DNA of 64,000 nt from Chryseobacterium gleum (GCA_945897565.1 CAMDFN010000001.1:1-64000); one strand, 5' to 3'; counted from the first letter of the stretch, positions 1-64,000 are shown. Notes: generated from the letters alone by a model not told the origin. Numbers and translations: made by a program.

Positions 1-683
1 TTGATCTTGTCTTTGTACCAAATGCAGGTAGCCGTAACCTGAAGCCTAGGGCGCAAGGTTGGTCGAAATTTAAAGACATGAACGGGTCTTGGTTGTTCAT
101 TGAGCCTTGATTTTTGGTAATCAAAGAATCCACTCAAAAGTTCTTTTTGGAGTTGGATGTCGTTGGTGATGCCGAGCGCGCGCAGGTGCTCTTTGATGCC
201 AGGGCTCGTGTCGGAATAAACTAAATTTTTGTTTTTGGGAGCATGCACTATTCCGGCGCCGTACGCGGTACCTTTTCTATTTTTGAGCGCTTTTTTGAGC
301 AATTTAACACTGCGCACAAACGGAATGAATTCGACAACGAAGCTTTCGTCGGTCATGCGGGCCAAACAATGCGCTTCTTTGTTGTTGCCGTCTGTAAAAG
401 TGAGGTCATAGACTTTGTGGCGGCCGCTGCGGATGCTTTTGGTGAAGGAGATGTCTGCGTCTTGGATCAGCCTATAAAATTTTTTGTCGTTGAGTTTGTG
501 GTCTTTGTAAAAAGTACGGACATCTCGGTTATCGATGATCCAAATGCGTTTGTTGATGGCATCTTTGACCCGGTTTCCGGGCGTCCAGCTACAACCCCGT
601 GTATTGAAAATACCGAAAGTAAGGATGAGGCCAAGTCCGAAACCTAGGCCGTAATAACGCAGTCTTTTCCAGAATGATTCCAT
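1..683 (-). CDS. Membrane-anchored hypothetical protein, C-terminus outside window
   Basis: Reading leftwards from an ATG at 683 the frame stays open to the window edge (227 codons), so the 3' end is missing. The N-terminus has a hydrophobic helix at about residues 10-27 (YYGLGFGLGLILTFGIF), followed by RGCSWTPGNRVK and a soluble region rich in Lys/Arg and aromatic residues. No lipobox precedes the Cys, so an inner-membrane anchor is more likely than a lipoprotein. It follows thioredoxin on the same strand, but a strong hairpin lies between them. I do not recognise a function. Plus-strand frames in this stretch (for example 243-647) are antisense shadows with poor composition. Confidence 0.6.
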   Translation of the reverse strand, partial: MESFWKRLRYYGLGFGLGLILTFGIFNTRGCSWTPGNRVKDAINKRIWIIDNRDVRTFYKDHKLNDKKFYRLIQDADISFTKSIRSGRHKVYDLTFTDGNNKEAHCLARMTDESFVVEFIPFVRSVKLLKKALKNRKGTAYGAGIVHAPKNKNLVYSDTSPGIKEHLRALGITNDIQLQKELLSGFFDYQKSRLNEQPRPVHVFKFRPTLRPRLQVTATCIWYKDKI

Positions 684-687
684 GGCA

Positions 688-712
688 TAAAAAAAGGGAG
701 CGAGCTCCCTTT
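688..712 (-). terminator. Rho-independent terminator after trxA
   Basis: Perfect 9-bp inverted repeat AAAGGGAGC / GCTCCCTTT (693-701 and 704-712) with a 2-nt centre. On the minus strand it is followed by a run of T (A-run at 688-694 on plus). It lies just past the trxA stop, and its T-run almost touches the start codon of the next minus-strand gene at 683. Confidence 0.85.
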
Positions 713-720
713 GATGATTT

Positions 721-1038
721 TTACATGAGTGCTTCGAGCTTTTCGGCTAGAACTGCTTTGGGAACAGCTCCAACTGATTTGTCTACAACCTCACCGTTTT
801 TGATAAATAAGATAGTTGGAATAGAACGCACGCCAAATTGAGCAGAAACGCCCATGTTGTGATCTACATTTACTTTGCCAATTAATGCTTTTCCGTCGTA
901 TTCGTGCGCCATTTCTTCAATAACCGGCCCGATCATGCGGCAAGGACCACACCATTCTGCCCAAAAATCGATAATTACGGGAATTTCGGATTTCATGACG
1001 AGCTCGTCGAAGTTTTGGTCTGTAATTTCTACTGCCAT
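721..1038 (-). CDS. trxA: Thioredoxin
   Basis: 105-residue cytoplasmic thioredoxin, a general protein disulfide reductase that is recycled by thioredoxin reductase. The active site WCGPC is at about residues 29-33, preceded by IDFWAEW. The cis-proline loop (VRSIPTILF) and the GxxVDKSVGA segment are present. Length is that of canonical bacterial TrxA, with no signal peptide. It is read leftwards, with its own promoter-like boxes inside the end of uvrA (1076-1107) and a terminator hairpin directly downstream, so it can be transcribed as a single gene. Confidence 0.97.
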   Translation of the reverse strand: MAVEITDQNFDELVMKSEIPVIIDFWAEWCGPCRMIGPVIEEMAHEYDGKALIGKVNVDHNMGVSAQFGVRSIPTILFIKNGEVVDKSVGAVPKAVLAEKLEALM

Positions 1039-1075
1039 TTTATATTTTTTATTTTCGTTACTACTTTAGGAGCGT

Positions 1076-1107
1076 CAAAATTAACGCTTTTTTAATTCTT
1101 GGGCCAA
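1076..1107 (-). promoter_or_regulatory. Putative Bacteroidota-type promoter of trxA
   Basis: On the minus strand TAATTTTG (1076-1083) matches the Bacteroidota -7 consensus TAnnTTTG, with a TTG (1105-1107) 21 nt upstream as -33 element. It lies 37 nt before the trxA ATG, overlapping the 3' end of uvrA. Confidence 0.5.
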
Positions 1108-3903
1108 ATATTTTGCGGTATAGGAGACTTTTTGAGCCTTTTTAACCATTTGAGTAGGTGTGCCCTCAAAAAGAACTTGACCACCGCGCTGTCCTCCTTC
1201 GGGGCCGATATCGATAATGTAGTCAGCTGTTTTGATCATGTCGAGGTTGTGTTCAATCACCAAAACCGTGTTGCCTTCGTCTACCAATCTTTGCAACACC
1301 TTGAGCAACAACTGAATATCCTCAAAATGAAGCCCGGTAGAGGGTTCGTCTAAGATGTAGATGGTTTTGCCTGTTGCTCTTTTGGCAAGTTCGGCAGCCA
1401 GTTTGATGCGTTGTGCTTCACCACCCGATAAGGTTGTAGAAGACTGCCCAAGTTGAACATAACCCAAGCCCACTTCTGCTAAAGTAAGCAGCATGCGGTG
1501 TATTTTGGGTTGGTTTTCAAAAAACTGGCAGCCCTCTGAAATGGTCATTTGAAGCACATCTGCAATAGATTTTCCTTTATAGCGAACCTCTAGCGTTTCA
1601 TTATTGTACCTTTTGCCATTACATTGTTCACACAATACATATACATCGGGTAAGAAGTTCATTTCGATCAAGCGCATGCCTCCGCCGTTGCAAGTTTCAC
1701 ATTTGCCGCCAGCCACATTAAACGAGAAGCGTCCGGGTTTGTAGCCACGGATCAGTGCCTCGGGCATGTTGGCGAATAAACTCCTGATTTCATCGAAAAC
1801 CTTAGTATAGGTCACCGGATTGGAGCGGGGTGTGCGGCCAATTGGGCTTTGGTCAATTTCAATGACTTTATCGAGGTGCTCGAGACCGGTAATTTGCTTG
1901 TAAGGCAGCGGCGTACGAATCGGGTCATAGAAATGATTCATCAAAAGCGGGAAGAGCGTCTGATTGATCAGCGAAGATTTTCCACTCCCGCTTACCCCCG
2001 TGACGTAAGTGAGCGTACCGAGCGGTATTTTGATGTTTACACTTTTGAGGTTGTGCCCGCTTGCACCTTTTAGTGACAAGAAATTCCCGTAACCTGTTCT
2101 ACATTTGAATGGCACTTCTATATTTCTTTTCCCATTCAAATAACCTGCAGTTATGGTATCACTTTGCAGCATTTCTGCATACGTACCTGCAAATACAATT
2201 TCGCCACCATGACGGCCAGCACCCGGCCCAATATCGACAATAAAATCGGCTGCTTCCATCATTTCTTTATCGTGCTCCACTACGAGTACCGTGTTGCCGA
2301 GGTCGCGCAATTTGGTCAGCGAGCGAATGAGTTTGGTGTTGTCTCGTTGGTGCAAACCAATAGACGGCTCGTCGAGGATGTACAGCACATTGAGTAGTTC
2401 TGTGCCAATTTGTGTTGCCAAGCGGATGCGTTGCGCCTCTCCGCCTGATAAGGTTTTGGCGCTGCGATGCATCGTGAGGTAGTCGAGGCCCACTTCCAAA
2501 ATAAAACCAAGCCGCGTATTGATTTCCTTGATGATTTCCTTGCCGATATACAAGGCTTGCTCATCGAGAATATGGGGTAGGGTGGCGCACCAGTCTTGAA
2601 GTGTTTGCAAGTCCATGACGGCGAGTTCCCCGATGTGCAGTTGTCCAATTTTAAAGTGCAAAGCTTCTTTTTTGAGTCGGTAACCCGCACAGCTCGGACA
2701 TGTTTTCTTGTGCATAAAACCCTGAGCCCAGCGTTCAATTGCAGTAGATGAATCTTCGGCATGACGACCCATAAAATGCAATAAGCCTTCAAAGCGTTCT
2801 TGGTAGTCTAAAGGCCCTAGCTCCATGTCTTCGTTGCCGTAAAGCAGCAGTTCTATGAGCTCTTCATCGATGTCGCAGATAGGTGTATTGAGTGTAAATT
2901 GTTGGGCTTGGAGTAATTTTTCAATTTTATCGAAAATCCAGGATCTTTTGTAGATGCCCAAGGGTGCAAGCCCTCCTTTTTTAATGGAAAGTTTGGGGTT
3001 TGGAATGATTTTGTCGCGGTCCATTTCACTCACCTCGCCGAGTCCTTTGCAGGTGGGGCAAGCGCCGTAGGGAGAGTTGAACGAAAAGAGATTGGGTTCT
3101 GGCTCGGGGTAAGAAATACCTGTGCTCGGACACATAAGTGAACGGCTGTAATGGCGGATGTCTCCGTTTTCTAAATCGAGCACCATAAGCGTGCCTTCGC
3201 CGAGTTGCATACAAGTTTGTACTGTTTCTTGACAGCGTTTGACATCGACGTCTCCGGCAATAAAGCGGTCTACAACAACTTCGATGTCATGGGTTTTGTA
3301 GCGGTCAAGTTTAATGGGTTTGTTGAGTTCATAAAGCGCGCCATCAACTCTTACCCGCGTGTAGCCTAAGCGCTGTATTTGCTCAAAAAGCTCGCGGTAA
3401 TGTCCCTTTCTGCCCTTCACTTTGGGCGCGAGTAGGGCTACTTTTTTGCCTTTAAAAGTAGTTTGAATCAGGTCGGTGATGTCGTGGTCTGCATATTGGA
3501 CCATTTTTTCGCCGGTCTGATACGAATAGGCGCTTGCCGTTCTTGCAAAAAGCAAGCGAAAGAAGTCGTAGAGTTCGGTGATGGTACCCACCGTTGATCT
3601 AGGGGAGCGCCCCACCGTTTTTTGTTCGATGGCAATGACCGGGCTGAGGCCGTCAATTTTGTCGATGTCAGGTCTTTCAAGGCCGCCGATGAACTGCCGC
3701 ACATAAGTAGAAAAGGTATCGAGGTAGCGGCGCTGGCCTTCCGCAAAAATGGTGTCAAATGCCAAGGATGATTTGCCACTGCCGCTCAGGCCTGTAAATA
3801 CGACGAGTTTTTGACGCGGAATTTCGAGGTGGATATCCTTGAGGTTGTGTTCTCTTGCCCCTTGAATGCGGATAAAATCGTTGGGATTGCTGGCTTTAGG
3901 CAT
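1081..3903 (-). CDS. uvrA: Excinuclease ABC subunit A (UvrA paralogue)
   Basis: 940-residue UvrA, the damage-recognition ATPase of nucleotide excision repair. The open frame extends to 4053, but the chosen ATG at 3903 starts MPKASNPNDFIRIQGAREHNL, where family homology begins, and gives the usual length. Two ABC cassettes are visible: Walker A GLSGSGKSS and GVSGSGKSS, signatures LSGGEAQRIRLA and LSGGEAQRIKLA, and Walker B ILDEPS twice. Zinc-type motifs are CPTCKGLG, CPSCAGYR and CETCNGGG...CEQCNG. The first zinc module reads CPSTG where Escherichia coli UvrA has CxxC, so one Cys ligand is missing. I recall this as common in one Bacteroidota UvrA paralogue. It diverges from dacB with 70 bp between. 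Confidence 0.95.
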   Translation of the reverse strand: MPKASNPNDFIRIQGAREHNLKDIHLEIPRQKLVVFTGLSGSGKSSLAFDTIFAEGQRRYLDTFSTYVRQFIGGLERPDIDKIDGLSPVIAIEQKTVGRSPRSTVGTITELYDFFRLLFARTASAYSYQTGEKMVQYADHDITDLIQTTFKGKKVALLAPKVKGRKGHYRELFEQIQRLGYTRVRVDGALYELNKPIKLDRYKTHDIEVVVDRFIAGDVDVKRCQETVQTCMQLGEGTLMVLDLENGDIRHYSRSLMCPSTGISYPEPEPNLFSFNSPYGACPTCKGLGEVSEMDRDKIIPNPKLSIKKGGLAPLGIYKRSWIFDKIEKLLQAQQFTLNTPICDIDEELIELLLYGNEDMELGPLDYQERFEGLLHFMGRHAEDSSTAIERWAQGFMHKKTCPSCAGYRLKKEALHFKIGQLHIGELAVMDLQTLQDWCATLPHILDEQALYIGKEIIKEINTRLGFILEVGLDYLTMHRSAKTLSGGEAQRIRLATQIGTELLNVLYILDEPSIGLHQRDNTKLIRSLTKLRDLGNTVLVVEHDKEMMEAADFIVDIGPGAGRHGGEIVFAGTYAEMLQSDTITAGYLNGKRNIEVPFKCRTGYGNFLSLKGASGHNLKSVNIKIPLGTLTYVTGVSGSGKSSLINQTLFPLLMNHFYDPIRTPLPYKQITGLEHLDKVIEIDQSPIGRTPRSNPVTYTKVFDEIRSLFANMPEALIRGYKPGRFSFNVAGGKCETCNGGGMRLIEMNFLPDVYVLCEQCNGKRYNNETLEVRYKGKSIADVLQMTISEGCQFFENQPKIHRMLLTLAEVGLGYVQLGQSSTTLSGGEAQRIKLAAELAKRATGKTIYILDEPSTGLHFEDIQLLLKVLQRLVDEGNTVLVIEHNLDMIKTADYIIDIGPEGGQRGGQVLFEGTPTQMVKKAQKVSYTAKYLAQELKKR

Positions 3904-3959
3904 TGGCTTACTCAAATGACGTGTTGGGCACTGAAATAAAATGAACTGTAAAATTACAC

Positions 3960-3967
3960 TAAATTTG
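3960..3967 (+). promoter_or_regulatory. -7 box of dacB, very close to the start codon
   Basis: TAAATTTG, a perfect TAnnTTTG match, ends 6 nt before the dacB ATG at 3974. Transcription would start at or near the ATG, suggesting a leaderless or nearly leaderless mRNA. No convincing -33 element at the usual distance. Confidence 0.4.
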
Positions 3968-3973
3968 TAGACT

Positions 3974-5434
3974 ATGCCGCGCTTCTTTTTGCTGTTTTTA
4001 CTCAGTTTTCCCCTTTCTTTTTGGGCCCAGTTTCCATTGCAGTTAGTCCTCAATCAACTCGTCCAAGACCCTCAATTGGTTGGCACCAAATGGAGTATTT
4101 GCGCCGTTGACCTCACTACCGGCGACACCATTGCGGCGTATTTGCCTACCAAACAGCTCCCCGGCGCATCGATTACCAAATTGGTAAGTACAGCTGCGGC
4201 ATTAGAAATTTTAGGACCTAAATACCAAGCAAAAACACAACTTTTTTTGGACGGCGAGCTCAAATCAAACGGTGTTTTTGATGGTGATATTTGGATTGTC
4301 GGAGGTGGAGACGTCTCGTTGGGTTCTCGCTATTTCAATGAGCCTGGGCACGAACTCGATTTTCTTTCTAATTGGGTAAAAATCATTCAAAATCAAGGCA
4401 TTCAGTATATCACAGGACAGGTCATTGCCGATGCGAGCGCCTATGGGAATGACAAATGTCCAATAGGATGGGAACAAGTCGATATGGGTAACTACTATGG
4501 CTGCGGTTCGTTCGGACTCAATTTTTACGACAACACCCTGAAATTGACCTTTCAAACAGGCGCACCCGCAACGCCCCTTGTCTTAAAAAGTTGTTATCCT
4601 TATGATCCAAATTATCGTTTACAAATCGAGGCCAAGGCCGATTTGATTGGTACAGATGCCACATTTATTCACGGTGAACCTTATAATTATCAACGCGTGA
4701 TCAAAGGGAATTTACCGGCCAAGCGCGAGGCCTTTGAAGTGAAAGGCAGTATGCCAGATCCAGAGCAACTATTGGCCTTGCTGTTTTATCAAGAACTCCA
4801 AAAGCAAGGAGTGCGCGTCGATGGCGGATCCGCGTCAGTGCGTTTGTCTCCAAATTTGAAGCAAGAAAAGACGGCAACACCGTTGCTGCTGCACACCGAA
4901 ATTGGTCAAAAACTTGAAGACGTTGTTTTTTGGACCAACCAGCGCAGCGTCAATATGTATGCAGAAGGTCTGCTCCGTCAGCTGGGTGCAAGCGCTCATG
5001 GTAGCGGCACCTATGCAAATGGCGAACGCGTATTAGATTCCTTATTTCTTAAATGGGAACTAGGGCCCTGCGGAATTGTCGACGGCAGTGGCCTTTCAAA
5101 AGTCAACCGCATGAGCGCAGCACAATTTGTAAAGCTTTTAAGCCAGCAATCAAAAGCACCGTACTTTTCAACTTATTTCAAAAGTTTGCCAGTTGCAGGG
5201 CAAACAGGAACGGTTAAAAATCTCTGTAAAGGACAAGCCGGAGAAGGCAGGGTGCATGCAAAAAGCGGAAGTATTCAAGGTATCAAAGCCTATGCGGGTT
5301 ATGTCGACTCAGCAAGCGGACACCAAATTGCATTTGCAATTATTGCCAATGACTACCCCATAGCCGGGGCGGCAATGGCTAAAAAGATGGAGCCATTTTT
5401 AAATGGCCTGGCTACATATCAAGCTCAACCTTGA
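3974..5434 (+). CDS. dacB: D-alanyl-D-alanine carboxypeptidase/endopeptidase (PBP4, peptidase S13)
   Basis: 486-residue periplasmic penicillin-binding protein that trims or cleaves peptidoglycan stem peptides. A signal peptide covers about residues 1-19 (FFLLFLLSFPLSFWAQ). The three serine-acyl-enzyme motifs are visible: S66-x-x-K in GASITKL, S-x-N in NQRSVNMYAEGLL, and KSG in HAKSGSIQGIKAYAGYV (usually KTG). The DGSGLSKVNRMS loop is typical of S13. The 3' end overlaps the convergent ddl gene by 23 nt. The pairing of a D-Ala-D-Ala hydrolase with the D-Ala-D-Ala ligase is functionally coherent. Confidence 0.93.
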   Translation: MPRFFLLFLLSFPLSFWAQFPLQLVLNQLVQDPQLVGTKWSICAVDLTTGDTIAAYLPTKQLPGASITKLVSTAAALEILGPKYQAKTQLFLDGELKSNGVFDGDIWIVGGGDVSLGSRYFNEPGHELDFLSNWVKIIQNQGIQYITGQVIADASAYGNDKCPIGWEQVDMGNYYGCGSFGLNFYDNTLKLTFQTGAPATPLVLKSCYPYDPNYRLQIEAKADLIGTDATFIHGEPYNYQRVIKGNLPAKREAFEVKGSMPDPEQLLALLFYQELQKQGVRVDGGSASVRLSPNLKQEKTATPLLLHTEIGQKLEDVVFWTNQRSVNMYAEGLLRQLGASAHGSGTYANGERVLDSLFLKWELGPCGIVDGSGLSKVNRMSAAQFVKLLSQQSKAPYFSTYFKSLPVAGQTGTVKNLCKGQAGEGRVHAKSGSIQGIKAYAGYVDSASGHQIAFAIIANDYPIAGAAMAKKMEPFLNGLATYQAQP

Positions 5435-6329
5435 TCATTTCCTTCCAGAAATCTTGAATGCTTATGGCTGCAACACCGAGCATTTGTGGCACAATACTCG
5501 CAGGAGAAAAGCCTGGTGTAGTGTTGACTTCAATGACATGCGGTTTGTCATTTACAAGCATAAAATCGATTCTTGCAATGCCTCTTAATCCAAGTAAATC
5601 GTAAATTTTCTTTGCTTGTGCCTGCACTTCTTCTCGGATCGTTTCTGCAATTCTAGCAGGCGTAATTTCTTTTGATTTGCCATCGTATTTAGCGGCATAA
5701 TCGAAAAATTCTGTCTCGGATACAATTTCGGTGAGGGGCAAGGCGATGAGCCCTTTTGTACTTCTGAATACACCACAGGTTACTTCTATTCCGTCTAAAA
5801 ATGCTTCAGCCACAGCAGTTTTGCCCTCCTTAAATGCAGTGTCAAAAGCACTTTGAACCTCGTTTATGGTTTTAACTTTTGAAATTCCAAAGCTTGAGCC
5901 AGAGTCTGCTGGCTTCACAAATAGGGGCAGCCCGAGATCAGCAACTAAAGAAGGGGCATCTATTTTGGCCCCGAGATGAAACAGTTTAGATAAAGCCACC
6001 TCAAAACCGAAGCCTTTTAAAAACTGATTGCAATACCATTTGTCAAAGGAAAGCGCACTTGCCAATACACCCGAATTGATGTATGGAATTTGCAGCATAT
6101 CCAGATACGCTTGGATCTTTCCGTTTTCACCGGGGTCGCCGTGGGTGTAGATGATTGCGGCGTCAATGCGGCCTTCTAGTTTCAAGCGTTCTTGCCAGTT
6201 CTCTCTTGAAATTTGAATCAAGACACATTCGAGGTGCTCAGGGAAGTGAATTTGAATGGTTTGAGCACTCTTTATTGAAATATTGTATTCAGAGGAAAAT
6301 CCTCCGCAAATGAGTCCGATGCGCTTCAT
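5412..6329 (-). CDS. ddl: D-alanine--D-alanine ligase
   Basis: 305-residue cytoplasmic ATP-grasp ligase making the D-Ala-D-Ala dipeptide for peptidoglycan. The N-terminal MKRIGLICGGFSSEYNIS is the family opening. YTHGDPGENGKIQAYLDMLQ, FVKPADSGSSFGISKV and RIDFMLVNDKPHVIEVNTTPGF carry the substrate-binding and ATP/Mg motifs (E-x-N near the C-terminus). Length is normal for the short Bacteroidota Ddl. It is convergent with dacB (23-nt overlap) and divergent from the acyltransferase at 6376. Confidence 0.95.
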   Translation of the reverse strand: MKRIGLICGGFSSEYNISIKSAQTIQIHFPEHLECVLIQISRENWQERLKLEGRIDAAIIYTHGDPGENGKIQAYLDMLQIPYINSGVLASALSFDKWYCNQFLKGFGFEVALSKLFHLGAKIDAPSLVADLGLPLFVKPADSGSSFGISKVKTINEVQSAFDTAFKEGKTAVAEAFLDGIEVTCGVFRSTKGLIALPLTEIVSETEFFDYAAKYDGKSKEITPARIAETIREEVQAQAKKIYDLLGLRGIARIDFMLVNDKPHVIEVNTTPGFSPASIVPQMLGVAAISIQDFWKEMIKVELDM

Positions 6330-6375
6330 GCGATTATTTTAAGGCGAAATTATCTAAAATTGGTAATTTCGCAGC

Positions 6376-7689
6376 ATGAGACCTTTGTATTTTATTTTTT
6401 TGTCCGGATTAATCTTTGGTTTTCGGTTGTTTTTTAAACGCACCAAGGAGGTGCGTCCGAGTAAAAGTCGTTTTGGAAGAACTATCTTTGTAAGTAACCA
6501 CCCTTCTTCCTTTCTCGATCCCTTGGTGGTGTCTTATATGCGAAAGCCAATTGTCTATTTCATGACCCGCTCAGACGTATTCAATCGCATTACACGCCCC
6601 TTGTTCTGGCTTGCCCACATGTTGCCAATTTACCGCCAACAAGATGGTGGCAATTCCCAAGAAAAAAATAAAAAAGTCTTTAAAAAAGCGACCGAGACCC
6701 TTGCGCGCAATCGCAATTTGCTGATGTTTGGCGAAGGCATCACCGACGACATCTTTGAGCGCAGGCTAAAGCCGATCAAAAAAGGGGCCATGCGCATAGG
6801 TTTTACCGCCTTAGAAGACCTCGATTGGAAAGTTGAAATTCGGGTGCAAGGTGTAGGTATAAACTACACCAATCCCGGTGTCATGCGCAGTGAGGTATTG
6901 GTTGCCGCGGCTGAGCCAATTTTACTCAATGACCACAAAGCAGCTTATCTAGAAAACCCCAGTAAAGTCATTTCAGAGCTCAACCGCGAACTTGAGCAGC
7001 GCATGCAGGCCCAAATTACGCATGTCAAGGCAGACGAACACCTTGTGCTGCACGAGCAAATCATGATGCTCAATCGCAAGGGCATGCACGTCAATTGTTA
7101 TGATCCAACTATTTCTTTAGAAGATCGTTGGCTATATGCTCAAAAATTGGCAACTTACTTAAATACCCTCGATGCGTCGGCAAGTGAACAAATAGACCAA
7201 GTCCAAGCACATATCAACGCCTATTTTTCTTCCTTACGGCAAGCCGACTTATCAGAAGCTGAATTATATTGGTTTGCCATCGAGAAGAATTGGCGTTTAC
7301 GCACCCTAATGAAGTTAATTTGTCAATTCCCATTGTTTATAGTGGGGCTGGTGCACATCGCATTACCGACACTCTTTATTACGCGCTTCGTTGAAAACAA
7401 AATGAAAAGACCAGTGTTTTGGTCCTCAACTAAAATGACTTTGCTTTTATTGTTTTTACCAATCTGGAACATCCTCCTGTTTGCTGCGGCTTCGTGTTAC
7501 ATATCTTTGGACACATGGAACTGGATACTGCTATTTGTGGCCTTGAATATAGTTGCGTTGGGGTACTATTTATTTTTGAAAAATACCACCCTTTTGATCA
7601 AATCATTGCGTTATAACGCACAAAGCTTGCGCTCGGTTGTTGCACAACGAGATACCGTTTTACAACAATTGGAAACACTGCAATTCTAA
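6376..7689 (+). CDS. PlsC-like glycerophosphate/1-acyl-glycerol-3-phosphate acyltransferase
   Basis: 437-residue membrane protein. The acyltransferase HX4D motif is NHPSSFLD at about residues 41-48, with a later FGEGIT block in place of the usual FPEG substrate-binding motif. An N-terminal hydrophobic stretch ([16 protein letters not shown]) and several C-terminal membrane helices ([55 protein letters not shown]) place it in the inner membrane, where it would acylate glycerophospholipid precursors. The C-terminal membrane extension is longer than in classical PlsC. The stop overlaps the lipA start (TAATG), so the two are translationally coupled. The exact substrate cannot be told from sequence. 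Confidence 0.85.
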
Positions 7690-8549
7690 TGGAAGAAACA
7701 ACACGTATAAAGAAGCCTAAATGGTTGCGCGTCAAGCTCCCCACGGGAGAAAACTACCGCAAAGTAAGAGGCTTAGTAGACGAGCACAAACTCCACACCA
7801 TCTGCGAAAGCGGAAGCTGCCCAAATATGGGGGAGTGTTGGGGCGAAGGCACTGCAACTTTTATGATCCTCGGCAACATCTGCACGCGCTCTTGCGGATT
7901 CTGCGGCGTCCAAACGGGTAAGCCTGAGCAGGTGGATATGTTTGAGCCCGGCAAGGTGGCCAATTCAGTCAAAATTATGGGCGTCAAGCATGCGGTCATT
8001 ACTTCCGTAGACCGCGATGACCTCAAAGACGGCGGCTCTGAAATTTGGTCCCAGACCGTGCGCGCTATTCGCCAGCAGTCACCCGGCACCACATTAGAAA
8101 CGCTCATTCCCGACTTCGCTGGCAACTGGGACAATTTACAAGTGCTCATAGATGTGGCACCTGAAATTGTATCACACAACTTAGAAACGGTCCGCAGACT
8201 CACCAAACAAGTCCGCATTCAAGCTAAATACGACCGCAGTTTGGAAGTGTTATTTCGCTTGAAAAAGGGTGGAATGCGCACCAAATCTGGCGTCATGTTA
8301 GGGCTCGGAGAAACCGAACAAGAAGTTCTGGAAACCATGCAAGACCTGCGCTCTGTACAAGTAGATATCCTCACGCTTGGCCAATACCTACAACCTACGC
8401 CAAAGCACTTGCCCATTGCAGCATTTATTGAGCCCGAACAGTTTGCTTACTATCAAAAAATAGGCCTGGAAATGGGCTTTCGCTTTGTTGAAAGCGGCCC
8501 CTTAGTGCGCTCGTCTTACCATGCCGAAAAACATTTGTTCGATCAATAA
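7689..8549 (+). CDS. lipA: Lipoyl synthase
   Basis: 286-residue radical SAM enzyme inserting sulfur into protein-bound octanoyl groups to form lipoyl cofactor for 2-oxoacid dehydrogenases. The auxiliary 4Fe-4S cluster Cys set is visible in [13 protein letters not shown], and the radical SAM motif CxxxCxxC in CTRSCGFC. The C-terminal RSSYHAEK motif supplies the family's conserved serine. Length is typical. The start codon overlaps the upstream acyltransferase stop by one base. Confidence 0.97.
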
Positions 8550-8576
8550 ATAATTGAAAATTAAACGAAAGAAAAA

Positions 8577-8608
8577 TTTATGGCAAAATTTGTGTAATTG
8601 CCCATAAA
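8577..8608. repeat. Imperfect inverted repeat after lipA
   Basis: Arms TTTATGGCAAAATT (8577-8590) and AATTGCCCATAAA (8596-8608) are near-perfect reverse complements around a 5-nt centre. No T-run follows, so it fits an operator or mRNA 3'-end structure better than an intrinsic terminator. Confidence 0.35.
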
Positions 8609-8619
8609 GTTGACTCATT

Positions 8620-8640
8620 ATTAAGAGAATATTTCTTAAT
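8620..8640. repeat. 7-bp inverted repeat upstream of the T9SS gene
   Basis: ATTAAGA (8620-8626), a 7-nt spacer, then TCTTAAT (8634-8640). It sits directly before the -33 TTG of the putative promoter at 8641, a position suited to a regulator-binding site. Confidence 0.35.
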
Positions 8641-8674
8641 TTGGCACACTAATCATGCACTATTAATAATTTTG
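8641..8674 (+). promoter_or_regulatory. Putative promoter of the T9SS gene
   Basis: TTG (8641-8643), 23 nt spacing, then TAATTTTG (8667-8674), a perfect TAnnTTTG -7 box ending 2 nt before the ATG at 8677. The expected transcript would be leaderless, or the start codon lies further downstream. Confidence 0.45.
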
Positions 8675-8676
8675 AT

Positions 8677-11598
8677 ATGAATAAAAAGGTATATGTATTT
8701 GGTTCTCTGATAGTTGCAGGTGTTTTTGCCCTTGCGCTCACTGCTTACCATTTCTTGCCCCAAGCGGGACTTTATCGTCAGGCTGGTTTGTCTTTTCTGA
8801 AAGAAGGCCGTTCAACAGATGCCATTTCTTGGCTCAAGGCACGTTACATCGATGTCAATACCGGCGAGCCTGTATCCAACGAAACACTTGCCAAAATTGA
8901 GCAAGAAATCCGTAAAATGGGTACTTCAAAATCCATCGTTTTTGAATCTCTTGGCCCCGACAACATCGGTGGTCGTACCCGCGCAGTATGTATAGACCGC
9001 ACCAACATCAACCGCATTTGGGCTGGTGGAGTGTCCGGAGGTTTGTTTGTTTCCAACAATAAAGGCAACTTCTGGGAGCGCGTCGTACCTTATTTTGACG
9101 CAGGCGGTAACCCGTTTATCTCGAGCATGACCATGACTCCAGACAACACACTCTATGTAGCTACAGGTTCTAACGAAGAAGGTTGGGGTGGCAATGGTGT
9201 TTATTATTCCACAGATTTTGGTGCAACATTCGCTAAAATCCCGGGTACAGCAAGCTGCACAGAAGTAGGAAGTTCAAACGCCGACAACTACGTTTGGTTG
9301 GCTACGGCCTCTGGTCTTAAAAAATGGAAAGTTGGCGACGCCTCTTTATCAAGTGTTCCTGCAGCTAGCGGAGGGTGCTTTGCGCTGCAAGTTTCTAAAA
9401 ACGGTCAAGTGATTGTTGCGGCTTATGCAGCAAACAAAACTTTTGTCTCTACAGACGGCGGCACTTCCTTTACAGATAAGTCTGGAAGCATTGCCAACAA
9501 TCTCGTTCCAACCGGAGCAGCGCGTATCGAATACGCTATTTCTGCAACACAAAACACAAGTGGAAACTACTCGCTCTATGCGGCGCGTACCAATTCCAAC
9601 CTACTTTCCATGCATGTTTCCCATGACAACGGCCAAACTTGGAATCAATTCGTAGGGCCCTCAGGTCCGCCAAATGAATTCGATATCTACCGCGACCAAG
9701 GCACATACAACAGCATCATCTCCGTAGACCCGACCGACTCAGAACGCCTGCTCATTGGTGGCATCGACGTTTGGGAATGGAAGCAAACTGTAAATAACCC
9801 GCCATCAGGTGGTTTTGAGAAAATATCACTGTGGTTTGTCAATCCAAGCTCTCCAACTTATGTTCACGCCGACAACCACGAAATGAAATGGGACAACAAC
9901 AACCGTTTTTACGTGGGCAACGACGGTGGTATTGGAATATCCAACAATAAAGGAGCATCTTGGTTTCCAGCCAATCGTGGCTACAATGTGACGCAGTTCT
10001 ATGGTATCGCATTTGACGCCGGTGGCCGCGTAATGGGAGGTACCCAAGACAACGGAACACTCTACAACGACTTCAGCTTATCTACTTACCATGAATTCCG
10101 CGAAGTAAACGGCGGCGATGGTTTTGAGTGTGAAATATCTTTCTTCAACCCTAGCGTGATGTTCTCATCTATTTATTACAACAGCATCTCACGCTCTGGT
10201 GACCGCGGTGTCAACTGGACCAACTTTAGCCCAAACTTGCCAGGCACCTATGACCCAGCAGGTACAGACGACAGCCCGAACCACCCTTTCCACACCGAAC
10301 TCTTTTTGGCTGAATACTTCGATCCAAATTCACAAGACTCCGTAACCTTCATCCCTAAGAAATTTTACGCAGCTGGAGCACAGCTTCGCATTCCTTCTAT
10401 GGCTTCTGGTGACACCATCACTACATCGGCTCCAACGGCGCTATATTTTGACGACACTTTATATTATGATGCATCACTTACAGCTGGGGGCATCAATTAC
10501 GGTATCAACAACGCTACCGGCGAAACGGTAGAAATGGGTTCAGATACCGTTATCTTCAACGTGTCTTGGGATACCCTTCGCATTGCTGACCCCTACCAAT
10601 CTTGGTTCCTTGTTTATGTAAATGCCAACGGAGGAGAGCTTTGGGGCACACGCAATGCTACACGCTTCTCTGTACCCAATCCGGGTTGGTTGTGTTTGGC
10701 AAAAGGTATTGGCGGCGGTTTGTTCAATTCTGTTGACGTAGAGTTTTCTCGTGACCTCGGTCGTTGCTACATCAGTTCTGGCAATGGCGTATGGCGCCTA
10801 GACGGCCTAGGAGACATCTACACCAGCGATGCGAGCTTTGCATCTAAGGCAGGTTATGTCACGCAAGGAGCTACTACAACAGCGCCAACAGCAACAACAC
10901 TTACCAAGATCACCAATACTTCATACGAAGGCATTGCCATCAATCCAAACAACGAAAACGATCTAGTTTGTTTTGCAGGCTTTAACGGCACCAACAAGCG
11001 GACCAACAATGCTACAGCATCCTCACCAACGTTTACCAACTTGGGTGCAATTGTTTCCGGTATCGCTACCTATGACGGTATCATCGATCGCAATGATCCA
11101 GATATCATAGTTGCAGGTACATCTAGCGGCGCATGGGTTTCTGAAAACGGCGGTGCAACCTGGCAAAACGCTTCAACAGGTTTTGAAGGCACTCCAGTCT
11201 ATGAAGTACGTCAAAACTGGCGTTCTTTTGACGAAGGAAACGGACGTCCAGGTGAAATCTACCTCGGCACATTCGGTCGTGGTATCTGGAGAACAACCCA
11301 ATACCTCGGCACCGACAACAACACCAACAAACCAAGTGGTGTTTTCAAAACCAAATTACGCACTTATCCCAACCCAACCCGAGACAATACTACCTTAGTA
11401 TTTGAATTGGCGCAAAGCGGAAAAGTAGAAGTTCAGGTCTACAGCATCACAGGTCGTTTGGTCTGGTCTAAGCAGCTTCAAATGGCAGATGGCACCCAAG
11501 AACTCAGCATTGACAGCGCTGAGCTCCCTGCAGGAACATACATTGTTAAGTTCAATGCGGGCAAGCAAACTGACACAGCTAAGTTTATCAAGATGTAA
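8677..11598 (+). CDS. Secreted Asp-box (BNR/sialidase-like propeller) protein with T9SS sorting domain
   Basis: 973 residues. An N-terminal hydrophobic segment (VYVFGSLIVAGVFALALTAY) acts as signal peptide or anchor. The body carries many Asp-box motifs of the S-x-D/N-x-G-x-x-W type, such as STDGGTSF, SHDNGQTW, SNNKGASW, SGDRGVNW and SENGGATW. This marks a BNR/VPS10-like beta-propeller, used by glycosidases, adhesins and peptidases. The last ~80 residues (TYPNPTRDNTTL... to TAKFIKM) are a type A T9SS sorting domain: YPNP start, YSITGRLV, LPAGTYIVK. The protein is therefore exported through T9SS to the cell surface or medium. No catalytic residue set identifies an enzyme, so its substrate is unknown. 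A strong terminator follows. Confidence 0.9.
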   Translation: MNKKVYVFGSLIVAGVFALALTAYHFLPQAGLYRQAGLSFLKEGRSTDAISWLKARYIDVNTGEPVSNETLAKIEQEIRKMGTSKSIVFESLGPDNIGGRTRAVCIDRTNINRIWAGGVSGGLFVSNNKGNFWERVVPYFDAGGNPFISSMTMTPDNTLYVATGSNEEGWGGNGVYYSTDFGATFAKIPGTASCTEVGSSNADNYVWLATASGLKKWKVGDASLSSVPAASGGCFALQVSKNGQVIVAAYAANKTFVSTDGGTSFTDKSGSIANNLVPTGAARIEYAISATQNTSGNYSLYAARTNSNLLSMHVSHDNGQTWNQFVGPSGPPNEFDIYRDQGTYNSIISVDPTDSERLLIGGIDVWEWKQTVNNPPSGGFEKISLWFVNPSSPTYVHADNHEMKWDNNNRFYVGNDGGIGISNNKGASWFPANRGYNVTQFYGIAFDAGGRVMGGTQDNGTLYNDFSLSTYHEFREVNGGDGFECEISFFNPSVMFSSIYYNSISRSGDRGVNWTNFSPNLPGTYDPAGTDDSPNHPFHTELFLAEYFDPNSQDSVTFIPKKFYAAGAQLRIPSMASGDTITTSAPTALYFDDTLYYDASLTAGGINYGINNATGETVEMGSDTVIFNVSWDTLRIADPYQSWFLVYVNANGGELWGTRNATRFSVPNPGWLCLAKGIGGGLFNSVDVEFSRDLGRCYISSGNGVWRLDGLGDIYTSDASFASKAGYVTQGATTTAPTATTLTKITNTSYEGIAINPNNENDLVCFAGFNGTNKRTNNATASSPTFTNLGAIVSGIATYDGIIDRNDPDIIVAGTSSGAWVSENGGATWQNASTGFEGTPVYEVRQNWRSFDEGNGRPGEIYLGTFGRGIWRTTQYLGTDNNTNKPSGVFKTKLRTYPNPTRDNTTLVFELAQSGKVEVQVYSITGRLVWSKQLQMADGTQELSIDSAELPAGTYIVKFNAGKQTDTAKFIKM

Positions 11599-11617
11599 GC
11601 GCTCACACCGCATAAGT

Positions 11618-11643
11618 AAAAGGAGGCTACGGCCTCCTTTTTT
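11618..11643 (+). terminator. Rho-independent terminator after the T9SS gene
   Basis: Perfect 10-bp stem AAAAGGAGGC / GCCTCCTTTT (11618-11627, 11632-11641) with a 4-nt loop, ending in a T-run to 11643. It lies 20 nt past the stop at 11598 and 20 nt before the short HTH gene. Confidence 0.9.
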
Positions 11644-11662
11644 ATTACTTAGTTTTACCAAT

Positions 11663-11899
11663 ATGGCTCAAAAATCTGTCAGAGAACGCTTGGCATTTAC
11701 CATGCTGATCTTAATAGATGTATTTGAAAACGAACCCATTAACTTGAGTCGAGAAGACCTCGCTAATTTTGTTGGTACCGCCACCGAAACGCTCATCCGC
11801 TTGCTCAAAGATTTCAAAGAAGAAGGAATAATAGAGGTACGAACGCGTAAAATTCATGTCTTAGATCGCCAGCGCTTGCTCCATATAGCAGGCAAATAA
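11663..11899 (+). CDS. Crp/Fnr-type HTH domain alone (N-terminally truncated regulator)
   Basis: 78 residues from an ATG at 11663. The sequence is the C-terminal DNA-binding domain of a Crp/Fnr regulator: KSVRERLAFTMLIL end of the dimer helix, then INLSREDLANFVGTATETLIRLLKDFKEEGII (residues ~28-59), a textbook HTH. The cyclic-nucleotide-binding domain is absent. In frame upstream the codons still read LLSFTNMAQKS, as in full-length relatives, but run into the terminator of the previous gene, so the N-terminal two thirds appear deleted. It may be a decayed remnant or a stand-alone DNA-binding protein. The stop directly abuts the convergent amidotransferase gene. Confidence 0.65.
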   Translation: MAQKSVRERLAFTMLILIDVFENEPINLSREDLANFVGTATETLIRLLKDFKEEGIIEVRTRKIHVLDRQRLLHIAGK

Positions 11900-12457
11900 T
11901 TAGGCGAGCACCAAATTGGCAAAGTTGGCCAACAGCACATTTCCATAATTACCAGACACCTCCGGATGAAACTGCACCCCATAAATAGGTTTTTCGCGGT
12001 GTTTCATGGCCTCGTTGATACACACATCTGAACAAGCCAATAGGTCAAAACCGCGTGGTACCGAAATGTGTTCGCAGTGGTCTTCTTGCATCTCAAAAAC
12101 ATCGGGCAGCCGCTCAAACAAAATGTCGTCCTTGATGAGCTCAATTTCTTGAAAACCGCGATCTTCGCGCATTTTAGAAACGCGAGCACCATTCAATAAA
12201 CCAATAATTTGATGTCCAAAACAAATGCCTAATAGGGGCTTGCTATAACTGTTGATCCAAGAAAAGTGCTGTAAATAAGGAGCTGGGTCTATTTCGGTCA
12301 GTAAAATAGGTGCTCCGGATATAACAATCCCTTGGAATTGATCCAAAGCATCTAAATGAAAATCCATTGATCCAATGACTTGTACATCGGTATATTCTTC
12401 GAGCTGAGCCGCAATTTGCTCGGTTTTGCTGCTGCCGCAGTCTATGAGCGCAATCAT
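11900..12457 (-). CDS. Class I glutamine amidotransferase (GMP synthase amidotransferase-like)
   Basis: 185 residues, a free-standing class I amidotransferase domain. The nucleophile elbow is GICFGHQ (Cys at ~residue 78) and the His-Glu pair is in GVQFHPEVSGN. Residues VISGAPILL match the oxyanion strand. It resembles the N-terminal half of GuaA or PabA/TrpG; no synthetase partner is adjacent, so the acceptor is unknown. The ATG overlaps the upstream phosphatase-like gene by 4 nt (ATGA), making it the last gene of the leftward operon from the rhomboids. Confidence 0.8.
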   Translation of the reverse strand: MIALIDCGSSKTEQIAAQLEEYTDVQVIGSMDFHLDALDQFQGIVISGAPILLTEIDPAPYLQHFSWINSYSKPLLGICFGHQIIGLLNGARVSKMREDRGFQEIELIKDDILFERLPDVFEMQEDHCEHISVPRGFDLLACSDVCINEAMKHREKPIYGVQFHPEVSGNYGNVLLANFANLVLA

Positions 12458-13572
12458 GATGTTTTTTTGTGAAATACACAGCTGATCGCACGGTGGTCGC
12501 TGCGGGTTTGTTTTTGTATTTGAAATAGCGACGCGTTCAATAAGGGGCTGTAAAAAAGGTAGTCTATACGCCCGGCGGGTAGTCTGCCAACATAGGTTGT
12601 GCCTAAGCCTTTTCCACTTCCACTAAATGCATCGAGTAGCGCGAGTTGAAATTGGTTGTAGGTATAAGACATAGGAGTGTCGTTGAAATCGCCACAAACA
12701 ATGACCGGATAGGGTGAGGTTTTGAGGTGTTCTACCACTCGTCTGGCTTGGTCTGCACGTTTTTCAAAGGCGCTGCGCAATTTGCGATAGACCGCAATGG
12801 CACCTTTTTTACTGCCATAGGTTTGGACTTCTTCTCCCTCGATATGCGGGTCAGTATGCAAGCGTATAGATTGCAAATGCACGTTGTAAATTCTAAAGGT
12901 GTCTTGCCCCTTGACGATATCGGCAAAAATACAATAATTAAAATCTTGTACGCCTTGTGTCTCGAACATGACATCGCCTCGAGCAATCATAGGGTGTTTT
13001 GAAAACATGGCAATACCGTAGTTTTCTCTGGTGCGCCGTTTATGTGCGCTGCGCTCATGGTAATCGCGGGTTTTCATGATCAAATTGAGCGAGTCCATGA
13101 CCTCAAAATTGGTAGGTTTATCTTGTCGGTAGAACTCTTGTAAACAAAGTACATCTGGTTCTTGGCTGCGGATAAAATCAAAAATTTGATTCCTCGAAGC
13201 GAGCGCGTCGTTAAAAGAGGGGTTGAATAAATCAAATAGCCGCACATTATAGCTCAGTACTTTGAGTCCGTTTTCTTGTTTGAATTCAGGAGCAGTTGAA
13301 AGCATTGAGAAATTTCGAAAATGGAGTTTGCCGCCAATCAACAAAACCACGAGACAGTAAATGGCCCATTTAGAGCGAAATATTGCCCAAAGCACCAACC
13401 AAATAAGCGTCAGTGCAAGAAAAATTGGATAAGTGAGCCCAAAGAAAGGCAAAGAAGGAATCGTTGCCGGATGAATATAAGGCGCAAGATAACTCAACAA
13501 CAAGCCAACGAGACTCAGCGCAGTAGCCAATTTAAAAGGGCTTGAAAAAATTTTGAAACGCTTTTTAGACAT
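12454..13572 (-). CDS. Endonuclease/exonuclease/phosphatase family membrane protein
   Basis: 372 residues from the ATG at 13572; the frame extends upstream but MSKKRFKIFSSPF is the natural start and overlaps the rhomboid gene by only 8 nt. Three hydrophobic helices fill residues ~10-85 (LATALSLVGLLLSYLAPY, PIFLALTLIWLVLWAIF, IYCLVVLLIGGKL). The EEP catalytic domain follows: KVLSYNVRLFD, DVLCLQEFYR (metal Glu), VCGDFND and SDHRAISC (catalytic Asp-His). This topology is common in Bacteroidota EEP proteins; the substrate could be nucleic acid, phosphoinositide-like lipid or another phosphodiester. It is translationally coupled to the downstream amidotransferase. Confidence 0.85.
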   Translation of the reverse strand: MSKKRFKIFSSPFKLATALSLVGLLLSYLAPYIHPATIPSLPFFGLTYPIFLALTLIWLVLWAIFRSKWAIYCLVVLLIGGKLHFRNFSMLSTAPEFKQENGLKVLSYNVRLFDLFNPSFNDALASRNQIFDFIRSQEPDVLCLQEFYRQDKPTNFEVMDSLNLIMKTRDYHERSAHKRRTRENYGIAMFSKHPMIARGDVMFETQGVQDFNYCIFADIVKGQDTFRIYNVHLQSIRLHTDPHIEGEEVQTYGSKKGAIAVYRKLRSAFEKRADQARRVVEHLKTSPYPVIVCGDFNDTPMSYTYNQFQLALLDAFSGSGKGLGTTYVGRLPAGRIDYLFYSPLLNASLFQIQKQTRSDHRAISCVFHKKTS

Positions 13573-14443
13573 CTTTGCTTTGTTGAAATAAAAAGTCTTT
13601 CTCAGCTTTACTGAGCGCATCATAGCCTTTTTTGGAGATCTTATCGAGGATGGTGTCGAGTTGAGCTTGGCGGGTTTGTTTCTGCGCCCTGAATTGTTCG
13701 TCTGTCAGGGGGCGACCGCCTTTTTTGACTTTGAGGTGGCTCTTTTTTTGACGCAATTTAATGCCCAGCCAAGGTCTTGAAAGGCGAATATGCCAAAAAT
13801 GCTGGATACTCCAAATACCAAATAAAGCGCCACCTATATGCGCAAAATGCGCAATTTGATCGGCGGTTCCGAGAGAAGAAAGATCTTTTAGAAAGAAAAA
13901 CAGGGCGAGCATATAAATGCGCAACGGGAAGACACCAAAAAGTTGTACCTGGAGCTGTGGTTGTGAAAATGCCAAAGCCATAAAGATGGCCATAATAGCA
14001 CCAGATGCACCCACAACAGAAAAGTTACTGCCTTGAAGCGCAGGGAATAACTGCTGCGCTAATATTTCTGTTAGATTACCTGCCAACCCACCAATGATAT
14101 ACAAATGCAAAAGGCGTTTGGCGCCAAAAAAGCGCTCGTAGGTTTGCCCTGCAAAGTATAGGAATAATAAGTTTCCAAATAGATGTAAAAAACCAAAATG
14201 AGCAAATAATGAGCTGAGGAGTGTCCATGGGTGTTGCAGGAAGTCCTGTCCTACGGGCAAGGCAAATAAATACTGACTAACGTACCCTTGTGGCAAACCG
14301 TCGAGAAAGCTGAAAATTTGTAGTCTTTCTAGCGCATTGATCAGTTGAATGAGCGCGAATACACTTACATTGACAATCAAAAGCTTGATGGTCATGCTGC
14401 CGCCTCTATATTGGGCTTTTATTTGTTCAATTAACGGATTCAT
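13565..14443 (-). CDS. Rhomboid family intramembrane serine protease (second of tandem pair)
   Basis: 292 residues from ATG 14443 (MNPLIEQIKAQYRGGSMT), overlapping the upstream rhomboid stop (ATGA). The open frame continues upstream, but that part is antisense-like read-through. The catalytic serine is in GASGAIMAIFMAL and the histidine in AHIGGALFG. HFGFLHLFGNLLFLYFAG carries the conserved H-x-x-x-N region. A C-terminal basic tail (KKSHLKVKKGGRPLTDEQ...) is cytoplasmic. Rhomboids cleave membrane proteins within the bilayer; the substrate is unknown. Tandem rhomboid genes of this form are frequent in Bacteroidota. Confidence 0.9.
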   Translation of the reverse strand: MNPLIEQIKAQYRGGSMTIKLLIVNVSVFALIQLINALERLQIFSFLDGLPQGYVSQYLFALPVGQDFLQHPWTLLSSLFAHFGFLHLFGNLLFLYFAGQTYERFFGAKRLLHLYIIGGLAGNLTEILAQQLFPALQGSNFSVVGASGAIMAIFMALAFSQPQLQVQLFGVFPLRIYMLALFFFLKDLSSLGTADQIAHFAHIGGALFGIWSIQHFWHIRLSRPWLGIKLRQKKSHLKVKKGGRPLTDEQFRAQKQTRQAQLDTILDKISKKGYDALSKAEKDFLFQQSKDV

Positions 14444-15219
14444 CACCAAAAATTTGAACGGTCTTTTTTGTTCCAAACGAATACGAGAATTGCGCCTGCG
14501 ATTGCGCCACCAATGTGAGCGAGGTGCGCTACGTTGTCGCCGGCTTGGGGCTGAAAAGATAGATACAACTCCCATAAAAAGTAGGCAGAAACCAAATACT
14601 TGGCTTTTACAGGGATGAAAAAATAAAGTCTGAATTCTGTATTCGGAAAAAGAATGGCAAAGGCGGTCATGATGCCAAATACGCCGCCAGAAGCACCAAC
14701 CATTGGTGTAATCGATTTTTGCAGGTAGTTTTCTAGGGCGGGTGTCACGCGGATTTGGTTGTCTGTGAGGTACGTATTGATTTGCCCCACTAAATCGGCA
14801 TTGAGGTTGACGTTATGTTTGAGATAGAAATCGAACTGTTCGAGGTCAAATTGACCAGCGAGCATAGATTTGAGCTGCATGATTTCTATAAAGCCAATCA
14901 TGTTGTACAACGCAAAAGAACCCATTGCACTCACGATGTAAAAAATGAAAAAGCGCTTGGCGCCCCAAATGTTTTCTAGGTAGGCACCAAGCGTCACAAA
15001 AAGCCACATATTGAAGAAAATATGCAAGAGATTGTTGGTGTCGTGCATGAAAAAATGCGTAACAACTTGATAGGGCTCAAAAAAGGGTGAGTTGATGTAA
15101 TGGGCACCCAACGACATTTCAAGGTCTATGCCCTGGCCTTTGAGCACAAAACTCGCTACAAAAAAAGCGATGTTGAGTAGCAAAATATTCTTAGTGACTT
15201 GCGGAATGTTCTGAAACAT
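14443..15219 (-). CDS. Rhomboid family intramembrane serine protease (first of tandem pair)
   Basis: 258 residues. The catalytic motif is GASGGVFGIMTAF and the His motif LAHIGGAIAGAIL. NNLLHIFFNMWLFVTLGAYLE gives the H-x-x-x-N helix. Compared with its tandem partner it has an insertion between the early helices and the serine helix (MQLKSMLAGQFDLEQFDFYL...). It lies 2 nt downstream of mutL and overlaps the next rhomboid by 4 nt, so mutL, both rhomboids, the EEP protein and the amidotransferase form one leftward operon. Confidence 0.9.
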   Translation of the reverse strand: MFQNIPQVTKNILLLNIAFFVASFVLKGQGIDLEMSLGAHYINSPFFEPYQVVTHFFMHDTNNLLHIFFNMWLFVTLGAYLENIWGAKRFFIFYIVSAMGSFALYNMIGFIEIMQLKSMLAGQFDLEQFDFYLKHNVNLNADLVGQINTYLTDNQIRVTPALENYLQKSITPMVGASGGVFGIMTAFAILFPNTEFRLYFFIPVKAKYLVSAYFLWELYLSFQPQAGDNVAHLAHIGGAIAGAILVFVWNKKDRSNFW

Positions 15220-15221
15220 GG

Positions 15222-17045
15222 TTATAGTTTTTTGGCCAATTCATCAAAACCCAAGGTGAACATAATGGGTTTGCCATTGGGGGTTATGGTGTGTTGCGGA
15301 CACTGAAAAAGAGTGTCGATAAAATGCTCCACTTCTTCGTGGTGCTGAAGTGTGTAATTTTTGGAGCCGATGAGTGCGAGCTTAGCAACAATAAAGTGGG
15401 CAACATCTCCGCTTTCAATGTCTGAATAGGTAGCTGCGTTGGTGAGCTCGTCTAGGCAGGTTTCTAGGTCTAAAGAAGAGAGTAGGGCCGGCACGGCCAT
15501 AATTTGAAGTTGGTCTTCATCGAGCTCAAAGGCAAAGCCCAACTGTGACCAAAGGCTTTTTTGGCTCTGCCAAGTGAGTTTCGCTTCTTTGGCCAAACTT
15601 CTTTCGATAGGAAAGAGCAATTGTTGCGAAGCTAAAGGTTGCGAAACAAAATGTTGGATAAGCTCATCGAAGAGCATGCGGTTTTTAGCGCGTCTGATAT
15701 CGATGATCATGAAGCCAGATTTAGTGGGGCTCACTAAATATTTGTCGTGGAGAAGAAACTGTTTGGCGGCGGCTTCTTCTGCAAAAATCTGTTGATTTTG
15801 GGTTGGCGCCTGTTCTTCTATCTGATAAAATTGTTGCCAATCTTCGGGGCTGGGAGGCGTACTGCCAAATCCTTCTTGTTGTAGTGCAGAGCTGTAGTTT
15901 TTAGATCCACCATTGCTAATAAGCGCTCGGTGAACGGTACTTTGAAATGGATTGTATGACGGATTGACTAAAATTTGAGGCGCAATCGGATCTGATTTTC
16001 TGAGCTCCGATGGGACTTCAAAAGCACTTTCTGATTCGAAGTCTAGGGTGGGAAATATATTGTGTTTGCCCAACGCCTGTCTGACGCTGCTCAGTAATAT
16101 AGAATAAATAAAGCGGTCTTCCTCAAATTTAATCTCGGTTTTGGTTGGGTGGATATTGACATCAATTTTGAGAGGGTCTACTTCTAAAAAGATGCAATAA
16201 CCAGCATGGTGTTTGTCGCTGATCATGCCGTCATAAGCTTTGGTTATGGCATGATGAAAGTAAGGATCTTTGAAAAAGCGGTCGTTGACAAATAAATATT
16301 GCTCACCTCTGCTTTTCTTGGCCATTTCTGGCTTACCCACATACCCACTGACGCGAACGATGTCTGTGTTTTCTTCTATTGGAACGAGTTTTTCGTTGCT
16401 GCCCTTTCCAAAAATAGCTGCAATACGCATGCGGCTATGGCCAGCAGGCAGATGTAGGATATCTTGGCCGTTGTGTTGAAAGCTAAACTGACGTTCGGGA
16501 TGAGCCAGCGCCACGCGTTCAAATTCGGTTTGTATATGACTGAGTTCGATGGCATCGCTTTTTAAAAAATTGCGTCGGGCCGGCACATTGTAGAAAAGGT
16601 TCTTCACTTCAAAAGAAGCGCCTTGCTGACAAATAACTTCTTGTTTGTTTTTAATTTGATTGCCTTCGATATCGATTTGGATACCGGTGTCGGTGTTGGG
16701 TTGTTTGGTTTTGAGGCTCACGTGCGCAATAGCGGCAATTGATGCCAATGCTTCTCCTCTAAAGCCTTTCGTTTGCAAGGCAAAAAGATCGGCAGCGGTT
16801 TGCAGCTTGCTAGTGGCGTGGCGCAGAAAACACTTTTCAGCATCTTGGGCATCCATACCTTGGCCGTTGTCCAGTACTTGAATGAGGGTTTTGCCGGCGT
16901 CTTTGACCACCAATTGAATTTGTGTAGCGCCCGCATCTACTGCGTTTTCAAGCAATTCTTTGACCACCGAGGCAGGTCTTTGGATAACCTCTCCAGCGGC
17001 AATTTGATTGGCGATATGATCGGGCAGTAAGTTGATGATGCTCAT
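15222..17045 (-). CDS. mutL: DNA mismatch repair protein MutL
   Basis: 607 residues. The N-terminal GHKL ATPase motifs are intact: ELLENAVDAGATQI, DNGQGM, GFRGEALASI and the RRNFLKS loop. The C-terminal dimerisation domain is present, but the position where endonuclease-type MutL has DQHAxxE reads DIRRAKNRMLFDE, so nicking activity is doubtful. Strand discrimination may need another nuclease. Length and domain order are typical. It heads the leftward operon, with a TACATTTG box 26 nt before the start codon. Confidence 0.95.
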   Translation of the reverse strand: MSIINLLPDHIANQIAAGEVIQRPASVVKELLENAVDAGATQIQLVVKDAGKTLIQVLDNGQGMDAQDAEKCFLRHATSKLQTAADLFALQTKGFRGEALASIAAIAHVSLKTKQPNTDTGIQIDIEGNQIKNKQEVICQQGASFEVKNLFYNVPARRNFLKSDAIELSHIQTEFERVALAHPERQFSFQHNGQDILHLPAGHSRMRIAAIFGKGSNEKLVPIEENTDIVRVSGYVGKPEMAKKSRGEQYLFVNDRFFKDPYFHHAITKAYDGMISDKHHAGYCIFLEVDPLKIDVNIHPTKTEIKFEEDRFIYSILLSSVRQALGKHNIFPTLDFESESAFEVPSELRKSDPIAPQILVNPSYNPFQSTVHRALISNGGSKNYSSALQQEGFGSTPPSPEDWQQFYQIEEQAPTQNQQIFAEEAAAKQFLLHDKYLVSPTKSGFMIIDIRRAKNRMLFDELIQHFVSQPLASQQLLFPIERSLAKEAKLTWQSQKSLWSQLGFAFELDEDQLQIMAVPALLSSLDLETCLDELTNAATYSDIESGDVAHFIVAKLALIGSKNYTLQHHEEVEHFIDTLFQCPQHTITPNGKPIMFTLGFDELAKKL

Positions 17046-17071
17046 GCGGGCTCACGTTGGTTCGTGCTGAA

Positions 17072-17079
17072 CAAATGTA
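17072..17079 (-). promoter_or_regulatory. -7 box upstream of mutL
   Basis: TACATTTG on the minus strand, a perfect TAnnTTTG match, ends 26 nt before the mutL ATG. A -33 TTG at the preferred distance was not seen. Confidence 0.35.
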
Positions 17080-17104
17080 AGCAATTCCGCTGAGTTGACA
17101 GGGG

Positions 17105-18238
17105 CTAAATGCGAACGATTGTACCTGAGTAGGTTGTTTTTTCGTTCGGTAAAGCTTCCTGCAAGACGACTTTCCAAATATAGGCTTTTTGCGCAGGCAC
17201 CATTTGGCCCGTGCGTTGGTCTATGCCATCCCATGCATTTTGCGCATCAGAAGTTCTGAAAATAACCGCGCCATTTTCTGGATCTAAAATGAGCAACTCA
17301 AATTGCAGCTCGCGAATGGTGAGTGCGTAAGGCATAAAGGTAGCATTGCGCTCGTCTCTGGATTGTGGATTAAAGGCATTGACAGCCAATAAGTTGTAGT
17401 CTTCGTTCGCCGTGATCTTGATTTTTTCAGTGCTCTTACAGCCATCTAACTGACCTTCGGCAGTGATGGTGTACGTTTGCCCTTTGAAAGCCAGTAAATC
17501 TACGCTGCGGTTCTTTTTATTGAGCAGTGTTCCGTTCGCGCTCCAACTGATGTCATTGGCATTGGATTCTAGATTAATGCGAATGCGCGGGGTGCCGTCT
17601 TCGTAGTTGATGGCGTCGGCATCTAAACTCAGCTTAGGCCCTTGGCAATTGCTGGAAATTTGAATTTCTAGGGTTGGATCAGCCACAATTAATTGGCGAG
17701 TGGATGGGTTGAGATTTTGTATTTCTCCGGATAGTGGGGTGCTGATCAAAGTAAGGCCCTCACTAGATGAGAATGGTATATAGTCGCTAGCCGTAGCTTG
17801 TTTCGGACGCCACTCACCGCAAGATGCTGAACCAAAACCAGTTTTTAAAGAATGCTCAGAAGTTGAATTTGGCCCCTCAGTAGTTTCTTTCCCACCTTCG
17901 TTATTTTTTAGATAAACAATTGCATTCGTGCCGTCATAGTTGCATTTCCAAGAGGTCTTCTTTTTACTTGCAGATTTAGAAGCAGCTTCTTTATGCGTAG
18001 ACGCAACGTTTTTGGCTGGTGTAGCGCTTTGTTTTTTGTTGTTGTTGGAGGCGAGATTCCAACCAATAATGCCCACAACAATAGCAGCAACACAGGCTAT
18101 ACCGAATTTACCCAACCATGATAGCCCACCGTTGGCTGTTGGCAGTTTTTTAGACAGCGCCTCCCAAGCTTTTGGGTCGTAGTTGTAGGAGAAGTCTTCT
18201 ACAAGTGACTTTATTTTGGATTCAAATGGATCTTTCAT
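17105..18238 (-). CDS. Putative anti-sigma factor with gliding-motility-like C-terminal domain
   Basis: 377 residues. Residues 1-40 (MKDPFESKIKSLVEDFSYNY.. DPKAWEALSKKLP) resemble the short cytoplasmic N-terminus of Bacteroidota anti-sigma proteins. One membrane helix follows at ~43-63 (FGIACVAAIVVGIIGWNLA), then an Ala/Ser/Lys linker, an Ig/PKD-like middle and a C-terminus (FELLILDPENGAVIFRTSD, AWDGIDQRTGQ, AYIWKVVL). That end resembles the gliding-motility-associated/FlgD-like C-terminal fold with WDG and Y.W motifs. It is encoded 4 nt overlapping the ECF sigma gene (ATGA), so it most likely holds that sigma factor at the membrane and reads a periplasmic or surface signal. No canonical FecR domain is present. 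Confidence 0.65.
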   Translation of the reverse strand: MKDPFESKIKSLVEDFSYNYDPKAWEALSKKLPTANGGLSWLGKFGIACVAAIVVGIIGWNLASNNNKKQSATPAKNVASTHKEAASKSASKKKTSWKCNYDGTNAIVYLKNNEGGKETTEGPNSTSEHSLKTGFGSASCGEWRPKQATASDYIPFSSSEGLTLISTPLSGEIQNLNPSTRQLIVADPTLEIQISSNCQGPKLSLDADAINYEDGTPRIRINLESNANDISWSANGTLLNKKNRSVDLLAFKGQTYTITAEGQLDGCKSTEKIKITANEDYNLLAVNAFNPQSRDERNATFMPYALTIRELQFELLILDPENGAVIFRTSDAQNAWDGIDQRTGQMVPAQKAYIWKVVLQEALPNEKTTYSGTIVRI

Positions 18239-18810
18239 CGTTTTTCGATCTGTATAAATTGTTCTTTTAAAAGGCGTTGCAAATTCATTTTTGCTTTTGC
18301 CAAATTGGATTTTGAGGTGCCTTCGGAGATGCCGAGCAGTTCGGCAATTTCTTTGTGGCTGTGGTCTTCGATTACATAGAGGTTGAAAACAGTGCGGTAG
18401 GCAGGCGATAGTTTAGCGATCGCTGCTTGTGCAAGTTCTGCTTTTAGTTGGGTATGTTCGAGGAGTTCTTGTACTTGCATGGGGTCTTCGGCCATGGATT
18501 TGAAGTCGTTGTCTTTGTCAGACAAGAACGGATCTTTTTTAGCCTTGCGCAAATGATCGATAGCTGTATTGCTCACGATTCTGCGCATCCAACCCTCAAG
18601 TGAGCCAGAGAAATCAAAATGTTCCAATTTGTCAAAGACCTTTAAAAATGAAACTTGAAGCACCTCTTGAGCGCTGTCGCGCTCGCCTATGTAGCGCATA
18701 CTGACAGCCATCATTTTACCGTAAAACATAGTGAATAGGCGTTCTTGCGAGCGTCGCTCACCTTTGAGGCACCCCTCCACAATTCGTTTTAAGTTTTCTT
18801 GCTGCTCCAA
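18235..18810 (-). CDS. ECF RNA polymerase sigma factor
   Basis: 191 residues read from a TTG start (18810-18808); no ATG gives a full region 2. Region 2 is in ERLFTMFYGKMMAVSMRYIG... EGWMRRIVSNTAIDHLRK, and region 4 in AYRTVFNLYVIEDHSHKEIAELLGISEGTSKSNLAKAK. No N-terminal region 1 or 3, as expected of group 4 sigma factors. The gene overlaps the anti-sigma-like gene by 4 nt, a classic sigma/anti-sigma pair. The weak start codon may keep synthesis low. Confidence 0.92.
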   Translation of the reverse strand: MEQQENLKRIVEGCLKGERRSQERLFTMFYGKMMAVSMRYIGERDSAQEVLQVSFLKVFDKLEHFDFSGSLEGWMRRIVSNTAIDHLRKAKKDPFLSDKDNDFKSMAEDPMQVQELLEHTQLKAELAQAAIAKLSPAYRTVFNLYVIEDHSHKEIAELLGISEGTSKSNLAKAKMNLQRLLKEQFIQIEKR

Positions 18811-18957
18811 TTTTCAATATTTACTTAACGCAAAGCTAAGCAGAGGGTTGCCTTAGTTTACCTCCCAATCTCGTTTTGGCAATAAAAAACATCATTTTTT
18901 TGTGAACTATGCGTAAATTCGTCAGGCAAAACTTTTATCCATTTAAAAACAAGACAA

Positions 18958-19896
18958 ATGAAAGTAACAGTTGTAGGTGCAGGAAACGTAGGAGCAACCT
19001 GCGCCGATGTATTGGCTACCCGTGAGATCGCCAATGAAATTGTATTACTAGACATCAAAGAAGGATTTGCCGAAGGCAAGGCGCTCGATATCTGGCAAAC
19101 AGCCCCCATTAACCTTTATGATTCTCGTACGGTTGGTTGCACCAACGATTACGCGCGTACCGCAGATTCAGATGTTGTAGTCATTACCTCAGGTTTGCCA
19201 CGCAAGCCAGGAATGTCTCGTGACGACCTTATCGCAACCAATGCTGGTATCGTTAAGACCGTGACGGAAAACGTCGTGAAACACTCGCCTAACGCTATTA
19301 TCATTGTCGTTTCCAATCCACTTGATGTCATGACATACTGTGCATTTTTAAATGCCAATATGCCGTCTTCTCGTGTGTTTGGTATGGCAGGTGTACTTGA
19401 TACCGCTCGTTACCGCGCATTTTTGGCAGAAGAACTCAATGTATCTCCAAAAGACATCCAAGCAGTTTTGATGGGTGGCCACGGTGACACCATGGTTCCA
19501 CTACCGCGCTACACAACCGTTGCTGGTATTCCAGTAAGCGAACTCATCGACGAAGCACGCCTCAACGACATCATCGAGCGCACTAAATTCGGTGGTGGCG
19601 AAATCGTTAAATTACTTGGTACTTCAGCATGGTATGCGCCGGGTGCTGCTGCAGCTCAAATGGTAGAGGCTGTTGTTCGAGATCAAAAACGTATTTTTCC
19701 AGTTTGCGCTTGGTTGCAAGGTGAATACGGTTTTTCTGACATCTACCTTGGTGTGCCTGTAGTTCTTGGCAAAAATGGTATCGAAAAAATCATCGAACTT
19801 CACCTCAACGATGCAGAGCGCGCCTTACTAGCCGATTCAGCTGAAGCCGTTAAAGGTGTCATGGAAGTGCTAGATAACATGAACGCGAACGCTTAA
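18958..19896 (+). CDS. mdh: Malate dehydrogenase
   Basis: 312 residues, NAD-dependent interconversion of malate and oxaloacetate in the TCA cycle. The nucleotide-binding GAGNVGATCADVLA opens the Rossmann fold, ITSGLPRKPGMSRDDL holds the mobile-loop arginines, VVSNPLDVMTYCAF the substrate Asn/Asp, and MGGHGDTMVPL the catalytic His. This is the LDH-like MDH subgroup usual in Bacteroidota. It is monocistronic, with a terminator hairpin downstream. Confidence 0.97.
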   Translation: MKVTVVGAGNVGATCADVLATREIANEIVLLDIKEGFAEGKALDIWQTAPINLYDSRTVGCTNDYARTADSDVVVITSGLPRKPGMSRDDLIATNAGIVKTVTENVVKHSPNAIIIVVSNPLDVMTYCAFLNANMPSSRVFGMAGVLDTARYRAFLAEELNVSPKDIQAVLMGGHGDTMVPLPRYTTVAGIPVSELIDEARLNDIIERTKFGGGEIVKLLGTSAWYAPGAAAAQMVEAVVRDQKRIFPVCAWLQGEYGFSDIYLGVPVVLGKNGIEKIIELHLNDAERALLADSAEAVKGVMEVLDNMNANA

Positions 19897-19932
19897 TTAG
19901 CATACTTAATTTAGCTGCTTCAAATACATTTC

Positions 19933-19962
19933 AAACCGTGGGTTTCTCTCACGGTTTTTTTT
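19933..19962 (+). terminator. Rho-independent terminator after mdh
   Basis: 8-bp stem AAACCGTG (19933-19940) / CACGGTTT (19950-19957), 9-nt loop, then a T-run to 19962. It sits between the convergent mdh and lipoprotein genes. Confidence 0.85.
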
Positions 19963-19967
19963 GTCCT

Positions 19968-21371
19968 TTAGGGTAACTCGATTGCACCTATATCCGGCGG
20001 GTTGTTGCGCGCTTGACCCAAAATATCCGTAAAAATGGCAGTGCTGATGCCTTGATTAGATAAGGAAGAGGAACTCGTAAAATGAAAATCTTTTTCAGCA
20101 GGGTTGACAAAAAGTGGAGAAAGGTTCCAAAATAACTGACTTCCATAAAAAGAGTCTGTGTAGGTTGTCTCAGATTTGAAAACAGAGTAATTAAAGTCAA
20201 AATTGAGTTGTACACCAGCCATTTGAATGGTATCCATGGCAATTTCGGTGTTCAGGTTGCCGTAAATAACACAGTTTTTAAAGATGCCTTCTTCTATGCT
20301 CGACACAAGGGTTTGGTTTTGGGCGTAGTCGTTGTAATAATTACTGATGCCAACGGCTGGGTTGGTTGAGGCGCCATAACCGAGTAAATTGCAATGGTTG
20401 AAATTGAAGTCTCCGCCTTGCAAGACCAAAAGCGCATGAGTTCCGTTTTGCGAAATCAGACAGTTTTCGGCCTTCACTTTAGCGCCGGCAAAAATAAAAA
20501 TACCGTAGCGCGCTTGGTTGTAAATTTGGGTATTTTGGATGTTCAGGGTATAGCTGGTGTTGGACGGATCTTCGCTGAACAAATGCACGCCGGAGGTGCC
20601 GTTTTTGAGAATGGCGTAATTGATATGACTAGGCAGTGCTTCATGAAGGTAGATGCCGTAATACTGCCCGCTTACATCTTGGTAATCTTGTTCGAGGCGG
20701 TCGCCTTGAAAAACAACTTCATTGCCCAACTGACCTTCTATTTGTAAAGCACCTTTGTACACATACAAAAGCGCATTTTTATGCAGGTAAACTTTTGTGC
20801 CGGCAGCAATAGTGAGGGTTTTTGCGGAGTCTACAATTGCCGCCCCGTAGATAACATGTGGTTTGTCGTTGGGCCAAATACCTTCGTTGAAATCAAAAAT
20901 TTGCGACTGAAAATTGGAATAATGAAAGTAGGCGTCTTGGCCCCACGCTGCAAGTTTGACGTATTGATCTTTGCCATTTGTTCGAAAACGAATGGAATCT
21001 TCAATAATAAGCGGGTTGGTACTGTTGTTGGCCTGCAAGGTAAGTTCCACAAAAATAAATAAAGAGTCTTTGGCTTCGAGAAGGAGGTCTTTGTGCACGG
21101 CGCCAGGCGTGCCGTCTACATTGATTCTATAAACAGAATTCTCGCCTCCCATCAGTTCGACCTCTTCAATTTTTAAACTGCGCTGATCGGGGTTGTATAT
21201 TTTGAAAGATTGAGTTGTAGAGCCAATGGTGGTAAAGACGGTGTCAAAAACCAGGGTATCTGTCGAAAAGGCAAGGTTGGATTTAGAGAGCAATATTTGC
21301 TTATTGCACGAGCTCATGGTGCCCCAAAAGAACAAGCCAAGTAAAACCGTGAAAGCGAAGAAGTAACGCAT
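19968..21371 (-). CDS. Outer-membrane lipoprotein with right-handed beta-helix
   Basis: 467 residues from ATG 21371; an in-frame ATG at 21386 is also possible. The signal peptide ends in a lipobox (GTMSSC), so it is a lipoprotein. The N-terminal third is an Ig-like region (LVFDTVFTTIGSTTQSFKIYN). The rest carries parallel beta-helix features: PHVIYGAAIVDSAKTLTIAAGTKVY, then repeated strands such as GTSGVHLF, ARYGIFIFAGAKVKAENCLI, THALLVLQGGDFNFNHCNL. The C-terminus (IFTDILGQARNNPPDIGAIEL) is the ending typical of beta-helix choice-of-anchor proteins. Function unknown; surface binding or polysaccharide contact is plausible. Confidence 0.8.
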   Translation of the reverse strand: MRYFFAFTVLLGLFFWGTMSSCNKQILLSKSNLAFSTDTLVFDTVFTTIGSTTQSFKIYNPDQRSLKIEEVELMGGENSVYRINVDGTPGAVHKDLLLEAKDSLFIFVELTLQANNSTNPLIIEDSIRFRTNGKDQYVKLAAWGQDAYFHYSNFQSQIFDFNEGIWPNDKPHVIYGAAIVDSAKTLTIAAGTKVYLHKNALLYVYKGALQIEGQLGNEVVFQGDRLEQDYQDVSGQYYGIYLHEALPSHINYAILKNGTSGVHLFSEDPSNTSYTLNIQNTQIYNQARYGIFIFAGAKVKAENCLISQNGTHALLVLQGGDFNFNHCNLLGYGASTNPAVGISNYYNDYAQNQTLVSSIEEGIFKNCVIYGNLNTEIAMDTIQMAGVQLNFDFNYSVFKSETTYTDSFYGSQLFWNLSPLFVNPAEKDFHFTSSSSLSNQGISTAIFTDILGQARNNPPDIGAIELP

Positions 21372-21408
21372 AAGAAATGAACGCACAAAACTAAAGAATA
21401 TTGGTGGT

Positions 21409-21909
21409 TCAGCTCAATTTTAGGTAAAAATGTTCTTTAGCTTGCCCCGGACGGGGGCTCAAGAGTCCAAAATCAAAACAATCTGCACTAAAATGAAACG
21501 TTGGCTGCGAAACGATACCTTCCCAAACTAATTGATGACTTGATTTGTGGGGTTCGAGGATGACTAAAATTGAATCGGGGTGCAGCGATTTCAAATGGAT
21601 GGCTTCCAAAAAAGTTAAAAGTAAATCAGCACCCAGGATACAAATGCAAGGTGCATTTCCATTGAAATTATTTGGAGGTATATCTTGCTTTAGTACAGAC
21701 ATAAAAACCGGATAATCCGGAAGGCAATGCAGCAGTTTATTCAGGAAATTTTTAGTTTTTTTGGATGCTATATCCGAAAAATATCGATTGATTTGGGTCG
21801 GTTTTTGACAATTCACGTGATCCACCAACCAATAGGCAAAAGGTGAGTGGGTGCCATGACGTCCTTTGGCTTTCCATAGAAAAGCTGTATATTCGATGCA
21901 GCGAAACAT
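21409..21909 (-). CDS. Shortened SAM-methyltransferase-family protein
   Basis: 166 residues from ATG 21909. Its ends match a Bacteroidota class I methyltransferase family as I recall it: TAFLWKAKGRHGTHSPFAYWLVD near the N-terminus and GLLSPRPGQAKEHFYLKL at the C-terminus. Relatives are about 240-270 residues. Here the middle, where the SAM-binding LELGTSLGIST-type loop should be, is missing or unrecognisable, leaving CICILGADLLLTFLEAIHLKS. It is probably catalytically inactive or a pseudogene in which the frame survived. It lies upstream of the lipoprotein gene on the same strand and is divergent from the DUF4301 gene. Confidence 0.55.
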   Translation of the reverse strand: MFRCIEYTAFLWKAKGRHGTHSPFAYWLVDHVNCQKPTQINRYFSDIASKKTKNFLNKLLHCLPDYPVFMSVLKQDIPPNNFNGNAPCICILGADLLLTFLEAIHLKSLHPDSILVILEPHKSSHQLVWEGIVSQPTFHFSADCFDFGLLSPRPGQAKEHFYLKLS

Positions 21910-21935
21910 GACGCAAAATAACAAAAAAACTACCG

Positions 21936-23345
21936 ATGTCGGCCCAAACTAATGCAACCATTGAAACACAAAGGCAAGCCATTCTCAATGGGCAGCAAAC
22001 CCTTCAGGTTTTAAGGCCTTGTCGGCTAGGCGATGGCATCCTCAGTTTTACTGAAGAGCAGCAAGAGCGCTATCGGCAAACCACTCGCCTGTGCAAAGAA
22101 CAGTTGCGCTTTTTTATTCCTGCTTCTGGTTCTGGTTCGCGTATGTTTGCCTTCCTTTTCGATTATTTACAACACCCAGACGAAGAAAACACCAAACAGG
22201 CAGAGCGCTTTTTCAGTCGACTTCAAGATTTTGCACTCTTTCGCAAATTACCGCAAAATATACAAGCTGCTTACGCTGCAGGCGAACTTACTTTGCATGC
22301 ATTTATAGGGGTTTTGATGGGCCCCGACGGGCTCAATTTTGGCAATTTACCCAAAGGCCTCATTTCTTTTCATATCCACGAGCCTTTTGTACTCAATGCA
22401 TTTCAAGAACACCTGAGCCAAGTACACACCTTAGCCAAAGGGCCAACACATTTTCACTTTACGATTCAACAAGACTTCGCTCTTGCTTTTGAGCAGTGCG
22501 TTTCTGAGCTGCAGTCGCTTACGGGCCAAACTTATCATGTCAGTTACTCTAGCCAAGACAAAAATACAGATGCTTTTGTGTTTGATCAGCAGCAAGAACT
22601 TATATGTGATTCAAATGGACAACCCGTGCGCAGACCGGCTGGCCACGGCACACTCTTGCAAAATTTAGAAGCCCTCCATGCGCCGTATATTTTAGTCAAG
22701 AATATCGACAATGTACAGCATTATAGTCAAAGGCAGCTGAGCAATGCCAATTGGGAGTTTTTATTGGGTCTGCAAATTGAAGTGAGAGCTACCTTGCGCC
22801 AATTTGTTTTGGATGCTGACCAAACGGGTTTTGCGCGCTGGAATGAGCGCATTGGCTTGGTAGATCCAACGCAATTAAAGGATATTTCTACTGCCGATTG
22901 GACCGCCTTATTGAATAAGCCTCTACGTGTTTGTGGTATGGTACGCAACGAAGGCCAACCCGGCGGCGGACCATTCTACGTAGAGATGAACGGAGCGCCT
23001 ACCAAGCAAATTGTGGAAAAAGCCCAATTGCACGGTCATCCAGAGGCTAGTAAACTCATGTTGCAAAGTGCTTATTTCAATCCTGTGCTGATGGTCTTAA
23101 GCCCCTGCGACCTCTCCGATAACCCGCTGCCATTGCAGCAATTTGCCGATCCGGGCACCTATTTTGTGGTCGATAAAAATCAAAATGGTGAGCGTATTCA
23201 TTTTGTGGAGCAACCCGGCTTGTGGAATGGCGCAATGGCTCATTGGAACACTCTTTTTACAGAAGTGCCCTCTTCCGTTTTTTCACCAGTTAAATCTGCC
23301 TTAGATTTATTGGATTTTGCACATCAAGCAAACAAAGGCGCTTAG
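21936..23345 (+). CDS. DUF4301 family protein
   Basis: 469 residues, matching the DUF4301 family found almost only in Bacteroidota. Recognisable pieces are LRFFIPASGSGSRMFAFLFDYL near the N-terminus, GLISFHIHEP, RPAGHGTLLQNLEAL and VRNEGQPGGGPFYVE. The G-S-G-S-R/RPAGHG pattern recalls nucleotidyltransferase-like sugar-nucleotide enzymes, but the biochemical role is not established. No signal peptide, so cytoplasmic. The gene starts 26 nt from the divergent methyltransferase-like gene and its stop lies 34 nt before nfu. Confidence 0.85.
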   Translation: MSAQTNATIETQRQAILNGQQTLQVLRPCRLGDGILSFTEEQQERYRQTTRLCKEQLRFFIPASGSGSRMFAFLFDYLQHPDEENTKQAERFFSRLQDFALFRKLPQNIQAAYAAGELTLHAFIGVLMGPDGLNFGNLPKGLISFHIHEPFVLNAFQEHLSQVHTLAKGPTHFHFTIQQDFALAFEQCVSELQSLTGQTYHVSYSSQDKNTDAFVFDQQQELICDSNGQPVRRPAGHGTLLQNLEALHAPYILVKNIDNVQHYSQRQLSNANWEFLLGLQIEVRATLRQFVLDADQTGFARWNERIGLVDPTQLKDISTADWTALLNKPLRVCGMVRNEGQPGGGPFYVEMNGAPTKQIVEKAQLHGHPEASKLMLQSAYFNPVLMVLSPCDLSDNPLPLQQFADPGTYFVVDKNQNGERIHFVEQPGLWNGAMAHWNTLFTEVPSSVFSPVKSALDLLDFAHQANKGA

Positions 23346-23352
23346 AATTGGT

Positions 23353-23360
23353 TACTTTTG
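23353..23360 (+). promoter_or_regulatory. -7 box upstream of nfu
   Basis: TACTTTTG, a perfect TAnnTTTG match, ends 19 nt before the ATG at 23380. No clear -33 TTG at the preferred spacing. Confidence 0.35.
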
Positions 23361-23379
23361 TAAGCCAAAATCAAAAAGC

Positions 23380-24009
23380 ATGATACCCGTTACAGTTTAC
23401 AGTGAAATGACGCCAAATCCTTTAACCATGAAGTTTGTGGCCAACAAATATTTATTGCCAACCGGCGCCTCTGTCGAATTTGAAAACAAAGCAGCAGCCA
23501 AAGGATATTCTCCCCTAGCAGAGGCTTTATTCGACTTCCCCTTTGTGACTAAAGTTTTTATTGCAGTCAATTTCGTAACTGTTGGCAAAACCGATAACGT
23601 TCCTTGGGATTTCATTACAATGGAGCTCCGCGAGTTTATCCGGGAATGGATCAGTTTTGAAAAAGAAGTGCTCATTGCTATGCCGAGCCAAATTCAGCAT
23701 GAGACCCCCACCGACGCAGCCGAAAGTGAAGCTCAAGGAAATCTAATGACATCCAAAAAAGCCAATTTTGAGCCCTCACCCCTAGACGACGCCATTATAG
23801 ACCTACTCGATCAATACGTAAGACCTGCAGTTGCCAACGACGGCGGTGCGATCGATTTTCTAGGTTTTGAAGACGGAAAAGTAACCGTAATGCTCAAAGG
23901 TTCTTGCGCGGGTTGCCCATCGTCTACAGCTACACTAAAAGGCGGCATCGAAAACCTCCTCAAGCAACATTTACCTGAAGTGAATGAAGTGGTGGCTTTT
24001 AATGCATAA
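23380..24009 (+). CDS. Nfu-type Fe-S cluster scaffold/carrier protein
   Basis: 209 residues from ATG 23380 (MIPVTVYSEMTPNPLTMKFV), which is where the Nfu N-terminal domain begins; the frame runs further upstream into the DUF4301 gene and was not used. The C-terminal NifU domain (residues ~130-205) holds the CxxC cluster ligand in GSCAGCPSSTATLKGGIENLL. The N-terminal A-type-like domain (about 1-90) is typical of Nfu carriers. It would bind a 4Fe-4S cluster at a dimer interface and pass it to apo-proteins, LipA being a plausible client. Confidence 0.92.
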   Translation: MIPVTVYSEMTPNPLTMKFVANKYLLPTGASVEFENKAAAKGYSPLAEALFDFPFVTKVFIAVNFVTVGKTDNVPWDFITMELREFIREWISFEKEVLIAMPSQIQHETPTDAAESEAQGNLMTSKKANFEPSPLDDAIIDLLDQYVRPAVANDGGAIDFLGFEDGKVTVMLKGSCAGCPSSTATLKGGIENLLKQHLPEVNEVVAFNA

Positions 24010-24095
24010 TTTTGACTTGTTATAGTGTCTATGTGCGAATTTTGCGTTATTTTTAGATGAACAACTTTTAAACTTGTTGTTTCTCAACAAGACCT

Positions 24096-26285
24096 ATGTC
24101 GCTCACAACACCTAAATATAACGTCAAAGACGCCCTCAAGTCCCATTTTGGTTTCGACCAATTCAAAGGTGCCCAAGAACAAATCATTGAAAACGTACTA
24201 GAAGGTCGCAACACTTTCGTGCTCATGCCTACTGGTGGCGGCAAGTCTTTGTGCTACCAATTGCCTTCTTTGATTTTACCCGGCACTTCAATTATTGTTT
24301 CGCCGCTTATTGCACTCATGAAAAACCAAGTAGATGCCGTACGCGGATTTTCTCAAACAGGTCAGATTGCACATTTTTTGAACTCTTCACTCACTAAAGC
24401 TGAAATTGCTCAAGTAAAGTCAGATGTCTTGAGTGGCCAAACCAAAATGCTTTACGTTGCCCCAGAGTCACTTACAAAAAAGGAAAACATCGATTTTCTT
24501 TCAGCGGTTCCGATTTCCTTTTTTGCCATTGATGAAGCGCATTGCATATCGGAATGGGGTCATGACTTCAGGCCAGAATACCGGCGTTTGCGCGAGATAT
24601 TCGAAAAAATCTCTTCCGTACCCATTATCGCCCTTACCGCAACAGCTACGCCTAAAGTTCAGCACGATATCCAAAAGAATCTCAACATGCTGGATGCCGA
24701 TGTATTTAAATCGTCTTTCAACCGAGACAACCTCTATTACGAAATTCGCCCAAAGCGCGATATCGAGAAGCAAATCATTCGCTACATCAAGCAACACCAG
24801 GGTGAAAGCGGCATCATTTATTGTCTGAGTCGCAAAAAAGTAGAAGAAATCGCGGAGCTATTGCAAGTAAATGGCATCAATGCGCTTCCGTATCACGCAG
24901 GCCTAGACGCGAGCTCTAGAGCCCGTCACCAAGACGCCTTTTTGATGGAAGATGTCGAGGTTATTGTAGCTACCATTGCCTTTGGCATGGGCATAGACAA
25001 ACCCGACGTGCGTTATGTCATTCACCACGATATCCCGAAGTCTATCGAGAGCTATTACCAAGAAACCGGACGCGCTGGACGCGACGGCGGTATTGGAGAA
25101 TGCATTGCATTTTATAGTTACAAAGACATCGAAAAACTCGAAAAATTCCTGCAAGGCAAAGCCCTTACTGAGCAAGAAATTGGCAGGCAGCTCTTGCATG
25201 AAATCGTTTCTTATGCCGAAACATCTGTTTGCCGTCGAAAGTTTATCTTACATTATTTTGGCGAAGAATTCAGTCATGAAAGCTGCCACGAAAAGTGCGA
25301 CAACTGCAAGCATCCGCAAGAACGCATGGAAGGTGGTCAATACCTCAATTACTTATTGCAAGGAGTAGTGCAGCTCGATCAAACTCAAAAATCAAAGCAC
25401 TACTGCGCGTTTTTATCTGGGCACGTCAATGCCGATATCAAAGCCTACAAACACGACCAACTTCCTTTATTTGCAATAGGCAAAGACCACGACGAACACT
25501 TTTGGAATGCAGTCATTAGGCAAGCTGTAGTTGCGGGTTATCTTTACAAAGATGTAGAAACCTTTGGCACGCTCAAACTCACCTCAAAAGGGACAGCGTT
25601 TTTAGCTGCGCCAGACAGCTTTATGTTGTTCAAACAACACGATTTCTCCAATACCGACGACGACGACATCATCCTCAATCAAAAAGGCGCAGCCTTTGAC
25701 GAGGTCCTGTATGCACAGTTGCTCGAGCTGCGTCGCAAAGTAGCCAAGCAAGCAGGTGTGCCGCCATTTGTTGTGTTTCAGGAGCCTTCTCTCAGAGATA
25801 TGTGCTTGCAGTATCCTATAGATCTTGCCGAACTCACGGCTATTCAAGGTGTCGGAACGGGCAAAGCACAGCGCTATGGCGAACCATTTTTAGCGCATAT
25901 TGCAGCGCACGTAGACGCCCTTCAAATTGAACGCCCTCAAGATTATGTTGTCAAATCTTTGATCAATAAATCGGGTGCAAAAGTGCAGCTCATCCAAAAC
26001 ATCGACCGAAAGTTACCACTAGAAGACATCGCAAAATCTCAAGGAAAGACCTTTAATGCCTTACTCGAAGAACTCGAAACGGTCGTTAATTCAGGCACCA
26101 AACTCAACATCGATTATTACCTTAACGCAGTGCTTGACAGCGACAACCAACAAGAAATCATCGACTACTTCATGAGTGCTGAATCCGACGATTTAATTAC
26201 CGCGTATCATGAATTCGATGGTCTTTATACCGAAGAAGAATTGCGCTTGGTACGCATCAAATTCTTATCTGAATTCGGTAATTAA
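24096..26285 (+). CDS. recQ: ATP-dependent DNA helicase RecQ
   Basis: 729 residues. Helicase motifs: FKGAQEQIIENVLEGRNTFVLMPTGGGKSLCYQLP (motifs 0 and I), AIDEAHCISEWGHDFRPEY (motif II DEAH and the RecQ aromatic loop), ALTATATP (III), IVATIAFGMGIDKPDVRYVIHHD (V), YYQETGRAGRDG (VI). The Zn-binding Cys set CRRKFILHYFGE...CHEKCDNC follows. An RQC winged-helix and an HRDC-like region (DLAELTAIQGVGTGKAQRYGEPFLAHI) complete the protein. Role in recombination and fork repair. The stop overlaps the convergent peptidase gene by 4 nt. Confidence 0.97.
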   Translation: MSLTTPKYNVKDALKSHFGFDQFKGAQEQIIENVLEGRNTFVLMPTGGGKSLCYQLPSLILPGTSIIVSPLIALMKNQVDAVRGFSQTGQIAHFLNSSLTKAEIAQVKSDVLSGQTKMLYVAPESLTKKENIDFLSAVPISFFAIDEAHCISEWGHDFRPEYRRLREIFEKISSVPIIALTATATPKVQHDIQKNLNMLDADVFKSSFNRDNLYYEIRPKRDIEKQIIRYIKQHQGESGIIYCLSRKKVEEIAELLQVNGINALPYHAGLDASSRARHQDAFLMEDVEVIVATIAFGMGIDKPDVRYVIHHDIPKSIESYYQETGRAGRDGGIGECIAFYSYKDIEKLEKFLQGKALTEQEIGRQLLHEIVSYAETSVCRRKFILHYFGEEFSHESCHEKCDNCKHPQERMEGGQYLNYLLQGVVQLDQTQKSKHYCAFLSGHVNADIKAYKHDQLPLFAIGKDHDEHFWNAVIRQAVVAGYLYKDVETFGTLKLTSKGTAFLAAPDSFMLFKQHDFSNTDDDDIILNQKGAAFDEVLYAQLLELRRKVAKQAGVPPFVVFQEPSLRDMCLQYPIDLAELTAIQGVGTGKAQRYGEPFLAHIAAHVDALQIERPQDYVVKSLINKSGAKVQLIQNIDRKLPLEDIAKSQGKTFNALLEELETVVNSGTKLNIDYYLNAVLDSDNQQEIIDYFMSAESDDLITAYHEFDGLYTEEELRLVRIKFLSEFGN

Positions 26286-28231
26286 TCCTTTGTGTACAAC
26301 GCTTTCCATGCCGAATTGCGGGTAACACTATGGTAATTCGCTTTGGCTTCTTGGAAAATGTTGCGTCCTAACCTGAGCCCTTCCGGGCTTCTCGCCAATG
26401 CCTCATAAATGGGCAAAACAAACTTGCGGCGTCCAATTTTTTGCAAAAAGGCTTTTAATTGCGGTTCAATCGTAAAAATGTAGTCTGAATTTGCCGCCAA
26501 TACAAACCAATCACATAAGATCTCGCTATTATGGGTTTGGCTAAAATAAAATTGTTGGTCAAGCATCTTTAAACGTTTGGCATTTGTTTGGGGCTCAAGC
26601 GCCCGAATAAACAACTGCCATTCTTGAATGAGGTAATCGGTGTATTGCACTTGAATGCGCTGCTTGATGCGTTTGCGCTTGCCGTTTTTGCGGATCCATT
26701 TGTATTTGACAACGGGTTTAAATGGGTTTTCGCCTGAATTGAATGCTGTTGCAAACGTTTTGATTTGGTCCAATCTCGGGGCTGCAATTGCGACGCAATT
26801 TTGAGGCAAGCCAGGCTCGTAAATCCATTGGCGGTAATTGAAGTCAGTTCCGTTTTTGGCCAATAATTGCGCTTCTAAATATTCAATAAAGCGGTCAGCG
26901 GTAATGGTTTGAAACGCAAAATGTTTGAAATACTTTTTGAGAAAGAGATCGAGTTGGTTTCTGCCCACCGCAGCTTCTAATGTGCGAAAGAAAAACGCGC
27001 CTTTCACATAAGCGATATCAGACATCGCGATATCGGGGTCTCGGTTGACTAGGTCTAGGTGCAATTTACTATCTTGAATGGAGCTATCGGCAGCCATTTC
27101 GGCCAAAGTTTGTTGCAGCTCACCGAATTCAACCTGCGCTAAGATATCAGCGATTTCTTTACCCCGCAGCGCCTCCATGATGCGTTGTTCAAAATAGACG
27201 GTGGTGCCTTCATTGAGCCAGAGGTCGGACCAAGAGTGGTTGGTTACCAAATTGCCAGACCAGGAATGTGCCAATTCATGTGCCAAAACCGAGACCAAAC
27301 TTTTGTCGCCGGTGAGTAGCGTAGGATTGGCAAAGGTGAGCATTGGATTTTCCATGCCCCCAAATGGGAACGAATAAGGGAGTACCAATACATCGTAGCG
27401 CCCCCATTGATACGCGCCGTATAAATCTTCTGCCACGCGCATCATTTGTGGTAAGTCTTCGAACTCCTTAGCGCAGTCTGTCAAAAGCTCCTTTTCAGCA
27501 TAAACCCCGCAGTTTGCACCGAGGTCTTTGAAGGCGATGTCGCCGACTGCGAGTGCAATTAGATAACTTGGAATGGCTTTGTCCATTTCAAAATGATACA
27601 GACCGTTTTTGTGCAGGCTCGTTGGGTTCTTGGCACTCATGAGGGCTAAAAGGTCATTGGGTACCTTCACATCTGCACTGTAGGTAATGCGGTTGGAGGG
27701 TGAGTCTTGGATGGGAATCCAGGTGCGCGTTAAGATGGCCTGCCCTTGGGTGTAGAGAAAGGGTTTGGTTTTGGAACTCGTGAGGGTGGTGTCTAGCCAA
27801 TCAAGTGCCGCAGAAGCGTCGGTGGTTTGATAGTAGATATTGACATTAGTGCTTTTAGAACCCACATTGACCAATAAAGCTTGCCCGATAATACTGTCTT
27901 TGTCCATTGGCCCGATGGTGAAGTCGGTTTCTTTCTCTGCACCTTTTGGTCCTAGAGTTACTTTTTGAATCAAGAGCCCTTTGACGTCAAAAATAGCGGT
28001 ATCTGCACCGCGGTTCCGCATTTGATGTCTGGCTACGCCGTAAATTGTTTGGGCTACAAAATCTACCTCGAGATCGAGGTGGAGGTGTTGGGTGTTGATC
28101 TGTTCTAAATTGGCATAGCTGTGGTCGTCGTGAGGCCTTTGGCTGAGTTGTTCGGTGGCGGCGGGCTGTTTGTTGGGCGCGTCTGAGCAAGACCAAAGTA
28201 AAACGATAAAGAACAAGAGTAGCGCGCGCAT
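26282..28231 (-). CDS. M1 family zinc metallopeptidase (lipoprotein)
   Basis: 649 residues from ATG 28231; a TTG directly in front is also in frame. The signal peptide ends LLWSCSDAP, a lipobox, so the enzyme is membrane-tethered outside the cytoplasm. The zinc site HELAHSW...LWLNEGTTVYFE gives HExxHx18E, and GGMENPML is the M1 GxMEN exopeptidase motif. The C-terminal helical domain resembles leukotriene A4 hydrolase/aminopeptidases. It would trim peptides from the N-terminus. The ATG overlaps the stop of the upstream secreted protein by one base (TGATG). Confidence 0.93.
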   Translation of the reverse strand: MRALLLFFIVLLWSCSDAPNKQPAATEQLSQRPHDDHSYANLEQINTQHLHLDLEVDFVAQTIYGVARHQMRNRGADTAIFDVKGLLIQKVTLGPKGAEKETDFTIGPMDKDSIIGQALLVNVGSKSTNVNIYYQTTDASAALDWLDTTLTSSKTKPFLYTQGQAILTRTWIPIQDSPSNRITYSADVKVPNDLLALMSAKNPTSLHKNGLYHFEMDKAIPSYLIALAVGDIAFKDLGANCGVYAEKELLTDCAKEFEDLPQMMRVAEDLYGAYQWGRYDVLVLPYSFPFGGMENPMLTFANPTLLTGDKSLVSVLAHELAHSWSGNLVTNHSWSDLWLNEGTTVYFEQRIMEALRGKEIADILAQVEFGELQQTLAEMAADSSIQDSKLHLDLVNRDPDIAMSDIAYVKGAFFFRTLEAAVGRNQLDLFLKKYFKHFAFQTITADRFIEYLEAQLLAKNGTDFNYRQWIYEPGLPQNCVAIAAPRLDQIKTFATAFNSGENPFKPVVKYKWIRKNGKRKRIKQRIQVQYTDYLIQEWQLFIRALEPQTNAKRLKMLDQQFYFSQTHNSEILCDWFVLAANSDYIFTIEPQLKAFLQKIGRRKFVLPIYEALARSPEGLRLGRNIFQEAKANYHSVTRNSAWKALYTKD

Positions 28232-29808
28232 CAAGGATCAGTTTGAAGTCTAATATAGCCAAATTTTTCTTGCGGACCAAGTATGCCGTAGGTGTAAAGC
28301 CCTTTGTTTTTGATGTCAAACTCAAACGCTTTCGGAATCAGGAGTATGTTTTCGGTAGCGCGCTCGTGGCTAACTTGGCGCTGCAATTGCCCTGTTTGGA
28401 TGTCGATGCGCACCCAGGCACCCACATTTCTATTTTTGGACAAACTAAATGTAGCCACTTCCATTAAGTCCTTCTTAAAGCTGCCATTTTCATCGTAATT
28501 GGCTTGTGAATCATTGAAAATAAAGTTCAATGAAGTGCTGTCCATGAAGCTGGCATAGGAGCTGAAGGGGCCGTAGTCATTGATGCTGACTTGAATTTTC
28601 GGGATGCGCTGCTCCCAGCACAACTGGCCACCTGCATCAATACAAAAAGCAACGATATCGTTGTAGTAATAATAATTAGTGGTCATTCTTTGGCCGGTTT
28701 GGCTGTTGTAGGTGGTATTGGAGTAGACGTAGAATTTTTCTATAGAACCAATGTAGCTGCCGTCTTTGAGTGTGTAAATATCGCGAACTTCATAGCGCGA
28801 AAGCTGCGGTTCTTGGCCTCTGCGCTCCATGCGTTTTTGGATGCGCATTTGTTCATCTATTTCGTGTTCACTGAGCATGATTTCTACGCTCAATGGAATG
28901 AAGCCAACGGCCATAACGCTATCGGTGCTGAGGTTAATTTGTGCATTGAAAAAGCCGTCTTGTTTCTCGTTGGTATTGCTATTGCTGTAAATGCCAAATA
29001 GCGTGAGTTGGAAAGGGTATTGGGCGTTCATTACAAAATTGGAAATGCGCTTGCCTTGCAAATCAAAAGTGTAGTCTTTAATTCCTGCTTGATTTATTTG
29101 ATAGACGTGAAGGTTTTTAAAGGTTTTGCGCACGCGAATCCCTTGGTTCTCTACTGCACTCATTTCAATCACGCCAATAAAAAGATCGCCGTTGTCTGTG
29201 AGCAAGTAATCTTCGATGGAACTGAGGTTGGCGTCAAACGGGAGGTTGTATTCTCCACTACTCATCGCTTTCAAGTCCTGATCAAAGAGCTGGTAGCCAT
29301 AGGTGTCTACGCCATTGCGCTTGCCGGGTATTTGGTAATAGGCTGCAAAAAACGCCTGGTTGGGTGCTTCAATCAGCTTGAACGCCGGTTGTGCATTGGG
29401 GCGGGTGTCTGTATAGGTGAGTATTTCTGCTTCTTCGAGCACATTGAACTCCGCATCAAGCACCTTGACAAATAATTTCATTTCCTTGCCATCTCGGTCG
29501 GCAATAAATACAGCATGCCCATTTTTGAGGCGTATGGTTTGCTCATAATAGCCAAAACCTTCTGGGCTCACTGGCTTGATTTTGGTACTTGTAATGCTAT
29601 TGAGTTGCTCGTATTGCGTCAGTGTATAGGAGCTGCTGCCAAGCTGATTGCTTGCATGGATGGTCGAGAATTGTTGGTTTTCGGCCGGAAGAATACCAAT
29701 AAGTGCACCTTTACTGCGTTGAAGAGCACCCCATTCCCAGTTTAAGTTTTGAGCTTCTAGCATGAAGCAGAAAGCACAAAACAAAGAAATGAGCAGGCGC
29801 CGCAGCAT
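28231..29808 (-). CDS. Secreted hypothetical protein
   Basis: 525 residues with a clear signal peptide (MLRRLLISLFCAFCFMLEAQ). The body is rich in beta-strand-like alternation with recurring AFCIDAGGQLCWEQ, GFFNAQINLSTD and LKDGSYIGSIEKFYVYSN segments, suggesting a beta-propeller or similar beta fold, but no catalytic motif is seen. No T9SS tail or lipobox. It sits between purB (TAATG overlap upstream) and the M1 peptidase (TGATG overlap downstream), so the three are co-transcribed. Function unknown. Confidence 0.7.
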   Translation of the reverse strand: MLRRLLISLFCAFCFMLEAQNLNWEWGALQRSKGALIGILPAENQQFSTIHASNQLGSSSYTLTQYEQLNSITSTKIKPVSPEGFGYYEQTIRLKNGHAVFIADRDGKEMKLFVKVLDAEFNVLEEAEILTYTDTRPNAQPAFKLIEAPNQAFFAAYYQIPGKRNGVDTYGYQLFDQDLKAMSSGEYNLPFDANLSSIEDYLLTDNGDLFIGVIEMSAVENQGIRVRKTFKNLHVYQINQAGIKDYTFDLQGKRISNFVMNAQYPFQLTLFGIYSNSNTNEKQDGFFNAQINLSTDSVMAVGFIPLSVEIMLSEHEIDEQMRIQKRMERRGQEPQLSRYEVRDIYTLKDGSYIGSIEKFYVYSNTTYNSQTGQRMTTNYYYYNDIVAFCIDAGGQLCWEQRIPKIQVSINDYGPFSSYASFMDSTSLNFIFNDSQANYDENGSFKKDLMEVATFSLSKNRNVGAWVRIDIQTGQLQRQVSHERATENILLIPKAFEFDIKNKGLYTYGILGPQEKFGYIRLQTDP

Positions 29809-31163
29809 TAATTGACAAGTTGAACCCCGACGTAATTTTCAGGACTGATCAGTTTGAGCTCAAGCTTTAGTTGGTCTGAAACGGGTAATGCGTCGATGAA
29901 AGCATGTACACTTGCTTTGGTGACGCGTTCGTTTTTGCGCGTAAGGCCTTTGAGTGCTTCGTAGGGTTTGTCAAAGCCTTCGCGTCGCAAAATTGTTTGG
30001 ATGGCTTCGGCAACGACGGCCCAGTTTTGTTCGAGGTCTTGAGCTAATGCGTCTTGGTTGAGCAAGAGTTTGCCAAGTCCTTTGAGCGTAGCGCCAAAAG
30101 CAATAACGCTGTGCGCAAGTGGAACACCCACTACGCGCAATACAGTAGAGTCGGTGAGGTCGCGTTGGAGGCGAGAAACAGGAAGTTTGGCAGCCAAGTG
30201 CTCGTAAAGAGCGTTGGCTAAACCTACGTTGCCTTCTGAGTTTTCGAAATCGATGGGGTTCACCTTGTGAGGCATGGCTGAAGAACCAATTTCTCCTGCT
30301 TTGATTTGCTGCTTGAAGTAGTCCATGGAGATGTAGGTCCACATATCGCGATCTAGATCGAGGATGATATTGTTGATGCGCTTCATGCAGTCAAATATGG
30401 CTGCAAGTTGGTCGTAGTGCTCAATTTGGGTAGTGGTTTGGGAGCGATCCAAACCGAGGATGTCGTTGACGAAATGATTGCCAAAAGCCACCCAATTGGT
30501 GTGGGGGTAGGCCACAAAATGCGCATTGAAATTGCCAGTTGCACCTCCAAATTTGGCGGGCAGCTTGAGTGTTTTGAGGTGTGCAATTTGCTTGGCCAAA
30601 CGCTCTGCAAAAACTTGAATTTCTTTGCCCAAGCGCGTTGGAGAGGCGGGTTGGCCGTGGGTGCGCGCAAGCATCGGGATGTCTTTCCAGTCCTGGGAAA
30701 GCGCCACAAGTTTGTCTTGAACGGCTATCAATGACGGTAAGTAAACCGCTTCAATGCCTTCTTTTAACGAGAGCGGAATTGCGGTGTTATTGATGTCTTG
30801 GGAGGTGAGTCCGAAGTGAATGAACTCGAGGTAAGCGGCCAAACCAAGGCCTTGCATTTTTTCTTTGAGGAAGTATTCAACCGCCTTGACGTCGTGGTTG
30901 GTGGTTTGCTCCGTTTCTTTGATCCAAAGTGCGTCGGCTTGCGAGAAGTTGGTGTAAATGGCCCTGAGCGCAGGGTAGTGCCCTTTCGGAAAATCAGATA
31001 AATTGTAAATACCGCTTTCTACAAGAGCAATCAGGTATTCGACCTCAACTAAGACGCGGTAGCGAATGAGTCCGAATTCAGAAAAATAGGCTTGTAAGGG
31101 AGCGGTTTTGGATTGATAGCGACCATCTATCGGGGAGATCGCGGTAAGGGCGTTGAATTCCAT
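29808..31163 (-). CDS. purB: Adenylosuccinate lyase
   Basis: 451 residues from ATG 31163 (MEFNALTAISPIDGRYQSK). Member of the fumarase/aspartase superfamily cleaving SAICAR and adenylosuccinate in purine synthesis. The signature loop is GEIGSSAMPHKVNPIDFENSEGN... and the active-site ARTHGQPASPTRLGKE is present. TTNHDVKAVEYFLK is the substrate-binding block. Length and sequence fit the E. coli-like PurB subgroup. The stop overlaps the start of the downstream secreted protein. Confidence 0.97.
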   Translation of the reverse strand: MEFNALTAISPIDGRYQSKTAPLQAYFSEFGLIRYRVLVEVEYLIALVESGIYNLSDFPKGHYPALRAIYTNFSQADALWIKETEQTTNHDVKAVEYFLKEKMQGLGLAAYLEFIHFGLTSQDINNTAIPLSLKEGIEAVYLPSLIAVQDKLVALSQDWKDIPMLARTHGQPASPTRLGKEIQVFAERLAKQIAHLKTLKLPAKFGGATGNFNAHFVAYPHTNWVAFGNHFVNDILGLDRSQTTTQIEHYDQLAAIFDCMKRINNIILDLDRDMWTYISMDYFKQQIKAGEIGSSAMPHKVNPIDFENSEGNVGLANALYEHLAAKLPVSRLQRDLTDSTVLRVVGVPLAHSVIAFGATLKGLGKLLLNQDALAQDLEQNWAVVAEAIQTILRREGFDKPYEALKGLTRKNERVTKASVHAFIDALPVSDQLKLELKLISPENYVGVQLVN

Positions 31164-31228
31164 GTTGTATCTAAAGCACAAAGATACAACAAGTGTAAAA
31201 AATAGAAAAATGCAAAAGCGAATTATCG

Positions 31229-31236
31229 TAATTTTG
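31229..31236 (+). promoter_or_regulatory. -7 box adjacent to the ctaA start codon
   Basis: TAATTTTG (perfect TAnnTTTG) ends 4 nt before the ATG at 31241, again implying a leaderless or nearly leaderless transcript. Confidence 0.4.
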
Positions 31237-31240
31237 GTGC

Positions 31241-32254
31241 ATGCAAGTTTCTGGTCGTTTTTTGAAGTTTCAATGGGTGGTTCTTATCCTGATTTTTTTA
31301 GTGGTCTTTGCCGGAAGTTTTGTCCGGATGTCGGGCAGCGGAATGGGGTGTCCAGATTGGCCAAAGTGCTTTGGCAAGTGGGTTCCGCCCACCGAACTCA
31401 CCGAATTGCCCGAAGACTACCGCGAGGCTTACTTGCTCAAGCGTCAAAAAAAAGTAGAAAAGTTTTGTAAATTCCTCGACAAAATCGGCTTAGACGCCAC
31501 CGCTCAAAAAATCAAAAACGACCCAAGTGTTTATGTGGAAGAAGCTTTCAATGCCCGCAAAACCTGGATCGAATACATCAATAGGCTCGCTGGTTTTTTG
31601 GCTGGCAACGCCATGCTACTCGGTTTTGGCTGGCTTTTATTGTATTACCGCAAAAGAAAATGGCTCCTTTTAACTGCCCTCAATTTGGTCTTAATGGGCA
31701 TTGAAGCATGGTTTGGCTCTATTGTAGTGGCCACCAACCTCGTTCCCTGGACCATTACCGTTCACCTCTTTTTAGCCTTGGTTATCATTGGTTTACAACT
31801 CTATTTGATACACGAACTCACCAACAAAAAACGCCCAGACTTACCACAGCAAAAGTCTTTTTCGGTCTTGAGTTGGCTCATCCTATTGATTACCTTTTAC
31901 CAAATGTTTTTGGGTACCCAGGTGCGAGAGGCCATCGATGCTTTGGTCAAAAAAGGCTACTCTCGGGCCGAATGGATAGAGCAGCTTGGCATGCCGTTTT
32001 TTATCCACCGCAGTTTCAGTTGGTTGGTCCTGATTTTACTCACTTATTTGTTTTGGCAGAACCGCAAAGTTTGGCACTATGGCCGCATCAATGTCGCATT
32101 TTACGTCCTTTCGCTTGAACTTATAACGGGCGTGGCTTTAGCTTATGCCGATATGCCAGGTCTTGTTCAAACGGCTCATTTGGTTTTTGCCACGGTCTTA
32201 CTTTCGGTTTTGCTCTTGATGCGTTTTGATGCATATAGATACAAACTGAATTGA
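31241..32254 (+). CDS. ctaA: Heme A synthase, COX15/CtaA family
   Basis: 337 residues, inner-membrane enzyme oxidising heme O to heme A for cytochrome oxidase. The opening GSFVRMSGSGMGCPDWPKC carries the conserved RxSGSGxGCPDWP loop. Eight hydrophobic segments are visible, with heme-ligand histidines in the paired helices (for example TVHLFLALVIIGLQ and FFIHRSFSWLVLILL). The ~50-residue charged loop after the first helix (ELTELPEDYREAYLLKRQKK...) and the EEAFNARKTWIEYINRL helix are typical of the Bacteroidota type. The start was chosen at MQVSGRFLKFQW; no other cytochrome genes are adjacent. Confidence 0.93.
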   Translation: MQVSGRFLKFQWVVLILIFLVVFAGSFVRMSGSGMGCPDWPKCFGKWVPPTELTELPEDYREAYLLKRQKKVEKFCKFLDKIGLDATAQKIKNDPSVYVEEAFNARKTWIEYINRLAGFLAGNAMLLGFGWLLLYYRKRKWLLLTALNLVLMGIEAWFGSIVVATNLVPWTITVHLFLALVIIGLQLYLIHELTNKKRPDLPQQKSFSVLSWLILLITFYQMFLGTQVREAIDALVKKGYSRAEWIEQLGMPFFIHRSFSWLVLILLTYLFWQNRKVWHYGRINVAFYVLSLELITGVALAYADMPGLVQTAHLVFATVLLSVLLLMRFDAYRYKLN

Positions 32255-32400
32255 AATCCACCTCATTTTGTCGGCTGCAGTCGTTAGTGCTAAGAACCCA
32301 ACCGCATGCTTAGGTTTGAAGCCAAACATGAGGAGGCACTAGACGGCCAGCTTTTCTATATGTATAAAGGAGATTTAAAAAGGGTTGTGCTCAACGCGAA
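32255..32400. other. Gap between convergent ctaA and kelch genes
   Basis: 146 bases without a supported gene. An imperfect inverted match (CCACCTCAT near 32264, ATGAGGAGG near 32328) is too weak to call. No tRNA cloverleaf, T-run hairpin or ORF of note was found. Confidence 0.6.
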
Positions 32401-33582
32401 TTAACGCCAAAATGGACGGCATAAGTGCTGAAATTCAACAAAGTAAAGTCCAGAAGGAATTTGTTCCAACGAAATTACTTGTTGGGTTTGACTCACTTCC
32501 AGTGCTTGCAAGACCCTCCCTTGCACATCTCGGATCGTCAATTGCGCACCAATAAAAACGGGATTGATGCGAATAAGCAGCGAGGCATCTTGCAAATTGA
32601 TAGCTACTTCAAATAGCTCTTTTTCCGTGATTTGCGCTTCGGGGCTCAACGCAATACGCCAGGTTTCGTTGAGCCTTTCATTGGCTGCTATACCCGTACT
32701 GAAATGAAAATAATCGCTGCCAACAAAAGGCATACATCCTTTGCGCGCATTTCCAGAAAAAGGCAAAAGTTGTTCGATTTGAAAGGTGTTTAAATTAATT
32801 TTTTCCAAACTGCTTAACACATCATCATTGACATCTACGCCCCCAAAAACAAATAACAAAGAATCGTTTTGCGCATTGCCCAGATACATTCGGGTTCCGA
32901 GATCGACTTGAGCGCTAAAATTACTCCATTGGTCGTTTTGTGGATCATAGCGCCAAGTGTTTGCGTTCCATCCGGTTTGGCTGGCGTCGTTCGTGCGGCC
33001 GCAAGCCACAAAACCATTCGTTTGATTGGCAAAACCAATGCCGCGCCAAATGCCTGCAAACGGCAGGTTGCCTAGTTGCTCCCATTGGTTACTACTCAAA
33101 TGAAAGCACCACACTTCGTTGAGTATGCCTGATTCATTTCGACCGCCAACCCAATACAAATCTGAGCCAATGACAAAATGCTGCGCTCCTGCGCGGCCCG
33201 TTCCAGGAAATTCTGGCATGGGTTCCCAAGTATCGGTAAGCGGTGCATAGCGCCAAAAAGTTTTGAAGTAGTATCCGTTGCAGTTTTCACCACCCAAAAT
33301 ATAGCCCTGCTCTTGGTAACCGAAAGCGCTGGCATACTGCCGTTCTTGCCAAAGGGGTAAAGATGCTGCGGTGTTCCAAGTATTGTTATATGAATCGTAA
33401 ACGAAGAAGTCTCCGGTGCAGGCGAAATCGCTGCCGCGCCCAGTGCCGCAAAAATGCAGGCTCCCGATGCTAAATTGTGCGCCGTCGTCGCGGGCAATCC
33501 CAGGAAAAGCTGCTTGCTGCTGCCAAAATTGGCCCTTTACATCAATAGTCAGAAAGAGCAAAATCAAAAGTAAAACCCGCAT
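32401..33582 (-). CDS. Secreted kelch-repeat protein with T9SS-like C-terminus
   Basis: 393 residues. Signal peptide at 1-17 (MRVLLLILLFLTIDVKG). At least four kelch units follow, each with a W in the first strand and a GG pair later: DSYNNTWNTAASLP...ILGGEN, APLTDTWEPMPEFPG...WVGGRN, LSSNQWEQLGNLPF..., DPQNDQWSNFSA...FVFGGVD. These build a beta-propeller. The last ~60 residues (LLIRINPVFIGAQLTIRDVQGRVLQALE... IPSGLYFVEF) have the T9SS type A tail pattern, though the YPNP start is not canonical. It is probably displayed on or released from the cell surface. It lies just downstream of the PorP/SprF gene on the same strand. Confidence 0.85.
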   Translation of the reverse strand: MRVLLLILLFLTIDVKGQFWQQQAAFPGIARDDGAQFSIGSLHFCGTGRGSDFACTGDFFVYDSYNNTWNTAASLPLWQERQYASAFGYQEQGYILGGENCNGYYFKTFWRYAPLTDTWEPMPEFPGTGRAGAQHFVIGSDLYWVGGRNESGILNEVWCFHLSSNQWEQLGNLPFAGIWRGIGFANQTNGFVACGRTNDASQTGWNANTWRYDPQNDQWSNFSAQVDLGTRMYLGNAQNDSLLFVFGGVDVNDDVLSSLEKINLNTFQIEQLLPFSGNARKGCMPFVGSDYFHFSTGIAANERLNETWRIALSPEAQITEKELFEVAINLQDASLLIRINPVFIGAQLTIRDVQGRVLQALEVSQTQQVISLEQIPSGLYFVEFQHLCRPFWR

Positions 33583-33616
33583 GCGCTCTTAACGAAATAA
33601 TTCGATTTTTAGTATC

Positions 33617-34513
33617 CTAAAAGGCAGGTGTACCAGTAAAATGCGGTCTAGATGGGCGCTGCATCACCCGCCATTTGTAGTTGAGCTGGAGGCCGTATCG
33701 GAGGGTATTGCTGAGTAAGCTCGGTTGATTGAGGTTCAAACTGAGCATGATTTGATGTGCTCCTGAAATTTGCCGACCGTAGCCTAAATTGAATTGGCGG
33801 CGGGTGTAACCTAGCAAGAAATGATCTGTTTTTCGGAAATAACTCACAGAGGTATTGATGGATTGAACCCCTTCGAAGTACTCATAAAAAAGCGTGGCAT
33901 CAAGGCTTTGTAGGCTGTCTAGTTGAAATGATTTTTTAAGACCAACATGATAACTTGGGAGGTTAGTCAGGTAGAGAGGCTCTAAACTCCCGATGTCTAC
34001 TTTGGACGAATAAATAGCATTGACACCGCTAAAAAATTGCCAATTCTTGTACCTGAGTTGGAAGCCTAGATTTAAATCGGCCAATTGATATTTTTCTGTA
34101 AAGAACTCAATGACAGGTGAGCTTAAGCGATAAGCATTGTAATTGAGGCCAATTGCTGGTCTGATGCTCCAGTTTCTACTGAGTGTAAAATCACGGCCAA
34201 CACTTAAGCCGACAGTCGAAGTAGTTTGATATGAACAAAAACCAGCATAGGCGGAGTTCAAACCAAATTTCCATTTGCCCATACTTTGCTGAAAGCGCAG
34301 TGCAGCTTGGTAATTTGTACAATAGAGGGAGTTGAAACCGATATAAGAAAAATTGGTATTCAAGGAGCTGGCCTGGTAGCCATCTCCATGGACTTTCGCA
34401 TCTAAATGGTAGGCTGGATTTGTGAATTCGAGTTGGTCGGAGGCGTTACTCAGCTGAGCTATAGAGGCAAAGGGCAGTATGATAAGGAGAAGGAAAAAAG
34501 AATAGTTTTTCAT
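33617..34513 (-). CDS. PorP/SprF family outer-membrane protein (T9SS)
   Basis: 298 residues from ATG 34513 (MKNYSFFLLLIILPFASIAQLSNASDQLEF), with a signal peptide cleaved after about residue 18. The pattern of FTNPAYHLDAKVHGDGYQ, N-SYIGFNSLYCTNYQAALRF and long amphipathic strands ending in the terminal region is that of PorP/SprF proteins. These help T9SS present cargo with gliding-motility-type C-terminal domains. The signature opening in the family is N-PA near the mature N-terminus, seen here. The neighbouring kelch cargo at 32401 is a plausible partner. Confidence 0.8.
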   Translation of the reverse strand: MKNYSFFLLLIILPFASIAQLSNASDQLEFTNPAYHLDAKVHGDGYQASSLNTNFSYIGFNSLYCTNYQAALRFQQSMGKWKFGLNSAYAGFCSYQTTSTVGLSVGRDFTLSRNWSIRPAIGLNYNAYRLSSPVIEFFTEKYQLADLNLGFQLRYKNWQFFSGVNAIYSSKVDIGSLEPLYLTNLPSYHVGLKKSFQLDSLQSLDATLFYEYFEGVQSINTSVSYFRKTDHFLLGYTRRQFNLGYGRQISGAHQIMLSLNLNQPSLLSNTLRYGLQLNYKWRVMQRPSRPHFTGTPAF

Positions 34514-34635
34514 AGTGTTTGGTTTAAAATTGATTGAATAGATCTTGCCTAGTTGAGACAATTTTGAACATCCAAAAGTTACACTACACCTTTACCCGAC
34601 TTTTTACGTTACCTTAGGTTGTGCACAACGCCTAC

Positions 34636-35199
34636 ATGAATCCTGAACCTGACAAACAACTCCTTGTGGCCGCTCAAGCGGGCGAGCGAAGAGCCCAACT
34701 GGCTTTGTATGAGTTGTGTTATCCAGTTCTAATTTCAGCAGCAAGGCGCTATTACCACAATACCGACGAACAAATGACTGTAGTCAATAATGCATACGTC
34801 AAAGTCATTCTTCACCTTGAATCTTACCAAACGGGGCGCTTTTTGAGTTGGGTCAAGCGCATTATTTCCAACGAAATCATCGACGAATACCGCCGCAACA
34901 AACGCTATAACGAGCTCTATCGCTTCGATGCACCCGTAGAAGAGCGCGGCGCTCCAGACTTTCAGACCGATGTCATTTTTACCAACGAACAACTCCAAAA
35001 CCTACTATTGCAATTGAGCGAGTCTGCCCGGCTGGTGTTCAACCTCTTTGCCATCGAAGGTTACAGCCATAAAGAAATCGCCCAGCTCTTGGGTGTCACC
35101 GAAGAAACTTCTAAGTGGCACACCAAAATGGCGCGCAAAAAATTACGTGAATTAATCGAAACCACCCATGAAAAACCCAGTCAAAGATCCGTTGGATAA
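34636..35199 (+). CDS. ECF RNA polymerase sigma factor
   Basis: 187 residues from ATG 34636; a GTG at 34621 is an in-frame alternative. Region 2: ELCYPVLISAARRYYHNTDEQ... SWVKRIISNEIIDEYRRNKR. Region 4: ARLVFNLFAIEGYSHKEIAQLLGVTEETSKWHTKMARKKLR. The 3' end overlaps the start of the next gene by 32 nt, so sigma and partner are co-expressed. Its regulator is almost certainly the overlapping membrane protein. Confidence 0.9.
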   Translation: MNPEPDKQLLVAAQAGERRAQLALYELCYPVLISAARRYYHNTDEQMTVVNNAYVKVILHLESYQTGRFLSWVKRIISNEIIDEYRRNKRYNELYRFDAPVEERGAPDFQTDVIFTNEQLQNLLLQLSESARLVFNLFAIEGYSHKEIAQLLGVTEETSKWHTKMARKKLRELIETTHEKPSQRSVG

Positions 35200-36364
35200 A
35201 CTTTTTTCAGGACTCAACAACATTGCCCAAGAGCGCCCAAGCCCAGCGTTTGTGCAAGACCTCGAGGCGCGCTTAGATGCGCTCGACAAAAAACGCCGCA
35301 AGCCGCTTTTCGCTTGGTGGATTTTCTCTGCGTTTGGTGCCGTTGTTTTGCTAAGCACTTATTTTTTATTGGTTCCCGTTCGCACCAAATCTAAGGTTCT
35401 GAAGAAATTATCATCGGTTGCTCAATCCACTCATTTGTCGGCCTCAAAATCAAAATCTACATCATCTATATCAATTAGCAACGCTTCGTCTTCAACCTTT
35501 GCAACAAGAAACGCTTCATCAAAAAAATCCTCATCTTTAACTTCATTCGCTACTTCGATATCAACATCTCTTTCATCACTTTCTTCCAAGGCTGCAGCTC
35601 CTTCAAGTGAAATTATTGAGGTGCAACAAGAAACGTATGTCATCAACCCAATTTTGCTTTCGGACGACCATATAAAAGACAGTGCCTTGACACTAAATCG
35701 ATTGACACTAACTCAACCCATGCCCACATTACCACACGAGGCAATGCCAACCAAAAAACGAATCCAACACCAATTGGGTTTGCAGTTTGGCCTTAGTGGT
35801 ATTTTCTCGAGTTTTGAGGTGCCCACGAGCAATCCGTTGTACACAGCAACAGAGTTGAAGCAGTTCAGGGATACACGCGAAATTGGAGAGCGCCAAACCA
35901 GTAGTTGGGATTTCAACTTGCGCTATGGGCTGAGTATCGGCAATTGGCAGCTACAGACAGGCTTGCATTATTTTGAATGGGGTGAACAACTGCAATATGA
36001 AGTCATTTCTGTTAGCGGAACCAATCGTTATCGTTACCTAAACGTGCCTGTGCTTGTAGGATATACCTTCCATCTTGGAAAGGTTCAGCTCCTTCCTTTT
36101 GCCGGCGCGGCATTTGGCAAATGTCTCTCTACGCAAGGCACTTACATTCAACCACAAGTAAATGGTGTGGCACTGGCAAATGCCAAACAAATTGCAGGCA
36201 CTTTTATTGGGCAAGTGGAACTTCAATACGCACTCACGCCTCAACTAAGCGTAACCATTACGCCCGTTTACCGCCGCACAATGGGCGCACTCATAGATAA
36301 CGGTCTGGTCGTCAATCGCTATCAGTCTTTGGGCTTGCTAACGGGGTTTCTTTTTAAATTATAA
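35168..36364 (+). CDS. Putative dual-membrane anti-sigma factor with outer-membrane beta-barrel
   Basis: 398 residues. Residues 1-45 are cytoplasmic (DPLDKLFSGLNNIAQERPS.., DLEARLDALDKKRRK), then one membrane helix (~46-70, FAWWIFSAFGAVVLLSTYFLL). A very Ser-rich, disordered ~85-residue stretch follows (~75-160), then an ~200-residue beta-barrel-like domain (HQLGLQFGLSGIFSSF... LNVPVLVGYTFHLGKVQLLPFAGAAFG... LTGFLFKL). The order anti-sigma, TM, disordered linker, OM barrel is that of dual membrane-spanning anti-sigma factors reported in Bacteroides. It overlaps its sigma gene. The barrel could sense outer-membrane state. Confidence 0.7.
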   Translation: MKNPVKDPLDKLFSGLNNIAQERPSPAFVQDLEARLDALDKKRRKPLFAWWIFSAFGAVVLLSTYFLLVPVRTKSKVLKKLSSVAQSTHLSASKSKSTSSISISNASSSTFATRNASSKKSSSLTSFATSISTSLSSLSSKAAAPSSEIIEVQQETYVINPILLSDDHIKDSALTLNRLTLTQPMPTLPHEAMPTKKRIQHQLGLQFGLSGIFSSFEVPTSNPLYTATELKQFRDTREIGERQTSSWDFNLRYGLSIGNWQLQTGLHYFEWGEQLQYEVISVSGTNRYRYLNVPVLVGYTFHLGKVQLLPFAGAAFGKCLSTQGTYIQPQVNGVALANAKQIAGTFIGQVELQYALTPQLSVTITPVYRRTMGALIDNGLVVNRYQSLGLLTGFLFKL

Positions 36365-36369
36365 TACTT

Positions 36370-36392
36370 CTTAGTGTGTAAATTACACTAAG
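36370..36392. repeat. 8-bp perfect inverted repeat upstream of the KAS III gene
   Basis: CTTAGTGT (36370-36377), 7-nt spacer, ACACTAAG (36385-36392), between the anti-sigma gene and the KAS III gene. The absence of a T-run and the 40-nt distance to the next ATG fit an operator better than a terminator. Confidence 0.4.
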
Positions 36393-36433
36393 TAAAATAA
36401 TTTGCTACATTTACGTCATAAACCTACGTAACT

Positions 36434-37498
36434 ATGCCAGCAATAATCAAAGGCCTCGGAAGCTACTTGCCTACGCTCCGCATGACCAACCAAGATTTCA
36501 TTTCTCATCGTTTCTACAAAGATATCGACCAACCTTTTGATGACAGCAACGAGATCATCATTGAGAAATTCAAGGAGATTACAGGTATCCAAGAGCGGAG
36601 GTATGCCCAAAAAGACCAAACCAATTCTGATCTTGGCATTTTAGCAGCCCAGCGCGCTATTGCGGCAGCGGGCATAGATGTCGAGACCATCGATTACATC
36701 ATTTTTGCACATAATTTTGGCGACGTGCGCTTTGCCTCGAATCATTTAGATATGTTGCCGGCGCTGTCGTCGCGCGTAAAACATGCGCTTGGGATTGCCA
36801 ATCCGAACTGCGTGGCCTACGACATGCTGTTTGGCTGCCCTGGATGGATAGAAGCACTCATTCAAGCAAATTTATTCATCAAGGCTGGGGCTGCTCAACA
36901 TTGCTTGGTCATTGGTTCAGAGACGCTCAGCCGCGTCGTGGACCCCCACGACCGCGACTCCATGATTTTTGCCGATGGCGCCGGAGCCTGTATTTTGAGC
37001 GCCGGTGCGCCAAATGATGAAAAGGGCATTTTGGCCCATGCAACCCAAACGTTTACCAAAGACGAAGCGTATTTTCTCAACAATGGCCCTTCCTTGAACT
37101 CCAAGCACCACATCCACGAAAAATACATCAAAATGCAGGGCCGCAAAATCTATGAGTTTGCCCTGAGCAAAGTGCCTGCGGCCATGAAACTGGCCTTGGA
37201 TAAAAGCGGTGTAGCCATAGAAGAGGTCAAGAAAGTATTTCTTCATCAGGCCAATGAGAAAATGGATGAGGCTATTATTGACCGCTTTTACCGCCTGAAC
37301 AGCGCAGAGCGCCCCGCACACATCATGCCCATGAACATTCATTTGTGTGGCAATAGTTCTGTGGCAACTGTACCTACTTTGCTCGACGCTGTTGTTCGTG
37401 GCGAATACCCAGAACATGAGCTCCACGAAGGCGATGTCATTATTTTGGCGTCTGTGGGTGCCGGCATGAACATCAATGCGGTGGTGTATAAGTGGTAG
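36434..37498 (+). CDS. 3-oxoacyl-ACP synthase III (FabH-like) family protein
   Basis: 354-residue thiolase-fold condensing enzyme. The catalytic Cys is in YDMLFGCPGWIEAL, His in VFLHQANEKMDEAI and Asn in HLCGNSSVATVPTLLD, the FabH Cys-His-Asn triad. GVGSYLP-like opening is IIKGLGSYLPTLRMTN, and FADGAGACIL is conserved. It stands alone rather than in a fab cluster, so it may serve a side pathway (for example starter-unit selection or specialised lipid) rather than primary fatty acid initiation. Cytoplasmic, no operon partner. Confidence 0.88.
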   Translation: MPAIIKGLGSYLPTLRMTNQDFISHRFYKDIDQPFDDSNEIIIEKFKEITGIQERRYAQKDQTNSDLGILAAQRAIAAAGIDVETIDYIIFAHNFGDVRFASNHLDMLPALSSRVKHALGIANPNCVAYDMLFGCPGWIEALIQANLFIKAGAAQHCLVIGSETLSRVVDPHDRDSMIFADGAGACILSAGAPNDEKGILAHATQTFTKDEAYFLNNGPSLNSKHHIHEKYIKMQGRKIYEFALSKVPAAMKLALDKSGVAIEEVKKVFLHQANEKMDEAIIDRFYRLNSAERPAHIMPMNIHLCGNSSVATVPTLLDAVVRGEYPEHELHEGDVIILASVGAGMNINAVVYKW

Positions 37499-37501
37499 TT
37501 T

Positions 37502-39796
37502 TTAAACTTGCATACCCGCTTGATACAATTTGAGTTCGTCCCAGGTGACTTTTGAACCTAGTTTTTCTTTGAGCGGATTCAAGGAGGTCCCTTCAAAGCC
37601 CTCAAACATGAGCTCAAGCTCACTGATGCGTTTGGGGTTCATGACGTCGGAAAGTTCTATTTTCTGTGCGCGGATCAGGTAGGCAAAATGGCTATTGATG
37701 GTTTGTACCGATAGCTGCCGCTCGCGGGCAATTTGAGCGGTATCTAGTCCTTGTTCAAGTAATTCAAGCGTTTTTTCTTGGGTGCTTTTCTTCTCTTTCT
37801 TTTCTGGGCTTAATTTTTTGGTTGTCTTCAAGAAGGAGTGGTCGTCGTCATCTGGGTCGTCGAGTAGGGAGGGTACTTGCTTGAGTTCTTGCTTGACAAT
37901 GGCAATTTTGGACAATTTATATTGCGTAATTTCTGAGTTCCATACGCTGTTTTTGGTGATTTCACCTCCTTCGGCGATGGTTTCTATAAGGATGCGTATT
38001 TTCTTTAATTGAAGGATGGTTTCGGTCATGATGTCATCGAGTTCTTCTAATTCTTCAGCATAACTCTTTGTTTTGCGGATCCGGCTGAGTTCGGCAATTT
38101 TGCGCAGGTTAGAAAGCAGCACAGCATCGAGTTGCGGATAGAAATAAGCATAGGCCGCCAAGACACGTTCTTTTACAAACTGAGGGTCAAAATGTGGCTT
38201 GGCAAAGATGCCAGCCAACTGCCTAATGAACTTTTCTGCAGGTTCTTTGCTGGCTTGCACGACCTGATTTTGCAGTGCTATCCAGCTTTTATTTTTGGTT
38301 TTTTCACTTTTGGTACCTAGCGCTTGGTAAGAGGCTTCGTGCATACTCCATTTGGAGCGCAGCTCATACCAATCAAAGGCTTTGCTTAGGCTTTGCAGTA
38401 AATAATTTTTGGTGTGTTGTTGGAGCACAGCCGGCAATTGCGCTTCATCGGCCTTGTTTTGGCTGTACGCCATGACTTGTTGGTCATTGGAGAGCCCGTT
38501 CATGCGCATGGGTTGTTTCAATACCAAACCTTCTAAAGTGCGCAAGCGAGAAAGCGCAACATACGCTTGGCCGGGTGCAAAAACATCCGATACATCCAGC
38601 ACTGCTTTGTCAAAGGTGAGCCCCTGGCTTTTGTGAACGGTGATGGCCCAAGCTAACTTGAGCGGATAATGCACAAATGTGCCAATGACTTCTTCTTCAA
38701 TGGCTCCGGTGGCTAAATTGAGCACATAACGGATGTTATTCCACTCAAATTTCTCCACATTGATAGACTTTTTTTCTTCTGGAAAGTACACCGTGATTTC
38801 TTGCTCACTGAGCGATTTGATCCGGCCCATTTTTCCGTTGAAATAATGTTTTTCAATAGAGTTGTCGTTTTTGATAAACATGACTTGAGCACCTAGTTTG
38901 AGCGAAAGCGTGGGCTCAATAGGGTAGAGGTGTTTGGGGTATTCGCCCGTGATTTCTGACGCGTAGTTCCATTCTTTATCCTTTAAGGCCTCAAGTGCTT
39001 TGCTATTGATGAGGTCAGCCTTTGAATTGTGGGTGCTCAGGGTAATGTAGCCCTCTTCTTTGGTGGCATCGAAATTGGTCCGGACGTATTTGTTTAAAAT
39101 AGAAAGGTCGTCGGCAGTAATTTGGTTATTGCGCAGCTGATTGAGCAATTGAATAAAATCTTGGTCTTGTTGGCGGTAGATGGTGCTTAACTCAATGTAT
39201 ATGGGCTGAATTTCTTGCAAAACCCGGGCGTGAAAAAAGAAAATCCCGTTGTAGTATTGCCTTAGCACTTGCCATTCTTCTTGTTTGGCCACTGGCGGAA
39301 GCTGAAGTAGGTCACCGATAAACAAGACTTGCACGTTGCCAAATGGCTGATGAATGCCACGCACATTGCGTAGCGTCCAGTCGATGGCATCGAGGAGGTC
39401 TGCGCGCAGCATGCTCACTTCATCAATAATAAGCAACTCAATGCTTCTGATGATCTTGAGCCGCGTTTTGTTCATGGTAAAATGGCGCAGCAAGGTATCT
39501 TTTGTTTCGAACTTAACGGTATCGGTAAAAGCGGCCTGCGCGCCAAACTCCGGGATAAAACCCGAAAAGGGCAATTGAAAAAAGGAGTGAATGGTAACGC
39601 CCCCGGCATTGAGCGCCGCAATACCTGTAGGCGCCACAATGACCGCGTTTTTATGCGTAGAGGCCATGATTTTGCGCAACAGCGTGGTTTTACCCGTTCC
39701 GGCCTTCCCGGTCAAGAAAATAGATTGATTCGTTTGATTTATAAATTGTTCTGCAAATGCAGCTACAGCATTTGTTTGGAGCGCGTCGGGTTTCAT
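37502..39796 (-). CDS. PIF1-like superfamily 1 helicase with C-terminal HTH
   Basis: 764 residues from ATG 39796 (MKPDALQTNAVAAFAEQF). Walker A FLTGKAGTGKTTLL, PTGIAALNAGGVTIHSFF (motif Ia), LLIDEVSMLRADLLD (Walker B), FIGDLLQLPPV (motif III) and the C-terminal AWAITVHKSQGLTFDKAVLD / GQAYVALSRL motifs V-VI are those of PIF1/RecD-type helicases. After a long Lys-rich region, TLELLEQGLDTAQIARERQLSVQTINSHFAYLI is an HTH of the RQC-associated HTH_40 type. This architecture is widespread in Bacteroidota; role in replication or G-quadruplex resolution is likely. Confidence 0.9.
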   Translation of the reverse strand: MKPDALQTNAVAAFAEQFINQTNQSIFLTGKAGTGKTTLLRKIMASTHKNAVIVAPTGIAALNAGGVTIHSFFQLPFSGFIPEFGAQAAFTDTVKFETKDTLLRHFTMNKTRLKIIRSIELLIIDEVSMLRADLLDAIDWTLRNVRGIHQPFGNVQVLFIGDLLQLPPVAKQEEWQVLRQYYNGIFFFHARVLQEIQPIYIELSTIYRQQDQDFIQLLNQLRNNQITADDLSILNKYVRTNFDATKEEGYITLSTHNSKADLINSKALEALKDKEWNYASEITGEYPKHLYPIEPTLSLKLGAQVMFIKNDNSIEKHYFNGKMGRIKSLSEQEITVYFPEEKKSINVEKFEWNNIRYVLNLATGAIEEEVIGTFVHYPLKLAWAITVHKSQGLTFDKAVLDVSDVFAPGQAYVALSRLRTLEGLVLKQPMRMNGLSNDQQVMAYSQNKADEAQLPAVLQQHTKNYLLQSLSKAFDWYELRSKWSMHEASYQALGTKSEKTKNKSWIALQNQVVQASKEPAEKFIRQLAGIFAKPHFDPQFVKERVLAAYAYFYPQLDAVLLSNLRKIAELSRIRKTKSYAEELEELDDIMTETILQLKKIRILIETIAEGGEITKNSVWNSEITQYKLSKIAIVKQELKQVPSLLDDPDDDDHSFLKTTKKLSPEKKEKKSTQEKTLELLEQGLDTAQIARERQLSVQTINSHFAYLIRAQKIELSDVMNPKRISELELMFEGFEGTSLNPLKEKLGSKVTWDELKLYQAGMQV

Positions 39797-39866
39797 TATT
39801 TTGAAGGTACGCACTATTTGAGAAACTTAGGGAGAATATCTGTTGAATCATTGAAATAACAATGGT

Positions 39867-39887
39867 ATTTTCAACTTTTTTGAAAAT
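39867..39887. repeat. A/T-rich inverted repeat between helicase and GNAT genes
   Basis: ATTTTCAA (39867-39874) / TTGAAAAT (39880-39887) with a 5-nt pyrimidine loop. It lies 9 nt beyond the stop of the GNAT gene, so it may be a weak terminator for the leftward unit. Confidence 0.35.
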
Positions 39888-39895
39888 GACTTTCC

Positions 39896-42004
39896 CTACC
39901 CCTTCGTCTTCAACTTCGTAAAGTAATAAATAGCGCCGGTGAGGCTGAGGCTAAACAAGATGGTCCAGACCCAAGACATGACAAAATCGCCATCTACAAA
40001 ACTTTCGAACATGCTTTGGAATTGAATGCCGGAGAGTAAAGTGAGCAAGATGGTCATCATGAGGTCGCTGTTTTCTTGTCTGTTGGCAATCAATTCGTCT
40101 TTCAAATCGTCGAGCGTTTGAATGTTGTTTTCTAGGTTGGATTTATAAATCAAGACGCCCCTGTGGTCTGATCCGAATTCGTAAAGGTCTTTTTCGGTTG
40201 GGTACTGAAAAATATTGGGTAAGTAGTTGTCATTGAGCCAGTGGTCAATCTCGGTTCGTACCCTGCGCAGCTCATTTAAAGCAATTTGTCCCTTTGAATT
40301 TTGATACTTGTATAAATTTTCAATGGCGCTATCTATTCGGTTTAAGGTGAATTCGTTATTGACGAGCACCATGTTAGGGATAAGTAAGTAAGGACTGATG
40401 CCAATTGAATTTAAAGTAGCGGTGAACATGTCGTCGTCATGACATGCGCAAAGTAGAATCCCTCGATTCATGAGCAGTAAATAATTTTCATTCGCCTTTC
40501 TTGGAATAAGTGTGTCGGTCACTTCGTCAAAATCCATGCGCTCAAAATCAAAAATACCCAGTGCAAATCCACAAAAAATATTATTGATGGCTTGGAAAGT
40601 TGGGTTGTTGTAGTAGGTGCGTTCGTATTGCTGTTCTGCGAGCTCGTGCCCTTCGTTATATTGCTTGAGATTGAGATAAAATGCCGACCATTCAAATTCA
40701 ATGGAGGCATCTTCAAAATCAATAAATGCCGTGTCGGTTTGCAATATGCCGCTTAGAATTTCAAAAGGTTCAGTGGTGTCAAAAGTGAGTAATTGTTTGA
40801 TGAATACTTCAAAATTGCATTTTGGAATGGCTTGCGTACTGAATTCAACGGCTGCTATCATGCGCACATCCTCTTGTTTGCTGCCAAAGAAATTCAAGAG
40901 TTTAATGCACTCTATTTCTGTTATGTAATCGCCATCACCTGTAGAGATCACCACACTCCATGTAGAAGTATTTCCATTGAGCGCTCTTGTTCGGCTGATG
41001 TGCAATTTTGCGCTGACTTCCTGGCGAACAGATGAGCGCTGATGGCGCTTTCCTTCGGATAGGTAATTGTATTGTTCGGGAAAATGAATGGTGATGGGCA
41101 GCACGCCCATTTGAGCCTGGAACTGGCTTTCAAAAGGCCTTCTTTTTTGAAAATGAGCCGAAAGCAAGTCGGTTTCGTAGGAATAAAATTCATTGCAAAT
41201 AGCAGGTTTTTCGGCTGAGTGCACCTCGTCTTTGGTTGCAAATTGCATGCAAATAGATGCTTTATTCATCCGGATTTGCGGCGTTTCCTGTTGGGCAATA
41301 GTTGTAAGGTTGACCTGGTTCATTTGAGAATTTGTGAGGAGTTCATTTTGCATACGTACAAATGTCTTATTTTGTGTTGGTTCTTCAATGCCTAAACCAA
41401 TGAAAAATTCTTTTAGAAAACTGATCAGTAGTTCAGTGTCAAGGGTGTGATGCTGGATCCCCTCGAGCGGAAATGAAAGTAAAAATAAATTGTCTACTTC
41501 TTTTTTTCCAGCGGCTAAAGCCGGTTGGGTATATTGGATTGGAATAGCTTTGGCCCCGAGGTGTTCAAAAATTTGAAGTCGAGTGGCGGGGTCTATTGAA
41601 TCAGTTTGTGTACGCCACGGGATATTCGATTCAAAGAGCAATGCTTTGGTCTTAAATTGATAATAATTTTGAATTTCTTCAATTGCGTCAGGAAGCAACT
41701 CTCTGATCAATTTTTTAGCCAGACCTTGGCCACGACTTTTTTTACTCACCGCAATATAGATAAGGTGAATGACGCCAATTTGAGGATAAAAATCGGCAAC
41801 CAGACCACCATTTGGTTTTGTTTGATTGTCAAAAACTAAAAAAGTCTTCGGAAAGGCATTGGGTTGGCAAATGCGTGTTTTGATATCCTCCCAATCTTCT
41901 CGCTCATCCGCATCTGGGAACGCTTCTTCGTAAATAGGCACAAAGGCCTCTATGCAAGATAAATGCTCGGTGTAACTTGCCTCATTGTAAATTAGATGTT
42001 CCAA
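39896..42004 (-). CDS. GNAT acetyltransferase domain fused to a large region with two C-terminal membrane helices
   Basis: 702 residues. Residues ~1-150 form a GNAT fold: HLIYIAVSKKSRGQGLAKKL (81-100) is the acetyl-CoA motif A, followed by YYQFKTKALLFESN. The middle ~450 residues are unrecognised. The end has a helical region (IDSAIENLYKYQNSKG... TLDDLKDELIANRQE) then two membrane helices (MMTILLTLLSGIQF and VWTILFSLSLTGAIYYF), a CorA-like topology with cytoplasmic bulk. The C-terminal module looks related to that of the gene at 43354 (LPN, L.I...LE, then TM pair). It is the last gene of the leftward accessory unit. Substrate unknown. Confidence 0.7.
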   Translation of the reverse strand: MEHLIYNEASYTEHLSCIEAFVPIYEEAFPDADEREDWEDIKTRICQPNAFPKTFLVFDNQTKPNGGLVADFYPQIGVIHLIYIAVSKKSRGQGLAKKLIRELLPDAIEEIQNYYQFKTKALLFESNIPWRTQTDSIDPATRLQIFEHLGAKAIPIQYTQPALAAGKKEVDNLFLLSFPLEGIQHHTLDTELLISFLKEFFIGLGIEEPTQNKTFVRMQNELLTNSQMNQVNLTTIAQQETPQIRMNKASICMQFATKDEVHSAEKPAICNEFYSYETDLLSAHFQKRRPFESQFQAQMGVLPITIHFPEQYNYLSEGKRHQRSSVRQEVSAKLHISRTRALNGNTSTWSVVISTGDGDYITEIECIKLLNFFGSKQEDVRMIAAVEFSTQAIPKCNFEVFIKQLLTFDTTEPFEILSGILQTDTAFIDFEDASIEFEWSAFYLNLKQYNEGHELAEQQYERTYYNNPTFQAINNIFCGFALGIFDFERMDFDEVTDTLIPRKANENYLLLMNRGILLCACHDDDMFTATLNSIGISPYLLIPNMVLVNNEFTLNRIDSAIENLYKYQNSKGQIALNELRRVRTEIDHWLNDNYLPNIFQYPTEKDLYEFGSDHRGVLIYKSNLENNIQTLDDLKDELIANRQENSDLMMTILLTLLSGIQFQSMFESFVDGDFVMSWVWTILFSLSLTGAIYYFTKLKTKG

Positions 42005-42038
42005 ACCAAATGGGATTTCATTTTCAATGACTGTACTT

Positions 42039-42839
42039 CTACCACTTTAATTGAAAACCTAAATTTAGGTTATAAAAATAGAGGTCTATAGGTAAAGGTC
42101 GGTAAAAATCTATGTTCTGATCGTAATGCAAGACCATAGAAAGGTGCTTAGTGACCTCAAAATTCATGTTCATATCCAAAAACCAACGCGGTTGCGTAAA
42201 ATGAGCAAATGCGTCATTCATTGGGAATTGTAAAAAGGTAATTGCCGATAAGTCAATTCCTTTTTTGAGCTGCACAGCAGTTTTTGCCGAAAAGTTCAAG
42301 CGTGGAATGTTCCTATAAATGATTTCAGTTGAATTGCCTCCAAAAGCATAGCTGCTCAGGTTGGGGTTCCATTTTTCGTATTCATAAAAGGCACCGATGC
42401 TCATAAAAAGGTCGTCGGTTTTGTCGTCCCAGAATTTAAATCGCGCATTGCAACCAGCTATTGCCCGATTTTGAAGCCCCCAAATGCCATTCCATTGGTA
42501 TTGCATAAAGTAATCTGGCGCCACGCGCTTTTTATCGTTGTTGCGCAGGCGCAGTTGAAAATAGCCGTTGTTTTCCAAAATAGTTTTCCCGTTAAAAGAA
42601 GCATCGGTATTCAATAAAGTGATGAGCACTTGGTCATTTTTAAAAAAGCGATCATATTCAGCTACATTGGTCAGTTCAAGTAAGTTCTTCTTTTGCTTGT
42701 CGCTAGAGAAACTTACATTCCAGGAAAATAGTTGTTTTCGGGGTATGGAATCTTGGCCGTTCTCGCGGTCGACGTTAAGAATTTGCCCAAAATAGTTGGG
42801 GGCAATAGCCAGTAAAATAAAGATAACAAATTGTTTCAT
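42039..42839 (-). CDS. Outer-membrane beta-barrel protein (DUF481-like)
   Basis: 266 residues from ATG 42839, which overlaps the upstream stop (ATGA). Signal peptide MKQFVIFILLAIAPNYFGQ. The mature part is alternating amphipathic strands: FSWNVSFSSDKQKKNLLELTN, NNGYFQLRLRNNDKK, MSIGAFYEYEKWNP, ending in YFYNLNLGFQLKW with a terminal aromatic, as in barrels inserted by BamA. It resembles DUF481-type barrels. It places an outer-membrane component in the leftward envelope unit. Confidence 0.7.
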   Translation of the reverse strand: MKQFVIFILLAIAPNYFGQILNVDRENGQDSIPRKQLFSWNVSFSSDKQKKNLLELTNVAEYDRFFKNDQVLITLLNTDASFNGKTILENNGYFQLRLRNNDKKRVAPDYFMQYQWNGIWGLQNRAIAGCNARFKFWDDKTDDLFMSIGAFYEYEKWNPNLSSYAFGGNSTEIIYRNIPRLNFSAKTAVQLKKGIDLSAITFLQFPMNDAFAHFTQPRWFLDMNMNFEVTKHLSMVLHYDQNIDFYRPLPIDLYFYNLNLGFQLKW

Positions 42840-43357
42840 TGGGTGACAAAAACGTGATTTTTCCAAAATGACATAGCCAATTCCAATTCAGAAGCACTCA
42901 TCCATGAACTCGGAAAAGCAGGTGCGTAAGCGCCAGGAAAAGCGGTAATCCATGCGCCTTCGCTTGACTTGACTACGACCAATTTATTGGTTAAAGGTAA
43001 GTGCTCAAATTTAACGGCTTCGATAAGGTTGCCATTTCGATCTAATTGATAAATATCTTTTTGATGTACAGTGTTCCTGGCAACAATTTGCTCTGTGCCA
43101 ACTACTTTATCAAATTGATAAACTGAGGCAATTCTACTATTGGATTGGATGATTTGCTCAATGGGTTCCTTTACCCTCACGAGTGGTTCAAGTTGAAAAG
43201 GATTTTGACAAAATGTTTGCTGAAACTTGGAGCCAATAAGTGCTAATTGGTCCTTGATTTCTTTTTCTGAATAGCCATGTTTGCGAAATTGATCAAATGA
43301 TTGTTGGTCAATTTCAGTGAAATGTTTGAGTAAATAAAAAGCTTGTTCGTTGGTCAT
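42836..43357 (-). CDS. Hypothetical cytoplasmic protein
   Basis: 173 residues, no signal peptide or membrane helix. The N-terminal ~45 residues look helical (NEQAFYLLKHFTEIDQQSFD, GYSEKEIKDQLALIG), the rest mixed. Overlaps the 43354 gene and the downstream barrel gene by 4 nt each (ATGA), so it is tightly coupled to both. No family recognised. The short size and position suggest a soluble partner of the neighbouring membrane proteins. Confidence 0.65.
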   Translation of the reverse strand: MTNEQAFYLLKHFTEIDQQSFDQFRKHGYSEKEIKDQLALIGSKFQQTFCQNPFQLEPLVRVKEPIEQIIQSNSRIASVYQFDKVVGTEQIVARNTVHQKDIYQLDRNGNLIEAVKFEHLPLTNKLVVVKSSEGAWITAFPGAYAPAFPSSWMSASELELAMSFWKNHVFVTQ

Positions 43358-44682
43358 GCCTTACGCTGTTTCCATTTGCGAACGATTTTTTTCTTTTTCT
43401 CCGGGAAAAGGTAGGCAAGTAAAGGAATCGCCAAAATGATAGCAATGATTACCACAAGTGGGTAAAAACTAAAATAACCTAAACCAACTGTTTTTCTACC
43501 AATCTCTAGGTATTCAATAACGGGTTGTAAACCTGATATTGAAGTCATGGCACCAACCAATCCTAACAAAAGATTCGAGCGCTTTTGTTGGTCTTCTTGA
43601 ATGGCTTGAGAGATGCGGTTGATGCGCTCTTGGAATTTTTCTAATTCTTCATCGATTTGCAAACCTTTTCGATGCTGGTGGAAAATAAGGTTGGGTAAAA
43701 AGTTGTACGATATATGGCTTAGGTTGTATGTGTTGAGGAAACTTTCAAATTCGTCTCGAACCTTCACTGAATCGTCACCCATCTCTAAATTGTATCGAAA
43801 CAAATTGTACTTGATAAAGATATTGTAGAGATAAATTCTAAAGTAAGTTTGGGTCCAGGTGAGTTGCATTCCTAAAGCCAAATTCGGGTTTGGTGAGGTG
43901 ATTACACCTTCACCCACAACAGTAAACGTATCGAAAAGAGGTAGAATGGTGTAATTGTTAAATACGGCAATCTTTTCTTTCATCAAGGATGTGAAATATT
44001 CAGGGCTAGGAGTAAAGTAAGAATTCCCTCCAGCCGTTCCAATTTGGGCTACACTACCTAAATCGTAAAGCAAGTGTTCACGAGTTTGAAGGTCTATATT
44101 ATTGGCCGCTTCTGGGATATCAATGATAGAAAATAACTTGAATTTGCTTCCAGAAAATTCATCTACGTGAATTCGTTTTTGATCCTTAGAACTAATTTGA
44201 ATACCATCTAAAAAATGATCTTCTATCCATGAAACCCAACTTTGATCGACTCCTTTATGTTGAACGGTTGAATCAAAACTTCTAGCACAATACATAACAT
44301 CCGACAAATGCGCCAATTCAAGTTGACGTGGGCTTAGTTGGATACTAAAAAAATGTAAGCCATTGGGAAACAAAAAAAGTTCTACTTGGCTGAAATCAGT
44401 TGAAATTTCAGTAACATTTTCACCAAACCCTTTTTTAAATATAATTCCTTCAGTTGGTTGTAATTGCAGCACGGTAACACTCGATTCTTCCTGACCTAAA
44501 AAAAGTAAATCTCTGAATTCGGGGTAGAATGTGTTTTTCAGAAATGATTTAGTTTTATCACTGAAGAGCTCCTCTTTGTAGCCCGATTTTAAAAACTGTT
44601 GAACAAATTTCTTTGAATATTTCTCTTCGAAAATCCCAACTAATTTGATGATTGCGGCGTTCGCCTGAAGTTGTGCGTGCAT
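43354..44682 (-). CDS. Large soluble protein with C-terminal coiled coil and two membrane helices
   Basis: 442 residues from ATG 44682, 2 nt after the stop of the SH3 gene; an upstream in-frame start would overlap that gene. Residues 1-~310 are soluble and unrecognised. A coiled-coil stretch (EELEKFQERINRISQAIQED) leads into two membrane segments: a weak one (NLLLGLVGAMTSISGL) and a strong one (YPLVVIIAIILAIPLLAYLF), ending in a highly basic tail (KKKKIVRKWKQRKA). The topology is CorA-like and the end resembles that of the GNAT-fused protein at 39896. Function unknown. Confidence 0.65.
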   Translation of the reverse strand: MHAQLQANAAIIKLVGIFEEKYSKKFVQQFLKSGYKEELFSDKTKSFLKNTFYPEFRDLLFLGQEESSVTVLQLQPTEGIIFKKGFGENVTEISTDFSQVELFLFPNGLHFFSIQLSPRQLELAHLSDVMYCARSFDSTVQHKGVDQSWVSWIEDHFLDGIQISSKDQKRIHVDEFSGSKFKLFSIIDIPEAANNIDLQTREHLLYDLGSVAQIGTAGGNSYFTPSPEYFTSLMKEKIAVFNNYTILPLFDTFTVVGEGVITSPNPNLALGMQLTWTQTYFRIYLYNIFIKYNLFRYNLEMGDDSVKVRDEFESFLNTYNLSHISYNFLPNLIFHQHRKGLQIDEELEKFQERINRISQAIQEDQQKRSNLLLGLVGAMTSISGLQPVIEYLEIGRKTVGLGYFSFYPLVVIIAIILAIPLLAYLFPEKKKKIVRKWKQRKA

Positions 44683-44684
44683 GG

Positions 44685-45404
44685 TTATTTTATAAATTGT
44701 TGATTCACCCAACCAGTGTCTGTTTTATCCGTAACAAATATCCAAGTATTTCCTCCAATTACAGCACTTGAATCATTGATTTGCCAAATGGAGTCATTTT
44801 GTTTCAAGAATTTCAAAATTTCACCATTGGTTCCTGCAGATTTTCGAAGATTGAGGCCTTCAGTATTGATGATTTTACCTGAATTTGAGTCATTACTTTT
44901 TTGATCATCTTCGCCAATAAAACCGAAATAATTGAGCGCACCGTAAACGATAGCAAATAGAATTATCCATGTAATTATTTGAACTAGACAGCCGGGTTTT
45001 TTAGCAGGTTCAGTGGGTTCAATATCATTGATCATACGATCAATTTCAATCTGTTTTCTTGTAATATTGCGTCTCTTTTCATCTAAATCGGATGAAGAAA
45101 AACTGGAGGATGTTGATGAAGTATCTTCTGAAGAACTTGAGCTTGAGCTACTTGAAGAACTAAAAAAACCACTGGATTTTGGGGTTCTAGAAGACCTTTT
45201 GAAGGCATCGGCCTCGTATGCGTATTTCACTCGAAAGACTTTAATGTCTGCATCATATGCATATTTAACTTCAAAGGCTTTGTAGTCTGCCTCATAGGCA
45301 TACTTGACAAGAAATACTTTTTCTTCTGCTTCGTAAGCATAATCAACAAAATAGACCTTTTTATCAGCCTCATACTTGTGTTTAACGAGAAATAATTTTG
45401 CCAT
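44685..45404 (-). CDS. Membrane protein with five 13-residue YAYEAD repeats, Ser-rich linker, TM helix and SH3 domain
   Basis: 239 residues. Residues 2-66 are five tandem 13-mers of the form xKVFxVKYAYEAD (DUF6150-like beta repeats). A Ser-rich linker follows (~70-105) and a Lys/Arg-rich helix (DEKRRNITRKQIEIDRM). One membrane helix is at ~140-158 (LVQIITWIILFAIVYGALNY), then an SH3b domain at ~178-239 (NTEGLNLRKSAGTNGEILKFL... TGWVNQQFI). The repeats are predicted cytoplasmic and the SH3b periplasmic, where it could bind peptidoglycan. It heads the leftward unit, divergent from the DUF4407 unit. Confidence 0.75.
   Translation of the reverse strand: MAKLFLVKHKYEADKKVYFVDYAYEAEEKVFLVKYAYEADYKAFEVKYAYDADIKVFRVKYAYEADAFKRSSRTPKSSGFFSSSSSSSSSSSEDTSSTSSSFSSSDLDEKRRNITRKQIEIDRMINDIEPTEPAKKPGCLVQIITWIILFAIVYGALNYFGFIGEDDQKSNDSNSGKIINTEGLNLRKSAGTNGEILKFLKQNDSIWQINDSSAVIGGNTWIFVTDKTDTGWVNQQFIK
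45207..45401 (-). repeat. Five tandem 39-bp coding repeats
   Basis: Encodes residues 2-66 of the SH3 membrane protein as five 13-codon units (K-V-F-x-V-K-Y-A-Y-E-A-D register). The amino-acid pattern is well kept while codons differ, so it is an old, selected repeat rather than recent slippage. Confidence 0.8.
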
Positions 45405-45476
45405 TCAATACTTTTTACCAAATTAACAAATTATTGTTTTTATCCACAACTCTTACAAGCACGCGGGAAGTTTTTA

Positions 45477-45484
45477 TATATTTG
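45477..45484 (+). promoter_or_regulatory. -7 box at the start of the DUF4407 unit
   Basis: TATATTTG, a perfect TAnnTTTG match, ends 3 nt before the ATG at 45488. It lies in the 83-nt region between the divergent units. Confidence 0.4.
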
Positions 45485-45487
45485 AGA

Positions 45488-46036
45488 ATGCCCAAACTGC
45501 TACTCAACGGAAGCAATTCTGTGAATTATAATTTACACGGTCAAGACCTCGTCTTGAACTTTGAATTTCCAGAGGCACTGTTTGTATCTATTTATTACAA
45601 TGAAATCCCAGTTACAGACAAGTTCAAGAGCAGCCCATTTTGGTTTTGGAAACGTCGTTCTTGGCATCGAAATACAGGTGAGTTTAAGGCACATGTCAAC
45701 GTTTACCATCCATTTGTAAGAATTACCCTTTGGTCAAAATGGTTCATTCCAAAAAGAATCATGATTCCGTTAAAGGTAAATCACATCAAGGTTCAATCAT
45801 CTTTACCTAGTTGGCAACTGAATATGCCAAAAAAATTAAAAAATCCTAGATTATTTTTGGGTACAGGTATTCAAAAGTTACAAATTCCTCGGTTGATTGA
45901 AAATAAAAATCATTTTAAATCAATTGAATTTGAGTTGAATTCAGAATATTCAGATCCCGATGAATATCTAAAGTATAAAACCAATCATTCAATTTATATT
46001 AAAAACAAAGAAGTATGGAAAACCCAACTTATATAA
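45488..46036 (+). CDS. Hypothetical protein, first gene of the DUF4407 unit
   Basis: 182 residues from ATG 45488, the start immediately after the TATATTTG box; an earlier ATG at 45398 would overlap the divergent gene and was rejected. Basic, rich in W/F/I, with beta-like pattern (GQDLVLNFEFPEALFVSIYYNEIP) and KRRSW, KWFIPKR clusters. No clear membrane helix or signal peptide. No family recognised. The 3' end overlaps the DUF4407 gene by 22 nt, so the two are translated together. Confidence 0.65.
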   Translation: MPKLLLNGSNSVNYNLHGQDLVLNFEFPEALFVSIYYNEIPVTDKFKSSPFWFWKRRSWHRNTGEFKAHVNVYHPFVRITLWSKWFIPKRIMIPLKVNHIKVQSSLPSWQLNMPKKLKNPRLFLGTGIQKLQIPRLIENKNHFKSIEFELNSEYSDPDEYLKYKTNHSIYIKNKEVWKTQLI

Positions 46037-47277
46037 ACACGGTTAAGTGGCAAACTAAATTTTTATGGTGGTGCGCTGGTGCTGATGCCTATTTTTTGTC
46101 AAAAGCACCGATGCAAGATCGAGTTAAATATGCAGGAATTGGCGGTATTGTTTTATGCACTGGCTTGTTAGCGGCTTTTTCTGGTGGCTTTGCCTATTAC
46201 ACCATTTTTGGTCCTAAAAACAATGCGATAAACGATGCTACAAGCATTGGAACCATTTTCGGATCTGGAATTTTCGGTATCATTTGGGGACTCATCATCT
46301 TGAACCTCGACCGCTTTATAGTTTCCTCGACTGGTAAAGGAGATGGAACAGATAAAGTAACAGGAAAAGAGCTATTACAAGCAGCTCCTCGAATCATTAT
46401 TGCACTTATTTTGGGTTTTGCTATTTCAGCACCACTAGAAATTAAAATTCTAGAGTCTGAGATTGATTCTGAACTGAGTGCATACCAAAAAGAATACGCT
46501 GAAAAACTGAACGGCCAGACAGATATCTTATTCAAGCAGAAAGTGGCAAAACTTGAAAAAGACAAGGCTGAATACGAGAAGAAGTTAAAGGGTTACGAAG
46601 CTGAGCTCAAAACCTACGACGACGAAATTGATGGTTTGGTAGCGGTTCAACAAGCAGAGATGCAAGACAAGCGCGCTTACGGGTTTGGCCCGGTTGCTCG
46701 TAAAATGCAAGCCGATATTGATACTAAACGCGCCGAAAAGGATAAGTTTATCAAACTTAAAGCAGCTGAGGTGGGTGCTTGGCGCAAACAACTTGACTTT
46801 GCCGATAACCAAATCAATCAAAATTCAGACGACCTTCGCCAGGCCTATAAAGACAACGAGACGCGTTCTCATGGCTACGACGGTTTATTGAAGCGCATTC
46901 AAATCTCCCATGAAATAGGCGGCTGGATTCCTTGGATTATTCTAGGCGTTTTCTTGTGTATTGAAATGGGTCCAATCTTCTTTAAAATGATGCTGAACAA
47001 AGGCCCTTATGACTACATGGTGGAGAACTACAACAAAATGCGCCAGGTAGAAGCAGGTGTCATTTCCGAAAGTTTGCTTTATGAAAGTGTAAATGGCATC
47101 ATGCACATGGAGAAATATACCTACCTCGACTACGAAACGGCAAAAGCTGAAAGAGAGGAGAAAATGCTCAAGCAGAAGGAACTCAATAAGCAAATCATTG
47201 AAGAATGGAATAAAACCACTTCAAAAGACATCAAAGAAAACCCTACAAAGTACTTCCAAAACGATCAACAAGCCTAA
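46015..47277 (+). CDS. DUF4407 membrane protein with long coiled coil
   Basis: 420 residues. The opening WQTKFLWWCAGADAYFLSKAP is the DUF4407 signature region. Three membrane helices (~45-68 IGGIVLCTGLLAAFSGGF, ~78-100 FGSGIFGIIWGLIILNLDRF, ~125-145 RIIIALILGFAISAPLEI) come before a ~140-residue heptad-rich coiled coil (KLEKDKAEYEKKLKGYEAEL...) and a fourth helix (WIPWIILGVFLCIEMGPIFF). The coiled coil is probably extracytoplasmic given the even helix count on either side, but topology is uncertain. DUF4407 proteins are uncharacterised. Here it is embedded with OmpA, transglutaminase-like and DUF350 genes. Confidence 0.85.
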   Translation: MENPTYINTVKWQTKFLWWCAGADAYFLSKAPMQDRVKYAGIGGIVLCTGLLAAFSGGFAYYTIFGPKNNAINDATSIGTIFGSGIFGIIWGLIILNLDRFIVSSTGKGDGTDKVTGKELLQAAPRIIIALILGFAISAPLEIKILESEIDSELSAYQKEYAEKLNGQTDILFKQKVAKLEKDKAEYEKKLKGYEAELKTYDDEIDGLVAVQQAEMQDKRAYGFGPVARKMQADIDTKRAEKDKFIKLKAAEVGAWRKQLDFADNQINQNSDDLRQAYKDNETRSHGYDGLLKRIQISHEIGGWIPWIILGVFLCIEMGPIFFKMMLNKGPYDYMVENYNKMRQVEAGVISESLLYESVNGIMHMEKYTYLDYETAKAEREEKMLKQKELNKQIIEEWNKTTSKDIKENPTKYFQNDQQA

Positions 47278-47282
47278 GGCAC

Positions 47283-48278
47283 ATGCTTGAAAAACTTGCC
47301 ATCTACTTGCTAGGTCTAGAACCTGAATGCTATCATACAGCATCGCAACAAGAAAAGTCCTATATCAATTGGGTGCTTTTCTCGTTTGCTGCTGTATTGC
47401 TTTCATGCCTAGCTGCAATGTTTGTGATAGGCTTATTTGTTTCGGGTAGCCTAATTATTGCTCTTTTGATCATGCTGTTAGGTACGTTTGTATTTGTGAG
47501 TATTTTTCGATTTTCGTTGATACTCATCAAGCCCGAGCTAACGTTCTTGGTAAAATTCAATCAAACGGTATTGCAAACTACCTGGAAAGAAAAATGGAAA
47601 CAAACCTTAACTGGCTTGAAATCTTGGCGTGCGTATTTCAAAACCATCCGCTGGAACCCAGATGTGGCCATACCAGGTTTTACACTTGTTTTTAGGCTTT
47701 TTTATATGGGCTTGCTTGCATTTGTATTGGTGTTCCCAATCACGACCATTTTTCATTGGCAGCGCACCATGTCTTATAACCAAGAATTGAGAGACAAAGC
47801 ACTGCAAGTTTATACCAAAGGTCTCGAAGAACAAAGCACCTTAGTTGCTTTTGAAAGTGACATTTCGACTTCTAAAAAGCTGAGTTGGTACGAGGATAAA
47901 GTGAGTAATGAGTATTTCACGATGCAGTTGTTTAAACACGCCAGTACGTATCCAGAATTCAAACTCATGATTTGGTTTGTCGGCATCATTCTGTTTTTGC
48001 CGCACTTTTTCTTGTTTCGCATGATGCGCAAAAAAGAGTTTGTGTATCAGGCTGCTGTTCAGGCGCATTTCAAGCAACTTATTGAAGCCAATTTCAAGCA
48101 ACTTGAAAAATCAGCGAAAAAAGTCCTTGCTAAATATGAACTTTTTGAGCCAGAGAGGCATCTAAATTTTTTACAAAAAGGGAATCCTTACCTGTCAAAA
48201 GATGAGCCCATAGTGCTTGAAAACATCAGTTTTAAAGATTTACAAAATCAGGTCAATACCTTGAACCCTACGACATGA
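47283..48278 (+). CDS. Four-helix membrane protein of unknown function
   Basis: 331 residues. Membrane segments: ~29-50 (WVLFSFAAVLLSCLAAMFVI), ~52-80 (GSLIIALLIMLLGTFVFVSI), ~131-157 (FTLVFRLFYMGLLAFVLVFP), ~226-245 (LMIWFVGIILFLPHFFLF). A soluble loop between helices 3 and 4 and a Lys-rich C-terminal tail (QLIEANFKQLEKSAKKVLAKY) are visible. Topologically it resembles the DUF4407 neighbour without the coiled coil. The last 4 nt overlap the OmpA gene (ATGA). Likely a membrane partner of that complex. Confidence 0.75.
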   Translation: MLEKLAIYLLGLEPECYHTASQQEKSYINWVLFSFAAVLLSCLAAMFVIGLFVSGSLIIALLIMLLGTFVFVSIFRFSLILIKPELTFLVKFNQTVLQTTWKEKWKQTLTGLKSWRAYFKTIRWNPDVAIPGFTLVFRLFYMGLLAFVLVFPITTIFHWQRTMSYNQELRDKALQVYTKGLEEQSTLVAFESDISTSKKLSWYEDKVSNEYFTMQLFKHASTYPEFKLMIWFVGIILFLPHFFLFRMMRKKEFVYQAAVQAHFKQLIEANFKQLEKSAKKVLAKYELFEPERHLNFLQKGNPYLSKDEPIVLENISFKDLQNQVNTLNPTT

Positions 48279-49576
48279 AAACGATAGTGACTTATTACAA
48301 AGGTGTAATGCGCTGTCAGTTTTCTACGCAGCGTGCCAAGGAATTGGGTAAAGAGCACCGTTCTATTTTCCGCCACATTGCCCTTGAGCCCACCTTTGAA
48401 TTATTTGCTTCTGAAGAAATCACAGAAGAGGTTTATAAAAATGCGGTGCTTTCTATCAACGAAGGTCCGTTTTTGCGCCATGCAGAGCGCGAGGTCATCG
48501 ATTATTACCACCAAGACTTAGCACCCGATGGCAAGCGCATGTATGCCGATGAAATTTGGATGGGTGTAGAGACCGAAGCTCAAATTATCGATGCAAAGGC
48601 CTGGGATTGGAATAGCCTGCGTTTTGATGCGATTCCTCCTAAGTACTTGCACGATTGTTTTTTGGCCTACCATCCGAATGCCAATCACGGTAGAATCGGA
48701 GGGCCGGTTTACCTCAAAAGAGTCCAGGAGCTAGACGAAAAAGGACAAGAAATTTTTGCGAAAGCAGATTCAGAAGCAACAAGAGCAGTTTTGCTCGAAA
48801 GACAAGGCTGTTTCCAGGAATCAAGAGGTTGTACGCGCAAAATCTTTGGCTTCAATCTGGGTCTCAAGAATTGGATCAATTCGATTTTTGGTGGCATTTT
48901 TGGTGCAAATTTGATCGGCAAAGAACCCAATGGCTGTATGCCAAGTTTATTTCCGAGTGGTTGTTCGGGGGCTGGTTGCCAGCGTTTTGGCTGTGGCATT
49001 TTGAGCTTATTGGCTTCCTTGGCATTCTTACTTTGGATGCTGCGCTGCTTGCTTTTTGGTGATTGCGGTAATCAAAACGCAAACCAAGTGAGGGTGGTCG
49101 AGAAAATTATCCACGACACCATTTACGTGGAGAAAAACTCTAAAGTCGATACCGTCACATATGTTGACGAAACAACGAATACAACTGTAAAAATGCTTAG
49201 TTTGCCCAATGTGCAATTTGAGAAAAATAAGGATAAATTGTTGCGTTCGTCTATTCCACAAATCAATGAACTCGCGGCATATTTGATGGAAAACAAAGAA
49301 ATAGAAGCTGAAATCATAGGCCATACTGATGCTGATGGCGATGCCGAAACCAACCGTATTTTGTCACAGAAAAGAGCCGAGGCCGTGCGCCAGTACCTCA
49401 TCAGAAATGGAGTAGAAGCCAACCGAGTAAAGGCCACAGGAAAAGGAGAGACAGAGCCCGTTACAGATAATAGCACAGCTGAAGGCAGAGCTATGAATAG
49501 AAGGGTGGAGGTAAAACTTTCACAAGTAAGCTCTACCAAAACTACCCGAACGCAAGAACAACGAAGACAAGAATAG
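48275..49576 (+). CDS. Inner-membrane protein with C-terminal OmpA peptidoglycan-binding domain
   Basis: 433 residues. The N-terminal ~230 residues lack a signal peptide and should be cytoplasmic. A Cys-rich patch (GCMPSLFPSGCSGAGCQRFG) directly precedes one membrane helix (~245-263, ILSLLASLAFLLWMLRCLLF). The periplasmic end is an OmpA domain (~315-420): VQFEKNKDKLLRSSIPQI, IIGHTDADGDAETN, LSQKRAEAVRQYL, GKGETEP and AMNRRVEV. An OmpA domain on a cytoplasm-facing protein links the inner membrane to peptidoglycan, as MotB does, but no MotA-like partner exists here. It overlaps the next gene (TAGTG). Confidence 0.85.
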   Translation: MKTIVTYYKGVMRCQFSTQRAKELGKEHRSIFRHIALEPTFELFASEEITEEVYKNAVLSINEGPFLRHAEREVIDYYHQDLAPDGKRMYADEIWMGVETEAQIIDAKAWDWNSLRFDAIPPKYLHDCFLAYHPNANHGRIGGPVYLKRVQELDEKGQEIFAKADSEATRAVLLERQGCFQESRGCTRKIFGFNLGLKNWINSIFGGIFGANLIGKEPNGCMPSLFPSGCSGAGCQRFGCGILSLLASLAFLLWMLRCLLFGDCGNQNANQVRVVEKIIHDTIYVEKNSKVDTVTYVDETTNTTVKMLSLPNVQFEKNKDKLLRSSIPQINELAAYLMENKEIEAEIIGHTDADGDAETNRILSQKRAEAVRQYLIRNGVEANRVKATGKGETEPVTDNSTAEGRAMNRRVEVKLSQVSSTKTTRTQEQRRQE

Positions 49577-51234
49577 TGGCAAATCCGCACATCAAATATT
49601 ACAAAGCAACATTTAGCGGCATTTTTAATAGCCGTGAGCAAGCGCATTTGCCCTATTATCAGTTCAATGAGATTGAGTGGGAGCAGTTGAAATTTGAAAA
49701 TCTTGAACCGCTCGATTTTTATGAAGCTTGGGAAGAACAAACCAGTAATTCTTGGTACCGAAAAACACTCAAGCCCTACAAGAACATGTTTTTGTCGAGG
49801 CAATGGGTTTTGCGTTGGCCCAAGCTGATTTCTGCCCGAGACTTCCCCTGGATTCGCGGCGTCAAACGGCAAAGACCTGTTTTTAGAAAAAGACCTCATT
49901 TGGTAATTCCAATTAATGAGCAATTCCAATTACATGAAACGCTACACGAAGTTATCCTGAAGCAAATTGCATTTGTCGAGGATGGAAAAGAATGGTTTGG
50001 AGGTTTCAGACGAGCCCAAGGTGTGGCCTTATTTCAGATTCATTTAGACCCGCCTAAAAAAACTAAACCTGTTGCGTCGCAAACCGTAGATCCAACAGTC
50101 AACCAAATCGCAGTTGTAGATGGTAATTTAAATCTCAACGACACCAATACAGGGGTAACCAATATCTGGTCCATCAATCAACAGTTACAAGAAGACGCAA
50201 GTGTGGTTTCTCCGGTTCAAGCACCATTGCAAATGAGCCCGAAAGGCAACCGCCGTTGGCGTTGGTTTGTTTTGTTGTGGTTGATGTTGTGCTTGTGGAA
50301 AGCACCTGCTTTGCTTGTGCCTAGTTTACTCATCTTTGGTGCTATTGCATTTTACCGCTACTTTAGAAAAGCATGCTTGGGCTTATTAGTCTCTTTGTTT
50401 TTATTCGGGATTGTTGGCTATGTATTGATGCAAATTTTACCCGGTCAGGGAGACAACCAAGAAGCGGTTAAAACCGAAGATGGCAATATTAAAATTTTAC
50501 CTCCTAAACCAACAGACAACAAAGATCTACTTTCTGAAAAGGAGATTACCTGGTGGGATTTCATCCGCAATAAATACGCTATTTCCTATGCCACGAGCGC
50601 AACGAGTTTCTTTGAGTCTGAAACGGTTCATGCCCAAAAAGCAGAGCAAATCCAGGCGCAAAGTAGTGTAGAATATTACCGTCAATTGTATGCCGCTATG
50701 CAGGCCATGGATGCACCGAAATTAGACAGCATCATAGACAAGTTCAGAACAAAAGCACAAGCTAAAAACCTCAACAACATACAAACGGCCGAGATGGTTT
50801 GCACCTTTGTTCAAGAAATACCATATTTCTTGGTCCACGACTACAGTTGCCAAAAAGCCGTCGCTGAATCCGGCTCTAGTTTCTTGGCTGAATACCACAG
50901 TGAAAACAAACCATGTTTGCCTGAAATTCCTGGCGGCGTACAATCGCCATATGAGTTCATGCACAATTTAAAAGGTGATTGCGACACCCGAAGTTTATTG
51001 GCCTTTACTATTTTGAAAGAATTAGGCATTTCTGCATCCGTCTGGATCAGTGAAACTTATGGGCACTCTGTTTTGGGCGTTGGCTTGCCAGCAGGGTCAG
51101 GTTTTTACAAAGAGGTCAATGGCCGCAAACATTATGCGATAGAACTCACCGCAAAAGGATTCCGCTTGGGAATGATATCCCCCGAGCAGCAAATTGGTAG
51201 TAACTGGGATATCGCTTTATTTTATAACCGTTAA
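49576..51234 (+). CDS. Membrane protein with C-terminal transglutaminase-like domain
   Basis: 552 residues from a GTG at 49576 overlapping the OmpA gene stop (TAGTG). Residues 1-~160 are soluble (HIKYYKATFSGIF...), possibly related to the N-terminus of the OmpA protein (both open near YYK). Two or three membrane helices lie at ~225-290 (FVLLWLMLCLWKAPALLVP, ACLGLLVSLFLFGIVGYVLM). The C-terminal domain has a papain-like triad: LKGDCDTRSLLAF (Cys), YGHSVLGVGLP (His), HYAIELT (Glu). These domains act as peptidases or crosslinkers. The domain faces the periplasm or cytoplasm depending on helix count. Confidence 0.8.
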   Translation: MANPHIKYYKATFSGIFNSREQAHLPYYQFNEIEWEQLKFENLEPLDFYEAWEEQTSNSWYRKTLKPYKNMFLSRQWVLRWPKLISARDFPWIRGVKRQRPVFRKRPHLVIPINEQFQLHETLHEVILKQIAFVEDGKEWFGGFRRAQGVALFQIHLDPPKKTKPVASQTVDPTVNQIAVVDGNLNLNDTNTGVTNIWSINQQLQEDASVVSPVQAPLQMSPKGNRRWRWFVLLWLMLCLWKAPALLVPSLLIFGAIAFYRYFRKACLGLLVSLFLFGIVGYVLMQILPGQGDNQEAVKTEDGNIKILPPKPTDNKDLLSEKEITWWDFIRNKYAISYATSATSFFESETVHAQKAEQIQAQSSVEYYRQLYAAMQAMDAPKLDSIIDKFRTKAQAKNLNNIQTAEMVCTFVQEIPYFLVHDYSCQKAVAESGSSFLAEYHSENKPCLPEIPGGVQSPYEFMHNLKGDCDTRSLLAFTILKELGISASVWISETYGHSVLGVGLPAGSGFYKEVNGRKHYAIELTAKGFRLGMISPEQQIGSNWDIALFYNR

Positions 51235-51237
51235 GTC

Positions 51238-51747
51238 ATGAGTATTTTAATTATTTTTCAATTGCTAATTGCCTTCGTATTGGGCTTCACGGGCCTTTTT
51301 ATCATTCATCGGGTGGTAACAGGTTTTTTAGTGCGCAACTATCAAATTGACGACACCGATAACACTTCCTTGAGCGTATTTCAGGTAGGCGTTATTCTAA
51401 GTGGTGCGCTGATCTTGTCGGCTATTGTAGACCCAGCCGTGAATGCCATTCGCATACTCAATCCTGAAGGCACCCTCAGTATGTCTAACATGGGCAGCGC
51501 CTTGGGGTATATTGCGCTTTTTGCCATTATCGGAATTGTCTCTACATTTCTTGTCATTACCGGTGGCTTGGTCACCATCTTCCAAATGACGAAAGTCAAT
51601 GAAATCGAAGAAATGAAAGCCAAACGCATCAATTCATCGTTAATCGCCGCAGCATTAATCATCGGCATATCCTACATAGTTAGTGACTACTGTGGTCATT
51701 TGTGCGAGGCGATGATTCCGTATCCAGAGGTTTTACAAATTAGATAA
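51238..51747 (+). CDS. DUF350-like four-helix membrane protein
   Basis: 169 residues, almost entirely hydrophobic: LIIFQLLIAFVLGFTGLFII, VFQVGVILSGALILSAIV, ALGYIALFAIIGIVSTFLV, SSLIAAALIIGISYIVSDY. The repeating G-L-L/A-G-A pattern and 4-TM layout fit DUF350. It starts 3 nt after the transglutaminase-like gene and is the last of the unit. DUF350 proteins accompany envelope and ATP-grasp modules in other bacteria; no activity is known. Confidence 0.7.
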   Translation: MSILIIFQLLIAFVLGFTGLFIIHRVVTGFLVRNYQIDDTDNTSLSVFQVGVILSGALILSAIVDPAVNAIRILNPEGTLSMSNMGSALGYIALFAIIGIVSTFLVITGGLVTIFQMTKVNEIEEMKAKRINSSLIAAALIIGISYIVSDYCGHLCEAMIPYPEVLQIR

Positions 51748-51788
51748 AGGATTAAAAGCACCGCTTGTTTTAAGTTAGTCATCTTAGC

Positions 51789-52337
51789 ATGAATTCATTC
51801 AAACCCACTTCAGAATCAGAAACAGTTCTTACAGAGCTTATGATACCCAGCTACGCTAATTTTGGGGGCAAGGTGCATGGAGGCATTATGCTCTCCTTGA
51901 TGGATAAAGTGGCTTATGTTACAGCTGCCAAGCACAGTAGTGGATATGTGGTAACCGTTTCTGTGGAAGGTGTCGAATTTTTGAGCCCTATTGAAGTTGG
52001 AGACCTCGTGAGTTTGAAGGCACGTGTTAATTATGTCGGAACAAGCTCCATGATTGTGGGTATCAGAGTAGAAGCGCTCAACCCGAAGACAGGAGTGGTC
52101 AGACACACCAATTCTTGTTATTTCACCATGGTAGCCAAGGATGAAGATGGCAAGCCTACACCCGTGCCAGGACTGCTCATTACTGATGAAGAGAGCCTGC
52201 GCCGTTTTGCAGAAGGAAAGGCCTTGAAAAATTTGGCAAAGCAAAAAAGGCAGTTACTCAAAGAAGAGTTTCATTCTAAAAATCAAGAAGAGCTACTAAG
52301 TTACTTGAAAGGTGAGCGCTTGAGTTATACTGTTTAA
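51789..52337 (+). CDS. Acyl-CoA thioesterase (hot-dog fold)
   Basis: 182 residues. The hot-dog domain (~10-125) has the YciA/BFIT-type motif PSYANFGGKVHGGIMLSLMDKVAYVTAAKHS, with the G-G-K-V-H-G-G substrate loop and the catalytic Asp in LMDK. A short helical tail follows (LKNLAKQKRQLLKEE). It hydrolyses acyl-CoA to fatty acid and CoA in the cytoplasm. Convergent with the CbxX gene (4-nt overlap); it marks a return to ordinary chromosomal genes between two accessory regions. Confidence 0.9.
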   Translation: MNSFKPTSESETVLTELMIPSYANFGGKVHGGIMLSLMDKVAYVTAAKHSSGYVVTVSVEGVEFLSPIEVGDLVSLKARVNYVGTSSMIVGIRVEALNPKTGVVRHTNSCYFTMVAKDEDGKPTPVPGLLITDEESLRRFAEGKALKNLAKQKRQLLKEEFHSKNQEELLSYLKGERLSYTV

Positions 52338-53374
52338 TTGGTATACCCAATCAACTTGCGGTACTTCACCTCAACCTCTTTGAATTCCAAAACATCAGCG
52401 AGTTCAATGGTCGATTTAAGGGGCTCTGTCCGATCTGCCTTAGGTAATTCAGCCAAACGCAACTTTTGATTTTTAAGCACTTCGTTGACAATCTTTCGGA
52501 TTTCACGGGCATTTCCAAAACCATTTTGACGCTGCTCACTCAAATGAGAAATGTACTGCTCAATGATCGCATGCGCCTCTGTTGAGAGTACTTTTCCTTC
52601 TTTTTCAAACTGCTCCGTGCAAACTGTGATCAATTCAGATGTGCCGTGGTCCTCGAAGTTGAATAGTTTATCAAATCGAGATTTCAAACCAGGGTTGGAG
52701 GTCAAGAAATTCATCATTAACTCGTCATAGCCAGCAACAATGACAATAAATTTTCCGCGGTGGTCTTCCATCATTTTGAGTAAGGTGTCAACTGCCTCGA
52801 CCCCAAAATCTTGGTTTCCTCTTCCCACTAAATTATAAGCCTCATCGATGAATAAAATACCCCCAAAAGCTTCCTCGATTTTTTCTTTGGTCTGTTTGGC
52901 AGTATGCCCGATGTATTGTGCCACCAAGCCACCACGATCAACTTCAACCAAATGCCCTTTATCCAGCACGCCTAAACCTTTGTAGATATCGGCAATGATA
53001 CGTGCAACGGTTGTTTTTCCGGTTCCAGGATTACCCAAGAATACCATATGCAACGCAGATTTCTGATGGTCAAATTGTTCCTCTTCTATATCGTAGCGAA
53101 TCAGTTTTACCAATTCCTCCACTTCTGCTTTCAAAGTCTTGAGCCCAACGAGTTGCTGTAGTCTTTGGAGGGCATCATTCAAAATGGCTTCATCGTAACC
53201 TTGTTTCACAGGTTCTTTGGCCGCTTCAGCCAAAGATTTTTCATAAGCCGCATTGGCTCTTTTTCGTTCTTTAAATTCTTTATAGGATTCAAATAAAAAG
53301 AGTGCAAGCAAAAAGAGTAGGGTAAGGGATGCAAGAATACCCATTACCCCCATAATTATCCAAAAAATTGACAT
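52334..53374 (-). CDS. Membrane-anchored CbxX/CfxQ-type AAA+ ATPase
   Basis: 346 residues. An N-terminal helix (SIFWIIMGVMGILASLTLLFLLALFLF) anchors it; a charged helix (KEFKERKRANAAYEKSLAEA) links to the AAA+ core. Walker A is GNPGTGKTTVAR, Walker B GGILFIDEAYNL, with the pore-type loop QYIGHTAKQT and sensor region FGNAREIRKIV. CbxX/CfxQ proteins include Rubisco activases, but the fold is widespread and target proteins differ; no Rubisco is here. It is divergent from the STAND-module operon with only 45 nt between, so shared control is possible. Confidence 0.88.
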   Translation of the reverse strand: MSIFWIIMGVMGILASLTLLFLLALFLFESYKEFKERKRANAAYEKSLAEAAKEPVKQGYDEAILNDALQRLQQLVGLKTLKAEVEELVKLIRYDIEEEQFDHQKSALHMVFLGNPGTGKTTVARIIADIYKGLGVLDKGHLVEVDRGGLVAQYIGHTAKQTKEKIEEAFGGILFIDEAYNLVGRGNQDFGVEAVDTLLKMMEDHRGKFIVIVAGYDELMMNFLTSNPGLKSRFDKLFNFEDHGTSELITVCTEQFEKEGKVLSTEAHAIIEQYISHLSEQRQNGFGNAREIRKIVNEVLKNQKLRLAELPKADRTEPLKSTIELADVLEFKEVEVKYRKLIGYTN

Positions 53375-53419
53375 CAGAAAAGCAGTTTTTTAATATATTA
53401 ACGAAAGATACAAAAAGCC

Positions 53420-53623
53420 ATGCCAAAAGACAAACACCCTGAGCGCCCACCAAGAGATAATAGCCGCATGATCTGGGAGCCAAGAAAGGTGATCAAGTCC
53501 ATAGATATCCCTCTCAATGAAGGAATAACTTGTGTGCTTGGCGCTGCGCAAAGCTGCACCAATACCAAAAAATGTAACCGCAAGAATACCTGCAATGAAT
53601 CGTTGAAACCATTTTTTAAATGA
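53420..53623 (+). CDS. Possible small Cys-containing protein (doubtful)
   Basis: 67-codon frame MPKDKHPERPPRDNS...; its TGA overlaps the next ATG (ATGA at 53620), the arrangement of coupled genes. The C-terminal third has four Cys (TCVL, QSC, KKC, NTC). Against it: the opposite strand of the same stretch reads as a plausible hydrophobic protein end (frame from about 53626 down to a TAA at about 53391, with RFIAGILAVTFFGIGAAL and SWWALRVFVFWHGFLYL), which has no start codon and could be a 5'-truncated gene remnant. I cannot decide between a small gene and the antisense of a relic. Confidence 0.3.
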   Translation: MPKDKHPERPPRDNSRMIWEPRKVIKSIDIPLNEGITCVLGAAQSCTNTKKCNRKNTCNESLKPFFK

Positions 53624-56600
53624 ACCAGCACCTCGAACCCACTTACCTCCGCTACATCTACGATGGCCTCATTAAAGGAAGCATTCATCCGGAGAATGCC
53701 GCAGAATTGCCAGACGGTCTCATTGGCATGTACGAAGAAGCCTTCGACGAGCGAACTTCCGTTGTTGAACGCCAAAAACTACTGCAACGCTTTGCCATTT
53801 GGGCACTATTAAAAAAAGAAGTGAGCGCTGCTTTTGTTGCCGAAATATTGGGCGAAACGGAAGACGACATCCAAGATTTCATTTCCAACTACAGCGCCTG
53901 GTTCAACAGCCCGGAAAGTGGCAAATACCAGTTGTACCATGAGCGCTTGAAAGTGTATTTGTTGCAGAAGTTGAGTGAGGGGGAGGTTCATATGCTTCAC
54001 GAGAAATTAATCGGAAGATTAGAACAAGCCATAGAAGAACAAAAAGCAGATGAATTTGAGTGGTATGGGTTGGAGTTTTTGGGTGTCCACTTGTGTGTTC
54101 AGGCAAGGGGGAATACAGCACTTTATTCAGTAAAACTATTACAACTTGCAGAGAACGAGTCTTTCAAAACTAGACAATATTTAATGTCCGCATCTTTTGA
54201 ATGGACTTATTCCACCTTGGATCAGATTAAATCCTACTTTTTTTCGATAAATGATTTAGATGTCTCGTTGCGAATCGAGATACTTTTTGCAGAAATATTT
54301 CACAAAGAAAAAAACAGCTTTTCAGAATTATTAAGCTTTATAGAGCAAGAAAATCTTAACCTTTTTATAAAAAGATTTAGTGCTTTAAAAGGCGAGTCAA
54401 AAATAGAAATTGAGAACTTTTTCTATTTATCTATTTTCATGTTGGATAGAATCTGTGCTTTCACGTTTAGTTCCGAGAAAATAAAAAATCAGTTTCTAGT
54501 TGCTACGGCCAAAGTTCTTGACGACAACATTCCAAATGACATAGATCAATTTGATTGGGAGCGAATTATATCTCCCAACCACGTTGTAAAAATTATAGAA
54601 AATTTAATTGAAATCAACCTTGAAAATATTCTGATTTCTAGAACTAGGTTAAATATCGACAATTGGAGAGTTGACGAAGAGAAAAAGAAACAAGCTGGAC
54701 TCGAAAAAAATCGGGTCAAAGCAGATATTTTATCAGAAACAAAAGATGTCAATGAAAAACTACCACCGCTTGAAATAAAGAATATTAAGGGGAAAAGAAA
54801 AAGCGTTGAGGCGCAGATTGAGTATTTAAAGGCGCTCTGGGAAAATAATGAAATCGAACGATCTTGGGAATTATTAGAAGAAATTAAAATCCAACTAAAA
54901 ACGTTTCCATCATTTAACTTTTATTTTCCCTACAGAATTTCAAGTTTAGGGATAACACGGATTAGAACTAGAAATTCATGTTGGTATTTTGGACAAGTTT
55001 TGGATGTAATTGGGTTTGGAACATTGCCACTTGAAAAATTTCTTAATCAATTAAGCTTTTTCAGAGTTTTAAATCCGATAAAATACAAAGAATACAGCTC
55101 GTGGTACTTCCATTATTACTATTTAGCCCAAAGCGAACTGAGGAGTCAAAATGCTGATCAAATTTTCAATGGTCAAGATATAGTTCATGTTCTAGAATTT
55201 GTTTCCGATATTCTCAACCCAGAAATTGCGTTTAAGCCGGAGGAACCAAGATTTTATGATTCATTGATTTCAACTTTGATCTTTTACGGTGAATTTAATA
55301 CAGCCTTAAATTTCATTGAAAAGCTTTCCATTGAATTTGACTTTGATGATTCGACAATTATCAATAATGCTGAATCATGGCGAGTTAGTATTTATTCAAA
55401 ATGGACTTTTGCATTTTTAGAAAAAGGTCAATTCGATCATGCAATAAATCTCTTAGGCAAATTGTCTTTGCCGTATTTCAAAGATATTATTAGGAAAACA
55501 CTTAGCTCATATTACTTAACACTTGGAGATATAAAAAATGCCGTCTTTTGGGCACTCGAAGTTTCTGAGGATAAAAGTGAATTTATAAAGTACTTGTCGT
55601 CACAAATATCAGAGATGCAATTTGAAGTATTTATCAAATGTCTTTTGCGTTTCTATCCTAAGAATAATTTTGCGACCTCAGTTATTGACTTGATAAACAT
55701 CGTTGATGCTGGAATTATTAAGCTCATTCGCGACGAATCAGCTAATTTTTGGAGTAATGTATGGTTTCTACTTCTATTACATCAGAAAGGAAGAATTGAC
55801 GATGGAACGTTCAAGTATACTTTGAAGTCACTAATAGATAATATTCCTGCAAATGATATTAAGGTAAATTTCTGTGTTCAACTCTATGGTTTATTGTGTG
55901 TTCACAAGAAGGAAAAAGGTTTTGACTTTTTACTTAAGGAAATTAAAAATCAGAAGAATATAGAAAATATTAACTCAGATGCACCATGGGGTTCTAAGCA
56001 CCATGACTTGTTTAAAAATATAGAACATAAGATATTAACAGCAGTAGATCGATACAGCCCATTAAATTTTTGGCTAAAACTTAAAATATTATCTACTATC
56101 CATACACTTAACTTTTATCGACCAATTAATAGTAAGTCAGTGATCAACTACTTTGTAAAATCAATATTTAAATCTTTTTTTAGGTTTTTTTATTATTTGA
56201 TTGTTTCAATAAGAGTATTATTCTTCCCTCAGATATTTTCAAAATTTAAAATGAATAAGAGTATGAAAACTGTTCAGAAATACCTTGACCAAGGTGATTT
56301 AGAACTTTCGATAAAAGAATTTTTAGAATTGGAAAAATTTCAGATTCATCCATATTCCAATGGGCTTGAGTTTTTTGAGTTACTGTTTTCAAAAATACAA
56401 AGTCAAGAAAAAATGTCTGATTTTGCTGTTATTTGTGGGTATACAAATGCTTGGGAACATCAGAAGCAAAAGAATTTTGTTCTCAACTTTCTCGGATTGG
56501 ACTTGAAATTCCAAAGAAATAAAGCCTATTTCGGCAATTTAAACCAGTTGCTTAACCCAAGTTCAATTTCAATAGAGGCTGTTATTAAAAGTTCCCATTT

Positions 56601-56742
56601 CTTTGAAGGAAATAGAAATTTCAGGTTCGCAACACTCTATAAATACGCTGTTCAAGTAATCTTAACTTCTGGGCAGAGTCAACAATTTGAAAAAATGATG
56701 AATTTAGACGTGTACAAAAAAATTTACAAAGCTCAACAATAA
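53620..56742 (+). CDS. STAND-type winged-helix module with long helical tail, sensor A
   Basis: 1040 residues. Residues 4-119 (HLEPTYLRYIYDGL... LLQKLS) resemble the winged-helix region that follows the NTPase of STAND/NACHT proteins (PTYLRYIYDGLIKG, ELPDGLIGMYEEAF, YQLYHERLKVYLLQKL). No NTPase precedes it. The remaining ~920 residues are helical and A+T-rich, with TPR-like pairs at ~550-650 (FNTALNFIEKLS, FDHAINLLGKLS, LGDIKNAVFWALEVS) and a hydrophobic segment at ~850-870 (FRFFYYLIVSIRVLFF). Such tails in STAND proteins recognise ligands. Abuts the next gene with zero spacing. Probable function: sensor half of a split STAND protein. Confidence 0.75.
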   Translation: MNQHLEPTYLRYIYDGLIKGSIHPENAAELPDGLIGMYEEAFDERTSVVERQKLLQRFAIWALLKKEVSAAFVAEILGETEDDIQDFISNYSAWFNSPESGKYQLYHERLKVYLLQKLSEGEVHMLHEKLIGRLEQAIEEQKADEFEWYGLEFLGVHLCVQARGNTALYSVKLLQLAENESFKTRQYLMSASFEWTYSTLDQIKSYFFSINDLDVSLRIEILFAEIFHKEKNSFSELLSFIEQENLNLFIKRFSALKGESKIEIENFFYLSIFMLDRICAFTFSSEKIKNQFLVATAKVLDDNIPNDIDQFDWERIISPNHVVKIIENLIEINLENILISRTRLNIDNWRVDEEKKKQAGLEKNRVKADILSETKDVNEKLPPLEIKNIKGKRKSVEAQIEYLKALWENNEIERSWELLEEIKIQLKTFPSFNFYFPYRISSLGITRIRTRNSCWYFGQVLDVIGFGTLPLEKFLNQLSFFRVLNPIKYKEYSSWYFHYYYLAQSELRSQNADQIFNGQDIVHVLEFVSDILNPEIAFKPEEPRFYDSLISTLIFYGEFNTALNFIEKLSIEFDFDDSTIINNAESWRVSIYSKWTFAFLEKGQFDHAINLLGKLSLPYFKDIIRKTLSSYYLTLGDIKNAVFWALEVSEDKSEFIKYLSSQISEMQFEVFIKCLLRFYPKNNFATSVIDLINIVDAGIIKLIRDESANFWSNVWFLLLLHQKGRIDDGTFKYTLKSLIDNIPANDIKVNFCVQLYGLLCVHKKEKGFDFLLKEIKNQKNIENINSDAPWGSKHHDLFKNIEHKILTAVDRYSPLNFWLKLKILSTIHTLNFYRPINSKSVINYFVKSIFKSFFRFFYYLIVSIRVLFFPQIFSKFKMNKSMKTVQKYLDQGDLELSIKEFLELEKFQIHPYSNGLEFFELLFSKIQSQEKMSDFAVICGYTNAWEHQKQKNFVLNFLGLDLKFQRNKAYFGNLNQLLNPSSISIEAVIKSSHFFEGNRNFRFATLYKYAVQVILTSGQSQQFEKMMNLDVYKKIYKAQQ
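53629..53976 (+). repeat. Conserved winged-helix block, copy A
   Basis: 348-bp coding block (116 residues) shared with 56749-57096. By eye the proteins differ at 10 of 116 positions, mostly conservative, and most DNA differences are silent third positions. The two genes diverge abruptly after the shared TTGAGTGA. Confidence 0.9.
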
Positions 56743-59007
56743 ATGCCCCACCTCGAACCCACCTACCTCCGCTACATCTACGATGGTCTAAACAAAGGAA
56801 GTATCCATCCAGAGAATTCCGCAGAATTACCGGACGGCCTAATTGGCATGTACGAAGAAGCCTTTGAGGAGCGCAAATCAGTTATCGAACGCCAAAAACT
56901 ATTGCAGCGATTTGCGATCTGGGCATTATTGAAGAAAGAAGTAAGCGCTGCCTTTGTTGCCGAAGTAGTGGGCGAATCCGAAGACGACATTCAAGAATTC
57001 ATTTCCACATACAGTGCCTGGTTCAATAGCCCCGAAAGCGGTAAATACCAATTGTACCACGAGCGCTTGAAGGTGTATTTGTTGCAGAAGTTGAGTGATT
57101 TTGAGATCAAATATTTGAATAGATTAATAATAGATAAAGTCCTATATAAGGAAGGCAATGAATTTGAAATATACAAAGTAGAGTTTTTAGTTTTTCATCT
57201 GTTAACTAACGATGATTTTTCTAAAGCATATGATTTTTTAATAGATTATCAAACTTATCTAGTTGCTGATAAGCATTTTCAATCAGATATTTTTCTTCAA
57301 TTTCAACTTGACTTATGTATTCGGAAGTTTGCTCAATTAGAAAAGGAATCTGAAGTTTTAAAATTGATAAGAATACAATATAGACAATTAGATGTTAGCC
57401 TTAATAAGGTGATAACAAACCCCTTAGTTTTATTTGATGCTATTTCATTAATTGATACAATAGAAGTTTCAAAGCGATTGAATTTAAAACAACGGATATC
57501 TTTTTGGCAAGATGTATTAATCAAATTGATTCAAAATCTCGATGATTTAATTAATGTTAATGAAGTCCTTAAAAGATTTGATAATTCTGTAGAAAGTTTT
57601 CAAATTATTGATCGTAATAGCAATCACCAATTTAAATTTGACGCGATTTCACGAAAGAATTTTTTTCTTTTAATTAATTATCTTTTGGATAATAATATCG
57701 AAGTTAATTGGCTAATTAATCGATTTGATTGGTTGCCAGATTATTCTTTATCACGAGATGCAATTTTGGATGATGAAGAATATTTTTCTGATTTTAAAAT
57801 GATTCAAGGAAATAACAAAGAAAAAATTTTAGAACATTTTAAAGAATCATTAAAAATAAAAACATTTAGTGATTTGTATAGAAGTGAAACTTGGTGTTTA
57901 AAATTCATTTTAAGGCTTGCTGAACTTAATATTCAGAATCAAACTCGAAAAATATTATTTAATGAGATTAATAATTCCATAGTTTTTAATCAAACTAAAG
58001 AACAAGTTTTATACTGTTATGCGCAAAAATATAAATTGTCCTTCCTTCCTTTTGGAATAAGTGATGAAAATTGGAAAAACAAAATAAATGATGGAATTGA
58101 TGGTCACGCATGTTTAAAATTATTATTGAAAGAACTTGATAGTGAATTGATCGTAAATAATGAAAATTTGAAATGTTTGTTCCTTGATTGTCTTTATGAG
58201 ATTTGTTCAATTACTGAAGGGGAGTTTGCGGATTACACAATCCAAGATGAACTCCTTGAAGAAATGATTCTATTATTTTTAGTTATATACACCAATGTTG
58301 GAATCGATAAATTTATTAGAGCAATCGATTTTTTTTCATTGAACTTCCAAATATCATTATGGAATGAATATGTTGGTGAGACTGGTCCATTGAATCTCAA
58401 TGAAACTATTTATGAAACTGTTCTTCCGTTTATTCTTAAATATGATAATAGAGAGAACAATGTCGCATCGTTGTTAAAAAGCCAGACCGTTAAAAAATGC
58501 GAAATCATATTGTGTTTTTGCGATATTTATAAAGAAAGCACGTTCGAAGTGAAAAATATTCCAAAGTTTATTCTGAGTGAATTAACCAATTATTTCCATG
58601 ATGAACCGGAATGTTTATTTCATATCATAGCATGTCTAAAAATAGATATAAACCTTGTATATCAGAACTTAATATATGAAAATAAACTTAATTTTAAAAG
58701 TGCAGTACTTTTTGTCTATCAGTCTTTTTTAACACAGGATATTTTAGAAAAAATAGAGGTACAGACGTGTGATGACTTAAATTCAGAAAATATAACTTTT
58801 TTAGAACCTCTGCTACAGAAAGTGCTCATTCACCTTATAAATTCTGATTTAACATCAAAGAAATTATTATCACAATTATTGGATACCATGATCAACTCTA
58901 AAAGATATTACGACATAACGGATTTATTGAATATATGTAATAATAAATCCTTTATATATATGAAATTCAGGAATGATTTTAAATATGCAAATCAGCTAAT
59001 TTCTTAA
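56743..59007 (+). CDS. STAND-type winged-helix module with divergent helical tail, sensor B
   Basis: 754 residues. Residues 3-118 are ~91% identical to the N-terminal block of the preceding gene. Beyond that only faint similarity remains for ~40 residues (EIKYLNRLIIDKV.. NEFEIYKVEFLVFHLL against EVHMLHEKLIGRLEQA.. DEFEWYGLEFLGVHL), after which the tail differs completely. The tail is very A+T-rich, Ile/Lys/Asn-rich and helical, without recognisable repeats or membrane helices. It starts right at the previous stop codon (TAAATG) and ends 2 nt before the next gene. It looks like an alternative sensor for the same NTPase. Confidence 0.75.
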   Translation: MPHLEPTYLRYIYDGLNKGSIHPENSAELPDGLIGMYEEAFEERKSVIERQKLLQRFAIWALLKKEVSAAFVAEVVGESEDDIQEFISTYSAWFNSPESGKYQLYHERLKVYLLQKLSDFEIKYLNRLIIDKVLYKEGNEFEIYKVEFLVFHLLTNDDFSKAYDFLIDYQTYLVADKHFQSDIFLQFQLDLCIRKFAQLEKESEVLKLIRIQYRQLDVSLNKVITNPLVLFDAISLIDTIEVSKRLNLKQRISFWQDVLIKLIQNLDDLINVNEVLKRFDNSVESFQIIDRNSNHQFKFDAISRKNFFLLINYLLDNNIEVNWLINRFDWLPDYSLSRDAILDDEEYFSDFKMIQGNNKEKILEHFKESLKIKTFSDLYRSETWCLKFILRLAELNIQNQTRKILFNEINNSIVFNQTKEQVLYCYAQKYKLSFLPFGISDENWKNKINDGIDGHACLKLLLKELDSELIVNNENLKCLFLDCLYEICSITEGEFADYTIQDELLEEMILLFLVIYTNVGIDKFIRAIDFFSLNFQISLWNEYVGETGPLNLNETIYETVLPFILKYDNRENNVASLLKSQTVKKCEIILCFCDIYKESTFEVKNIPKFILSELTNYFHDEPECLFHIIACLKIDINLVYQNLIYENKLNFKSAVLFVYQSFLTQDILEKIEVQTCDDLNSENITFLEPLLQKVLIHLINSDLTSKKLLSQLLDTMINSKRYYDITDLLNICNNKSFIYMKFRNDFKYANQLIS
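56749..57096 (+). repeat. Conserved winged-helix block, copy B
   Basis: Second copy of the 348-bp block at 53629-53976. Identity starts at CAC CTC GAA, directly after each gene's own start codons (ATG AAC CAG in A, ATG CCC in B), and ends at TTG AGT. Confidence 0.9.
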
Positions 59008-59009
59008 GA

Positions 59010-59720
59010 ATGAACAAAGAAACTCACCCATTTCTAGAACTTGGTAAAGTGCCAAATGCTACCAAATTAATACTCGGTTCATTTCCAGTATATTCTATTA
59101 CGTTGCCTGATTCGGAGGATAAACAGAGAATTCGTAAAAGTGACGGCACAGTTCCATTTTTTTATGGTAGTTGTCGAAGTAGTTTTTGGGGGCTTTATCA
59201 TTTGTACATTGATAGTAGATTGCAAGTGCCGGTAAAACCAGAACTTGCAATTCAAAGCCTAAAAAACCATAGTATTTCTATTTCTGATATTATTTCTGAG
59301 TGTAAAAGGAATGGAATAAGTGCTTTGGATTCAGATTTGTCGAAGCGAGTTTACAATATTGAAATGATGAATGAATTCTTAAATTCCGGAGTTACCAAAA
59401 TATTGTGCACATCTAAAGGAGTGATGGAAATGTTTCATGATCATGTTGTAAAGAAATCAAAAACATTAATTTATCAAGAGTCTGAGTCATTAAAATGGCA
59501 ATCTCAAATCATTTCAAAACTAAAAGGAGATGATTCGCAAATCAAAAAGCTAATTTGTAAGCAGTATCTTTTCAAAGGAAAAACAGTTAGATTAATTTCA
59601 ATTCCTTCGCCTGGTTCACCACAAAGACAATTGAAACAATTTGGTTTTGCAGGTTATGATTGGCGAGAATATGCTGATAAGTATTTTGAATTTTCATTTA
59701 AATGGTTAAACCAAAACTAA
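59010..59720 (+). CDS. Uracil-DNA-glycosylase-fold protein
   Basis: 236 residues. The layout of motifs follows the UDG superfamily (MUG/family-like): LILGSFPVYSI at ~20-30 (motif A position), FFYGSCRSSFWGLYHL (~50-65, the region equivalent to YYGxPRNxFW), ISISDIISECKRNGISALDSDL (~90-112), KILCTSKGVMEMF (central strand) and RLISIPSPGSPQR (~197-209, the S-P motif B position). The typical Asn/Asp of motif A is not obvious, so catalytic competence is uncertain. It starts 2 nt after sensor B in the same operon. It could excise modified bases, for example from phage DNA, or only bind DNA. Confidence 0.65.
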   Translation: MNKETHPFLELGKVPNATKLILGSFPVYSITLPDSEDKQRIRKSDGTVPFFYGSCRSSFWGLYHLYIDSRLQVPVKPELAIQSLKNHSISISDIISECKRNGISALDSDLSKRVYNIEMMNEFLNSGVTKILCTSKGVMEMFHDHVVKKSKTLIYQESESLKWQSQIISKLKGDDSQIKKLICKQYLFKGKTVRLISIPSPGSPQRQLKQFGFAGYDWREYADKYFEFSFKWLNQN

Positions 59721-59725
59721 TTACT

Positions 59726-59959
59726 ATGTACTATTTCTACATCAACTATCCAAATTTTAAAGATCGAACAATTTTAATCCATCATGGTGATTGTGGCCAA
59801 TGTAAAGATGGAAATGGAATGTTTGATTCTGGAAGTAATGAAAAAGGCTTTTGGGCCGGGCCATTCAAAGAATTTAGTCATGCGGAAGAAGCACTAAAAA
59901 ATCTGATACATCTATTTAATTACCAGCCAGAAATTGGAAATCACTCATGTTGCAAATAA
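59726..59959 (+). CDS. Small protein with GDCGQC motif
   Basis: 77 residues from ATG 59726 (MYYFYINYPNFKDRTILIHHG), 5 nt after the UDG-like gene. The motif HHGDCGQCKDGNGMFDSGSNEKGFWAGPF is similar to small proteins I have seen in plasmid and island contexts (YYFYINYP... H.G.C..C). Two Cys in GDCGQC and a C-terminal CC could bind metal. No known function. The last 13 nt overlap the HEPN gene, so translation is coupled. Confidence 0.6.
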   Translation: MYYFYINYPNFKDRTILIHHGDCGQCKDGNGMFDSGSNEKGFWAGPFKEFSHAEEALKNLIHLFNYQPEIGNHSCCK

Positions 59960-61473
59960 AGAACTCCAACCTCCCACCACGCCTCCTCCAAAAAATCCAG
60001 GCGGTTCAATCTGAAGACGATGCTTACGCGGCGGATGAACTCGTTGAATTAGGCGAAGAAATTCTGTCGCAATTGGCTGCGAAGGGTATTGCCGTCTATT
60101 TGCAGCAAGCGAAGCAGAAAGAAGTGTTTAACGACTTTTTGATTTCGTTGTTTTTGTCGAATGGGCATGCTTATAACGCAGGGCCGTTGTATCGTTGGGC
60201 TGCTAATATGCTCAAAGATGCTGATGGGGCAGAAGCGGCGCTTTTGAAACCTTTTTTCTGGGAAGAGAAGGATGGTAAACAAGTATTGAATGAGGCAATT
60301 CATCATTTGGCGAGTTTGAGAAATGCCGTGATGCACGGATTTTTTGTTTTGCCACCCGAGCGAAATAGGGAAGAGGCGAAAAAAATGGAAGCTATTCTGG
60401 CTCAGATGAACCAGGCAGGTTTGTTTGAAAAGCAGTTTGGAGCGTTCCATTTTGTGGATACGCAAGGATTCAACGGACATTGGAATATTACAGATGCGCA
60501 AGCTTGGAGTGCTTTTGATGCGCAATTTGCGTTCGGTCAGTTGGCGGCACGGGTAGCGCATGAGTATGCGCCAAGTTTTAGAACGGAAGAGCAGCAATTC
60601 GCATTGGAACAATTTGAAGAAAATACAAAGGTTTCCGATGAAGTTGCTTCGTTGCTTCAAAAGGGCAAGGGCGCATTGGTGGCTTGGTATAAGCCAGGAG
60701 CTGAACAAGGAGCTTCTGCTTATAAGCAATTTGTCCAGCGACTAGATACGTCAATTTTTCATCCGGTTTATTACGCATTACATCCAAACGGTGCTACGTT
60801 TACGGCCTCTTTTTTAGAGCAAGAATTAGCCAAGAGTTTGTTTGCATTGACAAGTGATGAAAAGGCGCTCAAAGACCCTTGGAAGTTTTTGAAGGCTCAA
60901 AAAGGGAAGCTGTCCAAAAAGATTGTAGTTGTGCTTCATGATGTGCATATTGCACTTTTCAGCCCGAATCACCTGACTAACTTGTTCAATGCTTTTTACG
61001 ATGCCGAGATTCCTGTTTTGGCCACAGCTTGGCATTATCCATACTTGAAACGATTCTTCAATAGTTCAGTTGAATTAGTAGGATCTAATAGTGCGGTTCA
61101 GGATGCCGCTATTCAATTTTCTTTGCATAATTACCTGCGCTTCAAAGGCCCAAGTGAGGAGCAAGAGACAGAGCGTTTGGCCTACACACAACTCAAGGAA
61201 ATCACCTCAAAACTTCAACATGAAATAGAGGAGAAGCAAAGTGTGGTTGCACGACGTTTTGCCGATGAAAATAAGTATCCGATAGAATTTGTGCACGAAG
61301 CATTCGGGATACTTTCGCCTTTTTATAGCCTAGACAAGCAACCATTTATTCAAGATGAAGTAGATGAACTCTATGGCTTCCCCAAAACCATTGAAGAAAG
61401 CTCCAGAATTTTCCTAACTTTAGGAAGGCGAGATGTGAAATTAGAGTATCAGCATAAAGTACTACATAAATAA
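59947..61473 (+). CDS. HEPN-domain protein with degenerate P-loop NTPase fold
   Basis: 508 residues. A helical N-terminal domain ends with LASLRNAVMHGFF, an Rx4H motif (R125, H130) typical of HEPN domains, many of which are RNases in defence systems. From ~230 the order mimics a STAND NTPase: a hydrophobic strand and a Gly-containing loop without GK (LVAWYKPGAEQGASAYKQF, ~244-262), a second strand (FHPVYYALHPNG), and a Walker B-like strand (KKIVVVLHDVHIALF, ~324-338) followed by IPVLATAWHYP. The P-loop Lys is lost, so ATP hydrolysis is unlikely. It may act with the NTPase encoded at 62115. Confidence 0.6.
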   Translation: MLQIKNSNLPPRLLQKIQAVQSEDDAYAADELVELGEEILSQLAAKGIAVYLQQAKQKEVFNDFLISLFLSNGHAYNAGPLYRWAANMLKDADGAEAALLKPFFWEEKDGKQVLNEAIHHLASLRNAVMHGFFVLPPERNREEAKKMEAILAQMNQAGLFEKQFGAFHFVDTQGFNGHWNITDAQAWSAFDAQFAFGQLAARVAHEYAPSFRTEEQQFALEQFEENTKVSDEVASLLQKGKGALVAWYKPGAEQGASAYKQFVQRLDTSIFHPVYYALHPNGATFTASFLEQELAKSLFALTSDEKALKDPWKFLKAQKGKLSKKIVVVLHDVHIALFSPNHLTNLFNAFYDAEIPVLATAWHYPYLKRFFNSSVELVGSNSAVQDAAIQFSLHNYLRFKGPSEEQETERLAYTQLKEITSKLQHEIEEKQSVVARRFADENKYPIEFVHEAFGILSPFYSLDKQPFIQDEVDELYGFPKTIEESSRIFLTLGRRDVKLEYQHKVLHK

Positions 61474-61479
61474 ATCAAA

Positions 61480-62118
61480 ATGTTAGATAAAATCAAGTTG
61501 CCTGTAAACCAAATAGAGTCATATTTACAAGATGCGCAATCTATTTTAGAAGCAAAAAATATTGAAGAGTTAGCTTCAGTTTTAGAGTCAAGCCAGTCTG
61601 ATATGAATCAAGTCTATGAAGGTGGTTTGAGTCAGATCAAGTCTGATTTAAAAGCAGCAGGAAAGAAAACAAGCTTTGATGAGGTACAGTATTCACTATT
61701 GTCCGATTACATTGGCTTTAATTTACAAACTATCATCTTTGAAGAATTTTTCCCTTCTATCGAAGATACAACTTATACAGTCGAGCATATTCCTAATTTA
61801 TTGACTGGAGGAGAGCCAGGGGACGAGAACATGCAAAAAGTACGATTTATGAAATTCATTGGTTTATGTGGAAAGTCTATGGTTAGCGTTTCAAATTTTG
61901 CCGCAGCCACTGAAATTACCCCGATGGATTCTTTTATTGCTGACTTAAACGAAGCGACCATAATTGGACATTCATGGAACTCACCGTTGATATCTGTTTT
62001 CCCTCCGAAGGATAGCGCGTTTTTTACAAAGCTCTACTCAACCAAAGATTGGAAAAAGAAATTCTATCAACGTTGCATCAATGTTGTAAATGAGATGTTA
62101 ACCAATATTCAAGAATGA
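61480..62118 (+). CDS. Hypothetical protein of the HEPN/STAND operon
   Basis: 212 residues, acidic, no signal peptide or membrane helix. N-terminal half helical (LPVNQIESYLQDAQSILEAK, QSDMNQVYEGGLSQIKSDLK), followed by a mixed region with GGEPGDENMQKVRFMKF and SWNSPLISVFPPKDSAFF. No family recognised. It starts 6 nt after the HEPN protein and overlaps the STAND NTPase by 4 nt (ATGA), so it is part of the same complex-forming set. It could be an inhibitor, adaptor or effector. Confidence 0.6.
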   Translation: MLDKIKLPVNQIESYLQDAQSILEAKNIEELASVLESSQSDMNQVYEGGLSQIKSDLKAAGKKTSFDEVQYSLLSDYIGFNLQTIIFEEFFPSIEDTTYTVEHIPNLLTGGEPGDENMQKVRFMKFIGLCGKSMVSVSNFAAATEITPMDSFIADLNEATIIGHSWNSPLISVFPPKDSAFFTKLYSTKDWKKKFYQRCINVVNEMLTNIQE

Positions 62119-63605
62119 ACCCAGTCCATCAATACCACAAGCGCTATTTAGAACTCAAGTCTGAGAAAGCAATTAGTACTGACATAGATACACTTCAACG
62201 ATTGGTTGAGGAAGACTCTGCAGGGCTAAACAATTTCTATATGGCAGCATTGGGAATGAGCACACTGATGCTCAGGTTGGGTGCAGTAATTCAGCTTTGT
62301 CAGAAATTTGAGAGACTAGATGATCAAGGCGATGCGTTGTTCATGAAGCAAATCTTGGATAACCTACGTGAATCCTTACCCTCAGACACAAGTTGGAAGA
62401 ATTTGTGGGCACTTTCTGCTGAAGATGAACGCTGGATGGCCCCAACCGTGAAACCAAAGAACGGCGAGCCCTTACTCAATCGCTTTATTACTTTCAGAAA
62501 CCGCTATGTGCACCAACTGATTCGTATTGAAGCCCAATTTGTACCCCAGTTACAGACATCTATCACATTGTTTGATGAATTGGCTGCATTGAGCCATCTT
62601 TTTGAAGGCGGTTCATTGGAGTTAATTGACGGTAAATACCTTTGGGTTCAAAATGGACAAACCTTGCAGTTGTATCCATATGTGCAGCCTGGAAAAGCAG
62701 GTGAAGACCCATACATTTTTCAAGGCCTTTATCATAACAAATCAAAAGCGCATTTATTGAATTTGCGTCTAGGTGATGAGGTAGACCAACCAGCAATAGA
62801 TCACCTTGAACCAACCTTTGACCCGATCAAAGATGCCATCAGAGGTGGTGCTGGTCAGGTTTTTGACCACAGCGAACGAATTGCTTACTATCAATCATGT
62901 TTTGTGGGCAGGGAGCGTGAGAAAGCCGCTGTTCTAGAATTCTGTAATGCTTCAGATGAGCAAAACATTCTTTGCATCAAGTCACCAGCCGGAATGGGTA
63001 AAGGTGCGCTTCTTGCTGATGTCATTGAACAACTCAAAGAAGATAAAAATCAAGTATTGTATCACTTTTGTGGGGCAGGCATGCAAAACAGCCTCCATGC
63101 CAGCTTGTATCATTACATTTTGCAAGGTCAGCGTGCTCAGTATTGGGATACAACTGACGAACAAATTCAACGCAAATTGGAGCGCTTGCCGTCCAAATAC
63201 ATCGACGTTATCCACTTGTTTCAATCATTACTTACTGACCATCTCAAAATTCAGAAGAATAATGCGAGTGGTAATTTGGTAATACTCATCGATGGTCTTG
63301 ACGAAGCGCAGGTAGCCTATTCACAACTCAAAATTTCAGATTGGTTTTATACCTACAATGACAAAGAAGAACCAGATGAGGACTGGAGAAGTCCAAGTCA
63401 CATCCGCTGGATTTTTACTTACCGCTGTGATGACGACGGCTCAGAATCATTCTATCAATTCCCCAAAATGAAAGAACTAGCCTCTCTTCCTATACTTCAA
63501 CCATTAACTGGCCTTTCTCCAGCCGCCGTAGATGACGCCTTTAAGCAGTTTAGTGTTTCGAAGGAATTCAAAGTGGCGGTAATAGAGAAGGCGGTGATTG
63601 TTTAA
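62115..63605 (+). CDS. HEPN-STAND NTPase ending before the winged-helix region
   Basis: 496 residues. Residues 1-~165 form a HEPN-like helical domain with FRNRYVHQL, an Rx4H motif (R128, H133). A small beta region follows (LELIDGKYLWVQNGQTLQL). The STAND core begins at FVGREREKAAVLEF (~263): P-loop KSPAGMGKGALLADV (~289-303), Walker B LVILIDGLDEAQV (~388-400), sensor strand WIFTYR, and LQPLTGLSPAAVDDAF. It stops at VIEKAVIV, where family members continue into the winged-helix region that starts the proteins at 53620 and 56743. The residue after the P-loop Lys is Gly instead of Ser/Thr. Likely the NTPase/effector half of a split system. Confidence 0.75.
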   Translation: MNPVHQYHKRYLELKSEKAISTDIDTLQRLVEEDSAGLNNFYMAALGMSTLMLRLGAVIQLCQKFERLDDQGDALFMKQILDNLRESLPSDTSWKNLWALSAEDERWMAPTVKPKNGEPLLNRFITFRNRYVHQLIRIEAQFVPQLQTSITLFDELAALSHLFEGGSLELIDGKYLWVQNGQTLQLYPYVQPGKAGEDPYIFQGLYHNKSKAHLLNLRLGDEVDQPAIDHLEPTFDPIKDAIRGGAGQVFDHSERIAYYQSCFVGREREKAAVLEFCNASDEQNILCIKSPAGMGKGALLADVIEQLKEDKNQVLYHFCGAGMQNSLHASLYHYILQGQRAQYWDTTDEQIQRKLERLPSKYIDVIHLFQSLLTDHLKIQKNNASGNLVILIDGLDEAQVAYSQLKISDWFYTYNDKEEPDEDWRSPSHIRWIFTYRCDDDGSESFYQFPKMKELASLPILQPLTGLSPAAVDDAFKQFSVSKEFKVAVIEKAVIV

Positions 63606-63620
63606 TTTAATCTTACAAAA

Positions 63621-63842
63621 ATGAAAATACTTAAATCCGGAGATGCTTACTTTAATCTAAATGTATTAGATAATTTTTATTTTTTAGACCCATATGAAAC
63701 ATTGACGCTAGGTTCTGGAGATAATCAACGAGAATTTCAAGTAGACCACTCAAAATATGAAGAATTCAAAACGAAAATATATGAATTCGTGCTCAATTCT
63801 GAAGTTGTAATGGAAATTTCAGATTACCTGGCTAAACAATAA
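63621..63842 (+). CDS. Small hypothetical protein
   Basis: 73 residues starting 15 nt after the STAND NTPase, A+T-rich like the sensor tails. Acidic, with a beta-then-helix pattern (MKILKSGDAYFNLN, KYEEFKTKIYEFVLNSEVVMEI). No family recognised; a small partner or immunity-type protein is possible. Followed 13 nt later by a lipoprotein gene. Confidence 0.6.
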   Translation: MKILKSGDAYFNLNVLDNFYFLDPYETLTLGSGDNQREFQVDHSKYEEFKTKIYEFVLNSEVVMEISDYLAKQ

Positions 63843-63855
63843 AATTTAAGCATCC

Positions 63856-64000
63856 TTGAAACCAATTTTTCAAACCCTTTTATTGTTTCTTTTTGCTTCC
63901 TGCCAAACCCAGCAAGAACCTCCTATTCAAAAGAAACCAACAACCATAGCATCAGGTGCCGTTCAGAAAAAAGAACCAAGCAAAGACATGGCTAATCCCG
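63856..64000 (+). CDS. Lipoprotein, partial at window end
   Basis: 48 codons in the window from a TTG start; a stop codon 9 nt upstream in frame leaves no other start. LKPIFQTLLLFLFASCQTQQ is a signal peptide with lipobox FASC, followed by a Lys/Pro-rich linker (IQKKPTTIASGAVQKKEPSK). The rest lies outside the window. It may or may not belong to the preceding operon. Confidence 0.6.
   Translation, partial: MKPIFQTLLLFLFASCQTQQEPPIQKKPTTIASGAVQKKEPSKDMANP

Follow-up and report, generated by a model that had tools for sequence, protein, structure and literature searches.

Eight genes lie tightly packed or overlapping on the plus strand between positions 53420 and 63605 of the window, the whole stretch of 64,000 nucleotides that was analysed, and their spacing suggests a single operon (Table 1). 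The source genome comprises 2.24 Mb in 54 contigs, and its relatives considered here are Flavobacteriales and other Bacteroidota metagenome-assembled genomes (MAGs); genomes and loci are given as G and L numbers. To the left of the operon lies a conserved set of genes for DUF4407, OmpA, DUF350 and thioesterase proteins, with a CbbX-like AAA gene on the opposite strand. No family was found in Pfam, PADLOC or NCBIfam for the 67-aa ORF, and the product of the 236-aa accessory gene, which matches TIGR04274 at E 7e-6, under the family cut-off, has homologues in G127 (85%), G015 (84%) and G193 (75%).

Table 1. Genes and sequence features of the operon, in order along the plus strand
Feature	Position	Strand	Remarks
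67-aa ORF	53420..53623	+	First in the row; stop overlaps the start of block-tail gene 1 (ATGA)
Block-tail gene 1, 1040 aa	53620..56742	+	Predicted GxP/winged-helix block and tail 1; ORF, block homologues
Block copy 1	53629..53976	+	Predicted GxP/lid helix and winged helix from the C-terminal end of a STAND NTPase module
Tail 1, putative sensor	53977..56739	+	G+C 0.316
Block-tail gene 2, 754 aa	56743..59007	+	ORF; full-length homologue in G127, 72%
Block copy 2	56749..57096	+	Found by blastn; identity to block 1
Tail 2, putative sensor	57097..59004	+	G+C 0.260; predicted all-helical (AlphaFold, low confidence)
236-aa accessory gene	59010..59720	+	Weakly DNA-deoxyinosine (uracil-type) glycosylase-like; recurs in related loci
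85-aa accessory ORF	59702..59959	+	82% homologue adjoining the core in G087
Core protein, 508 aa	59947..61473	+	Conserved RN-x3-H (HEPN motif)
212-aa accessory gene	61480..62118	+	G136 has a 71% homologue at this hot spot
Core HEPN-NTPase, 496 aa	62115..63605	+	Walker A (292-298) and Walker B; without winged helix; stops where the block begins

The second and third genes open with copies of one 348-bp block, the second copy being recovered by blastn with the first at E 4.6e-117. They share 301 of 348 bases and 106 of 116 residues (91%), and most differences are silent (pS 0.50, pN 0.043). Homology sets in directly 3′ of the two starts (MNQHLEPT at 53620 and MPHLEPT at 56743) and the blocks end at LQKLS, followed by EGEV in one gene and DFEI in the other, past which pN between the tails rises to 0.41–0.55; beyond about residue 155 they show no relatedness. 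Both tails are more A+T-rich than the blocks (G+C 0.474 and 0.466) and the window (0.425). A sequence-only reading of this stretch had claimed such a duplicated module, identical from just past the start codons and joined to unrelated, A+T-rich tails, and these observations bear it out. Its abrupt block end holds for the two window genes but not against other genomes, where homology to tail 1 persists to about residue 200–345, so that the sharp edge is specific to the window pair. That reading also stopped at the second block; gene 2 ends at 59007, and the operon continues as far as about 63605.

The block and the end of the NTPase

The 496-aa protein, encoded 5–10 kb downstream of the blocks in the same operon, matches NPHP3_N above the Pfam cut-off (E 6e-13) and shows similarity to AAA_16 and NACHT; AGxGKGA and D393, L395 and D396 are invariant in the 11 members of its family. 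It has the P-loop NTPase with Walker A and B motifs and the STAND-like fold of a STAND protein. In its AlphaFold model (pLDDT 82) the N-terminal part is helical, and the best structural match is Avs3 (8dgc; Z 14.2, rmsd 3.5 over 216 residues), with MalT, ORC/Cdc6, ZAR1, NRC, Apaf-1 and CED-4 as further matches. The match stops at Apaf-1 residue 322, which we take to be the position of the GxP motif. Profile and alignment checks of the 496-aa protein found nothing after the NTPase part and no winged helix, and nowhere in the window do a GxP/lid segment and winged helix follow a STAND NTPase on the same chain; the two would be united only in a putative two-chain complex.

What the NTPase lacks appears to stand at the head of the block-tail proteins. 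The NTPase ends in ...EFKVAVIEKAVIV and the block begins with HLEPTYLRYIYDGL; of the block start (H)LEPTYLRYIYDGL, P and Y are invariant among block homologues. At L081, uniquely among relatives, NTPase and block form a single chain of 1044 aa, reading ...EFVQTVLERGVGVMKIIDPTYLRTIHDGL... at the joint, in which the NTPase profile covers residues 1–493, the block profile (3–117) follows directly and TPRs stand at the end. An ordinary one-piece STAND protein at L062 (NACHT 269–438, AAA_lid_TANC1 442–492, then TPRs) reads KRSEGNPLYLKLL (EGNPLYLKLL) at the equivalent point and matches the block at 460–572 (E 6e-8). From the L081 chain, the L062 protein and the end point of the NTPase, the block is best read as the lid/GxP and winged-helix end of a STAND switch, severed from its NTPase, and not as a free adaptor. 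Here we depart from the sequence-only reading, in which the block was a conserved adaptor on varying sensors: the varying, sensor-like tails stand, but the block corresponds to the latter half of a STAND NTPase module whose first half is the last gene of the operon, and the system is thus an immune ATPase in two parts and not an adaptor system of the polymorphic-toxin kind.

The AlphaFold model of the 754-aa block-tail protein is poor (pLDDT 61), so that the winged-helix fold of the block is deduced from its sequence position and from the one-piece relatives. Among the matches listed for this model there was no winged helix, at a confidence low enough for the fold still to be present, and the top match (Avs3 residues 509–1108) was set aside as evidence at an rmsd of 30.8. 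The L081 fusion is one case, on a 3.2-kb MAG contig, and because a Met is kept at its joint (GVMKIIDPTYL), adjacent split genes may have fused there secondarily, or the joint may be an assembly indel. Split genes overlap or abut in the order NTPase then block at L041, L062, L079 and L080. Distances between blocks correlate with those between NTPases (r 0.86), but other core pairs correlate as well (0.96 for the 508-aa protein and the NTPase), so that the value is no sign of specific co-adaptation. On the L062 contig (4146-8759), from a Chitinophagaceae MAG, a related one-piece STAND-TPR protein is encoded about 1.2 kb upstream of the split operon.

Both core proteins have the conserved RN-x3-H motif of the helical HEPN RNase domain: R128, N129 and H133 are invariant in the 11 members of the 496-aa family, and R125, N126 and H130 in the nine members of the 508-aa family. 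Profile matches fall below the curated cut-offs, with HEPN_LA2681 at best E 8e-4 in 4 of 9 members of the 508-aa family and HepT-like at best E 0.028 in 2 of 11 members of the 496-aa family; judged from the motif, the HEPN domains of both proteins are probably RNases. Compared with each other, the two family profiles align weakly and only around RN-x3-H, which makes no case for an origin of the 508-aa protein from a common NTPase.

Related loci and diversity of the tails

The block was present in 15 of 200 sampled genomes of the family, in several of them only as remnants, and its range within the class is wider; the set analysed comprised 35 block-tail genes at 20 loci in 19 Bacteroidota genomes. 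Loci of sufficient length contain between one and three block-tail genes together with the pair of 508-aa and 496-aa core genes, which adjoin or are near each other. Block-tail genes stand before the pair in Flavobacteriales, after it at L060, L079 and L041, and on both sides at L062 and L080.

The core is constant and the tails are exchangeable. All 595 of 595 block pairs match in BLASTP, as against 35 of 325 distal-tail pairs, and some neighbouring block-tail genes of one locus have tails without detectable similarity. Tail 1 was not found in any other of the 200 family genomes, and tail 2 occurs at full length in one of them (G127, 68%), with fragments or distant versions in G167 (partial), G153 and L057. 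Nearly all block-tail genes have a tail poorer in G+C than their block. TPRs were recognised in several tails of relatives, and no family of Pfam, PADLOC or NCBIfam was found in the two window tails, toxin and effector families included. The same databases hold no family for blocks, tails or the 508-aa protein. Searches of a plasmid collection gave no match to the NTPase, those of IMG/VR no relative of the block, so that the system is not evidently phage-borne, and phylum-wide samples added almost nothing beyond relatives already known. The same block with many other tails is what the mosaic reading had predicted; the contrary pattern, the same two tails throughout with block and tail evolving alike, did not appear.

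Exchange between blocks and tails

In the pair of tail-2 genes (window and G127), pS is 0.66 in the block and 0.46 in the tail; none of 517 block-length stretches of the tail reaches the block value (permutation p 0.005). Two other pairs with a shared tail deviate in the same direction (p 0.01, codon shuffling), with some tail stretches that do reach the block value. In the tail-2 pair pN is 0.06 in the block, far more strongly constrained, versus 0.18 in the tail. The block tree places the two tail-2 genes in different clades and pairs both blocks of one genome despite their unrelated tails (G111, L057, L060, G101). Different silent divergence and different trees together indicate that blocks and tails have been exchanged, and blocks tend to resemble each other within a genome. 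Among close relatives, blocks are under strong purifying selection (pN 0.02–0.06 versus pS 0.4–0.7).

A recombination site at the DNA level in the first 30 or so codons of the block was considered and is not supported by synonymous divergence, which is low in codons 1–24 (0.21–0.28) but hardly reduced over the whole of block codons 1–32 (0.34 versus 0.37). When window positions 56743-63605 are compared with G127 (L031), dS is about 0.47 for the 508-aa and 236-aa genes and about 1.9 for the NTPase, and such unevenness between neighbouring genes suggests patchwork exchange along the operon.

A hot spot for defence genes

Relatives without the operon keep its ends: on the left the first 28–91 codons of a block, on the right, in G037, the last 96 or so codons of the NTPase. 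Between or beside these remnants lie genes for Avs2-like one-piece STAND proteins (G136, G037 and L061), at L061 additionally PDC-S01 and PDC-S31 candidates, and behind a block stub in G194 and G163 an AbiGi gene. By its gene content the site is a defence hot spot, at which the split system is interchangeable with relatives of known antiphage STANDs. From this shared hot spot we infer an antiphage role, with the tails as sensors and the HEPN domains as output.

Stubs of the block 5′ end, 23–35 codons long, stand before unrelated defence genes (L043:9898-9981 and 14458-14526; L042:196-279; L033:15806-15886; L044:9633-9707; L035:8651-8749), several of them as open mini-ORFs of 36–40 codons. G136 has one stub before each of two Avs2-like genes, the second of which is decayed. 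Over 200 bp of DNA the AbiGi genes of L042 (G163) and L033 (G194) are about 99% identical, but the block stubs fronting them only about 86%, which marks a sharp exchange point at the stub edge. Decayed NTPase 3′ ends occur at L031:19486-19641, L033:5332-5448 and L044:4504-4791, in G127 and G194 as extras downstream of an intact copy and in G037 alone, a pattern that would fit duplication or exchange of the operon's right end.

Comparison with known systems

The Avs proteins come closest. Besides the structural match of the NTPase half to Avs3, they share the order effector, NTPase, lid/winged helix and helical sensor, and relatives carry Avs2-like genes at this locus instead of the operon. Yet an Avs protein is one chain with one sensor, whereas here a cut at the GxP motif divides the switch, at least two genes share the roles of effector, STAND NTPase and repeat sensor, and a single NTPase has several sensor chains beside it; PADLOC gave no Avs match among the window proteins. 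Bacterial NLR-related (bNACHT) proteins, Apaf-1, CED-4 and plant NLRs also combine a STAND NTPase, lid and winged helix with a repeat-type C-terminal sensor, but all are single chains. In NAIP-NLRC4 and sensor-helper NLR pairs the engine is common to complete NTPases, not to half-NTPases.

A constant core with many exchangeable C-terminal domains, some on separate genes, has been described for vWA/MoxR, iSTAND and GTPase-centric conflict systems (PMC7159879); their core proteins differ, and a STAND NTPase with a cut inside the switch does not figure in the searched passages of that source. C-terminal sensors on STAND NTPases are also diversified by diversity-generating retroelements (DGR), although by targeted hypermutation of C-type lectin domains (PMC10907252) and not, as here, by exchange of whole tails. 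A literature search, in which subscription journals were thinly covered, found no split STAND system and only one-chain STAND sensors; we claim no priority. As we read it, the locus is a form of STAND-type immunity in which the switch comes as two parts and the sensor half in several versions.

A split switch and its alternatives

A composite, split architecture is well supported by sequence, which shows the exact place of the split, the one-chain fusion, the constant core with its varying tails and the recombination between them, and we consider it probable that the operon encodes a split STAND (NLR/Avs-like) defence system in which a shared engine serves several swappable sensors. The 496-aa protein would join an N-terminal HEPN-like effector domain to the nucleotide-binding half of a STAND NTPase, and the block of each block-tail protein would supply the GxP/lid helix and winged helix in trans, with the tails as sensors of alpha-helical or TPR repeats. 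Docked through its constant block on the shared NTPase, a sensor protein would hold the NTPase off until its own ligand, probably a phage protein, bound; the engine would then exchange nucleotide and oligomerise, whereupon the HEPN domains of both core proteins, probably RNases, would stop the cell. More tentatively, and with our own belief inclining slightly the other way, the system may be a combinatorial receptor, in which HEPN-NTPase active sites are completed in trans by any co-encoded sensor chain, perhaps mixed in one oligomer, and specificities are gained by acquiring a block-tail gene with the engine unchanged.

That the block is a free adaptor in the style of polymorphic toxins or effector-associated domains, which merely recruits partners to tails that are effectors, would account for a constant N-terminal module with varying C-terminal parts. 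We think it unlikely, given that the block aligns to the segment right after the NTPase in L081 and in ordinary STANDs and that the recognisable tails are TPRs rather than toxins or effectors. Alternatively, the block-tail proteins could be dedicated inhibitors of NTPase self-activation, as the lid and winged helix normally hold a STAND protein off, and recognition could lie elsewhere, for instance in the 508-aa core protein that accompanies the NTPase; tails as long, diverse and lineage-specific as these are, however, typical of ligand-binding parts, and the fused form shows the usual receptor order of NTPase, block and TPRs, which leaves this reading with about as small a chance as the adaptor.

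Tandem copies with a common junction block, and the fused gene in one genome, also recall the silent cassettes of Rhs loci, in which case the block-tail genes would be donors that recombine onto the end of the NTPase gene. But all block-tail genes are complete ORFs that have starts of their own, and they often overlap or abut the gene beside them; at every locus but one the NTPase gene stops before the block, tailless, which normally leaves no expressed copy onto which a cassette could recombine. This we regard as still less probable. Least credible of all, and hardly to be expected, is that insertion broke up one ancestral STAND gene, of which the NTPase and the block-tail genes would be the remains: relatives do carry other insertions and true remnants, but the position of the split has been conserved in close relatives and in other families of the class alike, the purifying selection on the blocks is strong and the Walker motifs are intact.

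If the split STAND reading is true, bacteria have cut an NLR-type immune ATPase in two at its nucleotide-sensing motif, so that the engine stands apart and the receptor has become a plug-in: a natural split NLR. Such a system would be useful for learning how ligand binding passes through the lid and winged helix, how strains exchange specificities, and whether several sensors share one resistosome-like assembly.
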